Assembly: GCA_023055355.1 (NCBI GenBank)
Contig: JALJCS010000002.1
Span: 83,911,001-83,975,000, forward strand
Direction of reading: 5' to 3'
Origin: Agelaius tricolor
Taxonomy: Eukaryota > Chordata > Aves > Passeriformes > Icteridae
DNA: 64,000 bases
Shown: positions 1 to 64,000 of the stretch, piece by piece
Position numbering within the stretch: the stretch's first letter is position 1
How the letters are laid out: the number at the start of each line of letters is the position of its first letter
The notes under the pieces: model-generated
Told to the model about the DNA's origin: nothing
The model's database searches: none
The model's input: the letters and a program-made list of their open reading frames with translations, nothing else
Made by a program: the position numbers and the translations under genes

Positions 1-3000
1 ACTGCCTGGAAATTGTGGTGTTGTCACAGAATGGTTCCAAACTGAGCTTCCAGGATTCAGCAGTATCCTTTTATACATAATAGGCAATTGAATTTAACCA
101 GACAGTTTGTGCTGCACAAAGGAAAACAAAATCCTGGCTCTGTTAAAAATAAAAAAATGAATTTTATTTTAGTTTTGAGTCTTAAGCATCAATTATGCCT
201 TTTCTTTTTCTGTAGTTGCCTACACAGGCATTGATCTTATACAAACTATTATTCAGAAAATGTACACATAGATGCCACTAAGTGTATCAGCACACTTTCC
301 CTGAGGATCACACTGGGAAAACACTCCAGATGAAAGAACAGATGCAGAAATGCTGTGATATGATGACTTCATTGAAAAAAACATCAGTGATGGCAAAGAA
401 AGAAGTAAAGTACCTTTCCTAAGCAGCTCCTGGCCTTTTCAGCCAGCTTAATTTAGAGCCACTGGTCTACGATTAGCAACATTTTACTTCCAGCCCCAAA
501 TTCAAACACTTCTATTAATTTTATTTTGGCAGAACCTAATGTTAGCAAGAGGCAGATGCATTTTTAATATCTGGAAAAGAATTTCCTGTTCACTTCTATT
601 TACAGTTGTTTGCATTGCATTATCCTCTATTTAGATGAAGTTTTAGTAGTTTACCAGTTTGTGAAAGTCTACAGCAATTTCCTTCACCAGATCTAGTTCT
701 AATGAAAGAGTAAAGAAGATAGTTTTTAGCAGCATTGCTGACGTACATTACTGGTGATATTACATTTGAAATGCAACAGTTCTCACAGCAGTAAGTATGG
801 AAAGGAAGCTGGGATGACCTGCATTTCAAATTCCAGTGGTTGTCCAGACAGTATTCTGTTTGTTAGCAGTGATGACAAAATGCCTGTTGCTACTTTTACA
901 TTGCAAACCATTTTCCTCCTGTGGTTAATTTACTCCAGATGAACATTTTGGAGAAACTCTGTGAGTAGAATCTACTAATAACTAGGTTCTTTAAACAGAT
1001 TTTACTAAACACTATTAAATACTATATTCCATAGAAATAAAAATGGCATGTCCCAGCAATAATAAACACTGAAGTAAGGCAGAGGGAATACCACATCCTC
1101 CTGCACTGAGACTCAGGGAGAAATCCTCTTGGGAAAGTGAAAATGGATTTACCATGGATGAAAGAAAAAGGATACAGTGTGAGAGGATGCTATTTTCTCA
1201 GCCTTAGGCAATATACAACACATTTTTACCAGCTGGAAAAGTTTTGCTGTCACTTACAAAATAACTGCGGTAGAGCTGCAACTTTGATTTTGCCAAATTT
1301 GAAGGGCCACATTCATGAAGTCAAGATGATAGGGAAAAAAAAATCTATGAAGAAGACTACAGTGAGGACCACTGAAAGGGACCAGGAAATTAAGTCATCA
1401 CAAGATGTTTTTCTCTGAAATAGCATATATAATGATACTGATCATCTTCAACTCTTCCAAATTTTAATTATTTCAGGAGTAAGAGCCATAGAAAAAGGCC
1501 TGGAAACTCTTTTGAAAGGACTGCACTTGCAGATTTTGTGTGTGGTCTTCTACTGCCTCTCTCCAACACGTAAAAGGTCTTGTTGGCTCACTTACTCTGC
1601 CATTTTGTGTTTATTCTACAAACTGAATTTAGGCTGAATTTGATAGACAGTGAATGTCTGTTCTCAACATGATGGAATTGCCCAAAGACTTCATGATTAT
1701 AAACAAAATGCTTTAAACAAGATTCTCTTCCTATTTATTGAATTGCAGCCACATACTCCCACTTTTACTGTGGTTTCCCTTTCACTGTATTCACTTTGTG
1801 GGATTTTCTGTAATACTATCTTAGTTGCAGGCTTTCTAGTCCTTTCTCTAACAGTATTTTTCAAGAAGTACTCTCCAAAATCTCAAGCATGCAGCCACCA
1901 GCATTCCCATGGTATTGATTCCTCGTTTGTTCACAGTAGTTTTGAAGTTTTACAACAAAGACACATATTCTAGTGCTTAATATGTTAAATTCTTGACCAA
2001 TTTATATCAGCACAGCCTCACATGATCAAGAAAGCAATAGCGTTCCCTGTTAGCTGGCATTGCACCCACAGACTTGGAGAAAAGGTTTATGTCTGGGAGC
2101 TGAATTAAAATCATAGACATTTGAGGATGTATAATTAAAACAAGATTCCTAGTAAATTCTTGGGCACATCTGAACACTTTCAGCAGAAATTTTCCATGGT
2201 TTTTAGTAAGATATACAAAGAATTGATACATAAATTGAAGTGTGGCTCTCTGGCCATTCTCCATACCTAGTGACTTCTGACTTTTAAAATATATAAACAT
2301 ATAACCAGTCTTAAATTAAAGGTTATACAAGCTGTTCAACAATTTGTTACAGAGCCGTGATTCTCTGAACAGGGAAACTGAAACACAGGAAAACAACTGT
2401 GTGCCAAATACACCCCTCAGTGCACTGGAGTGTTTGCAAGCCTCCAGTTTCACAAACTAGCCCAGGATTTTGTATAAACTTGGTTTGTAAAAGTTCACTG
2501 ACCTAATCACCCACAGGGCCAGGGTTGTTCAGGGTCTAGGGAAACAGTGTGTTCTTTAGGTCATATTTCTTTACTAATTTAGGGAAAGACACTTTCCCTG
2601 TTCATTTTACAGACCAGCAAGATGCTGGGTCTTGTCTGTTTTGTTACAACCCTGGTGGAACTCCAGAGGAGCCAATTTCTCCTACCCAAGGAGGAATACA
2701 GTATCAATGTCAAGAATTGAAATCTTACAGCAGGAAATTTTTACCAAAAATGATCCAAAATTTCTCCTGAACACATCGGACAAAATACAAATAATGTGTT
2801 CCAAGTTACAAAACAATGAAACAAAGGCAGTAAGTTTCATAAGGCTGTCTCTAAGAGGCATGTGACATCTGGCCCAGGAGCAGTGCTCCCTACAAGCCAG
2901 GTGATGTATTCTGACACCCTCCTCAAGGACCAGGCACTGGCCAAGCCCAAACCAAACTGCCAGCCTGGGATGAACCTGGAAGAGAATACAGAGGGAAAAG

Positions 3001-5556
3001 TACAGCTGACAGGTGACAAAGCACAAAGAAAGGAAAGCTTTGTGGGAGCTGAGAGCTCAAAATGGGCTGAGAGGGCACTGGAGGGAGAGCAGAGCACAGA
3101 GGGACAGCTAAGCAGCCCAGCAGTGCCCACAGCTCACAGAGGAGCTCCAGAGGATGTGCAGGCTGCTCCCCACTGGTGCCTCCAGGACAGAGGGCTGTGT
3201 CCACCAGCAGCCAAGGTCTCCACCTGGAGCCCTGAGATGATTCTGCAACACTGTGGGGAGCCAGTTTCAAGCACTTTTCAGCTACTACGAGGAAACAAAT
3301 ATAGTTCTTCTCATGTTTATAATCCCAGTACCCAGTCTTTTTATGTTCTTGGCATTCAGATAAGTTTTTTGTAAACATCTTTGTATTTTTGCCTTGTCTA
3401 CTCACATCTTCATCGATTCATGGAAGAAAAAGCCTGTCCTCTGTGTCTGAATTCAATTCAGACTGAAAGCCTGCAGAAATCCATGGCTCTCTGGGCTTTA
3501 TATAAGTCCAGCTAGCTCGAGCCCTTAGCCCCCAGGGACTGCATAGACCAAGTAGGAGAGGAGAAGCGCCCTTTCCCACGTGGGGACGAGTAAAACCCTC
3601 CACCCAGGTTGGATTACTCACTAGTCTTGCATAACCTTAGTTTTGGATGCTGCCCATCATTGCAGCTATCTAATTCCCCAAAGAGTATACTTATTTCTTA
3701 CATTTATTCTGAATTAAGGACATCTGTTATACCTGCTAGCCTCTCAAGCTCTTTCACCAGAATAATATGATATGACCTTTCTGTCATTGTCCATTAGTAC
3801 TACTATAATATTCACTGTAATTCAGTCACTGACATAACCTTAGATTTATTTCTTTCCTCTACAACCTACTGGTTGGGGATACCTTCAGTCTTTTTTTCAT
3901 GGTCTGTTACACCTCCACAACTTTTCTTTCTACACCATAAGATCCAAAGTAACCCTTTTGCTGATCTTACTGATTTTGCATTATCTTCCAATCCTGTGCA
4001 CGTGCTTACCTCTTCTCAGACAATATATAGTTTCTCCTGTAAAAACTAAATCTTGTTATCCAAATTCTCAAGTCACACAAACTCTTGGTAACCTTTCTAA
4101 CCTCTGTCAGAAATTGTTTATTACACCACCTTGTTATGTAGTCCCCTTGGTGGATGCATACCTTGGATTTATTACTTTAGAATCTGCCCCATTCTTCCTG
4201 ATTGGCAGAGGAAAACTCAGCTTATTTTTTCATAAATACTTCTCTTCCTCAATTAAACACATAAATCACCCCCAGCTTGTTTCTTAGTCATTTTTCATCC
4301 GCCTTTTATTAAAGGAAACATTTCCATGGTGAAAAGAACTCTTTGAATTAAAAATATTAATATTTTGTTTAAATTATGTGGTTATTAGCAGTGTTTAGCA
4401 ATAACAGGATAAAACAATGTACAGGATAAAACAAATTGGATCAATTTAATTTTCAAACCCAGCTGCAGAAGAGAACAATAGAAATAAAATAATGATTCCA
4501 CACAATGGCTTGATAGTTTGCAAATGGACTGAAGTATGTAAATACTCAAGTCTGTGCCTTCTTACAACTCATCAATGCCTTTGCAGTACCTGGAACCCAT
4601 GCTGGCAATTTTATTGAAGTCCCTGCCCTTCAAAGAAGTCCATGAGTACTTCTTAATAATCTAGGAATAATTCTATTGCTGGGAATGACAAAGAAACAGG
4701 ATCAGAGAGAGAAACACAGAGAAATGTAGAGTCTTTCCTTTGGGGAGTGTTTCCACTTATTTAATGGACTTTGTTCCAGGCTTTTGAAGAGAAATCCTGA
4801 CCCAATTAATTTGTGGGAATTTTGCCACTGACTTCAGTGGTGCAGGATGTCACCCCTCCTGTTCACGGACACAGATCAGAATCTGTGAGTTAGTAATCCA
4901 GAGGCATGACAACATTTTCTTATATATAAGCCAAGTTTTTCTCATTTCTACTTGACCCAAAAGATTACTGTAGATTCACATCACAATAAACAAGAGCTTG
5001 GAGATTAGCATGCACCTCCACATATTGCTGCTTTGCTTAAGGGAACTTTGGTTTGGATAAACTCTTTCTCAGTCCAGACAGGCATCTTTCATTTTTCTTT
5101 TCCTTTTCCTTTTTTTTTTTTTTTAAAGAAACAAAATGCAAAAGCATTCTCTAGAATCAAAAAGTAGGTTCTTGACTATTAAAATAATGTAACCCATGTT
5201 CTAAACACCTCAACATGTTGCAAAACACTGACTACTTCAACTCTTTCATTTAGTTTTAGTTACTCTTTGCTAATGGGGACATTTTACAGTAAATGTGAAT
5301 CAATTAGGAGGTGTATGTTTGTGTTAGTAAATCTGAATTGGCCTTCATGTTCCCATAGTCTTCTGTTTTGCCTACAGAAAATCAGTCCAGGTAAGGAGAG
5401 AAAGTAATTAATTTAGAGCTAAATGTGGAAAAGTTTGAATCAATAACTTTCTGTCTCCAATCCCATTACATTTTGGCCAAAAAGCATACAAAAATTAGTC
5501 ACTAACAAGAATAGTCTAACAGGGAGATCCTGGAAATGACTAAAAACAGCTACATA

Positions 5557-5557
<1 letters not shown>
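1..5557. other. No recognised gene
   Basis: AT-rich DNA with scattered short frames and no exon I can support. A good TATA sequence (TATATAAG, 3499-3506) lies in a locally GC-richer block at about 3410-3620 that could be a decayed LTR, but I find no ends or polyadenylation signal. A stretch near 4795-4860 resembles an old amniote interspersed repeat. A T15 run is at 5110-5124. Confidence 0.6.

Positions 5558-5600
<43 letters not shown>
5558..5600 (+). repeat. Poly-A tract of 43 A
   Basis: An uninterrupted run of 43 A. Avian CR1 elements do not end in poly-A, so it is not obviously a LINE tail. I see no clear retroposed body or target duplication around it. Confidence 0.95.
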
Positions 5601-5602
<2 letters not shown>

Positions 5603-8600
5603 AAATTTTAAAAGGTTATGTCTTCAGAATCCAGGAGAATCCAGGTTTTTTAATGTCTCTAAATTTCTAATTTCTCTGCTTTACAATAGCCTCCTGCTCC
5701 ATTACTCTGTTAAATGGTTCACCATATTGTGACAGCCAAGGAATATAAAGCTCTTCTAAAATGTACATTTAATCTAATGCTTCAGTGAGAAAAGGTATTT
5801 CATTTAGTAGACAATTTCTTTGCATCATTAGTTTTTTATCAATGCTTTTATAGCTCATCCAATTAAATGTATATTGTAAAATTAAGATGCCTTATTCTGC
5901 CTTGTGCTAGGTGTAAATCTAGAGGGCTTCTTTCTGAAAAGCAGACCCAATTGTCAAAGTCAAGCAAGATAAATGCTTGGAGTACCTTAAAGCTCATCAG
6001 AAAGCCCATGATAACCCCATGGTAGCTGTCACCTGCTGCTGGACTATTCTAGCAGTAAATTACTATTACTATACTATACAGGTGCCTTAAAATCTTTGGC
6101 CAGTTTGGTGCTGTGGGTCTTGATCACTGTGTGGAGCAAAGCTAATTCCTGCACTCTGTGTTCACACCTCCCCAAACATGAGGAAAGCTTTCAATGACAA
6201 ATCTTCACTAGCCAGCACGTTGGAAAAAAGTGGATGTTGTGGATGACAAAACTGAAATATACAATAGCAAAAATGTCATATGAGAAATAAGAGATTCTGA
6301 GACTTTGGTACCAACCATGCAGAGAAAACAGTGAATAGATTCTATGCAGTTACATCCTGTGAATGAGGTTCACTCCAGGTCAATTTTCACTATGACATGC
6401 CAGGCTTTGAGGAAGAAAAGTAAGAGGGGATTTCTCCATTTAGGGATGGATGCTGTTGGCTATTGCCAGAAATATTCTATTTTCCTCAGAAAAAATGAAC
6501 TGCCTGGAATTGATAGTTGCAGGCATTTTGCCTAGTAATTGGCAGACAAGTCCAAAAGAGATATCTCTCCAAAAATTGAGAAATAATCCCTAACTGAGCC
6601 TTGCCACTTGAACTTAAAGTGTCCCTAGACTGCATTTACAGGGTGTCTGGTTACAGGAATGGACACTAAAAAAAATAAACACCTGCAAAGGAAGTTTTAA
6701 AAGTCATCTGCACTGCTGCACTCATGGCTGTTGTTTTTGCTTCCAGAAAAACAAAACTAACTCTGTCTTTATTTGACAGAGTTCTAACATGATAGCCTGG
6801 AATAAAAAGAATTGTACATTCTAACATACGCAAACAAACCCCCAGATTTTGTATAAAATTACTTCAAAATTTTGTGAGTCTTCATTTTTGGTTGCACCCA
6901 AACCATGAAATCTCTCTTGCTGATTGAAGAGAGCAGAGATGTTGACCTAGTAACAGAGTCTGGCAATCTATTTGTCCTGCTTTCCTATAATAAAAGCTCT
7001 TCTCCAAGACACATTGTCTGAGAAGAAACCAATCTCCTGTTTGACTTTGTAGGTGATCTAGGGATCCACTTGTTAAAATGTCAGTTTTCTCCAGGGGCTG
7101 TATGGGCTTTCCCAGTGAAACTGCAGCCAGTCAAAGGTCTCTCTTTTATGTTGCGTTAGCTTTCAAGGAGCTAAAGGAGAGATAAGGACCACCCCCTACA
7201 CACTTAGACTTTAATGAATGTTAAATCTGCCTTTATGAATGTTAAACAGGTAGGAAGATCAAGTAAAGATTAATCAATGATAATGACATCTCTCTGTTTG
7301 ATCACATTCACAAGCTCAAACTTTTAAGCAGCTGAGCCAGATTCAAAGCCAACAGTCTCTCCACTTCAAATGTCTGGGATGGAAGGGATGCTGTCTGCCT
7401 CACTTGGAGCAGCACTCACTCCTTATCCTCATAACCCTTAAAGTATTTTATAGGCACCACGTGCCTATCACTATTGTCAATCTTTTGACAACATGGTCAA
7501 TAATTACTATCACCATAAGTCTCAATCTACTTTCTCAACTCTCACCTAACCCTTTGAAGTCCCTTTCTGGGAGCCTAGCTCATTCTCCTACTTTACCAGC
7601 GCTTACTTTATCTTTCCACTCTTCAGCACAGTTACAGGACTTTCCCTGTTCTCTGCCCTTTTGGAGACATAATCACTGCAACACAATAGTGTGAAAATCT
7701 GTCTTCCTATGTCTGTTTGAAACTTGCTGATTTTTTTTTTCCTCTTCTTTCCTCTTGTGAAATACCACAACATTTTTCAATTAGAGTAGGTTCTTGTTGC
7801 AACTGCTATCAAAGCGCTGTTATCATAAAACATCTGTCCTAAATGTAAGAACATCTGTTTCCCAAACTCCTTCTTGGTCCCTAGACAACTAATTTCTTTG
7901 ATAGCTCTTCTTTTTAAAGGAAGTATTTTTTCTTTTTTGTTTTATGAACTTGGCTTTTAAAGGTTCTTTTTCATTTAACATGTTAAGCTAGTGCTTCACA
8001 ATATTAAGTCATGAGACTCTGTGCTTTTCTTGTAATTCGTTCTGTATTACAATACTTTCCAAAGTAATATCAGTGTTTCAGTTTCTCTTACAAGAACAAC
8101 TGGTCCTACATTGGTCTTTCAGTGCTGCCCAAGAAGCAAGGCGAAGAATCCTGGATTTCATCCTCTCTGAAATGCTGACACTGAAGTTGTGAAAACAGTC
8201 TAAGGACCACTGGCCCAAGATACCATTCAAGTTCATTAGAAGGCAGCCATTTAACTTCTGTAAACTCTTTTGCAATTTTTTTATTTCACATAAATATTGC
8301 TGAAACCAAGCATATCAATGCAAGTCTTCTAAATTACTCCCTGAATTTTACAGTCCAGCTCTATGCAGAAGAGTAGAACCTTACAATTTGTTTTGCCAAA
8401 ATCAAAGGAAATTAAATGCTCAGCAAGGTTGCAGCTGAACGTGCACTGAAAATATGGAGCTGACTTTATATCATTGCCACTGAGACATTGTCACGTTAAG
8501 CAGCAAATTATGCAATCACTATGGTACAGTCCTTTGTTAGACACTATTTCTCCATTCAGATCCTCTGCAAGCACACAACTCTTACACAGTCAGAAAGGTT

Positions 8601-8967
8601 CCTAGCAATTATTGCCTTTTTATTTAACTTGAGCTGTTAAATAACTACTTTGATGACACCTTTTAACTCTGAGTCACCTTGTGGGCAGTGCCGAGCACAC
8701 CTTGGGTCAGCCACTGCCTCACAGCCCTGCCTGTCTTGGAGCACAGAATGCTTTTTGGAGCACAGAATGCTTCCTGTGTGTCTCCATCCCAGTTACTGCC
8801 CCAGGCAAAGCCAGCTCAGCTGGTGAGATCTGATTCCTTCCCACACCATGTGCTTCCCACTGAACCCTGTGGCACTGGCCTGGATGGTACCTGGCAGTCA
8901 CCTCAGGGCTATCAGCACAAAGTCTGTGTGGCCACTAAATAAAGAGATGGGCACAAGTGAGTGACCC
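5601..8967. other. No recognised gene
   Basis: AT-rich non-coding sequence. A short tandem duplication of ttggagcacagaatgctt occurs at 8736-8753 and 8755-8772. Nothing else I can name. Confidence 0.55.
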
Positions 8968-9205
8968 AAAACAAAAGAGGCTTTCATAGTCAAAACAATA
9001 AAACAGCAGAAGCTGACCGATGTATAGGGTGCACTAGAAAAGGGGAGGGCTGGGGTAGAAACAGTAATTTATATAGAGCTGGAAAGGGGCAGAGTCTGAG
9101 GGAAGGGATCCAGTCATAAACTGGGGTTAGGAATATTAAATTCAACTTATTGAATTGGGCCAATAATGGAATGGGGAACAAAGAACTTTCTGGCAATCAT
9201 TAACA
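8968..9205 (-). mobile_element. Possible decayed LTR or LTR-like promoter
   Basis: On the minus strand a strong TATATAAA (9075-9068) is preceded by an ATTGG (inverted CCAAT) near 9155, in a block compositionally distinct from its surroundings. The arrangement resembles an LTR promoter, but no minus-strand AATAAA, terminal TG/CA or duplication could be assigned. Confidence 0.3.
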
Positions 9206-11542
9206 TAAGAACTCCCAGGGAGTGGGGGGGGTCAGTTTTTGCTCACTATAACTTTGGGGATTTCTCCCTCAGCCTTAAGCCAAAGCCTTCATCCTGCTCA
9301 ACATTCAGTCTTATAAAGTGCCATTCACTCACCTGCCTAGTCCACTGAACAAGTGAGATGTGTCAAACCAGATTCCTTTTGGACTTAAATCAGCACTGCT
9401 TTAGGGAGCCATATTCAGCCTCACTAAGTAAGGAATGGGGCAGGAAGCAGGTAAAAATAAAAAAGATGTTGTCTGCAGAAACAGACTTCAAATATTCATG
9501 AGGGCTCCTGATATGGGCTCCTCTTCAATTGAGTAGACCCTGAAACCTGCCCTGAGACCCTGTGGTTTGCCAGATCCTTTACACAAATAAGGAAAATAGC
9601 CAGATTCTAGATCTTTTAGTATTATTTTTCATTACTGAATTGAAGGTGAAAGGAAACTGAAAGCAGCTTATCCTGTGTGGTTTCTGAAATAATAGCAGTG
9701 TGATTCATGAGTGACTTGGAGCTTTGAGGAACTTAAAATTGGGTTAGACAGTCAATTCCCTGACTCCACGAGCTCAGTGCTTTCTACTGAAGTACCCAGG
9801 GGTAACAACACTGACTTCCAAAAAAATTGAATCAGTAGCAGCAGTATATAACTGAACAAGCTGGACAAAAGTGTTTAAATGAGCTTTGGGGTTTCCAGTT
9901 TCACCCTGAAGTACTTTTATGCCACTATATTTGCCCTGCTTTTCTTACTTCAGCAGTTTCTGGAGATGATCCATAGAAATTGTTTTGCTGTCAGTCAGTT
10001 TTCATCAAGCAGGAGGATCTGTTGTTGAACTTCCCATATATTACTGTAGTTAGCACACTTCGCTTCTGGGATTAAGGAAATTGCCTGTGTTCCTCTGAGA
10101 TTGCAAGTTAACACTTCTTTGTAAATGAGAGTGAAAAAATGCAAACACCTCAAGAATTCACAGCAGTACTGACCTATGAAAATTAATACAACGGTGGCTT
10201 GTGCCTCCCTTTCATGCTGGCAGTTTTCTGAAAGTTGGTAAAAGTCATCTGTTGATCTCTTCCTTTATGGGTATTTCCAGAGAACCTGCTACCATAAGTG
10301 CATGAGCACTCAGATTTTCCTTCCATAAAAGAAATGGATCCCAAGGCCAAAAAAAGGAGAAATTGAAGAAATAAATCAAGCAATGTAAACAGGATAAATC
10401 AGGTGGGATCCCTCAAGGTGATGTTCAGAATCTTGATTTCAGTCTTGTAGAGCAAAGAAGGAAAGAAGGCACAGGGTCCATCTGTAACTATTGACAGTGT
10501 GGGTATCACACCTGACTCAGCACTTGCATTCCCTCTGTAGTCCATGGCAAGAAAATTCACTGCTGGAGAGCAGCACCTGTGTTTAGACTACAAGCATCTG
10601 TTTCTCTCTTGTGTCCCTGACACAAGGTTAGATATTTAGTCCTGTCAGAGCATCAAAAATGTCACTCAGGAGCCCTCTCTTCATAGATACATCTTTAGTA
10701 TCTAGGCACTGAGGTTTCCAAGACTGAAAGCATCTCTGTCTTGGCAGCACTGAGCATCTTGGCTTGCCTGCTGAGCCTGAATTATTCCCACATCTACAGA
10801 GCTGACATTCCCCTCCCAGTTGTGCATCCAGCACTCAGTGTTGGTTTTCTCACAGTACCTTCAGGGCATCAAATATTCAAGGCTAGCCCTAAGAAGATGA
10901 GGGCTCCAGCCTCAGTACAAAACACAGAATAAGAAACATCTCCCTTGTACTGCCCAAGGGCATCTCCATCCTTTACCCCAGGATGGCTCCCATATGCTAT
11001 ATTTGTTCTCAGTGCCTGAAATTGTTCTACTCTTCACAATAATAAACTACTAATTGGATGAAAAGGAGCTATAACAAATCTTTACAGCCTCCCCAAAAAT
11101 GTTTCTCACTGGGCTTTCAATCCATGAAGTAGACCTGACAGTCTTTGGGGCATAACAAAAGACCAGGAAGGACTTAATTCACTCCTATCCCCTTTCAAAT
11201 ACCCATACACAACAAAAAAAAGTATTACTGAACAGATTCATTCCAGGGACTCTTTAAGGTCTGCTGATTCAGCCTTTTATTCATTTCTAATGCTGGAGAT
11301 CACATAATTTGAAATACTCAGGATTTGCTCATCAGATATTTTGTTTTTAATTGAATGCTACAGACATTAAAAAAATGTTCAATGAAGGAGGCAGGTTCCT
11401 GAAGGCAGACATACAGTATGTAAAAGGGTATTATAGAATCAACAGGCCAAACTTTTCAAAACAAGCATGTGAAATAAGGCTTTTAAATTCAGATTTCCAC
11501 ATCAGAGTGTCAACACGCCTTTCTTTGATGACATTTCTTTTT
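9206..11542. other. No recognised gene
   Basis: Ordinary AT-rich sequence with a short G-run (ggggggg) near 9225. No repeats or exons recognised. Confidence 0.55.
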
Positions 11543-11870
11543 AGAATCACAGAATGATTTAGGTTGGAAAAAAGCCTTAAGATTTTTGAGTCCCACCTTT
11601 AACCCAACACTGCCAAGTTCATCACGAAACCAAGTCCCTAGGTGCAACACCTACACATCCTTACACTGAAGAAATTTTTATTTCTATCCAGCCTAAACCT
11701 TGCTACAACCTCCCTTCAAGTAGCTGTAGGAAGCAATAAGGTGTCCCCTGAGCCTCCTTTTCTTCAGGCTAAACAACCTCAGGACATTCAGCCACTCCTC
11801 ATAAGACCTATTCTCTTTAGGTGTGTGTATTGGCATTGAACAGCCAATTACCCATCTGAAGGAACAACTC
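11543..11870 (-). mobile_element. CR1 LINE fragment (3' end)
   Basis: Starts agaatcacagaatgattta then ggttgga, the reverse complement of the CR1 3' end. It continues through recognisable CR1 phrases (aagaaatttttatttctatc, aggctaaacaacctcag, cactcctcataagacc). It has several deletions and many substitutions, so it is an old copy. Boundaries are approximate. Confidence 0.85.
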
Positions 11871-14800
11871 TTGACCTCACTGTGTTCTAAACAGAGATTT
11901 GGCAACTAACAGCAGGTAAAGAATGCAGTGGTTTAAAGGTATAATGACACTTTTAGGAACAAAGCTCTGTGGTGTCACAGGAAAAAGAAAGAGATGGTTT
12001 CACTGGCATTTTGGCAAATGCAGCTCCATCATGAAACTTTGCTTCTTGAAGCAAAAATTAGGTTTTGAGAGGCAGCTAAAGCAGCCATTCTTACCACATT
12101 ATGCAAATATATAATGTGATTAGAAGTGTAGTTTTCAGTATATATATGCAATATATGAGCTGTGCTGAATAGATATGTATATGTACACACACTTGTACTA
12201 AAATCTGACACAACTGAGTAGCTCTATATGGAAAAAAATAGGTGGGATAGACTCTATCTTTTCTTGTGACAAGTCAGTAGGAAAAAAAGCAACTCTGCCT
12301 CCCCATCCAGGCTGCCATGGTCTCCATTAAGGGTCCAACTGCTGCTGGAAGCTGTGTGGTACTTATAAGAAGCAAAACTTTGGCCTTGAATGGGATCTGG
12401 GTTTGTTATTAAAGGCTGTTTATCAGCTGTTCCTTTCCAGTCAGGCTCTTTGAGCTGCAAGGCTCCTCTGCTTTCACCCAGTGTATGAGCCACAAAGAGT
12501 GGGAGATGGTGTATAGATTACACAGCCTCTCCACATATAGGCTCTCAAAATGACTCAAGAGATTTCCACCCTTCCTCCCCATCACTCCTTTTCCTGGCTG
12601 GGGAGCTATAACCATTCTGATTTATTAAATCAAATTAAAGAAAATCTTGTCCATAATTTGCAAGGTCCGGATATTGAAACAAACAATATTTTTAATGAAT
12701 CCCTTAAGTTTCTTCAGTTCCTCTTAGCTGCATAAAAATAACTATATTACAAATCCCTTGTGAATCAAAAATAGAGCATTTTGCCAGATCATACACACTA
12801 TCAGGAAGAACAGTCAAAATAGCTGACAACCCAAATTGCAGTGTGAATATCTACAAGCAAAAAAACTCATACAATACAGACATTGAAGAAGCTATTACCA
12901 GGCTTACAAGTAAATTATTTCCAAGCCAAATACAAGTAAAAGTTGATACATTCTAAGTTAGCCAGTCAGCTCCAGTCCTCGCAGGAGCCCTTTTTGTTCA
13001 TTGTCTTGGGCTCCCTGTGACAGAAGATTGATATATGTTACAAGAGGTATTGCAGTGATTTTACTATCAAATAACATGTGTGGACAAAAGTGCCTGTAGA
13101 CTGTGGTGGCAAAGGCTCAGTCTGACAAGGACCTCTAGGGCAGCAAGAATATTATCATTGTCACCTGGCCAAGTTTTCACAGAACAGCAGTTCATTCCTC
13201 TCTGTAGTTTTTATCTAAAATCATGAGTGAGCTGGCTTTAGAGAAAACAAGGTATGCATGAGAAGGGCTGTCTGCTCTGTTTCCATTACAGCTTAAATTT
13301 TCAGCATCTTAGCATCTGTTCCTCTAAGCCTCAGAATATTACAGAGGTAAAAAACCCACAAAATCTTGGGTGGAAGCACTATCATCTTTTGAAAGCTCTG
13401 ACAACAGAATTAAGATTTATCAGCTTCTCTTTGACTCAGTGTCAATGAGTGTCAGGTACCAAAATTTTTGAAACAATCCTATTTAGAACCAATATTTTAG
13501 GCCCATCTCAGCTGCATAACATAGCAACACTTCTTGACTTAGCACTGAAATAAAAGTTGTGTTGTAATATGAATTCTTGGAGTAACATCTATAATTGAGT
13601 CAAATATGCTTGCATGATTAGTGAAAATATCTAATCACAATATTAAAACACATGACCATAAAATCCTGATTGTTATTTATGCCCATTAGGATTATGTTAA
13701 ACAAGACAACAAACATCCACTACCACAGAGGTATTACATGTCAGTGTTATTAAAACCATAATATGAACTATGTTTCCTAATAAATTGCATCCAATAAAAT
13801 CCCCTGATAATAAGAGTATTATTAAAAAAATATTAGGGTTAAAACAAGAACTGGCACAGATGCCTCATCCTCTTTTATCCACTATGAAACAGAGGTTCAG
13901 TGACACAGCATGTAGCTCCTCTGACACAACTTAGTACAAAATTGGCAGGGAATTACTGTTTTGCCATGTCTTACCATCACAGCTGTATCATCCCAGTATA
14001 AAACAGAGCTTACAAGTGATGGTATTATTGTCATCACCTCTGAGCCTTTGCCAGGACAAGAGAACACGATCTAAGTAAGATCTGGCTTGCTTGAGTTGCT
14101 ATTTCTTTCTGCACATTTCTGTCACATGTAGGAGTTGAGTCATGGGAAGTTCTTTGCCTTTCTGACAACTTCTTCCCCTTTACCTGGACCAGTTTTTTGT
14201 CAGGCTTCCTGCATATCACCAATATCAATTCAGTAACCCAACACTGCTGGCTATATGGCAGTGGTAATTCTGATACATTTGGTATATCCAAGGATAAAGT
14301 ACATGCAGCAGATTAAGAGTATTTAAACTTTGCTTGCCTCCCTTCCCCCTTCCTTCCTGCTGCTTCTCAGGATGCCTCTGTTGAACATCTCATTCTTTTC
14401 ATCATAGAAATTATCTCTTAGAACTTCATTAAATGGTGTCCCCACATGTCACTGTGGTCCAATGACACGAGGGGACCCAATGGCCTAAGCCCTCCTCTTT
14501 CCCTTCCCTGGGGTGGAACTGTGTCAGTGCTTCTCACACCTTCTCCAGGTTGCACCCAGCCTGATGTAATTATATAGCACCAATCCTGCATTTTTTTGTC
14601 AGAGGAATTGTTCTAGAGAGACTGAAGTTATCTTTTTTTAATTAAATTAATATATCAAGTATAATTTTAAAACAATAAACAAATAAATAATATACATGGG
14701 CATCTAAGTTTAGGACACATAGATTCAAGATGGTTTGTATTAATTCTAAAAAATCAAAGCACTCTAGAACTAGTGCAACTCTATAGTTACACTATAGTTG

Positions 14801-16857
14801 GGAAAGAATTTATGGATGCATAAATGCAGAAGTTTAATCCACTTCTGTGCTGGGAAACCCACTACACTGACATAGAAGTGGTTCTTCCATTGGGGAAAAA
14901 ATAATCTATTTATAAACAAGATCCCCTAGCTACAAATCTGTGGGAGAAGGATTTTAAATAAATCCCTGGTATAAGATGTTTTGCCTCAAATGTATTTTCT
15001 TGAAACAATAATTTTATAGCTAAATAATTTGTCTGAAAAACATTACTTGTGGGGTTGATTTTTTTTGTGTCTGTGTGTTTTACTGTGTAATATGCTAACA
15101 ATCAGTTCCATATGGTCTCCAGATACTCAATGATTTAAGGTTTCTGGGGTTTTCTATTTTACTTCCCTGCATACATACAAAAACACACTATAACATGCAT
15201 ATTTTTCTATCCCCTAAAATCATGTGTGGAATTACATTTTACTATTAAGTACCATCAGATCTTACATAGATAAGTATCAGAAATAGATAAATGTTCAGTA
15301 TGAGATGTAAACACTAAACCATTTTCTGCAGTTCATTTAAAGTAAAATATAGTCAAGGTGAAAATTTCTATGCATTTATAACCTTACTTTCAGCTGAATT
15401 AATCTGTCTCACATGCTATAGTACAGATAAAGCAGAGAAAGGAAGAAAGTTTTATACTGTGCCTTTTCACTCCTTTTTGTTTAACACAGGAACCACACAG
15501 AGAGAGGCTGTTTGTGAAACTCTTTCAGAGACCCAGGTCAGCAATCTGTGCCTACCTGGTGCACTGAGTAAACCCTGACATGGAGAGAAAGCAGCCTGTA
15601 GTGGGCAGAGGGGTGAGAGGGGAACCCCAGGTTTGCTCTAGATTGCCACTAGTTTAAAAAAGAGTGCTATATCCCAGCAGGGAGATTTTGACACTCTCAG
15701 GGGACTGTTCATCCTACCCTAAAACTGATCTAAGCGGGACTGCTGGAAAAGGGCTTTTTCTCACCCCACATCTCCAGGGAAACACGTTTGGTGGTTTTGC
15801 CTATAGAATTATTTGTTGTCAACTAGGGACTAAACTTTCAGCTGCTGCTCCTCGAGGAGATGTTAAGGAGCCCATCTGCCTCCCTACCAACTAAAGGACC
15901 AAGCAGAGTGCTGGGTCTGGCAGGGGCAGCAAGTCACCACCCACAGGGTGACCCATGGCAGTACAATCAGGCTGCTGCTGGTGCTACAGCACTTTCCTCT
16001 TCGGGCTCCTTCCCCACATCACTAATGTTTTTTCTCCTTTCTTTATTTTCAAGCTGATTCCTTCTTTGTTCAAAAAGTAATCAAAATCCTTGTAATTGCC
16101 CAGCTACTGTTTAATCTAGCTGACATTTATTGTCTTTAGTGTTAACATATTTGGGCAATCCGTCACAGATTTCTGTACTTGATCAATGCACACATTGTGT
16201 GCACTTAAAGGCTTAGCAAGGATTTTTATCCAGGACATTCAACAAGGCTGGGTCATGTGAGCTCCCTCTCAGTCATCCTCTATAGTCATCTTCCCAAATT
16301 TCCCTTCCCAATCTTCTTCAGCAAGCATCTTTTAATTCAGAATTTAAGACATTTCCCATGAAGGCAGACCAAAAAGTCTTCTAGCCCAGTGACAACAGGA
16401 CATATTGCTTCAAAGTGCACTCTTAGTAATTTTTCCCAGTCTCAGAGACTTACAAATTTTTTTCTGAGCCTTTTCTGATATCCCAATGCCCGGTTTAGAG
16501 GAAAGAGGCATGAAAGTGGCTTTCACACAATGTTGCATAGTGCTTGTGCAAGTCACTCAGCTACACCATCCTCCAAGTGTAAGATTCAAATAATTTTTCT
16601 TGAAATCTTGATTGTGACAGATCAGTAAACACAATAGAATACAAAGTTAGATGGATAAACATGTCCCAGTATATTAACTCATTACTCTAGTATGGCTGAG
16701 ATACTTATGACCCAGTGACACAAAACTGCAGTCTGTGAACATGCTGAAAAAGTGAAGAACTGGTGCTGAATCAATGTAAGTGCTGCTGAATCACCCTCAA
16801 GGAGTTCAGCACATTGCATCACATGGAATATTAATCCCAATATTTCCGGGTGGGACG
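11871..16857. other. No recognised gene
   Basis: AT-rich sequence, including an alternating TA-rich stretch near 12110-12190 and an A/T-only block near 14635-14700. No exon, RNA gene or clear repeat identified. Confidence 0.55.
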
Positions 16858-17240
16858 TGTCTGAGCTCGTCTGGCCCTCGCTGCTGGGCCAAAGGCGGCA
16901 GCTGTGGTGTTTCACCTCAGAGATACCTTTGGCCGGCTGGGTGCTGCAGCTGGGCACTCAGAACAAATCCAGGCACAGTAGAAACTCAGTTTACCTCTGG
17001 TGGAAAAGGTTCAGGCGACGGCGAAGAGAGAAAGGAGAGGATTCTGCCATAGAGTTTTAATCCAGAGTTTTATTCCAGGATGACAGACCTCTGAGTCTTG
17101 TAACAGCTCCCAACAGAATCCAGACCACATGGTCCCATCTCCTTTTAAGCCTGGGGACAGGGGGAGGGGAAAGGAGAGGTTGGCACACCTGGGATTGGGA
17201 TGGGTGAAACAGGAAATGGCATCACACTGCAACGGCATCA
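16858..17240 (-). mobile_element. Probable solo LTR, ERVK-like layout
   Basis: A GC-rich island in AT-rich flanks. In the minus sense it begins TGATGCCGTTGCAG, has a TATA-like CTTAAAAGG (17149-17141) and, about 70 nt on, AATAAA (17073-17068), followed by a CpG-bearing U5-like part ending near 16858. This spacing copies that of the intact provirus LTR, though the sequence is clearly different. No matching target duplication could be found by eye, so the ends are uncertain. Confidence 0.5.
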
Positions 17241-20200
17241 TCCTTAGTGATCAAAGAAAGTGAGGGGAGCTAAGACCAGCCAGCACTGCCAGCATCCCAC
17301 ACACACAAACCCTCCCACCACACACCACAGAGCACCACTGAGCAGACAGATAATATTCCATGGGAAACAAGAAGTTTCTGCTCACCACAAGCAGCACTGT
17401 GATTAGTGGGAGCATCAGAAGAATCCCTGCCAGCAGATGAACTCCTAGTCTATACTCTTTCCTAAGTAGATTTTTTAAGTACCACTTAAGCAAACAAACC
17501 ACTGTTCCTGGTTTGTCATATGAATAAGGGGAAATACTTCAAATATTATGCACACCAACTTCATTCCTGGGATTGCATTTAAATGCATCCTAGCTTTGAT
17601 GGCCATTTTTCTGTTCACCCACATCCATACCATTATCAACCAGAGGTTTTTTGCCCTACAAACTTCCTTTCCCAGATTTTGAGCAGGCAGCAGACTAGAC
17701 CTAAAGCCTATGCTGAACAGCATGGTCTTCAAATTAAACTCTGTCAATTATTTGAGTGACAGACTTCAATGTTGAGTCCCCCCACAATCACACAATTGGC
17801 TAAAAGCTCAGTGATGTTTGAAAAATTGGAATTCATTGTTTCTCAGGTAATGTGCTCTTGGTTCCACCCTGATCACTGTTATGCATGTTCAAATGCTGAA
17901 AGCAAGCAAAAACCTTTTCCCAGATAAAATAACCAGGGTAAATTTTTACTTATGACTAGATACACACTCTAAGTGTCAAAATTTGAAGCCAGTGCCACAG
18001 AGAAAAATGCTGTTCCAAATAGGCTTACAATTACCAGACTCTGAATAAACAACAATGGAACAATAAACTGTCAGATGGCAGCTAATCAGCACTGGGGAAA
18101 GCCTCCATTCCCAGACATGTCACATGGGTGGTTACAGGTGTAGTTATGGGAAGAGCTGCTGCAAATACTATCATGGTAAACCCCAGCAAAGCTCCAGACA
18201 TGCAAACACACTGCAAAGCTCCCATGAACAGGACAGGCAGAATAAGGAGTGAGAAAGGAAAAACAACTCAGTAGTTGTAGTCATTTTCCCAAGAGCCAAG
18301 AATAAAATATAGATCTTCCAAGTTCCATACTAAAGCCTTTTCCACCTTCCAATAGGGTCTTGCTGTTTACTGCTGTTTAAATTCTAAAGCCCAGCCTTAG
18401 TGTGAATTTCTGGAAAAGGGCTGGTTTTTCTTTTCTGTTGCTAGCACCCAGAGCAATAGTCAATGCCACTTGAAGTGAAGTATGTCCTCTTATCACTTCC
18501 TGACCTGAGAACGAGATTTGAGACCCCTCAACTTGGCATAAGAAAATTAATCCACTCAAAGATTTTTAAGTGGGATACTTGCCAACTCCTTCTTGACAGG
18601 GAGGAGTAAAAATAGCAAATATTTCAGTTCCCATAACCCATGTATCCTAAAGTATTGCTGGATTCTCTCTAATCTCCAGCCATAAGTAGCATGATTAATT
18701 GCAGTGGCAAGAACAGCAGGTATTCCTCACCAAATCTGCATGACAACGTTTTGTTAGTGTGTGAGAATGGAGTGAAGAACCAGCTGTTTATAGAAGAGTG
18801 ACCCTTCCTGTGCACATGTTCCAGCTGGGACCACACAATAAAGTTAAAACATGTAAGAACTCAACATTTTTGTCTATTTCCACAAATGCTTTGTGTGTAA
18901 CTTCACTCATTGTCTCTCCATATGTATCTATAATACCTTTTGCCCTATTTCTCTTCTGCACACAGCTGTATGATTTTAACTCACACCACTAATTGGAGAA
19001 GATTACTGATAGAAGTATTTTTATATACTTACTTTTTTATTACTAGGAAAGGAAAAGAGAAAATATCAAGAGTTCTCATTTAATCAAATGTTTGATTTCA
19101 ATTGTCCAGGTCAGTGAGTCTTTAATAAGGTTCCCTTGCCTGTGATGAACAGCTTGAGACCTGAGTTCAACCCTCAGTATGGACTTTGTGCACTTCATGA
19201 CAAACATATTTAAAATCTGTTCTGTTTCAGAATTCTCCCTTCTTCTGTGCCTTGACAGTTCCAAGGAAGGGAGGAAACTATAACAAACAGACACCATTTC
19301 AGTGGAGTATTTGGTCAGTTATGCTAGAAGTCCAAAAGGTATATAGCAGCCACCTACTGCTCCCATCACCAGAAGTGAGGAGCTGGTACCCCACACAAGA
19401 CTTCAGTTTCTGCCAGACCCAGAGTCCTCCACACGACCTGGGCAAGAGGTTTTGCAACCCTCTGACTACATCCCACTGGCCTCCTGTGGCCCTTGAAGCC
19501 TCTCCACTGTGTCTTCAAATGGAAAGTGTCTACTCCACATTATGGTGTTGGCAGCTCACTCTCCTTGTGGGATGGTGCACGGGGGTGTCTCAGAGCTGGA
19601 CAGAAGTCATCACCCTAATTGTCAACAGTGCAGAGAGACAGGAAAAGCCAAGGATAAGCAAGGAGAGGGGAGAATCCAGTCAGCAGAGTCAAATTCCTTC
19701 CAACCAACACTAGTTGGTGAAGCCTATCCCTGGCCTTATGGCTGCACGTGCAGTAGTAAACTTAAACCAGGCAGGGAACAGGCTTGAGTGGTATCTCATG
19801 ATCACCTCTACCCTCAACTCCAGATAACAGTGCTGGCCACAATGGAGAATTCATCCCAGTATGCATCTTTGAGCCACCTCATTTAAAGGGAAGGGTTTAG
19901 ACATACACTCATGAGTCATATTGTGAGGATATGCCCAGGTCAGAGAACAGTCCTGACTTATTGTCTTTAGTAGCATAGGTGTGGCCAAAGGGTGAGAACA
20001 CTGCATTCCTATCTCTATTTTTCTTGTAGCCTGCATCTAAAATGTATTTGAATTACTGCATCTCTTGCTCTTCACAGAGCACACCATAAAAACACATTAA
20101 ACTAAATTGCCTTCAAATCCATTCTGGAAGTGTATTTGGGATTGAAAGCTTTTTGCAGGAGCCCTGGACAGTCAGATTCAGTTGCTGCATTGGCATCCTT

Positions 20201-21451
20201 TGTTCCCTTGAGAGCCCAGGCACTCCCCAGCACACTTGCATGTCCACCAACACCACAGGTGAGCTCACAGTGCCCCACTAGCAGCCACAGCTGGGACACT
20301 TGGATGTTGCAGTCAGGGGTCCACTGAGAAGCTGACAAGGAGGGGGAAGTAGATCTTGCCCATTTAAAGTCTGCTAAATCAGTGTTGAACACGAGTGCTC
20401 TTCTGTATCTCATACGCCTCCGTGTGGCATTCAAAATGCAGATTATCTTTTCTGCTTCAGAAATGAAAGCTTCAGTAATCAGCAAGTCATTATTTGAATA
20501 GGCATGAGATGAATTCCTGCAGCTGACTTTTCGAATCTCTAATTTCCTCCTTGGTAGCTTTCATAAATGATAGTGAGACTGAAATGGATAGGTACCCTTC
20601 CTTGGAGGTTATTAAAGTAAATATAGCATTAACTGGATTTGGTCCCAGTGGAAGTGTACTTTGATCTCCAGTCTAGGTAATATTTCTCTTCCTCTCTTCA
20701 GATGTACTCTATCTGCTCTCTTTAGAAGTTACAATTGCAAGACCATCAGTTATTTAAAAGTCTGCCATGGCAGGATTTTAAAAGCAGACTCCAATGCAAA
20801 AGCTGTCTTTCTAAGGCTGAAGCTACACAATGCCCACAACCTTTTATTACACTAAGCACTGAAGATTTTCAAGAAAAAATAAGATAGAGCCCCTCAGTCT
20901 AGATACCCTTTATCTACTCCTTCCTGGAAAAACAAGATTTATGACTCCAAACTGAGCACAAAGGAAAATGAAGCACTGAGAAAGATTGGAGGATTCAATT
21001 TCAAAGAGAAACAGTGTAATGCTGTGTTCTCAAAAATATTTGGTATTTGTGAGCTAACCTTCACTAAAGATTAAATAATTCTCATTAAATTAAGCAGTGT
21101 TCAGTGTTGGACATGAGGTTGATTGAAAGGTTAGGATTCAGCACCTCCCTACTATCTCTATTCACAGACCATTCCTCCACATGAGCATCATGTTTCCTTG
21201 CATATAGTTTGTCTCATTGAGCCTTCTCTCAGTATTTTACTGCTTTCAAATCTTCCCTAAGTGCATATGATCTTAAAACCCTGGTTTTCATAATGAAAGG
21301 AACACAAAATGTTTCAGAAACACATAATGTGCTATGTCAGTTCCCCCCAAGACAGTGATTCCTTCTGTCTCCCTAAACATGGTGGAAGAACAAATTTGTG
21401 ACACCACATGTATGCAAAGCAGAAGGCTGGTGAATGCAGGAAAACAACTCA
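17241..21451. other. No recognised gene
   Basis: Non-coding sequence. A CA-rich pyrimidine/adenine stretch occurs at about 17295-17335. Longer open frames near 19250-19790 have no recognisable domain and look like chance. Confidence 0.55.
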
Positions 21452-21888
21452 TGATGATGCCTTAAGATTTTAGCCTGTATATTTTTCAAATCCTGTGCTG
21501 CATTAGTGCATAACTCTAAACTTCATATAAAGTGTTAACTACTGTCTTCACACTTTGGTCAGACAAAACAATTCCTCTGGGCCTAGAACCCAAGGACACC
21601 CTACAGTCTCAGGCTCCAAAAAGTATAAAAAAAGTGAATTATGGGGGAGTGAACTGGGGGAATATGGCTTCACAACCTGAACCTGTAATTGGAGAATTAA
21701 CCCCTGATATACAAGTAGACCAAACTTACATCTGTCTGAAAAATTTGTAACTGTTGTCTATCTTGGGTGTAGCCTCTGGGAGGCTTTTGGCTGCCCAAGG
21801 TGTATCTATTGAAGGCTTTTAATAAATACCCACTTTATTCTCTTAACTTTGTCTAGACTCTTTTCTAGGTAGCCACTCCAAGGCATCA
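21452..21888 (+). mobile_element. Solo LTR, ERVL type
   Basis: Runs from TGATGATGCC to AAGGCATCA. It carries TATAAAA (21624-21630) and AATAAA (21821-21826), followed by ttattctcttaactttgtct and an end in ctccaaggcatca, the style of avian ERVL LTR 3' ends. No internal retroviral sequence adjoins it, so it is a recombined solo LTR. The exact 5' end and the target duplication are uncertain. Confidence 0.6.
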
Positions 21889-24800
21889 ATGGAAAGGCTT
21901 CTACATCTCATGAGTGTTTTAATGACCTGCTAAAATCAGTCAAGATACTTTCACCTTTTTCCATTTATCTCCCTGGGTGAAAAGTCACAGATGTCTATCT
22001 GGGAACATGATATAATGTTCAGCCAAACATCAACACTGACATTCAGTTGGAGCCAGAAGGATGATGTGTCACATGTGCACAGCAGGAAAAGGAACTTTCC
22101 CCAAATCTTCAGTGTGAAGTTTTGTGCCCAGAGTTTAGAATAATTGCATTTCACAATGCTGCATCTCTGAGTGTCTCTGACTGGCAACAGATGATGTGAA
22201 TTAAACAGTAGATTACGTCAACACTGCCAGATGTTATGCTAACCGTGGCTCCTTCCCTTTGAGGAAACTTTGTCTCATGAAACTCCTGACTTGCTTATTA
22301 AAACAGTGATGAATACATAGCCAAGCTACAAACCTTGGGTCAGGAGTTTGAATTTTCTCTTCATCCAGAAGGATTGCAGATGTAAGTGGAGAAGAATATA
22401 TGGAGTTTTCCACACTAGAAGAATGGTGAATTCCCAAAAAGTATCTTGACAACAGCCAGGTCAGGTGATATGAGAAAGTTGTTGCAAGTCAGACTGACTG
22501 GTCCTGCCTCTGAATTTCCATTTGCTACTGCTTTTGTTTATCTGAAATTGACCATTTTGAGAAATGCTAAGTTATTTAATATATTGTCCATTTTCTTCTC
22601 TTTCTGTATGGTGCCTTGCACGTGAGAGGGGGGAGTGCCTACGTGCTCCTAGGTTCAAATTATTTCAGTATTTCTATTCTTGAACACCAGTGGAGGACCA
22701 AGGAGAGGAGATTTCCTCTCCACAAACAGCACACATTCGATCTGTCCAGTAAAGAAAAATAGAATCCCAATACCCACCTGGTGATGTCCTCCATGGCAGC
22801 ACTCACCCCAGTGGTGCTCCATGAACTTACCTCATCTGGCCTAGTCTGTGAAGTGAAACAGAGCCCACAGAGGAGACAAAGTTAAATCTGGAATGCATTT
22901 AGGCAGCATTATAGAAAGGCACTAAGCACAGCTGAAATGTAATGAGCACTCCAGAAAACCAGCTCAACAGCATTGATTAATTGCGCTCAGCCTTTTTAAA
23001 ATGAGATCTTCAGAATATCAGATCATCTCCAAATGGAGAGAAAACAACCAGCAATGAATAAAACAGCCAAGACAGTAGTAAGCTAGCTTCTAAAAACTGT
23101 TGGGATTTGAAAGAATGATACATTAACTCTGCTATTTAAGTGATTATTTTAACTGTGGCTCCCCATGGGTCTGATCCAAAGCTGACAGTCATCATCCAGA
23201 AACAAAGGCCTGTGGCTCCACTCTGAACTGGTGCTCCTTTGTGTAGTGAGCTCTGCTCTGTATGTGCCCCATAAATTACATCTGCACAGTTTTCTTACTA
23301 GCAAGGATGAGAAACATTACCAAGGTTGAAGCTTTGAGGAATAAAAAAATGTTGCTTATGGCTGTTCCATTGATATAGCAAGATGCAACAGGGTAAAACC
23401 AAAGTAAAAAAAATTTAGACTAAATCTCTGAGGAAAACAAAAAATCAAAACATGAAATAATATGTGTCAGACTGTTAAATATCCTCCCTAAACTAGAGAG
23501 AAAAATGCCCCTAAGTATTAAGAACCAGATTAGACAAGAAATTTGCCAATATGCTGCAAACAGTCTTCTCAATGGGGTAAGTGGTCTGAAGGGGTGCTTT
23601 ACAACTTTTGTGATCTGGTTATTTATATATAACCCATCTCCAGGATGGTCCCTCAAGAGAAACACACATCTTCTCCAAGGACTGCTGTCACCTCTAATTT
23701 TGGAGGCCATTTTCAAGAATTTGCCTTCCCTGCACACCACCTTAGAGCACAGAGGTGACAATCTGCTGCTGCCCCTTTGCTGCTGCTTAGAGGGGTGGGC
23801 TCTGAGAAGCCCTGCAGTTCCCTTATTTTCCCACTATTTATTCAGTGCACACACCATTGACTCATTAGCTAAGGTGCCATGCTGGCACACTGAAGCCTCA
23901 CAACCTTTTCCAGCCCATCTCAAGCCAACTCTGGCACCCTAGCAGCATATTCCCCATTGCTGGTGCACTGGTAGAGGATGTAATAGTTATTTTTCTTCAT
24001 AGTAGCTCATATGGTTCTGTGTTTTAGATTTGTGCTTGAAAGCAGTGTTGATACACCCTGACGTTTTTGTTATTGCTGAGCAGGGCTTACACAGCATCAA
24101 GGCCTTTTCTGCTTCTCATGCTGCCCTGACAGTGAGGAGGCTGAGGGTAGAACAGGAGCTGGAAGGGAGCACCAGGAGCTGGGAGGGAGCACAGCCAAGA
24201 CAGCTGACCCAACTGACCAAAGGATATTCCCTACTACACAGTGCTCAGCATATAAACGTGGGGAAAGAGGGAGGAAAAAGGCAATGCTTAAAGGTATGGT
24301 ATTTTGTCTTCCCAAGTAACCATTGCACATGATGAAGACCTGCATTCCTGGAAATGGCTAAACATCATTCTTCAGGTGGGAAGGGGCAAAAGAATTCCTT
24401 GGTTTACTTTGCATTCCTTACTTAGGTGCACAGCTTTTGCTTTACTTATTAAATTTCTTTATCTTAAGGCATGAATCTTCTTACTTTTACCCTCTCAATT
24501 CTCTCCCCCAGTGCACTGAGGGAAGAGTGAGCAAGAAACTCTGTGGGGCTGAGTTGTCTAGCAGCACTAAAACCCAATATCTGGTTACTCTGGCCTGACC
24601 CAGAAAGGATGTCATTCCACCCAATGAGCAGAGTCCCCATCAGTGTCCCTAATGAACATTGCAGGAAATTAAAGAATATGGGGAAATTTGTTTTTTGGGA
24701 GAATACCAAATTTAAAATAAAAAGCAGATTATAAACTTTGAACACATGTGACAAACTTTCCTGTGGGAACAGGAAATCTTGGTAAGGAGCATCAATACCA

Positions 24801-24908
24801 TGGGTTGAAACTTCTGTGTCACACAGACACAGCAGATTACAACAGAGGCAGCACAACATAGTAACTCAGCAAGAGCCTTTTGGGGCCATTTCCATGCTTA
24901 TCCATGTA
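21889..24908. other. No recognised gene
   Basis: Left flank of the provirus. A two-copy 20-bp direct repeat (aggagctggaagggagcac type) lies at about 24152-24192. No host exon is recognised next to the integration site. Confidence 0.55.
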
Positions 24909-24914
24909 TCATGG
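24909..24914. repeat. Target site duplication, left copy
   Basis: Reads tcatgg, directly abutting the TG terminus of the left LTR. It is identical to 33567-33572. Six-bp duplications are usual for alpha- and betaretroviral integrases. Removing the provirus and one copy gives a continuous pre-integration site. Confidence 0.93.
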
Positions 24915-25573
24915 TGTCCCAGTCTCTCTGCAAGCCTCTCGAGTCCCTGGGCCTTACCCGGGTCGGCAGAGAGTGGGGGGGGTAGCCCCACCACGGCCGA
25001 CTGCGGGGAGACACTCTCTGTGCCCCGAGGGTGCTGAGGGCACTCAGGCTGGTTGCCTTCGTTGCAGCAGAGACGACCGAGACGTCGGTGGAAGAGGAAA
25101 GGGGCCGACTCCCAGCAGGGGATATTCCAAGGTTTTATTAAGGAGTCCCGAGGGAGCTCCTATACCTCAGGGGGTCCTCCTGCCGAGAGCGCTGGGGGAT
25201 GTTCGAAGCTTACATTTAAAGGGGGGAGGAAACTAACATAGATAAAATCCTACTGACCAATAGGTATCTCTGGGGGATGGGTGCTGGGGGGACAGACATA
25301 CAAAGCAGAGTATGGGGCAGGACTTGGGGGGTTGACCCTTGGCCCCTGGCTAATCACTCGACAACTTGGACCGAAACTTCTCGGTAGGGGGCTGGGATGC
25401 CGAGGTGACTGGCAGAGAGCCAGGGTGGGGGTTTTGGAGATCTTATCCCAGGAAAGGGATAACACAAAAGGAGGGGGGGGGGGTGCAGTCTGGGATAAAC
25501 CATTTGGGAAAAACATGGGAATACAAAACCAACTACTTCAAGGTATTACAAAATATAAGAACGCACTACAACA
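24915..25573 (-). repeat. 3' LTR of the provirus (659 bp)
   Basis: The same sequence as the 5' LTR, with 11 rather than 10 C in the viral-sense homopolymer. It is preceded in the viral sense by a polypurine tract. Its AATAAA (25139-25134) would direct polyadenylation of viral RNA. The matching TATA-like motif is at 25215-25220 and the inverted CCAAT at 25257-25261, so it could also fire outward into the left flank. Confidence 0.95.
25134..25139 (-). terminator. Polyadenylation signal in the 3' LTR
   Basis: AATAAA on the minus strand, about 76 nt downstream of the TATA-like motif, in the position expected for the R region. The same hexamer in the 5' LTR is 33128-33133; how the promoter-proximal copy is ignored cannot be seen from the sequence. 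Confidence 0.75.
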
Positions 25574-25587
25574 TCTCCCTCTTTTCG
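25574..25587 (-). other. Polypurine tract
   Basis: In the viral sense CGAAAAGAGGGAGA directly abuts the TG of the 3' LTR, the place where plus-strand DNA synthesis is primed. The 54 bp between it and the env stop (25588-25641) hold nothing I recognise. Confidence 0.88.
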
Positions 25588-25641
25588 TTTAAATAAAAAG
25601 GGAAGAGGCACCTAAACATTAAATTTCAGCTCGGAGTGCTA

Positions 25642-26934
25642 TCAATCATCAGCAAACCAAGGCTGTTTTGTAAATTCTGCAGAGGTTTCTGTCCCTTCCT
25701 CAGAAGAGGTGGGAACAGTCACCTGATTGACCTCTAAAGGGGAAATAGCTTTCGAGATCAGTTTGGTCACAATGCTCTTGATGATCCCAAAACTGATCAA
25801 AATAACAAGAAGAACAAGCAAAACTAAAAATACAGATTTCAAAATGGATTTGACCCAGCCCGAGAGTCCCCATCCCTGAAAGAGTCCATCCATCCAGTCC
25901 GCTGTTTCTTGCTTGATGTCTTGGACCATTTGTTGCATCTTCCCGATGATTTTGTGGACATTTTCAGCTTTGGATGACAGATTCAGGCAACAGAGACCTT
26001 CAAACTCCTCACAACGATGATTATGTAGCAGGAGGAGAAAATCAATTGCAGCCCGATTTTGTAGGGTGGCTTGCCTTGTTGTTTCATCGTCTGCCAGGAG
26101 GTCTGAAAGTGCGGCTGATGTAATATTGGCCTGTTTAGCAACCCAACACTCTAGATGTGATAATTCGCCTAGAGCTTTAGCTGCAGACACCCATGGCAAA
26201 AACACGGTGATCGCAACCCCTTTTGGTTTGGACCAATGTACAATTTCAGAATCGCAATTTGGGTCCAGATTCTTTAAATCTCTCTTTTTGCGGGCCGAAT
26301 TGCGGGTGTTGGTTTTGGTTCGCCAATCCATAATTTGGGTTTTGTTGGGTGTAAACAGGCTCAGCTTTCCAATGGTGCATGGACCTCCGATTAGACGAGA
26401 GGGGATGCCTGCCCATGCCCTGTCCCCGCAAATGAGGAAAAACCCCTTAGGAAGGGCACGGGGCTTATTATCAGGGGTAGAAGGTATTCCTACTTGGGAA
26501 ATTTTCTTACACCAAATTTTTGCTGTATAATTCACTTTAAACTGTTTGACTTCATGGTACAAATCTACTTGATCTTTTGGTGTAAATGTAAACTGAACAC
26601 AATAGAATGCCTTGGCAGAACCAAGGAGTTCAAATTCTTGGGGTTCTTTTTCTGCTACTGCTTGTCTATCAATTAATTTTGACCAAGGGGATAACGGATT
26701 ATATACTGGGGGAAGGGGAGCAGCTAATGTTGGCGGAAACTCATCATATTTGGATGGGATCCCCACAAGGCAAGTGGACATCGGGTCAGACACAGAAGAG
26801 GCTGACAGGCAAATGTGGTCTTGGTTGAGGACTCTGGCGAGGGTGGTCCACACATTTGCTTGGGGCTGTGGAACAATCCACATCTGACCTGGATGGACGG
26901 CTGTCAACAGAAGCAACGGAAGGATGGGGCTCAT
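25642..26934 (-). CDS. env: Envelope glycoprotein, short, alpharetrovirus-type TM (430 aa)
   Basis: A membrane fusion glycoprotein precursor. It starts at ATG 26934 with A at -3. Signal peptide about 1-17; SU about 18-218, with cysteines 42, 55, 112, 142, 169 and 186 and possible N-glycosylation at 135 and 197; furin-type RKKR at 215-218; TM 219-430. The TM has an internal hydrophobic fusion-peptide region bracketed by C227 and C263, a heptad-like stretch, the LQNRAAIDF segment from 291 (immunosuppressive-domain position), CX6CC at 308-316, sugar sites at 270 and 318, a membrane span at about 361-388 and a tail of about 40 residues. The internal fusion peptide and CX6CC are alpharetroviral traits, not those of a typical betaretrovirus. 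SU is about half the usual size, and overall length is well below the roughly 600 aa common in these families, yet the frame is open and cleanly bounded. Confidence 0.93.
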   Translation of the reverse strand: MSPILPLLLLTAVHPGQMWIVPQPQANVWTTLARVLNQDHICLSASSVSDPMSTCLVGIPSKYDEFPPTLAAPLPPVYNPLSPWSKLIDRQAVAEKEPQEFELLGSAKAFYCVQFTFTPKDQVDLYHEVKQFKVNYTAKIWCKKISQVGIPSTPDNKPRALPKGFFLICGDRAWAGIPSRLIGGPCTIGKLSLFTPNKTQIMDWRTKTNTRNSARKKRDLKNLDPNCDSEIVHWSKPKGVAITVFLPWVSAAKALGELSHLECWVAKQANITSAALSDLLADDETTRQATLQNRAAIDFLLLLHNHRCEEFEGLCCLNLSSKAENVHKIIGKMQQMVQDIKQETADWMDGLFQGWGLSGWVKSILKSVFLVLLVLLVILISFGIIKSIVTKLISKAISPLEVNQVTVPTSSEEGTETSAEFTKQPWFADD

Positions 26935-26980
26935 TCTGATGACACCAGGGCTGAGTTCAGATCAAAGGAAAACACTAAAA

Positions 26981-27000
26981 CTGAAAATAAAAAGTGTTAG
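26981..27000 (-). promoter_or_regulatory. Putative env splice acceptor
   Basis: In the 98-nt gap between the pol stop and the env start the minus strand has a branch-point-like CCTAAC, then CTTTTTATTTTCAG ending at 26981. No AUG lies between this acceptor and the env AUG, so env would be the first good start on exon 2. Confidence 0.65.
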
Positions 27001-27030
27001 GGATGAGGTCCAGGTAACAACAATTTAACT

Positions 27031-30000
27031 TTAAAGAGTCTGACGGCGCTTCCTCCTCCAGCAGGCACTGGCTACCTGTGTTGCAGCTTTGTCCTTTGAC
27101 ACCTTAGGAATGTACGGTCTCACCCACCTGGAGGGGATCCATCTCAAGCCTGAGGGAGTGGATACGCACGCATATCCCCTACCCCAGACTACGAGCTCAT
27201 GGGGCCCCTCTATTTTCCAAGTTTCAGGGTCCTTTATGAGGACTGGCGGACGGACTTTTAATTTGTGCTGACTGTTCTCGTTAAAATGTCTTACAATAGG
27301 TGGGTTAAGGTTTTCAAAGGTACAGTTCAAAAAGTTCAGTGTGAACAGCGCTTTGGACAGCTGGATTTGAGGGGTCTCTGTTTTCATCACTTCACGTTGT
27401 CGGTGAAGAACCTTTTTTAGATTCTGATGGGCTCTCTCCACCACAGCTTGGCCTGTCGGGGAATAGGGGATGCCTGTTTTGTGTTCTATTCCCCATTGCT
27501 GCAGGAAGCTCTGAAGGTCTTTGGACTTGTACGCTGGGCCATTGTCTGTTTTGATGACCTTAGGGATTCCTAATGTGGAAAAGGCTTGCATGAAATGCTT
27601 CTTTACCTCACTGGCCTTCTCCCCTGTGTGGGCAGAAGCATAGATGGCACCAGAAAAGGTATCCACGGAGACGTGGACATATTTAAATCTGCCAAATGAT
27701 GGGATGTGGGTTACATCTGTCTGCCACACTTCGCAGCTCTGCAAGCCCCTAGGGTTTGCACCTGCACTTAAGGTAGGTAGTGACTGATTTTGACAAGAAG
27801 GGCAGGTGGCTACGATGGCCTGGGCTTGTTTGTGCTTCAGATGGAATTGTCGGACCAAGGCAGGTGCATTCTGATGAAAAAATTGATGACTGATCTTTGC
27901 TTGTTGGAATACCTCTGGGAGCGGGGCCATCTTGGCTGTAGCCGCAAGGGCATCAGCTTTCCGGTTACCTTCTGCAATGAACCCCGGCAGGTCTGTGTGT
28001 GACCTAACATGCATCACATAAAATGGGTGTTCTCGGCCAGAAATAATTCTTACTAACTTAGAAAGTAATTCATATAAAGGAATGTTGGAAACTTCTTGCA
28101 ACACAGCATTCTCTGCCCTAGACACTACACCTGCAACATAAGCTGAATCAGTAACCACATTTAAAGGCTCAGGAAACTTCTCAAAAGCTCTGACTACAGC
28201 GGCCAACTCAGCAATTTGGGGTGATCCTTCCACCTTGGCAATATCTGCTTCCCACTGTTGAGTTTGGGGATCTTTCCAAGTTACCACTGACTTGTGAGAC
28301 GCACCAGACGCATCAGTAAAAACTGTCAGTGCTTTTAGAGGTGTCCTGCTCTGAATACTTGTCAGTGATAATGAAAACTGAACATCTGAGTTGAAAATTT
28401 TGTGGGCCGGTCTGTGAATTGAAATTTGGCCTGTGTAGCTATCTAGGGCTAATTGCAAGGCTTCATTCTCTTGATAAAATTGCTCTAGCATTGCTTGAGA
28501 CAAATGGCCTGATTTCAGGTTTAAGGAAATGTAAATGCAGTCAAAGTCACACCCTGCCAATTCTCTGATCCGAATCCTTGCTTTCCGGATCAATTCTGCC
28601 ATCAGCTCTTGTGGCATTGTCATCCTTTTTGACCTGTTGTGACTGAGAAAGACCCACTCTATAATTAAGAGGGGATCTTTCTTGACCTGGTCCTTTTTCT
28701 TTGCCTGGACAGTTTCCCACTGAAAAATCATACCATGGAGATGTGGCAATTTGCCTAAGATGATAAATTTGAAGGGGAGACCCTGCTGGCACCTGTGGGC
28801 CTGTCTAGTAGACATGATTTCCTGAACTTTCTCCAGTGCGGTTTTCGCTTCCTGGGTGAGGGTCCTAGGAGCACTAAGGTCATCTCCCCCTTTTAACAAA
28901 TTGAAAAGGGGGGCTAGGTCTTCGGTGGAAATGCCTAGCCAAGGTCTCACCCAATTTAAGGATCCACAGAGTTGATGGAGATCCGCTAAGGTTTTGATAT
29001 CATGTTTGATAGTCAATTTTTGCGGCACAATGGTCCGCTTTCCAATTTCAAGGCCCAGGTACTTCCAAGGTGGCATCTTTTGAATCTTTTCTTCTTGGAG
29101 CTCGAACCCTGCAGCAACCAATGCATTGATTGTCAGGTCAAGTGTGTGAGTAAGCATGTCATCACTTGGGGCACACACCAGGATGTCATCCATGTAGTGC
29201 AGGATGATGGAATCTCCTGCAGCTTCACGGACTGGAGACAACAAGGAAGAGACATACCTCTGGCAAATCACAGGACTGACTTTCAGTCCCTGAGGGAGGA
29301 CGGTCCAATGGTATCTCTTCATTGGGGCCTCCAGGTTAATGGTGGGAACCGAAAAGGCAAAACGCGGAGCATCGTCAGGATGTAGGGGAATGTGAAAAAA
29401 ACAATCTTTGATGTCAATTACAGCTAAAGACCAATTTTGTGGAAGCATGCTTGGGGAGGGCATCCCTGGTTGTAGGGAGCCCATGTCCTCAATAACGTTG
29501 TTGATTTGACGGAGGTCATGGAGTAGTCTCCACTTGTCTTTGTTTGGTTTTTTAATGACAAAGACAGGCGAATTCCACGGCGACGTGGTCTCCACAATGT
29601 GACCTTTTTCTAACTGCTCTTGTACAAGTTCTTCAAGCGCCTTTAATTTGGTTTTGTTGAGCGGCCACTGAACTACCCTTATTGGAGTATCAGTTTTCCA
29701 AATCAATTTTTGGGCGTGGCGCACCTCAGCGACCGCTCCCCGAAAAACCTGCGGGTTTTCTGGGATGTCAATTGTGGTTCCCCATTGAACCATTAAATCT
29801 CTGCCCCAGAGGGGCTCTGTGTAGTCTAAAACAAACGGGCGAATGGAAGCCATTTTGCCATTGGGTCCCTCAATTTGAACAACGTTTTTTGACTGTCTTG
29901 CCAATTGAATTCCCCCTACACCTTGCACGTGTCCTGCTACGTTTTGCAATTCCCAGTGTGATGGCCACTCTTTAGATGGAATAATCGTGACATCTGCTCC

Positions 30001-30660
30001 AGTATCTAAAAGTCCTTGTATGGACTTGTACTCGCCACCACGGTGTAAGCCACATGATAGCTTGGGTTTTTCTTTTCCCAATACCTGAGTCCAGCAGACA
30101 TTGGGAAGGAGTTTACCTCTGAGGGTATTTGCTTGCTCCTGGTCCCATGGAGGCTCAGGTACTGGGATGGCTTGGGCTATGATTTGGCCTTTGGGCAAGT
30201 ACACGGGTGGATGAGTACAGTGAAGCCATATGACAAATTGTTTCGGGTCTGATGATATGAGACCCGGAGGAATAATAATTTCTTGGGGTGTGTGTTTTGT
30301 GTCCCCAAGGACGACATACTTACTGTGACGCTTCTGGCAAAGCTGTGTCCAAGTACCTGGTTGTTCAGGGTTAACAGATATGAAATGCCAGTTAGTGTCT
30401 CTGAGATGAAGAGGTTCGGTCAACGCCAGCCTGTAAGGATTATGTGAAGAGTCAGTGGTTAAAATTGGTCTGGGATTATTCCAATGAACTGAATGTTCTG
30501 TTTTGTTCAAAGCCAGTGCCTCGCTTGGCACCGATACATCTTTTACACTAGATTTCTTTTCCCTCCCCCGTACTTGAATTGAGCCCACCCTATTTTTGTC
30601 ATAGCGCTGGGGAAAGGAGCGCTCTTTACTCAGTTTTTTGAGAGGTGGTCCTTTGGGCAA
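27031..30660 (-). CDS. pol: Pro-Pol polyprotein (protease, RT, RNase H, integrase)
   Basis: Made as Gag-Pro-Pol by -1 frameshifting; residues are counted from the TTG at 30660, which is not a true start. Order: a segment at 74-170 weakly like a retroviral dUTPase, ending in PKGQIIAQAI; aspartic protease at about 200-295 with LDTGAD (catalytic D219) and GRDL near 287; reverse transcriptase at about 310-610 with D416 and YMDD at 489-492; RNase H at about 776-910 with D783, E818, D838 and D903; integrase from about 910 with zinc ligands H925, H929, C953, C956, catalytic D982, D1039, E1075 (35 residues between the last two), and a tryptophan-rich C-terminal domain. It ends in a basic tail, WRRKRRQTL. 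There is no G-patch after the protease and no frame change between pro and pol, unlike typical betaretroviruses. No stop codons or missing catalytic residues. Confidence 0.96.
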   Translation of the reverse strand: MPKGPPLKKLSKERSFPQRYDKNRVGSIQVRGREKKSSVKDVSVPSEALALNKTEHSVHWNNPRPILTTDSSHNPYRLALTEPLHLRDTNWHFISVNPEQPGTWTQLCQKRHSKYVVLGDTKHTPQEIIIPPGLISSDPKQFVIWLHCTHPPVYLPKGQIIAQAIPVPEPPWDQEQANTLRGKLLPNVCWTQVLGKEKPKLSCGLHRGGEYKSIQGLLDTGADVTIIPSKEWPSHWELQNVAGHVQGVGGIQLARQSKNVVQIEGPNGKMASIRPFVLDYTEPLWGRDLMVQWGTTIDIPENPQVFRGAVAEVRHAQKLIWKTDTPIRVVQWPLNKTKLKALEELVQEQLEKGHIVETTSPWNSPVFVIKKPNKDKWRLLHDLRQINNVIEDMGSLQPGMPSPSMLPQNWSLAVIDIKDCFFHIPLHPDDAPRFAFSVPTINLEAPMKRYHWTVLPQGLKVSPVICQRYVSSLLSPVREAAGDSIILHYMDDILVCAPSDDMLTHTLDLTINALVAAGFELQEEKIQKMPPWKYLGLEIGKRTIVPQKLTIKHDIKTLADLHQLCGSLNWVRPWLGISTEDLAPLFNLLKGGDDLSAPRTLTQEAKTALEKVQEIMSTRQAHRCQQGLPFKFIILGKLPHLHGMIFQWETVQAKKKDQVKKDPLLIIEWVFLSHNRSKRMTMPQELMAELIRKARIRIRELAGCDFDCIYISLNLKSGHLSQAMLEQFYQENEALQLALDSYTGQISIHRPAHKIFNSDVQFSLSLTSIQSRTPLKALTVFTDASGASHKSVVTWKDPQTQQWEADIAKVEGSPQIAELAAVVRAFEKFPEPLNVVTDSAYVAGVVSRAENAVLQEVSNIPLYELLSKLVRIISGREHPFYVMHVRSHTDLPGFIAEGNRKADALAATAKMAPLPEVFQQAKISHQFFHQNAPALVRQFHLKHKQAQAIVATCPSCQNQSLPTLSAGANPRGLQSCEVWQTDVTHIPSFGRFKYVHVSVDTFSGAIYASAHTGEKASEVKKHFMQAFSTLGIPKVIKTDNGPAYKSKDLQSFLQQWGIEHKTGIPYSPTGQAVVERAHQNLKKVLHRQREVMKTETPQIQLSKALFTLNFLNCTFENLNPPIVRHFNENSQHKLKVRPPVLIKDPETWKIEGPHELVVWGRGYACVSTPSGLRWIPSRWVRPYIPKVSKDKAATQVASACWRRKRRQTL

Positions 30661-32468
30661 TTCTGGTTTTTAAGCATATTGTATTTAAAGTCTAAAAACT
30701 GCTTTTTCAGAGGGCAGCCAGGCATCCAATGCCCCAACTTCCCACAAAGATGGCAAGGTCTATTAGAGCTGGAGATTCTCTCTTGTGGCATCGCGACATG
30801 CTGGAGCTGGCTGGTAAATGGTGGCTCAGGGGTTTCCACTGCAGCAATCCTCCTCTGTGGTTTTGGTCTCTCGTCGTGGTCAGCGAGGGTAATGGTAACT
30901 TTCCTCTCACACACTTCAAGCATGGCCTGCAGCGTAGGCGTTGGGTCAAGAGGCAGGCTGAGGATAGCAGCTTTGCACTTCTCATTGGCATTTTCTTTAG
31001 CAATTTCGGTGAGGATTTCCATCCTGGCTCCTTCATTCTGAACTTGCAATTCAACAGCTTTTCTCAACCTTTCCACAAAACTCAAAAAGGACTCAGATGG
31101 AGATTGTGTTATTTTCAAATAATTTTCAATTGGAATACTAGGACGGAGCCCAAAGAAAGCTTTCTCAGCTGCTCTAGCACCTTCTCTGAAAGCCCTTGTG
31201 GGAATGCTTTCTGCCTGGATCACGCTGTCTTCCCAACCTCCCTGTCCACAGAGGTGATCGAGGGATAACATATTACCATAAACATCACGAGCAGTAGCTT
31301 CATCAGCCCACAGAGCTGGTAAAATTGCTCTCAATCCTTTTTGCCATGCAACATCCCACAAGAGATATTCAGAAGAGGATAACAGGCAGGAAAAAAGGTG
31401 TTTTATATCAGCAGGGGTTAAAATGTGAGCGAATAATGTAGCTTTAAGGAGCCCTCTAAAATATTCACTTGATCTCCCAAAATCTTTTTGGGCTTTGGCT
31501 AGTTCTTTAACAGAATCAACAGAAAGGGGGCTATAATTTGGCTGGAATGCCCCGGTGGCATCTGGAATATATGAGACAGGGGCAGCAGAAAAGGACTGTG
31601 CTGTTTCCGGGTTGTGACTCCCAGCGACAGCGTCTCTTATTACACTGCCCTGAGGGCCGGAGGGCGGGCCGTGGGGGGGGCGGAGGGAGCCCGCGGCGGG
31701 CGGGCAGAGCTCTGAGGGGGCGGGGGCGGCCGGGGCCAGAGCGGGAGGGGCGGCCGGGGCCGGGGGAGGAGACGGGGGAAGGGCGGGAGGGCGGGTTTCG
31801 GGGGCGGGGTGCTCCGAGCAGAATGGGTTGTTGGGAGAGCGAAAGGGATTATGGGAAAGAGAGGAAACCACCATTGCCACGTGGTGTCCGCCATTATGGT
31901 CCGGGGAAGTTACCGGGCGCGTCTCAGGGGTACCAAGGCGGGCACAAAGGTTGTGAGACACGGTATTATAACTTGTGGAAGCAGGGGGGAGGGTGGGATT
32001 TCGGGAATTCAGGGCAGAAGTGTCCGGGTTGGAGACAGGGAACTTCTGGGGGGGAGCAGGGGTTTGTGCAGGGGCTGGGAGTGGGGAAAGGGGGGTGGGG
32101 GAGAGAGAACCGAACTCGGAGGGGGGTAGATCGGGTTTCTGGGGAACAGAGATATTGAAACTGTTGCCGGATGGCTGTTCTTGCATTTTTAAATTAAATT
32201 TTACAACATTTCTTATCTGCAGGGCTAAAAAAGCAAATTTTGACGGAGAGGTGTCTCCTGCTTTCCCTGCCTTCAATAATTCACTGCCAATTTTGTCCCA
32301 AAAAGCCAAATCACTGAGATTTTCAGTGGACACGTCAGGGAAGTGAAGGAAAAGCCATCTGACGAACTGTTTAACATCTGTTTTTGAAAATCGGATTTTT
32401 TCACTCTTAAGAATGTTTAAGAGATGATAATAGACACCCTTGTGAGATACAGAAAGCCTAGCACCCAT
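30630..32468 (-). CDS. gag: Gag polyprotein (612 aa)
   Basis: Encodes the structural polyprotein that assembles the virion at the membrane. The start is set at the ATG at 32468 rather than a TTG ten codons upstream: it has A at -3 and G at +4 and yields MGARLS, an N-myristoylation signal. Order: matrix (about 1-95, resembling the betaretroviral p10 type); a long proline/alanine-rich linker (about 100-274, densest 221-274); capsid from about 310, with a major homology region at 455-468 (Q, E, F, R, L positions kept); nucleocapsid with one CCHC knuckle, CHLCGKLGHWMPGC, at 572-585. Most alpha- and betaretroviruses have two knuckles. I see no clear PPxY, PTAP/PSAP or YPxL late motif. The frame closes with TCA AAA AAC TGA, a slippery site against the stop. 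No internal stops. Confidence 0.95.
   Translation of the reverse strand: MGARLSVSHKGVYYHLLNILKSEKIRFSKTDVKQFVRWLFLHFPDVSTENLSDLAFWDKIGSELLKAGKAGDTSPSKFAFLALQIRNVVKFNLKMQEQPSGNSFNISVPQKPDLPPSEFGSLSPTPLSPLPAPAQTPAPPQKFPVSNPDTSALNSRNPTLPPASTSYNTVSHNLCARLGTPETRPVTSPDHNGGHHVAMVVSSLSHNPFRSPNNPFCSEHPAPETRPPALPPSPPPAPAAPPALAPAAPAPSELCPPAAGSLRPPHGPPSGPQGSVIRDAVAGSHNPETAQSFSAAPVSYIPDATGAFQPNYSPLSVDSVKELAKAQKDFGRSSEYFRGLLKATLFAHILTPADIKHLFSCLLSSSEYLLWDVAWQKGLRAILPALWADEATARDVYGNMLSLDHLCGQGGWEDSVIQAESIPTRAFREGARAAEKAFFGLRPSIPIENYLKITQSPSESFLSFVERLRKAVELQVQNEGARMEILTEIAKENANEKCKAAILSLPLDPTPTLQAMLEVCERKVTITLADHDERPKPQRRIAAVETPEPPFTSQLQHVAMPQERISSSNRPCHLCGKLGHWMPGCPLKKQFLDFKYNMLKNQNCPKDHLSKN
30633..30639 (-). 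promoter_or_regulatory. -1 ribosomal frameshift site A AAA AAC
   Basis: The heptamer sits in the gag frame as A AAA AAC, with the gag TGA as the very next codon. pro-pol is in the -1 frame and has a TAA at 30672-30670 and no AUG in the 40-nt overlap, so frameshifting is required. After a 9-nt spacer comes AGCGCT (30623-30618), a 9-nt loop, and AGCGCT again (30608-30603), a 6-bp hairpin. Loop bases UUUCCC could pair with GGGAAA at 30563-30558 to make a pseudoknot. The heptamer is of the type used at betaretroviral gag/pro junctions. The structure was judged by eye. Confidence 0.85.
31640..31830 (+). other. GC-extreme, G-run-rich segment within gag
   Basis: The plus strand (antisense to gag) carries many closely spaced GGG-GGGGG runs with very few A/T. 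In the sense direction it encodes the proline/alanine-rich Gag linker. The plus strand could form G-quadruplexes; the viral RNA would be C-rich here. It explains the long antisense frames seen in this stretch. Confidence 0.7.
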
Positions 32469-32657
32469 TTTGGCTCTGATTTTAAATTTGTATCTCAAAT
32501 TTCAGCAACCCAGGTGGGGGGGGGAGGAGAAAAGCCTACAGCTGGCAGCCTGCCCACAATAGAGAGAAAAAAAACTTCAGCCCTCCGCGGCAGGGCTGAG
32601 AACAAAGGGCAGGGAAACACCCCCTCCCAAAGAGGGGAAAAACAAGAGAAGGGTAAA

Positions 32658-32664
32658 ACTTACC
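32658..32664 (-). promoter_or_regulatory. Putative major splice donor
   Basis: Minus strand TTG|GTAAGT, with the intron starting at 32663. It fits the donor consensus well and lies between the primer site and gag, the usual place for a retroviral major donor. Pairing it with the acceptor at 26981 would yield env mRNA. Confidence 0.65.
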
Positions 32665-32740
32665 AATCCAACTGCAGGAGAGGGGAACGAAAAAGCCTGG
32701 GATGTTGATTTCCACCTAAAGCTGACTTCTTAGGGTACAT
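32660..32740 (-). CDS. Leader uORF, 26 codons
   Basis: The only AUG I find between the inferred cap site and the gag start. It opens at 32740 and reads 26 codons to a TAA at 32662-32660. That stop is formed by the bases of the splice donor GTAAGT itself. In spliced env RNA the frame would cross the junction and end at a TGA ahead of the env AUG. The AUG context is weak (C at -3), so scanning past it is plausible. Leader uORFs are known in other retroviruses. Whether this one is translated is unknown. Confidence 0.35.
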   Translation of the reverse strand: MYPKKSALGGNQHPRLFRSPLLQLDW

Positions 32741-32886
32741 AAGAAGCTCCCAGCTTCGTCCACAGGAGAGCAACTCACTAAAACGGAGTTTTTTCTTTCC
32801 TGAGGTAGCTTGCCGGCCGAAGGCTTATCGAACAGACTGAAAGTATGTCCGAGCCCCTTTCCGTGGGCTCCTGGAATGGTTCCAGA

Positions 32887-32905
32887 GCCCCACGGCTGGG
32901 CGCCA
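32887..32905 (-). other. Primer binding site, tRNA-Lys type
   Basis: Three nucleotides after the 5' LTR the minus strand reads TGGCGCCCAGCCGTGGGGC. Its first nine bases and last seven match the site complementary to tRNA-Lys(CUU) (the Lys1,2 type used by several betaretroviruses), but one extra base and a substitution lie in the middle. It therefore fits a Lys primer imperfectly, or a host tRNA isodecoder with a slightly different acceptor stem. Confidence 0.8.
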
Positions 32906-32908
32906 AGC

Positions 32909-33566
32909 TGTCCCAGTCTCTCTGCAAGCCTCTCGAGTCCCTGGGCCTTACCCGGGTCGGCAGAGAGTGGGGGGGGTAGCCCCACCACGGCCGACTGCGG
33001 GGAGACACTCTCTGTGCCCCGAGGGTGCTGAGGGCACTCAGGCTGGTTGCCTTCGTTGCAGCAGAGACGACCGAGACGTCGGTGGAAGAGGAAAGGGGCC
33101 GACTCCCAGCAGGGGATATTCCAAGGTTTTATTAAGGAGTCCCGAGGGAGCTCCTATACCTCAGGGGGTCCTCCTGCCGAGAGCGCTGGGGGATGTTCGA
33201 AGCTTACATTTAAAGGGGGGAGGAAACTAACATAGATAAAATCCTACTGACCAATAGGTATCTCTGGGGGATGGGTGCTGGGGGGACAGACATACAAAGC
33301 AGAGTATGGGGCAGGACTTGGGGGGTTGACCCTTGGCCCCTGGCTAATCACTCGACAACTTGGACCGAAACTTCTCGGTAGGGGGCTGGGATGCCGAGGT
33401 GACTGGCAGAGAGCCAGGGTGGGGGTTTTGGAGATCTTATCCCAGGAAAGGGATAACACAAAAGGAGGGGGGGGGGTGCAGTCTGGGATAAACCATTTGG
33501 GAAAAACATGGGAATACAAAACCAACTACTTCAAGGTATTACAAAATATAAGAACGCACTACAACA
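32909..33566 (-). repeat. 5' LTR of the provirus (658 bp)
   Basis: On the minus strand it begins TGTTGTAG and ends GGGACA. Reading in the viral sense: a U3 with a C-run (10 C), an inverted CCAAT box (33251-33255), a TATA-like TTTAAA (33209-33214), then AATAAA (33133-33128) about 76 nt downstream, and a CpG-rich U5 of roughly 200 nt. The short TATA-to-AATAAA spacing implies a short R. This copy would drive transcription. It is followed by the primer binding site after three nucleotides. It matches the 3' LTR at every position except the length of the homopolymer. Confidence 0.95.
33209..33255 (-). promoter_or_regulatory. Core promoter of the 5' LTR
   Basis: In the viral sense an ATTGG (inverted CCAAT, 33255-33251) lies about 40 nt ahead of a TATA-like TTTAAA (33214-33209). 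Transcription would begin some 25-30 nt downstream, near 33180, placing the AATAAA at 33133-33128 inside R. The start site is inferred from spacing only. Confidence 0.6.
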
Positions 33567-33572
33567 TCATGG
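33567..33572. repeat. Target site duplication, right copy
   Basis: Reads tcatgg immediately after the CA terminus of the right LTR and matches the left copy exactly. Lack of divergence between the copies agrees with a young insertion and argues against LTR recombination with another locus. Confidence 0.93.
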
Positions 33573-33627
33573 AGCCCACAGTTCCTGTAATGAACATTAG
33601 GCACACAACTGTAGTGTTTATGTCAGC

Positions 33628-33996
33628 CTGGAAAAGAGAAGGCTCTGGGGTGACCTAATTGCAACCTTCCAGTACTTACAAAAAACATGGAGAGAGACTG
33701 TTTGTAAGGGCATGCAGTCACAGGACAGCAGGGAATGACTTTACTCTGGAATAGAGTAGGCTTAGGTTAGATATTAGGAAGAAATATCTTCACCCTTAGA
33801 ACTGTGAGGCACTGGAACGCATCACCCAGAGTAGCTGTGGATGCCCTATCCCTGGAAGTTTTCAAAGCCAGATTGGATGGGGTTCTGAAAAACCTGGTAT
33901 ACTGGAAGGTGTCTCTGATGGTGGCAGAGGGCTTAGAACTAGAAGATCTTTGTGGTCCCTTCCAACCCACAACAATTTTTAGATTCTGTGGTAGAT
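33628..33996 (+). mobile_element. CR1 LINE fragment (3' part)
   Basis: Begins gtcagcctggaaaagagaag, passes ttaggttagatattaggaag and agctgtggatgccctatccc, and ends cccttccaacccacaac then agattctgtgg, closely following the CR1 3' UTR. It lies 56 bp beyond the provirus duplication and is on the opposite strand to it. Confidence 0.9.
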
Positions 33997-34559
33997 TCCC
34001 TCTGTAGTTACAGGAAATGAGGCACCTTCAGAAGGGAAATCATATAATAGCAATCACCAAAGACTATTGTCATTCTCCCTTTACTTATATGTCAATTTAG
34101 TATGTTTACTGGGGCATTACAACAGATATTTCAAGTTAGATGGCCAAAAGCAGAACAGGAGGGCCAGGTAGGCTACTGTAGACACTTAAGATGATGAATT
34201 CAGAAGAAAGAACTGTAAGAACTGTCCTTAGACCACTGAAAGGTGCTAAATAGCTGTCAAAGTGAAGAAATATTCATGACCATTTCATTAGGAACCTGCC
34301 ATCATAGTTAAACCAGTGTCAACCCACTACAACTCTCCAAAACCGATCGCTTGTGGTGGATATCACATAGGAACCACAGCTACAGAATGTGCAACTCTTT
34401 TGGACTTTGGGCCCATCAAGAGGATGTATGGTGATCTCCATATGCTGATGGAGATCACAGATTCCACTCCCTTCAGAGCAAGGAGAACAAGTTTGGTCTT
34501 CCACATCTCACCTGCAAGTTGGTCATCAACATGGACTCTCCATATCTTTCTTGTGTTGG
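33997..34559. other. No recognised gene; one perfect hairpin
   Basis: Non-coding. Contains an exact 11-bp inverted repeat, gtgatctccat (34431-34441) and atggagatcac (34448-34458), separated by 6 nt. Nothing else is recognised. Confidence 0.6.
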
Positions 34560-34760
34560 GGTTTCAGGGTTGGACACAGTATTACAGGTGGGATATCACA
34601 AGAGCAGAGTAGAGGGGGAGAACCACCTCCTTCAACCATGATTGCTGACTATTAATCTTCCTGTGCAGGCCAGGGTGCAGTTCCCTTTCTGGGCTGCAGG
34701 CATGGATTGTCACTTCCTCCAGCTCCCCCTGTGCAGCTCACACAGAGCCCTACTTGCTCT
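34560..34760 (-). mobile_element. CR1 LINE fragment (internal part)
   Basis: Matches antisense CR1 phrases: acacagtattacaggtggga, agagcagagtagagggggag, and ttctgggctgcaggcatgga. Diverged and truncated at both ends, so limits are approximate. The next 200 bp may contain more of the same element. Confidence 0.7.
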
Positions 34761-37700
34761 GGTTTCAGCAGGTTTGCTAAAACATTGCTCTGTGATTTCC
34801 AGCTCATGCTCTGCATTGCATTAGCAGACTCTACTCCAAACAACCAGCTTATTCTGCTTTCCCTCCTGGGAATCACTCCGTGGGTATATGAGGGTCTCAT
34901 GGCCAGACAATTTATCACCAAAGTGCAGTATCCCATAATCATGCCAGTGGTAAGTGAAACCATGATACATAACTGTTGAAAAGACTCAGAGCTTCATCTC
35001 ATTACATTGGGTGAGAATCAATTCAAAGGCTGTAAGCAATCAACATGTGGCATTGTTCTAATAAATATTCAAAATGACAACCATAAGGCCCAGCCAATGC
35101 CAGGAAAGCAAATGTCCATACAAATTTTCTGTGGTAAGCACTTTCCACACTTAATATATCCCTAGAGGCTACTGTTGTCATTACTTAATGTTTCAGTTAT
35201 TTTGAGTTTTTCCACTTCTATATACTTCTTCACTAAATCCCTGTGATTCACTAAAGCCCTATGAACACATCTATCCACTGCACAACTTAAGGGGATGTCT
35301 AAGGCATAGGTACACTGCACACTGTAATATGGGAGCAGCATTAGGGTTCATTCCTATTAGAGCACAGGCATTTTGCAGAAGAGTGTTTCTAGTTGTGTAG
35401 GATTTGCAAAAGCATTTTCCACTCTTTTTTCTTCCAGTGATACCTGGGTAATGAATTCTTCTGGCTTTGAAATGGAACTTATTGACCATCTTAATTTTTT
35501 ACCATCTGTAGCAGCAACATTAAGAGTTGTAGAAAATTTGCAGCAAAAAGCTATAACACCTCAGGGGGATAACATTTCAGCTCTCCTTCAAATTTGGGAA
35601 TAGCAGCATGTAATGGCTCATACAGAGAAATAAAAGGCTAGTCAGTTATTTAAATATTGAGATTGTTAAGTTGTTTTTCAAAATTACATCCATTGATATC
35701 AATTGAATACAAGGAAAGATAGGCTAGAAATTTAAACATTATGTGAAACTTGTGAGACCTGAAGGAATATCTACAAATGACATGTCTAGGAACAAAAAAT
35801 CCAATTAATCTGTAATCAAAGGACCAAAAACTATCTCAGATGGACCTGTCTCCAAATTTTTTACACAGGTTTCATATAGAAGTCACATATGCACTGGAAG
35901 TCACAAAAAATAATCCTCAAAAAGGAAGACTATGCATCAAACTTTTTATCTACTTACACAAGTGTGATTCAAGACTTCTCTGCTAAGGCTCTGTGAGTGC
36001 AGTGGTGTGGCAGCAGAGGAAACAAGAGCAGATCAAAGCGCTGCTTTTTATCCTAAATAGGCATGGTTTGAGTTTACCATGATATGGAGCAAGAGCAGAT
36101 ACAAATTTGTACCAAGCTTTTTCCCTAGACTCTCTTTCAGAAGAGAGAGAATAGCTATTCTCTTAATTTCACAAATCAGACATTAAAGTCTAAAGATGCA
36201 TTCTCAATGATACATTTGTGCTTAAAATATCTGATACACCAGATACATAATGAGATCACATACACAAAGAATCTTTTGTGCATGATCCCATGCACAAAGA
36301 ATTCTGTCACATGCAGTATAAATCCTGTAATATGACAAAACTTACAGTCAACATAGAGAATTTTCTCCATGCACAAAGATTGTATAAAGAACAGCAGTAA
36401 TAAGGACTATAGCAATTATAGATGTACCTTTGTATGCCTGGAAAAGAAAATGTAACTTTGCAAAATACTTAAATTTGCAAAAATCAAGGGTAGTCTCACA
36501 GCCTAGCTCTGAAAGCAGGGTTTTCTGTGGTATCCCAAATGCCAAATAGTTTAGAAAGGCAAAATTATTTTCTGTAGGTGTCTGAACCAGAAAAATGTTC
36601 CTCAATTTTTTTCGTTTGGATGATCTCCTAGTTCTACCCACACATTGTACTCTTAATCCTGCTGTGCAGTTTAGCTAAGGAGGCCACAGAGGTTGCATCA
36701 CATGGGGCGAACTCCAGAATATGTGGGGAAATACATGAACTTTGCCATACTGGGGATGTGGGCTTGGACTTAAAATGAAGTTAGTTATTCTTGCTGTGGT
36801 ACATTTGCTTTTTTTATCCATCGCAACCATTTAAAAGTAGCTTTCTAAGACTCACAGAATCTCTCCATGTTTGCTGTTTTAAAACAGATGCTTCTTTACA
36901 CAGACTGAAGCAAGACCTATTTATGAAAATCATTGTACTTCGACTTTCTCTCTAAAAGTATCTGTCTGCACAAAGGCAGAAATTCTTTCCCCAACACTGT
37001 TTATGACTGGGTGTTCATGGTTTAGCCAGGATGAAGACTTATCCTCCAGAGCAGTTTGTAAAAGATTTTTCTTTCACACCATGAATACAACAATCTAGTC
37101 AGGTCTAAGGATTTGAATCACAGATATTTGTACCAAAAAATACATGTTCCCCAAAAATGGCTTTCAGCTTTTATTTGTCGTGAAGCATGCCTGCACTGCT
37201 CCCTGCAGGCCTGGGCGAGGCAAGTCCTGAAGCAAAGTTTGGCTCTGGACAAAGGTTGGTCAGGACCTTTCATTATTCTCCTGGCCTGGGCAGATGCAAC
37301 ATCTCAATTAGGTACACGTAGATCAGCAGATGATCAGAACCCACTTCAGATCATAAAAAGATGTCATGAGTGATGTCATGAAATGCTTAACACAAAATAA
37401 ACAGCTCAGTAGATTATGAAGAATCAATCTGGCTTAACTGCTTCAGCCTGTGAATTTGTGCTAAATCAAGCATGTACTTCTTTCTAACCTAAGCAAGCAC
37501 CTAATTGACTTGGATGTTTTTAAATAAACCTGGAGCTTGAAAAAGTTAATGCTGGACTACACAGACAGCAACCTTAGACCATAAATACCTTAGAGACCAT
37601 GACCATGTTCATTTTAAACCAAAAAGGATCATGACCATGTACATCTTAGATGAGAAAAACTTGTGACCATGACTTGCTTAGCCTTAGACCAGCTCCAAAA

Positions 37701-40700
37701 TGTAAAACATAAAACTATTTTTTTTCTGTGTCCACTGTAGCTAACATAAGGAACAGTAGACTTCAAAAATACAAGGAAATATAGTCTAGGTATCACAAAG
37801 TATGTTCTGACTTCAGGGCTACTCAAGTCCTAGAATAAGCTAGAGGCTCAACTATACAATGCAGGACAAGTTGTGATATTAGCAGGCCTCACTGAAAACA
37901 GCAACAACAAAAATACAGCTCCACAGGCAACTGATCACACTCTGAAATAGTGTCTGTCAATATTTCATTTAAATCCAACCTCTGGGCTACCTGAAACCAC
38001 AGAACCCCACATCTGGTCCTTAGCAGTCACTCTGAGGCTCCTCTGGCCACACCATGGTAATAAACACCTCAACATTTGCAGTAGGCACCCATGCCTCCCA
38101 CCCAGGGGTTCCTGCTGCACAGGTCACTGGAGAAACAGGAAGCAAATAACATAAACAAACTCCATTTAATTTTATGACTCCCAGTGGATGTGTATATTTG
38201 GAGTTCAAGCTTATTCTCCTTCCAGGTGTGCTCTGTCTCCAGGATCCAACCAAGTCTTTGAAGCAAGCGGAGACCTTACCTTTTCCTTGTTTTTCCTTTC
38301 CCCCATCCCAGTCTGTTAAGTATTACCCCATGACCTTTCACTGATTGGCTTCAATTAAGGCCATGGATTTCCTCTTCCTGAACCAAAGTCAGGTTACAGT
38401 GCAAGAATAATAAAGGCAAAACGAATGTGTTGCAGTCATCCATGTACAGTCCCCAGACAGCATTTGGAGTAAAATTTTACTTGGAACTCCCACATTTCAA
38501 GAGCCTCAAGACACAAATTTGCTGATTTGGAAATCTCAGTGCTCCTCTGCAGAAAAAAAATCTGGTTCTTTGTTTTTCTTTTTCTCTTTTTTTTCTTCTT
38601 TTTCAATTTCATTTTTTAAAATAAAAAGGCAGTTCTGACAGAAGGGCTATAAGGAAAAACTTACTGGTTTTGCTTAAGCTCAAGCAAAACTGGACAAATC
38701 TTGGACACTTTGATTAATCTGAAATTTTACAGCATATACTCTGTACCTTTTTATCATAATGAAGGATTAGTTGTTTTTCAGTAGTGGCAAAAGGACCCAG
38801 GTGGGATCAGGGGCCTGCATTAGCTGTCGGCTGCTGAAAAATAAATAAAAATCCTTGCTCCTTTACTGAAAATTATTCTTCATAAAATCTCCCAATTTCC
38901 TTTAATTTATTAAAAATAAAATGTATTGTCCTGAAGTGAAAGATTTTTTTATGAGGAAGACTGTGTTTTATTCTGGTTTCTATTTAATGTGAAGTGGTGG
39001 CTTTATTTTGTTGATGCTGTTGAGATTTCAACTTTTCATTTCATATGAGTTTTTATTTTTCTTTCTTTTTTATTTTTATTTTAGTCACATTCCTCCAAGG
39101 TAGTATGCACCTTATGGCATGCTACAGTACTCATCCTTTATAAGAAAAATCTTTGGACCATAGTAATTTGTGCAGAGAAAATGCTCATGCACTGAAACCT
39201 ATGACTAAAATTTGACGAGGAGATTTAGCTTGTTGCTCTCAAACCAAAACCCTCTCACCTTTTAGCACCAAAAGCCAACTTTTGTGCTTCCCAGTACCAC
39301 TAGAAGATGTTTGTATATAAACCTGTCTTTTATAAAAGTTTTCCTCAGCAAGTCAGCAGCTGCACATAAAGGCTCTCAGTCATTCTTTATTTAAGCACCA
39401 CTCTCAGTATGCCTTTAATAGAAGGAAGGTAGGTTTACAGCATAAAACATCACCATACAGACTTCCTGCAACACTGAAGGTTGACCCAAGCATCACATTT
39501 CAGGGCTGAGGGCTAAAGGATTTCATTCATTTTTAAAAGAACATTGCTCCGACTAACTGGAGGGCAGCAGAGTTTATGTGACTTTCTCAAGTTGAAAGGC
39601 CTGAGACGTCACAAGCGTCAGTCTGCATCTGACAACTACTGACACAACCAAAAGCCCTCATGAAAGCAAATCAAACAAATGATGGTTATTTGGAAAAGTG
39701 ATTTAACTTAATCTTGCTCCACTGTAAAAATTGGATTACGTCCAAGTTGCTGGGGCTATGGTGGGTTCCACAATCACTCTTTTATGGGGCACAATCAACT
39801 TATCAAAAATGATCCTAACTAATTATTTATAATACTGGCTTTCAGATGGTGTTGGTTTTCCTGGGGTTTGAAACCCAGCCAACACCTATATTGCTTCCGT
39901 CTACCACCAGGCTTCCTCTGCAGAGGGAATTTCATGTGCTTTTGAATGGAGGAGACAAAGCAGCTTCTCCTGAGCTCAGGAAAGGCCAGTGTGTTTTCAG
40001 ATCAGTCTGCTCCACTTTAAACATTTCATCCAAGAAAATTTAAAGTCTGTCATAAAATTTATGATGTCCTACTGGACAAATATTTTCCTTTACTTCATAA
40101 GGCACCGGCTACTGTAATATAACAAAGTGAAAATTGCTTTCCAGGGAAACGTGTAGAGATTTATCAGAGATACCTCATTTAATCACATTCCAGTAAGCCA
40201 GGCTCAGTCATTCATTTTTGACAAGTGGAAGGGTGTGGGTTAAATTATAATTTAAACCATTATCAGGCTGCTGTTAAAGACTTTTTGACAATGAAGTACC
40301 TGCATGATACCCCTAACAGGAAATTATGAAAATATTTATATGAGCTTTATGTGCACCTTGTAAGTCCTAGACCAATTGAAAAATTCAGAGACAACAAAGT
40401 GCTGAATAGGTACAACTCATTCTAGTTCTCAAGGAACATGCATAACTGGGAACTGCTGAACTTCAGCTGTAAAAATATTCTCTTCTGTATCACAGTCAGT
40501 CCAATGACCTGGCAAATAACCACACTGAGTAAGAAAGTCAGGGACACTCTGTAACCTCAAGCAGCAAAGCTCTCTGCATGGCAGAGGAGATCCTTGCACG
40601 GACACACCAGACCAACAGATGAGGGATAGGTTACACCAACTGGCCAGTCATTCCACGTGCTGGAAGGCTGCAGGATGATGAAACACTGAGATGTCTGTGT

Positions 40701-42814
40701 TAGCTGAGAAAGCACTGTCAGGAAGAGCATGGGAGGGAAAGACAGGGGCCATTGCCCTTGAGTGTAAAGGTGGCAGCACTAATTGGCCATGAGGATGGGA
40801 ACAGTGTTTTGGTAGAGAAGTAGTCAAGCTTGTTATTAAGTTCAAATCTTTAATAGCTCACTAATTCTTTTGAGTCTGCAGCCTGCTTTGTAATTACTTT
40901 TAAAATCTCTATGCTTCTCTGCCTATTAGAGCAAGACCAACCTGCCAGGGCCACTCTCCCCAGCACACAAACAAGATCAGCAGTTTTATCAGTTCCCTCT
41001 GTGAGACAGAATTTTAAAAGAGCAAGGCTGGTTCATTGGCTCAGAGGACAAGCATCACAGCATGACTTCCTCCTACAGTGGGAAACTCCCTTCCTAAACC
41101 AAGGCAGCCTCATCCTTAAGGCCTGCATAAGGAGACTGTCTGGACAGGGCACTGCCTCCAGCCCTTCCTGGGCATTGCTTGGGCAATGCTAAAGGCACCA
41201 GCTAGAGCTCTCCTGGGGGGAATGTGAGCAGGCAGAAAGGATGATCCCAATGAGAGCTCACACCCCAGCCTAGGAGAGGCACAGAGATGCACTCCTGGGC
41301 TCTGGGATGCACCTTTGCTTCCCAGCAAGAGGAACAAACCAGGGCAGTGCTCTAAGCCTGTGCAGATCAGGAGCTCCCAGCCCGCCCAGGCGTGTCTGCG
41401 CCAGCACATCCAGCAGCTCTGGCACCTTTGGGATGTGTTGGGGGGATCAACAGAGCCCTGGACACACGTTAGAGGACCTGGAGTGCCACCTTCTGGCACC
41501 GTGTCCCTGCACATTCCTGGCATGAGTATGAATGCAGCCAGCTATGTGGGGCACACACACATACCCAGCAACATCCCCACCAGCCTCCTGCCCCTCTGCT
41601 GGCCCTGTCTGGGTGCAAAGTCACTCTCTAACCCAAGGACAGCCACCTGCCTGCATGCAGGGTGGAATGGAGAACAGCCCTCAGACACTCCAGCATACAA
41701 AGAATGAGCTTGCCTTGTCAGCTCAGGTTCACACCCTTGACATAGCTGTCAAAGTAAAAAACTTTGCAATAAACTACAGACATTTTCCCATAAAAGAAAC
41801 ACAAACAGAAACACAAACCTCAAAACTATGAAAAGGAGCGAACAACCATTCAAAATATTCAGGCCTTTCCCTGAATTTCACAGAAAATTGGCATAATTCC
41901 ATCTTTTTCCAGTCACTGTAAGTGCAAGGCAATAGATGCTCTTTGCAGACAATCCATTTGTGGAAAATAATCTCTGAGGCACAGCTTAGTGCTCTGTGTG
42001 AGCTCCTCAGCAACATATAACAGGAGCATTGACAGCTACCCACAGTATGTAGTCACCTCCCTAGGAACATTTCAGGCAGCTATGATCCCAGCAAACTATG
42101 TTTAACATAAGGTGATTGGTTTGTACTACACACAGTTCCTGAGAGAACAGGGGAAAATGCACCACAGAGAAAGATGAGCAATGACAAACAAAAGAGAAAA
42201 TCCTTATGGACATTTCCTGAAACTCTCCCTTCATGTTCCTACCACTGATCCAGGGGGAACAAGCCAGATGTGAAGTGGCATGTACAGTTTCAGCTGTCTG
42301 ATGTGAAGAATTTTATGTCAATACCAAGATATCTAATATGATAATTTTTATCTACTAGTCTAACAATTGGCTGTCTGTGCAGCGATGTGTCCTTCCCCTT
42401 TTCCCAAGCTGTGTGTGCAGACTGAACTCTGAAGCCATAGACGTTGCTTCCTGCCACATTCAGGGAGTTCAGATCCGTAGCAGAACTTGCTAAGGTTCAC
42501 AGAAACCTGTTGCTGGAACTTTCTACCACAACCGATGGTCAGAGAGGACAGCTAACACAACAGAGGACAGCTGCTGGAGATTCTGCCTTTGCTCCTGAAG
42601 GGACAGCTCAGCCCCCAGCTCTCCTACAAGTGCATTAAGCTGAACAAGTCACTGAGGGTGGCATTTTTCTGCCCTTGTGGAGGAGAGCCACACATCTTCC
42701 TGGTAGGCTCAAAGCTGAAATGGTGATGCCCATGGTGGTGTACAAAGTGAACCTGCCTCTTCTCACCACTGGCTGCTGGGACAACCCACACAGCCAGGAT
42801 TGAAGAGGATTGAA
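34761..42814. other. No recognised gene
   Basis: Long AT-rich non-coding stretch. A degenerate array of about three units near 36 bp (gaccatgaccatgt-type) lies at 37594-37700, pyrimidine-rich tracts at about 38570-38620 and 39050-39080, and a GC-richer block at 41140-41530. No exon is supported. Confidence 0.55.
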
Positions 42815-43214
42815 GGATGGAACATCTCTCCTGCGAGGAAAGGCTGAGTTAGGGCTGCTCAGCCTGGAGAAGAGAAGGCTCCTAAAGGACCTTACTGCAT
42901 GGTTTGTAAGTAAGACAGGGACAGACTTTTTAGCAGGACCTGTTGCAATAGGACAAGAGGTAATTTTAAAATAAAAAGGGTCAATTTAGATTAGATATCA
43001 GGAAGAAAGTTGTTTTTTGTGAAGGTCGTAAAACATTGGAAGAGATTGCCCAAGAAGGTGGTGAGTGCCTCATCCCTGAAAATATCCAGTGTCAGGCTGG
43101 ATAGGACTCTGAGCAACATTATCTGGCTAAAGACATCCTGCTTATTGGAGGGAGGTTGGACTAGATGGCCTTTAAAGCTCCCTTCCAACCCAAACTATTT
43201 TATGATTCTATGAT
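42815..43214 (+). mobile_element. CR1 LINE fragment (3' end)
   Basis: Has aacatctctcctgcgaggaa, ctgctcagcctggagaagag, attagatatcaggaagaaag, ggaggttggactagatggcc, and ends cccttccaacccaaactatt then tatgattctatgat, the diagnostic avian CR1 terminus. Truncated at the 5' end as usual. Confidence 0.92.
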
Positions 43215-46200
43215 CATATGGCAGGCCACCCCGTTTGTGGCTCTCTACAAAAGGGTGAGGTGAATATCACCTTACACATCCATTCTGCATCTCTCCTGGG
43301 TGAAGAATCATCCTCCTTTTATCTTTTCTAGCTGATTATGAACTTAGTGGCAGCCAGAAAGGTCTTCAGCACACACACAGATAGAGAGGCACCCACAGAG
43401 ATGGGGTGGACATATACCATAGTCAGAAAATTAATAACCATGGGCTTGCTCTTAACTTTCAGGCTTTAGTCACAGCCCTTCAATGCAGCTGGTTAGCATG
43501 AGTGAACTTGCAAGTGTCATGTAAGTTATAGGTTTGACAAAGCCTGAGCTTTGTATTTGTAGATGCTAACTTGTGGACACTAAATATCCTCCATTAATTC
43601 ACTGATTAATTCATTAATTATATCGGAGCTGATAACAACAGCCAGAGACATCTGATAAAGTCTTGAAGTATTTTACATCTTCACTCTCCATTTATGAAAA
43701 TAGGAAAACTGCTACCTCTACCCTAGCACACCATCCCACTTCCAGACCTCTTCTAGAAAAGGCAGGCTTATAAAAATACTCCAGCATCAAGTTGTCATCA
43801 TCATATCTTGCCATTGTGAAAAGACAGAAATCTTCACTAAAGGCCCAAACCTGCCAAATGCTGATGGCCTTCACATCTCACTGACAGCAGGTCATACTTT
43901 GAGAAATGGCTAAAACTTACAGTGGTACCATGAAATACCCCCCCACTGCCTCACCCTTGCATCTTTTCAACACCTGCATCGTTGGTCAGCCCCCAATAAC
44001 CTTCCTCTGCTCCTAGCAGAGTAACCAATTTTCTGTGGGCTGTGTCTGGCTTTAGCAGACAGCCCTTAAAAATTTACTAGTCAGCTACTGACACAATTTG
44101 GATAGCCCTTTCCACAAAATGAAGAGTACTCTTTTTTTCCTCATCCAGTTGCATCAGTTGGTCTAATATCAGATATTGCCTGTCCTTGCAGTTGAAAGAG
44201 AGCTATTCATCATAAAATAGAATTAATTTTAATAATTGGCTCCAGACTTTTACTTGAATTTCTTACCCAGCAATAAAAGTTCACAAGATTTCAGCAGCAC
44301 ATCTAATTACCAGCAATGTAAAGAACATCTTTTTCTTGGTAGGTTGAGTCACTGCCCCTATGTTTTTATACTGCAAGCAACTATGCAAACACCAGCCCAC
44401 CCTAGAGAAATTTGGGGAGTATTGGAAAAGTCACAGCCTTTCACAGCAGTTCAACACAATGCTATTTCACTCACCCTTTCCTGTCATTTGATACAGGGTA
44501 AATATTCTGTGTTCAGTGGCCTCCACACACACATTTCCACCTGTGTGGCAGACCAGCGCTCACCCGCTGGTTTATAACGTAGAACATGTGGGAATACTGA
44601 AGGTCTCAAGAGGTCTGTCTTACACTTCCTGTTCTTTATTTACCTTGCTGTGTTCAGTTTGTTTTTCCATTTATATTTAGCACAGATAAAAGCAGGGCAA
44701 CCAAGCTCATATGTCTTAGTGAAATAATGGGAAGAGCTGAACACAAAAGCCATCAAAAGGCAGGATGAGGCACCTCCACCACCCAAACAAAGGACAAAAC
44801 TCTAAGCCAGCTTTGAACCATAATGCATACAACCAAGTGCTTTTTTCCAAGCCTGCATAAGCAGGTGAAAATCTCTCACGCATTCACTCCTCCCAGGTTG
44901 AATAGGTTTGTTATTTTCAGTCAAAGTGTTGGGGAACTGCATGATTAGGAGACTGCTTTGATCACACCATGAAAAATCCTGCTCTCAGAGCTGGGCAATT
45001 ACAGACTGCCCCTTGCAGAGGACTTGAGGCAAAGCTACCTGCAAGCCCCTCAAATGTTCATTCAGAGCCAGAATCAGTACTAGCTCCAGTTCAGTTTGTC
45101 CAAATGAAGTATGACGGGACTATTAAAGGGCCTTTGTCTGCGTTTGCATAATCCGTGTGCTCATTATTTCACAACTCTATCCACATGTAAAGCTTTCCAC
45201 CATGCTCTGGCTCCTCCACACTACAAGCACTGGCCCCCAGATGGGGAACAGACTTGGAATGAAAATGCCAAAAGTTTTGAAAAGAAGCACAACAAAGCCT
45301 GGACCTATATGTTCAAAAAGCACATCAATGGGTCAGCAAAGCCCCATGCATAGTCAACTGAACACGTGCACCAGGCTCACTGAGACACTTGTAAATATGA
45401 TAAATATCTAAAACTCTAAAATAGGGAGGGAAAAAAAAAAAGACCACATAAAACAAATGTACAATCCAGCTAACTCTTTAGAAAAACTCAACAAACACTT
45501 GTATAACTGTAAAAAATAGAGTGAGGGAGTAAAAGCAAAAGCATTTCTTAATTCAAAAATGCAGCTGTTAGAGACACCACCTTAATGCTCCCAGGCACTG
45601 TCCACCAGACAAACAAAACAAGATGACAATGTTTGATTTACTTGCACTATTGCACCAATGAATCTTTGGAATCGTATGGTCATTTTCCAAAAATAAGCAC
45701 AGTGGTCTGGCAGCACTTCCAGACTGAAATCATAAATGTCAATGTAAACACATATTTGTATAAGGGTGATAGGTAAGAGGCACTTATTTAAGGGACCTTA
45801 TGCATGAGGATGCATCAGGGCTTGTGACACTGCAGGTCTCTCCCATGATCATAAATCACTCTGCAACAGCTGAGCCAACCTGCCCAATGGAAGCAAAGCT
45901 GGGCTGGCAGTGAGACTCTGCAGGATGGATCAAAGCCTGAGGCTGCCACAAGACCCTGGTTTACCAAACTCCAGCCCAACATTCCCTTGGGCATGTGCAG
46001 GAGTGGGTGTGACCATGACAGGGAGGGATCCAAGATGCCATCATACATCACAGAAACCACAACAAGGCCTGCTGATCAGGAGTGGGGACAACAGCCACCA
46101 CAGCAGTGTTTACTCTGGTGCATACTATGTTGTGATGTACTTCTACCACAGCAAAAATTAATTATGTGTTTTTACAGCGCATTTTTGTGTACTGGCAACC

Positions 46201-49200
46201 AGCCATAGCCATCCTGTGAACAGCTTCTCATCTAGTTACTCTTTCTTCAGATAAGAGCAGGAGTTTAGGACTTTAAGAGAGTGGCTTTGATAGACAAAGC
46301 ACAGAGTGGACACTAGGTGAAAAAATATAAAAAATATCATGAGAAACTGGTAGCCAAACATGGCACAGGAAGGGATGTGACAAACCCAGGCAGCAGTGAC
46401 AGGGAGGGTGAACTACAATGGAAACACTCTAGAATGAATCCCAGAGTCAGCTATGCACACAGCACAGTGACTTTCCTTCACCTCTCTCTCTTTTTCAAAG
46501 GAAATTAATACCTTTCAAGAGAATGCTTATTTCCAGCAAATAACCTCAGGATTTCTCCACAGGCCAGAATTAGCCACTATTTCCTGAGGCTATCTAGAAT
46601 TACTGACCAAAAATAAAGTGAATAAGAATAGGTTCCAAGTAAAAAGATGGGTGAGCACCACTCAGACACTAAATATCCCCAGAATACCAAGTTGTGTAGA
46701 TGCAATGCTTTACAAGAAAGCACTGACAACTTAAAGAAAACTCTACCATTTGAAGAAAGAGGGACTTATAACAGCAATGATTCTACTCTGCCCCACAAGT
46801 TGCTATGACAATTTCTACCCATTAGGGTCTGTGCATCCAGGGGCAGATTTGTCCACTAATTTCAGTTTCTCCTTGAGTTTTTCTTTTTCAAAATGCTTTG
46901 TCAAAAGCATTCTGCTTTTGGTTATTGTCACACCCAAAGACACAACCCACCAGCAGTAACCTGGAAGGTTTATTGGTAGGGTATTTAGTTTAAGGTCATT
47001 CCTGTCCCATCTGTCACCAGAGGTAGTTTTATGGTGTTTCATGAAGCAGAATGTGGCTTTTTACAAGGTGTGCATTGGCTTTCCATCAAACCCTGACTGA
47101 AGCATCCCTTTTCTGGGGCAAGGGGAAAATGTACTAAACCCTAGAGCACCATGGTAACTCACAGATCTGGCTGTGCCTTCTGTGGAAGGTAAAGGGCAAT
47201 CAACAGCTTTTTGTGGTGGGCACAGATCCCACAGCTCTCAGATCTCCCCATACTGCTGCCCTATCCCAAGGCACAGCACATCAAATATGTGCACTGCCAT
47301 GAGAAATTAGGCATTTGAGAGGATTGATTCCTTTAGCTCTTCTCATTTTCTGGGTCAGGGACAACTTGGAATGACTCTTTCAGGTCAGCCCCATCAGTTT
47401 TGCTGAGTCCAGCAAACCTCTATCAAGGAGCATGGCCAAGTAAGAGTCAGCAGATGATGTGGTGAGGACCAAGAGTGCCCACTGGCAATGCACGTAGCAA
47501 GACCCTTGTACACCTGCTCTGGTTCTGGGCTCAATTGTCTGACTCCAGCAAGTCCAGTCCAAGAGAAAATCCCATGCTCACATCATCCAGCAGCAGCCAC
47601 TTGGCTGGGACAGCATTTCACTCCTGGTTCTGTGTGCTTGCTGTGAGATGCAGTCATGATTGCTGAAGTGACCAGAGAAAAGGCTTTGTGTGCCACCAAC
47701 AGAAATGATTTTCAGGAAAGCATTGTCTCATCCACGTCACACCCCAGTGTGAGCACACAGCAAGAGGCAATTCTGCCTGTGCTGCAGGTCTCTGCTTGTG
47801 AACCAGGACTGGCACAGCAATTGCTCAGGAGGCTCCATAAAGTGGAGTGGAGCACAGGCCCGTGGGGGTTCGCTTTGAACCCCTGAGTCACGCTACAGTT
47901 GGCTCAAGTCAATGAATCACTCCAGTGAATGCTGAAGTCATTCATGATTTCTTTTTCTTAAACAACAAAAGTAACATTTTATGTGCCCAGAAAGGGTAAT
48001 AAAATGTAATGGACACTCTGGTGAGCCTAAATCAAAACCCAGTGAAGGCAATGGAAGGAGTTCTGTGGCTTACACACACACTTTCAATCATGCTGCCTTC
48101 AGTTTTTCTTCAAGAGACCTTTCCATTTAGCAGTGAGGAAAGATCTTTTCTTTATAGCACTTATGTTCACCTCTCTTTGAAGCAGTCCCATTTGCCACAG
48201 TGTACTTTAGAGCAAGAAGCAAAAAAATAAAAAATGATTGATTCCTACTTTCGCCTTAATGTAAAATGCAGTAATATCTTAACTCTGGGCTTCAAAATGC
48301 TGTACTAGCATCACCAAGGGGTCTTAGGGAAAAAAATCAGATCCAAATCTGTGGGAGGTAAAGATTACCCAAGGCCTGGAAGGAAGAGTCTTTATCTTAA
48401 TGACAAAATTCTCTTCCAATCAGTAATGTTCGCATATTATTAAGCATAGGACATTTTTACCTTCTTTTGGGATGTCACATAACAAAAAAAAATCCCACAG
48501 AATTAAAAAAAGAAACATTAAAGGCTCAAGAGTACAGTCAGGTCCCACTGAGTTATCCAAGTAATTGTTGTTTATACCCATTGTTAAAGCTGTTAGTAAG
48601 CACTTGGGGGCAAAGCTTCCCTTACTGTAAATAGGAAAGTTGTGCAGCAGTCCAAGATGTCCCACAGATATTTTTCAGATATGCCTCAGCTAAGCTACTT
48701 GAATAGACAAATATAACTTTTCAGACAGCCTATACATTAAAAAAATCTCTTTTTGTGAACACCATTTCTAAAAGGAATGAGGTGCATAAATGTGTGAGAA
48801 AGAAAACCCCACAACATTAGGACATATGTCCTTGAATTTGGAAATGAGCTACTGAATTTTTAATTGAGCAGTACTCGATGCTACCACCACACTTCTCTGT
48901 TCAGATTCATTTTGCTGCAGTCCTGGTCCTTTCAGTCAGGGCTGGAATTTCACAAAGACTTCTGCAAGGGTGTGCAGAAGTCACTAATTTTTAACAAATT
49001 GTAATGAGAGGGAGGTGCCTGCAGCCTGCTTCTCAGCCAGCAGGATGGAGTAAGGGATTCCCTTCCAAAATGCAACTTAGACAGGACCACAGTCATTTAC
49101 ATACCTACTCCAGAATGGCTCTTACTCACAAGTTACACACAGGCTGCAGCTCCCTCTCTCAGCTCTGAAAATGTTGGTTAGCTATCCCTAACTTCATATT

Positions 49201-50784
49201 AACTACTCTTTAAGCTATATTCCTTATTCATCTAGGTCAAGGCAGCATTGGATTAACAACTTTATAATTAAAATTGTAACATCATTATACATAATTAAAG
49301 TCAACCCCAGCATCTGACCCAGCCTTGAATCCATGACTTTGGCCGGCAGCCTTAAAAAGGATTATTCGCTTTTCTTTGGGAGATGTCCCTCTTTTTTTTT
49401 TTTCTTTAAAGCTGGGTTTTATCAGGGCAGCTTTCCAGTCTGCGTGGCTTCCCTTCCAGACATTTTCAAAACAGCCCTTTAGTCCCTTGCTCTGTGGTTT
49501 CTTTCACATTTAAGACAAGCACTGTTCTAAAACCCACATGTCAGAATTTGGGATTAAAAATAGCCATTGCAGAGTGGTTAGCATGAAGCAGCCATTCATG
49601 GCCCACAATAGCCACAGCCACAGCCGTGCCAGCTCCAGCCATGGGCACAGCCCTGGGCCACTGCCTTTCCCAGGCAGCCTCAGCCCTTCTGTCTCTCCCC
49701 ATCTGACGGCCTTGCAGAGCTCCCAGAGTTCATTGGCTCTTCCAGAGCAGAGCCACAGCACTCAGAAACCTCAACAGGTCTCGTGTTCAGTAACCACAAG
49801 CAAATTTCTAGGATAAGTTCCTCGAGCCAGCATTAAACACTGACTTGTAATGTGTATAATCTGATAATATAACATATTTCACAAGATCCCTGTGAAACTC
49901 TGCAACGTGTCATTACATATGAATAGTTCTGGCAAATTTAGAGGAACATCTATAATTACTAAAAAACTGATATGTAAAAGAACAAAAGTCCTTCTTCCCA
50001 ATTGCCATAAATACTAGTGTGAGGTTGGAAAGCCTTTTACACACACCTTAAACCCTTCCATTTTCTCACATGATTGTTTCAGAGTAATGGTTTTCCAATT
50101 TATGCTTTATGCACACCCCACCTCTTTATAGTTATGCCTCTTTTATGTACCTCTCAATCTCTTCCCCTGGCTAGGTCTTACCCCCTCCACCTCATTGCCT
50201 CTCCCACCTTATGCAGGCTCTTCTCTCTGCTTCCAAAGCCATTAGCACTTGGTAAACCTTAGTCTCCCAACCTGACAATCTGTTGCCATGATTTGCAAAG
50301 TTTAAGAGAGGTATACCACTCTGTCCAACCACAATAAAATAATTTTAGAGTCATTTTACTCATGAGCAAAAGGAACAGCAAAAACTTCAGTTGGACTAAA
50401 AGGTGAAGCTGGAAAAGTTTCCAGTCCTTCCATTAGCAGGGCCTTACTGCTGGCTTCAGTAAGTGCAAGATCAAAACCCAGCTCCAAAGCAGGTTCCTAA
50501 CCCAGCTTTCCTGTCAAAGCACAGCTACTGCTGATGCCAGGTCAGGTGTGCTACAGCTGCAAAACCTCTAAGGGTGGTGCTCCCTCCCTGGGTCTCTGCT
50601 GCACTGCTGAACCAGTGCTTGGCTCATGACCACTGTGAATTCCCACAAAGGCTGTGTGGGGCATTCCTCATGCTGTATCAGAGAGCAGTTTGGCTCTGTC
50701 ATGCCTGTAACTCTTCCTGGAGCAGCTGTGGTCTGCTGGCTGGTCACCCTGAAGCCACCACTGCATCAAATAAACTCAGTCCAT
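43215..50784. other. No recognised gene
   Basis: AT-rich, non-coding. Short frames only, without recognisable domains; a GC-richer, CAGCC-repeated patch at about 49610-49700. No RNA genes seen. Confidence 0.55.
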
Positions 50785-51070
50785 AGGTCCCAGCCTCTCC
50801 TCAAAGCTTCTGACCACCCTGGGAGCTCTGCTCTGGAGCCTCTCCAGTTCATCCAAATCCCTCTTGAGCAGGGGAGCCCACAGCTCTTGTCCAGGGCTAA
50901 ACAAATGGGAACAGGGATTCTCCTTGATCTTCTGGCCACACTACCACTGATGGAGCCAAGTGGGCAGCTTGCCTTGTTCCTGTGTGTCATTTTGCCTGGT
51001 ATATTCCATGTGGTGTCCATCACAGCCCTGTGTCCTTTCTCACAGGGTGGCTTTCAGACAGTCAGGTCAA
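50785..51070 (-). mobile_element. CR1 LINE fragment (internal part)
   Basis: Antisense CR1 phrases: cagcctctcctcaaagcttc, ctggagcctctccagttcat, atccctcttgagcaggggag, ttgatcttctggccacacta. Old and diverged; limits approximate. Confidence 0.7.
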
Positions 51071-54000
51071 CTGGTGCAGGGGATCATCATGTGCAGAGGT
51101 TCTACCCTTCTGGTGAACTTTTTTAAACATCGCAATAATTTCCATTCTTCTTGAATCTTTTCCATTAAGCAAATCAATCCCTCCTTCTACCTTTGTGCTT
51201 CCTCCATACTTTCTAAAATTGCACTCTTTTCCTCATGCTGAGCTCAGAAAATATGACCAGCATCAGGGTCAGTGTGAATCCCCAATTTGCTTGTGTGAAG
51301 TGCTTCATGTCTTATTAATCATGTCTGTGCTTCATGCCTTATTAACCAAATGGACTTTGACTAAGACCCAGTGAGCCTGGTGATCCATCATGTTTTTCAC
51401 CCATCCAACAGTCCATTTTCCCAGCTGGAAACAGGTAGATCCTGTTTTCCCTCTGTTCCATTCTCTCTGCAAATCTTCTTTCAGGTGGTGCAAAAAACAA
51501 ATTTTAGTAATGTGATACTATTCATTTTAGTCAAAATTACTATAAGTTCCATAAGCCCAGAATTGAAATGATTTAAAGATAAGAGCATGGTGAAAACTGA
51601 TGCCTTTTTCACTATATCAAGTTGCATCCACTGAGATTGTCTTGGTTTGAGTAAAGCTAGGAAACATCTTTTGCATTGCACAGAGAGGAGGGAGTTGGCA
51701 GCACAGAGACTGAGAAGAGCCAATCCCCCTGCTCCCACAGGCTACAACAGCAGCTCCATATGTCTCCAAGCCATCAGGCACAAAGCACCATACACAGCCT
51801 GGCAGAAGTCAAACCTCTTGGAGGAGGTGACAGGCAGGATCCTGTCAGAGACCCACCACTCCATTACAGAGCAAAACTGGCTTCCAGCTGGCTTCCAGGG
51901 AGAGCTGGCTTTATCTCCCTTCAGTTGAGCAATTTTCTGATTTCATTGTTGAAATCTTTGCCCCTCATTCTGAACTAATAGCTCTGTTCACTCTACTTTT
52001 ACAATGGAATAATAAACTTCTGGGGGAAAAGCCAAGCATTTCAATCTCTACTGCACAAAACACAAAAATAAAATAACAGTGTGTGACTGTTCTTTAGTGG
52101 CTTTTAAATTCTCAGGAAATGAACTCTACATGTGCAGGTAAGGTAGGGGTTTTGCTGATGTCTTGTGAATCAGATGACACACAAGGGAAGCAAGGGAAAG
52201 GGAGAAAGGTATTCTTGTAATCTGTTCTCAAACAAATTGTTGAAATGTGCTCCTGCTGAAGCCAAGTATTTTACAATTTAAATGACTGGGCACAAATCTG
52301 GTTCCAGTGAGAACTGACAAGGTGTGAACCCCTGAAGGCTAAAACACAGTGGACAGCACCAGGAACCAGCACTGGATCTCTCCCACAGCCACCATCCAGG
52401 TGAGAATAAATGAGTCAAGAGAGTGAGAATCTGTACCTTCTGCTCACACAAACAAGCTTTCAAAAACCAAAAAAGGCAGTTAGTCCTAGAGGACATGAGT
52501 CACCAAAGCAAAAAGATCAAATTCAGAACACTTGTCTTTCTCTGCAATGACAAAGGACATTGAACTCACCCCATGATAGTTAGGTGGCCTTGACACACCA
52601 CAGATACTAAAAATATTAAATTAATATCCAGGTATTATAAAAGAATTTCAAAAAACCCCAGATAATTCATTTAAGGGTCTGGCTGCTTACCTTCCACATG
52701 AGAAAGAGAAATTTCCCAGGGCCAAGACCACTTCCCACAGGACTTGTGGACCCTGCAGGTGACTCCACTGACCTGTGGGATCAGGGAGGGAGGAACCCTC
52801 ACCCTTCTGCAGTCAGTGGCTGAGCATCCCCTGTGCTCACATGGACCAGAACTCCAAAAGCAGCAGCTGTGGAGGGGCCCAGGACCATCATGAGGTGTCA
52901 CAATTCTGAGCCAAACTGTGGGTCCCCAAGCACCCTGCATCCCATGCTGGGCACTCACAACATGCACAGGCATGTAAAATCATGTCAAATAATACCTGGA
53001 CCAGCAAATGGCACCACATTAACTTGTGACCTGCAGGTAACTGCCCAGTCCAGATTGTCTTTGTTGGTCAACATTGCATTGCACATGTCTGGACAGTAGT
53101 AGAAGCTCACAGATATGAAATATTAAAACCAAGAAAACATTTTCTGCATGATCTCTCTTCAGATAAATAACCTAGGTACAATGAAAATGCATTCAGTGAT
53201 GAATCCCACAATTCTTTCCCAGGCCACCAGAAGTCACTCAGAGTTTTCCCTCATTTAATTTCCTTTCCTCCTCCTCCAGTACATTATTACAGTCTGTTTT
53301 CTAGAAGTACTCATTCATTTAATTTTCATTCATGCCTATCTGTAAGCACAAAGATACAGAGAACAGTTCATGAGAAGGCATGAATACTAAAATCAGATTC
53401 AATTCCTCTGGTGTGGCTTCAGAAGTGAAAAATCGAAGCCTCCCTTTGGGAAATTTTCATGGTGTATATTGTTATAGTAAATGATTAAGTGGTGGAGTGG
53501 TTACTTGATACCTATGGAGACAGAATCCATCTGTCAGATTACCTGTGAAAATGGTGGAGTTTTTCATATAGAAATGTGTCTTCATGGGCACTGAGCTTCA
53601 AACATCCCCAAAGTGCAATAACCATGTGATTTATGGCAGCACAGAGCTGTCAGCAGAGGAGACTTTGTTGACATTTGAGATCAGCTGTGCAAAGAAAAGT
53701 TCTTCTAACATGAAATGAAATTAGTGTTAAAAAGAGATGCCAAAACTGAGAGAATGTACAATTCTTACAATCCTACCTGATCTCCCACTGTGTGAAAGAG
53801 ACTTTAAAGATTATGACAGAAATTTTCCTGAGAGAAATAATTTGATTTGTTCTGTAAATCTGCTCACTTGATCCATAATCCCTCAGATATCTCTCAGATG
53901 AGGGACCTCCCAGAGGCAGCACTGTGCTTTTGTTTGCCCTGCTGTTTGAACTCACAGCCCACATGAGAGTTAGTACAAAAATGGTAACAAGAAGATCTTA

Positions 54001-57000
54001 TTTCCATTCTAACAGAAAAGTATTTCACCATATGATAAGAATAAAATAATAGAAAAATCACAGGCTTGTTAAATCTTTTGTAAAAGGGCCTACTTTAAAA
54101 AAAAAATTGGTTTGTAATTCCCTTAAACCCTTCTGCAGTCCTGTAGTAGAGGCATAATTATTTTTAATCTTTCCAGGGATTGCAACTCTCCAGAAAAAAA
54201 AATCACAGACCATTACACTCAAATCAGCTTTCCTTTTTCTTCACAACACTGACTTGTGTTTGGACATTGCTCTGCTGTTTGCTGAAGGGGAGGGCACCAC
54301 AAGGGCAACAGAAAGCTGGTGATGTTTTTATTGGCTCCCTCAGCACAAAATGACAAACAGAGAGTTTACCCTCTTGATGGTTGATACTGGTATGAAAAAT
54401 TACCTTTTTTAATTAAAATAATTTGGCATCAGTGACCCAGTGCCAGGCTGATAACACAATGCAGGAAAGAGCCTTCCCCAGATGTCAGTGTGTCCCCCAG
54501 ATGCTGCCAGTGTGCCCCAGCTCTGCCCAAATGGTGGTTCTGGTTGTTTTCTGTAGGAAAGTGTCAGTCAGGACAAATGTCTGTAGGACTCTGCAAGAGA
54601 ACATGCAAAAATAAAAAAAAAATGTTTGACTATCACAGTGTCACAGCCAAACTAGGTGTCCCAGAGGAGTCCAACAACAATCATTTCTTCTTTTTGTTTT
54701 TACCAGTAGTGAGGATAGACAGGTAATTGGCCTAGATACCAATCAAGAGGCATTACCTGTCACAGAGGCATTACCACCATTTCTGGTTGGACCAGCCTTG
54801 GCCAGTGGCACATCCACCTTTGGAGCCATCAGGGATTGGCTCTGCTGGACAAGGTGCTTCCTGCACCTTCTCACAAAAACTATCTCTGTGTGCCCCCCTC
54901 CCCAAAAAGAACCCAAACAGGCCATGCAAACCAAATGTTTGCATGTCATGACACAGAAAACGTGATGAAATCCCCCCAAAAGAGAAGCAGCATGATTTTC
55001 TCTAAGTGACAATTAGAAATGCATTGCTAGATTCAGAATCCTACAGCCAGTTGCTGCTGTCTCTGGGCTATGTGCAGACAGTTTTCAACCTGTATTACTC
55101 ATATTTTACTGCCTGACCTCCCAACAGCTGCCTTCCCAGAACCTTTGGTTATCTCACACTAGAGGCATTTGAGACCACCACTGGTGGTGAGATAAAGTAA
55201 AGGTTGTACTGATTTCAGGCTTGCTGCTGCCTGGAAATGCTGTCATTGGTGGCATGAATTAAATCTTCTCCAAGGAGTACAGAACAGGCTCCAGAGCTCC
55301 TTGTTCACCCTTTTCCTCTCAGTGTCAGCCAAGTTCTTTATACAACTGCCCTGTTTTCCTCTGGTGGACACCTGGTTCTTGCCAGCTCCAAGTGAGCTCA
55401 CCTGTTCCCAGAGAAGGAAAGCCAGCAGGGCCACTGGTATTTCTGGATAGCTGAATGTCAGCCAGGACTCATTTTAGCCTGTAAGTATGAAAAAAGCACC
55501 CACTTGAGTCTCACTTAACTTACCTCCCAACTATTTGTAAGGCTTATTAACCATCCTGAGAGGCCTGTGTTGAAACAAAATTTTGCAAAAGCTATGCTTT
55601 TTTTAAAAGGCAGGTTTTCACTGTGTATTCACTGATAATAACTTCCTCACCTGGGTATTTTACAGCAAAGACTTATCATACTGTGTTGCTTGAAGGTTTT
55701 CCAGCCTCTGTGCAACTTTCACAGGTAAGCAGACAGATCTGCTCTTGTGAGTGGTGTCAGTCTGCAGAAGCACTCACTGCATGGGCTCTTCACTGATACC
55801 TGGCTGCCACAGGAAAATGATGCACAGGTCTTTCCAGAGGGAGCTCTGAAAATCATGCAGTGTGCAGCATGACCTGAGGCTGTTACTGTGAGTTTCTTAG
55901 GTTTTTACAAGGGAAAAAAACCGCCTTGTGAAACACAGAGCCTTTCTTGCTGAACCCCAACAAAGCTTTCGTTTTGGAACTGCTCCCAGAACTATCTCAT
56001 CAGGTCTAGAAAGCAAAGGAAACAATGGCTAAACATAACATCCCAGAACTGCATAGCACTGAGCTCCTTTCTACAAGCTGGATTTTCCAAGCACATCATG
56101 AAACTGCAGGTGGATGTCACGGGGTCTTGAGGAGCTACTGATCTGGATGCCATTAACACCACTCTGGGAGGCCCTCTCAGCTGAGGGGCAGCACACCCAG
56201 GCATTCTGCATCCACACCAATCTCAGCCTTTCTATCACAGCTGTCTGGAAAAAAAAATATGAGCAGAGGTAAAATAATCTTTCTTGACATAGAAAAATTA
56301 CTACAAAATCATCTGGCAGATAAAAATAAGTAAAAATTCATCTGAGGCATGCAGCAAAGCCTAACTTGCAACAAAAGGGAAGAGAATGAAGTATCTGAAT
56401 TTAAAATAATTTTGTGTGGAAATTCCTCTTCCAACAGAAATTTTTGAATAGTAGCAGGCAGATTATGGACAAAAATATTAGGAAAGAAGTTTATACAACT
56501 GAGCTAAAGCAAAGAAGTATGCAAAAGGGAGTTACTTAATTTCATATTACATTTTATCATTAATTAAATAGTTTAAAATGGTTTGCTCATTTTCCAAATG
56601 TATGCTTTTCCTTTTATATACAGGAAAGGCAAAACTGTAGAACTTTATGCTTGGAACATGGCCTGGTAAGGGATTTGATGGTCATCTGTGCTCACAGAGT
56701 TTATCTTACAGTTGGGACAGCCCATTAAACAATTATGTGTCCTGAGTTTTACCAAGAGCTGCTGGAAATCCCAGAGTTTCTGGGATAAATTCATTAATAT
56801 ATTTTTAAATAACATAATCCTTATGACCTGAATTATAGCAATTCTGTACAAGAAAGGAAGGAACATAATGTTGTGAACAGTTTTTTCTCCTTCTAGCATA
56901 GCTTTTTCACAACCAGGGTGGATTCATCTCACCTTAGAAGAGACAGCTACCTTTTAGACCTTTGAAATTGGATGAGACATTGAAAGTGCAATTAACTTTG

Positions 57001-57037
57001 TCAATAATGACATCTTTGCAGTCAGTAACATGCATCC
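51071..57037. other. No recognised gene
   Basis: Non-coding, AT-rich. A sequence at about 51640-51720 (tgtcttggtttgag onward) is faintly like the start of some avian LTRs but cannot be supported further. Confidence 0.5.
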
Positions 57038-57057
57038 TTTTTTTTTTTTTTTTTTTT
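57038..57057 (+). repeat. Poly-T tract of 20 T
   Basis: Uninterrupted run of 20 T in an AG-rich neighbourhood (the following 400 bp of plus strand is strongly purine-rich). No retroposed body recognised. Confidence 0.9.
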
Positions 57058-60000
57058 GTCCAAGTGAAACCACAGAAGAGAATGCAAGGAATATGCCAAA
57101 AAAGAGTCAGGAAGAAAAAATAGAAGAAAAGGGAAAGAAGAAATTTTAGAAACTCAGGACAGAAAGAACAGCAGCTTCTAAGACTCAACTGCTTGTGAGG
57201 CAGCATGTTTGAAGAAGCAGAAGGCAGCCAATGTCCTGGAGACAACCCTGGTGAGCAGTACCTGATGCCAAAACACAAATTTACAAGAGAAGAGTCAGGT
57301 AAAATGTGACTTGGATTGAGGGGAAAGAAATTTTGCCTTGAAGAAAGATCAGAGCCAGGATGGCTGGACTAAAGAGAGAACAGAAGAGCCTGAGAGCAGC
57401 AGCAGGAAAGGTTACACAAGTCTTCAGATGAGGGGGAAAGTGCATAATAGAAAGCACATGACAAGAGAGCAGTCCCAAAAGGAGATGAGGTATTAATGAA
57501 AATATAAGCACATGTCTCTCTACCTGCTGCATGCAGACAGAATCTGTGTGTGTTTATGATCCTGCATATAGGAATGAACAAAAATGTAAAAGCTGAAGTT
57601 CTGAACAAAGAATACAAAGAGAATGTCCAGGTATAATCTACATTTTGAAATGCACATTTCTCTGAATGTCTTCCTTTTTCAGTTTAAAGTTCACCCATTA
57701 GCCAGCTTGAATTGATATTTGCAGTATAACCAGCTGTGTTTTATCAATTCAAAAGGGAGGAATCCATGCTGAACTTTGTGAAGAAGGAAAAGCTATGAGC
57801 AAGTCATATCACAGGAGTCAAAGAAGGGGAAAAAACTTCTCTTTTTTCCTGGCTTAACAAGACCTAGACATTATGAACACAAAATGTGCACTAAGCATTG
57901 TTAGAAAGGGGAAAAAATATAAGTAGAGAATGCTCCACTTGTTAATGCTATACAAAGTGTTTATAAGATGTAATATGTTATGGACAGATTAGCCTTTTTG
58001 GAAACTACAAGTTATAGAGAAATCTTGTTTAAGTAGATAGCAAATCTGCAGAGCAGCATTTCAGTTGCCTGAAGAATTCTGCTCGTGGATACATGCTGAT
58101 ACTTCCTTCATTAATTTTGTTTTTCACCTACAATTGTGAGGATTTCTATTTTTTTACATCAGATGAGGTTCACATTCAGTACACAAATTTATCCCATCAG
58201 GTTTTTTTCTATGAGGAGGAGAAGCCAGTGTACAATGCTGCAATTGATACACAGCACTCATTCCCACTCATGGTGAGAGCACTGTCAGGGGCAGGAGCCA
58301 AGTGAAAAGCAATCCTATGCTGGCAGGGTGTGTACAAGATGCCATCTAATGTCAGTGCATAATTAAGCACAAGTAGAGATTTATTGCTGGTAATGATGGC
58401 CAGCAGTATTGCAGATTATTTTGGTTTTTATTTTTGGATAAAGGAAATGTTATCCATCATTCTTTCCTTGTGTCACACAGTTCACTTTTCAACTAAATTG
58501 TTGAAAATTGAATTGCCATAACTGTTGACACAGTCTTCATAAATGCCTCAAACCGTAGGAATTAATTGTGTTCATTATTGTTCTGATTGATTTGGCAGCT
58601 TTCAGAGATATAATAAAAAAATGTTCTCAACTTTTCTTATGTTTGTATTTTCATCTGACAGTCCTTTATCCAACCCTTTGCTGGTGTAGGTAGCAGCATT
58701 GTATAAACCATTTCAGAAACTGCCAGCTCCATCCTAAGAGTCATATGGGTTTTTGATGATTTCTCAGAGTTCAGCATCTCTTAGGGTTAGGAATTCATTC
58801 CCATTTTCCAGGAAAAAGATACTCATTATACTTACTTGACCCCCATTTTCATAGCAAAGCTGTTTAGGGTTTTTTTCAATCTCTCTTATGGATTGGCCTC
58901 TCCCAATCTTTCAATGTTTTATAATAAACAGGACAATTCTTCTAGATTTTTTTTGAATCAGATTCCCCTTTACCCAATTATCTTTAGCAATCCTCCTCTA
59001 CAGCTCAGCCTTGAGTGTCCACAGCCAGAAGTGAGCATCCCACCTAAAGGTCTCTTTATCATCTTACGTTGTGATTCTGTGTGTATAACAAGTCAGTTGA
59101 AAATATTTCCCCTAATGCCTTTTAGGACAAGTTTCCATTTTGTTTGTTTGTTTAGTTTAGATTATCTCTATGTGAGCATCCTATAAGTGATATATAAGCC
59201 CACACCTGTAACAAATTCCCAGTTTATTAGCAGAAGTTTCACTTAGTTTGCAAGGACAAAGGTTTGAATTTTGCCTAGTTGAGTAGTTGAGTCACTTTTT
59301 CTGTAACTCCAGTCTGCCAGGGCACCCAGTTCTTCTCAAAGGTAACAATGTGCCCTGCAGCACTGGACAAATCTCTCAGCTTCAAGAAACTACAAAATGT
59401 CACCAGCACTTCCTTACTTTTTATCCTCTTGTCATTAATACAAATACAGTGCACAGTGTCACTGCCTGGACACTGCCCTTTCTGTGAGTGCTCCTCCTCT
59501 CTTGCCTGCCTGAGTGCTCACCCACCCCAAAAACTCTCTGTTCATCCCTCCATCCTGCAGCATGCCTGTGTTTCTCACATAGATCCCTAAGAAACCTGAA
59601 ATCTGGGACATACTGCATTTCTTGTTTTTAAAACAGGAGCCTATCCATTCACACATCTACACACCCTGGCAAATCCATTTACACAGCTGCTACTGCATTT
59701 TCTCCCATCCTCTGTATTATCAGAGCTGTAGGTTTTTAGCAGTAAAACTTCTCCTGTTTTCTTTCCCATTGGCTGTTATACTTTGCCTCCTCATCAGTGC
59801 CGTAGCTGCTATTGAAAACTTAATCCAAGTAATCATTTAATTTTGGTGTTACATTTTATATACTTAACAATTGTAAAATTCCACCTGCATAGCAGAGTCA
59901 TTTCTCTTCCTATACCACTAAAGAAATTTCTGTATTTTTTTAACATCCTTTTCTGGTGTGTCTCAGTTAGGTGTGTTTGGCAGTTTGCACTTCATCCCAC

Positions 60001-63000
60001 CCCCTTTTGACCTCTATGGCTCCTGATGGCCCTTTTTCCACACTTTGAAATCCCTCTCTCCTCTATTTAAGGCAGTTATTTATCTTCCTGAACCTGGAGA
60101 GTTTCTCTGTAAGATTTTCCTCGTGGTTGGAATGGAGAATTCTGTCACTTCAACAGAAGAATTTGTGGCCACTCACACCCTGGAATACCTGGGTGCTGCT
60201 GTCATCAGTACCACTTGTCCTTCAGTCTACTCCAGACGAATTAGGGTATCTCATAATGCTCAACACAATCCCCAGTAATCTGCATCTCCTTAACACTGTT
60301 CCAATATCTACACATACCTCTTGCTGTGCCTGATACCCTTCTCTCACCCTTAAGGCCCAGGGGTAAGGCTAATTAAAGATCCCTGTCAAACATTATTGAT
60401 ATTTAGGAACCCTAAAGTCAAGCTGCTTTCAAAGGCAGGGTTTGTTCTCTGTTTGCTTCTGCTCCAGTTTAGTACTTGCTCTGGTACCTCCCTCCTCTGA
60501 CACTTCTTTTTTTTCTGTGTTGTCCATACATCTTCTGTATTGTCTCTGCAGTTGTTTCACTTCCTTTCCCTGCAGCCTTTCCTGTGCTACTCCAAAATAG
60601 GAAATTCAGGAACATCTGACAATGCTCAGCACACTTAGGCACAGCATTCACATGCACATGAACAGAATCCTCTCTGGAAACGGGGATTTGATTTTGAATG
60701 ACCATATGCCAGGCTTTCTCATCATTTTTCCATTCCGTTATATCATCTAAAGAAATTATAAGACAGTATTTTAATTCTGTAACAAAGCAAATTTAAAACA
60801 TGGTTATTTCACTGAGACAACAAAAAAATATTGTCACTATGGAACACAAGCCTAAACTCATATGAGAAATGTAATTTCCATAACATGCCAATTACTCTTC
60901 CCAAAACAAGAAACCCTTCTCCAATACACGAACTGCCACTGTATTTTTACTAAATTCTCAACAAAGCAGCCCAATTCCAAAGTTACCAGAGTAATTTTGA
61001 TCAGAACAATAGTTTCATCCTTCAATTCCTATAGCTGCAGCTAAGAACATGAGGAACTGAAAAAAAAAAAAGGAAAACATATGAGAATTACATCATATTT
61101 TTAAAGACACAGAAATAATCTCAGTCATATTCCCTGGGTAAATTAACATCGAATCTCCCCTCCTTCTTTCATTTTTCTTCAATTGACACCTCTTCACAAT
61201 GCTGATTTCACCATCTGGCTATGGTTTTTTAATCAACTCTTATGTGAAAAAACTCAAATTAAAAAAGAATGGGGAGTGGGAGACACCAGTATAGAGAACT
61301 CTAAGATTTCTCAAGCAACGATACTTTATTTTTTTTTTCATTGTCTTCTATAATTTTCCCTGTAGGAAAGGTTTCTCATCTAAACTTCATTATTTCCATA
61401 GCCCTACAGGTAACCCAGAAGTTATAAGCAGTGCTTTGGAGGGTGCCCATTTCCCCAGAAGCTGCCTGTGCCTCCAGGCTCTGCTCTTTCTGCTGCTGGG
61501 CACCTTCCTACCTCTCACCCAGATTTGCTCAGGCAGGAATGAACCCCAACAACAGCCACCCACAAGCCCTGCCCTTGGCATCCCAAAGGAGATGTTCCTC
61601 TGGCCAAGAAGGAAGAGCTCCTCACCCTGCCTGAGTTTTCCTCCTTCCATGTGTTTCTCTCTAGAGCAAAGGTAAGTGCCCTTCATCTCCTACAAGCTGA
61701 GAAGCAAATCTAAGCAAGACCCGAAGGCAAACTTTAAGGAATTGCATGGAAATAATAAAGTACAGCTGCAATAATTCTTCTGAAAAAATAAATTAAAATA
61801 ATTGTAAATGTATTATTCTTACTACTGGGATAACATCTCCAAGAATAGATCTGGGAAACTGGCTGAAGCATTGGAAAAAACTCTTCAGACACAGACCTGG
61901 GTAAGAGAGAAACTCACACAGCTTCCTGTTCCCAGACACCTTTCTATGAGCACCCTGAGCTACAACAGCGATTCCCAAAGGTTTTGGACTTCCTGCCCTG
62001 GAACAATGGCCATTTTTGGTCATGAGGTCTGAGTAGATCTTCAACAAGGCCTGAATGTTTAAGAAATTTGGCAAGACTTTCACCTTCAAAGACAGCCCTG
62101 AAATTAGTGCAGGGGTTCACTCCTGTCAGCCCCCTTGCCCTTCTTTATAGGCCACAACTGCCAAATCCAGTGAGAATAAGAGCAGCCACAGCATGTGCCC
62201 ATTTCTGTAAGCTCTGGTGGTTACAAGCATCTTACTCAATCAAGGAAACACCTTAAAAAACATGTACCAAGCACACAAGTTTGGGGGAAAAAAAAAAAAA
62301 GGAGGTGGGTAGGAGAATCTTTTGGTACAGAGTGAATATCATCTGAGTAATGCAGGAACCTTGCACTATCTAATATACCCAAAGTCATAAAATGTAGACA
62401 TCTACCCCTACCAGGTGCAATTTTGAAGTAGTCCTGGGATCATGCAGGATAGAGTTCAGCTCTTCAGTTCATCAAAGTGATAATTTAATTGCATTAATAA
62501 CAACTTCCATGAGGAACAAGAGCAGATGATGAAACTTCCTAAGATGTTTAACAAAGTTCTAATAGATTAAAACTTACTAGACAAGCTAGAAAACAAATAT
62601 ACAGATTTTTCACCAGAAAAGCAAGTAGCTATTGAAAAACAAAACACAGTTCACTGGATTTTTTCACTGGGAACATTTCCATCATGATTTGTCTTTCCCA
62701 AAAGAGATGAGGGAAAATGAGAATGAATTCAGGGAAGTCCTGCAAGCTGTGTTACATGGGGCATTGTTCTAGATCAGCATTATTTTGCCTTCCAAACTTG
62801 TAACCTATGAATCTCAAGGAAAAAGTTTAAAAAGACAAGACACTCTCAACAATCACTGACTTTCTGAAAAACATAGTTATCAACATTTCCAAACAAACAG
62901 ATCCAGTTGTTCCTTTCTGCCCTGGAAATGTTCATTAAGCTGTTATTTGTTTGTGCAACAAAGAGCCCTGGTGACCTGAAGCTGTTTTGTTTTGCTCTGT

Positions 63001-63455
63001 GGAGGTCCAGTGGAGATATCAGCTGTAGAAATGCCCCACTCTGACCAATGCCAGAGAAAATACAACTGGAAAAGCACTGAGCTCATCCATTCTCCCAAGG
63101 CCCTGGTTGGATTACATCATGTGTGCTCTGTATAAAGGTGACTACAGTAGAGATGTGATAGGGAAAATTCAGAGACTGAACACGGTGACCTAACTCCCAA
63201 TGTCCCCTTCAGTTACCTTTTCTCCTTCACCCAACTGTCAAACTGACTACTTACAAAACCTTTTGTAATCTTCCCCTTCCCATTTTAACATATTTTTATC
63301 TGAAACCCACTATGGAGAAATATTTTTGTGACTTTCTTATAGGTGGCTTTGTGGCACTTTACTACTGACCACGATGACAAGGCTACAACTTAGACAACCC
63401 AGGAAATTCCACATACACACACACACAAAATAAAAGAAGATTAATATAATAAATT
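57058..63455. other. No recognised gene
   Basis: Purine-rich to about 57480, then ordinary AT-rich sequence. Short A-runs at about 61059 and 62288-62300 and a short CA repeat at 63415-63427. No exons or RNA genes recognised. Confidence 0.55.
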
Positions 63456-63520
63456 TTGGAAGGGACATCTGCAGATCATTTAGTCCCATACCTGGCAGAA
63501 AAACAGGGCTAAATTCAAAT
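63456..63520 (-). mobile_element. Short CR1 LINE fragment
   Basis: Reads ttttggaagggacatctgca then gatcatttagtccca, close to the antisense CR1 3' region (ttggaagggacctctggaga). Only about 60 bp can be recognised. Confidence 0.6.
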
Positions 63521-64000
63521 TTGGATTCAGAGAACTCTCCAGTCAAGTTCTGATTATCTCCAGAGGATGGAAAACCCAGAGTTTCTCCAGAACCTACACC
63601 TTCCAAAGCCACCACATATTTGCAGTAACTCCTTCAGGATATGCACATTTCCATCTGACACACCACTTCTTGGGAATCCCTATGCTGGCTTGGCATCAGC
63701 TTGTGATCCTCATTAAAATAGCTCCTCAGCCCTTGACCATTTGGCCCACATCACTTCCTGGCTTATTGGAAATCAGGAAGAAAAGCTGGACCCCAAATCA
63801 GTAGTTTCTGTCTTCAGGCAGGAGGCAGTCACATGTTACTGATTGGATCATAGGTTTTGGAAGTCTTCCATGGAAATCTCACAGCACTGCGGATTGTTCT
63901 GGCACCTTACAATCTCAGCCTTTCTGAATCAATGCTCTAGCTTTCTTCTATCAAATATTTTCCAGAGAAATCTTATTAAAATTTTTTATATGATTTCAAA
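63521..64000. other. No recognised gene
   Basis: Non-coding to the window edge; nothing recognised. Confidence 0.5.

What the first reader, a model, noticed from the sequence alone, without database searches (positions are those of the whole stretch)
24909..33572. Structurally complete, very young provirus with all three reading frames open
TG/CA ends, a matching 6-bp duplication, primer site, polypurine tract and uninterrupted gag, pro-pol and env with key catalytic residues are all visible. By eye the two LTRs show no substitutions over about 658 bp, only one homopolymer length difference. If the neutral rate is about 2-3e-9 per site per year (an assumption), one difference would be expected per roughly 0.3 million years, so insertion is recent and may still be polymorphic in the species.
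Basis: partly seen in the sequence, partly recalled or inferred. Interest (0 to 1): 0.85.

Follow-up and report, generated by a model that had tools for sequence, protein, structure and literature searches.

The report
Young, coding-intact songbird endogenous retrovirus
A songbird genome, very probably that of a blackbird-family species, carries a recently inserted retrovirus copy with all its genes still open, built from a betaretrovirus-like core and an envelope gene of the chicken-leukosis-virus type.

Summary
A class II provirus lies on the minus strand: LTRs 24915-25573 (659 bp) and 32909-33566 (658 bp), no substitutions, one G-run length difference, flanked by TCATGG duplications. Gag (612 aa), pro-pol and env (430 aa) are uninterrupted, with PR, RT, RNase H and IN domains and PR, RT and IN catalytic motifs present. 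Zero substitutions bound the age at about 1 My for an assumed 2.3e-9/site/year, if no LTR conversion occurred. Polymorphism could not be tested.

The host is a songbird: Env differs at 2 of 430 residues from an Agelaius phoeniceus protein and at 18 of 430 from a Molothrus ater one. So this is a young copy of a multi-species lineage, not a lone newcomer.

It fits neither genus. Ordinary as an insertion; a useful variant of avian class II retroviruses.

The parts
24909..24914 (.). target-site duplication TCATGG, left copy
33567..33572 (.). target-site duplication TCATGG, right copy
24915..25573 (-). 3' LTR, 659 bp, TG...CA
32909..33566 (-). 5' LTR, 658 bp, identical to the 3' LTR but for one G-run length; AATAAA at LTR position 434
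32887..32905 (-). primer-binding site, tRNA-Lys1,2-like with a bulge, 3 nt after the 5' LTR
   Evidence: sequence read; the tRNA assignment is recalled
30630..32468 (-). gag, 612 aa, starts MGARLS, one CCHC zinc knuckle at residue 572
30633..30639 (-). slippery heptamer A AAA AAC in the gag frame, directly before the gag stop TGA
   Evidence: no significant fold in the 80 nt from it
27031..30669 (-). pro-pol open frame (-1 to gag): dUTPase-like, PR, RT, RNase H, IN in one frame
30136..30456 (-). dUTPase-fold domain N-terminal to PR, catalytic motifs eroded
   Evidence: sequence alone is not significant
25642..26934 (-). env, 430 aa: SU about 218 aa incl. signal, RKKR cleavage site at 215-218, Cys-flanked internal fusion loop (C227-C263), CX6CC at 308-316, membrane anchor
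26981..26981 (-). candidate env splice acceptor (last base of TTTTTATTTTCAG), 47 nt upstream of the env ATG
   Evidence: sequence inspection only
25574..25586 (-). polypurine tract GAAAAGAGGGAGA abutting the 3' LTR

Best explanation
It is a recently integrated, coding-intact copy of a songbird class II (ERV2/ERVK) endogenous retrovirus lineage, in the germ line of an icterid or very close relative. Shown: paired near-identical LTRs, 6-bp duplication, three open frames with PR, RT and IN catalytic motifs, close relatives of env in Agelaius and Molothrus. Inferred: the LTR drives one full RNA; gag is translated directly, pro-pol by a -1 shift at A AAA AAC, env from a spliced RNA using an acceptor near 26981; a Lys-type tRNA primes reverse transcription; the copy arose by reinfection or retrotransposition within roughly the last million years and may still make proteins. 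The core is betaretrovirus-like and the Env is alpharetrovirus-like, a combination carried by the lineage and not made at this locus.
For: LTR identity and duplication; open frames and domains; CpG observed/expected 0.42-0.45 inside against 0.069 outside; Env 428/430 to an A. phoeniceus protein (a cluster of 11 member sequences) and 412/430 to a M. ater protein; gag 75% to a Molothrus aeneus protein with the same start motif, single knuckle and ending. IN: best entries 237 bits (MMTV labels recalled), RSV-type 165 (label recalled) and 132 for 1c0m (named RSV, a shorter construct), lentiviral-type about 107. PR: best 50 bits (MPMV labels recalled), RSV 36. Env TM: ASLV entries lead at 62 bits; EAV-HP, RSV and ALV Env lead the fold list. 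15 of 245 database proteins match both pol and env of this element, among them P0188, P0126 and P0138 with dUTPase-like, PR, RT, IN and env stretches (IN only 39 aa in P0188; env 205 and 149 aa in the other two).
Against: The age rests on an assumed rate and on no LTR conversion. The primer site is not a perfect match to the recalled Lys site. No PPxY, P(S/T)AP or YPxL motif was found in Gag, so particle release is uncertain. No transcript or particle evidence exists here. The 80 nt from the slippery site fold no better than shuffles (z -0.24). The Env model has low confidence (mean pLDDT 56). The capsid does not discriminate: best 53 bits to an unnamed Gag (8c9m), HERV-K 46, an RSV Gag entry 45 (label recalled). 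HIV-1 PR tethered dimers scored 46 bits, above RSV PR, though single HIV-1 chains scored about 30.
Confidence: 0.9

Rival explanations
1. An older insertion whose LTRs were made alike by gene conversion, so that LTR identity understates its age.
For: Cannot be excluded from one locus (no call bears on it directly); only one copy of the site was available.
Against: All three long frames are open and CpG content is far above the flanks, both hard to explain in an old, methylated insertion (inference).
Confidence: 0.07
2. The copy is intact to the eye but its lineage now spreads only inside cells, by retrotransposition, with Env unused. (Not exclusive of the best explanation.)
For: No canonical late motif found in Gag by pattern; imperfect primer site (Lys site recalled).
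Against: env is open and near-identical to proteins of Agelaius and Molothrus. Selection could not be measured without relatives' DNA, so this is weak.
Confidence: 0.3
3. env was taken over by the host (a syncytin-like or receptor-blocking role), which keeps the frame open.
For: A conserved retroviral env gene with a proposed host role is described in birds (Ovex1, passages of PMC5006616).
Against: gag and pro-pol are equally open and the LTRs are identical, so no selection is needed to explain an open env.
Confidence: 0.03
4. Assembly artefact.
For: Young repeats can be collapsed or misplaced (general knowledge); the only LTR difference is in a G-run, a common error site.
Against: The 6-bp duplication matches at both ends, and no other LTR or element coding sequence lies in the window.
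Confidence: 0.02

Closest known systems
Agelaius phoeniceus LOC129118529 and Molothrus ater LOC118701493 (Env proteins, databases)
   Same: 428/430 and 412/430 residues; the same lineage
   Different: Another copy or allele; two residues (221 and 430) are private to the window among the three
Avian 'alpha-beta' intermediate class II ERVs of Jern et al. 2005 (PMC1224870, passages read)
   Same: Avian host, dUTPase N-terminal to PR in some members (21 of 67 in chicken), no G-patch
   Different: That paper reports a -1/-1 frame pattern for its beta-like intermediates of chicken and reptiles and two NC zinc fingers for the main beta branch; here -1/0 and one knuckle. Env of that group was not described in the passages I saw
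Bird ERVs with class II gag-pol and a (non-avian) gamma-type env, cited in PMC3758190 (passages); original paper not held
Alpharetrovirus (RSV/ALV, EAV-HP)
   Same: Env: Cys-flanked internal fusion loop, CX6CC, no CXXC in SU, sequence and fold matches
   Different: gag-pro-pol: dUTPase-fold domain, pro in the pol frame, PR and IN nearer betaretroviral-type entries
Betaretrovirus (MMTV, MPMV) and HERV-K
   Same: PR, RT and IN similarity, dUTPase position (several virus labels recalled)
   Different: No G-patch, one zinc knuckle, no pro-pol shift, alpha-type Env

Membership tests
Class II ERV (ERV2/ERVK) | 6-bp target duplication with TG...CA LTR ends (criterion as in passages of PMC6523648) | tested here: met
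Class II ERV (ERV2/ERVK) | YMDD reverse transcriptase related to class II retroviruses | tested here: met
   YMDD at residue 492; best solved relative 7sr6, 430 bits (HERV-K label recalled)
Betaretrovirus | gag, pro and pol in three frames (-1/-1) | tested here: not met
   pro and pol share one frame, 27031-30669; dUTPase-like, PR and RT in this order in 63 of 63 database proteins holding all three, out of 245 (gene models may join exons)
Betaretrovirus | two NC zinc knuckles | tested here: not met
   one CCHC in the window Gag; one strict CCHC each in the 9 of 245 proteins with a knuckle-like motif
Betaretrovirus | dUTPase N-terminal to PR | tested here: inconclusive
Betaretrovirus | G-patch after PR (mammalian members) | tested here: not met
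   pattern absent in the window and in 245 of 245 proteins
Betaretrovirus | beta-type Env (CXnC, no CX6CC) | tested here: not met
   CX6CC present
Alpharetrovirus | avian gamma-type Env: CX6CC and a Cys-flanked internal fusion peptide | tested here: met
   definition from passages of PMC3758190
Alpharetrovirus | pro in the gag frame (0/-1) | tested here: not met
   the 0/-1 pattern from a passage of PMC1224870
Alpharetrovirus | pol nearer RSV than betaretroviruses | tested here: not met
   IN 165 versus 237 bits, PR 36 versus 50 bits; no RSV RT entry was seen among the 60 of 359 rows shown, and no tree was built
Avian alpha-beta intermediate ERVs | phylogenetic position between alpha- and betaretroviruses on Pol | not tested
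   no reference Pol sequences were fetched

The most novel reading that the evidence does not exclude
A still-circulating or very recently circulating songbird retrovirus group, separate from both genera: betaretrovirus-like core with a non-catalytic dUTPase-fold domain kept as a structural part, one-knuckle Gag and -1/0 translation, carrying the alpharetrovirus-type Env; a relative of the stock from which alpharetroviruses, and perhaps their Env, came.
Probability: 0.2. Interest if true: 0.7.

Novelty: new variant of a known kind. Interest (0 to 1): 0.4.

Why it matters
[quoted passage not shown] A coding-intact class II element with a betaretrovirus-like core and that Env, young and with relatives in several songbird species, gives a concrete lineage on which to test that idea. 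It also offers a candidate insertion polymorphism in a wild bird.

Tried and rejected
Host as a marsupial: suggested to me by the flank CpG ratio of 0.069; I read the outline and the first two of seven parts of PMC11334065 before a CR1-like repeat was read beside the element and one search showed songbird relatives. Dropped.

Truncated SU: the SU is short (about 218 aa), but the relatives aligned have SU regions of broadly similar, mostly somewhat greater length, so I do not take it for a deletion of this copy.

dUTPase by sequence alone: Pfam dUTPase E 0.15 for the window piece, below cut-off, and no dUTPase row in 5 of 5 relatives; PDB sequence search gave no dUTPase among 13 weak hits. Only the fold comparison supports it. 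PR in that model is poorly predicted (pLDDT under 50 for most of 122-248).

Env fold: model of low confidence, TM-scores of the first five hits 0.10-0.34; those hits lean on sequence as much as on fold.

Viral contigs: two scans, no relative. Rfam: 0 families at gathering threshold. tRNA genes: 0. The self-comparison for repeats printed nothing; the repeat of it returned two rows, no dispersed repeat. No gene was identified in the flanks: 10 of the flank frames had no Pfam match at E 0.1. The three-letter GPY/F pattern is absent from pro-pol and present in 33 of 245 proteins; uninformative.

Literature: the 10 searches listed no paper that I recognised from title or abstract as describing this lineage; one search listed 20 of 65 and 20 of 24. 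The library lacks most subscription journals, and two papers by Henzy and co-workers that I think bear on it are not held. In PMC11009239 only one short passage was seen.

Late motifs in Gag: absent by pattern; absence is weak evidence and was not pursued.

Changes made on re-checking this report against the calls: a count of env-matching proteins was dropped as circular (most came from the env search), virus labels that were recalled are now marked, and the HIV-1 PR and Pfam results against my reading were added.
Full report
What is there. The window holds one provirus on the minus strand. Its LTRs, 24915-25573 and 32909-33566, align without a substitution; the single difference is 11 against 10 G in one run. 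TCATGG flanks it at 24909-24914 and 33567-33572. On the coding strand the order is: 5' LTR, a Lys-like primer site (32887-32905), gag (ATG 32468, stop 30630), pro-pol (open from 30669 to 27031), env (26934 to 25642), a 13-nt purine tract and the 3' LTR. No other copy of the LTR or of its genes lies in the window.

Are the genes intact? Pfam marks Gag p24 N and C, retroviral protease, RT, RT thumb, RNase H, IN zinc, IN core and IN C-terminal domains, and in env Avian_gp85 and, exactly at its cut-off, TLV_coat. DTGA, YMDD, the IN HHCC and D-56-D-35-E are present. Gag begins MGARLS. Gag ends with A AAA AAC followed at once by the stop, with pro-pol open in the -1 frame. Folding 80 nt from the slippery site gave no structure beyond shuffles; that tool does not predict pseudoknots (my understanding of it). 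A good acceptor sequence lies 47 nt upstream of the env ATG. Results against full competence: the primer site departs from the recalled Lys1,2 site, no strong splice donor pattern was printed for the leader, and no PPxY, P(S/T)AP or YPxL motif was found in Gag.

Age. With 1316 LTR sites and no substitution, the 95% upper bound is 0.99 My at 2.3e-9, 1.5 My at 1.5e-9 and 0.57 My at 4e-9 per site per year. These rates are assumptions; passages of PMC9995274 report a more than 120-fold spread among vertebrate species, with the two lowest in birds of prey, under 0.18e-9, at which the bound would be about 13 My (my arithmetic). LTR conversion would defeat the method. An independent sign of youth is CpG content: observed/expected 0.445 in the LTR and 0.424 inside, 0.069 in about 55,300 flank bases.

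Host and lineage. I first took the low CpG for a marsupial; that was wrong. The best Env match is an Agelaius phoeniceus protein (428/430; its cluster holds 11 sequences), then Molothrus ater (412/430). The A. phoeniceus protein differs at residues 221 and 430, where Molothrus agrees with Agelaius, so it is another copy or allele; the species of the window itself is not proven. The closest Gag, from Molothrus aeneus, is 75% identical and has the same single knuckle and a like beginning and ending. Only 5 Gag hits were found, perhaps because the words used fell in low-complexity parts. Pol hits in the 120 rows shown of 426 were mostly 60-78% identical. The A. phoeniceus and M. ater Env proteins differ from each other at 16 of 430, so the lineage looks older than this insertion.

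Mosaic make-up. IN scores 237 bits against the best entries (MMTV labels recalled), 165 against the best RSV-type (label recalled; 1c0m, named RSV and shorter, 132) and about 107 against lentiviral-type ones. PR scores 50 against MPMV-type entries (labels recalled), 46 against HIV-1 tethered dimers, 36 against RSV (2rsp, named) and about 30 against single HIV-1 chains. Capsid does not discriminate. Env TM matches ASLV TM first (62 bits), then filovirus GP2 (about 30 bits). Its features (C227 and C263 around the fusion loop, CX6CC at 308) meet the avian gamma-type definition in PMC3758190 (passages), which said that type was then known only in alpharetroviruses. The combination is not peculiar to this copy: 15 of 245 returned proteins match both pol and env. 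Of these 15, P0096 has only a weak RT match (31%) and no IN match, and P0184, P0176, P0200, P0241 and P0173 have env matches under 100 aa; gene models may also join exons. The 245 are the rows listed by three searches, not all hits.

Placing it. By tested traits it is a class II ERV, but it fails defining traits of both Betaretrovirus and Alpharetrovirus (see the membership table). Jern et al. 2005 (PMC1224870, passages) described chicken alpha-beta intermediates, with dUTPase in 21 of 67 and no G-patch; this element resembles them but has one knuckle and a -1/0 pattern. No Pol tree was made here. Full-length ERVs are common in birds (in a table passage of PMC8310711, zebra finch has 298 or 552 on autosomes by two methods), so a young intact copy as such is ordinary.

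Verdict. Observation confirmed; interpretation partly supported, with polymorphism untested. The value lies in the lineage rather than in the single insertion.

Noticed in passing
window 30136-30456: dUTPase-fold domain before PR with eroded catalytic motifs, shared by songbird relatives (40 aligned, window included).
   Followed up: partly
window 30630-32468: Gag has a single CCHC knuckle and no PPxY, P(S/T)AP or YPxL motif by pattern.
   Followed up: partly
window 32887-32905: Primer site resembles the recalled tRNA-Lys1,2 site but with a one-base bulge and a mismatch; which tRNA primes is unknown.
   Followed up: no
window 33620-34000: CR1-like repeat remnant ending in ATTCTGTG at 33983, just right of the provirus; recognised by eye from recall.
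   Followed up: partly
window 1-24908 and 33573-64000: Very low CpG ratio (0.069) at 41% GC; no gene identified in the flanks (10 frames scanned).
   Followed up: partly
window 5558-5600: Run of 43 A; Tandem Repeats Finder lists only five arrays in the window.
   Followed up: no
window 31511-32158: A 215-codon open stretch on the strand opposite gag, perhaps a by-product of gag's codon use.
   Followed up: no
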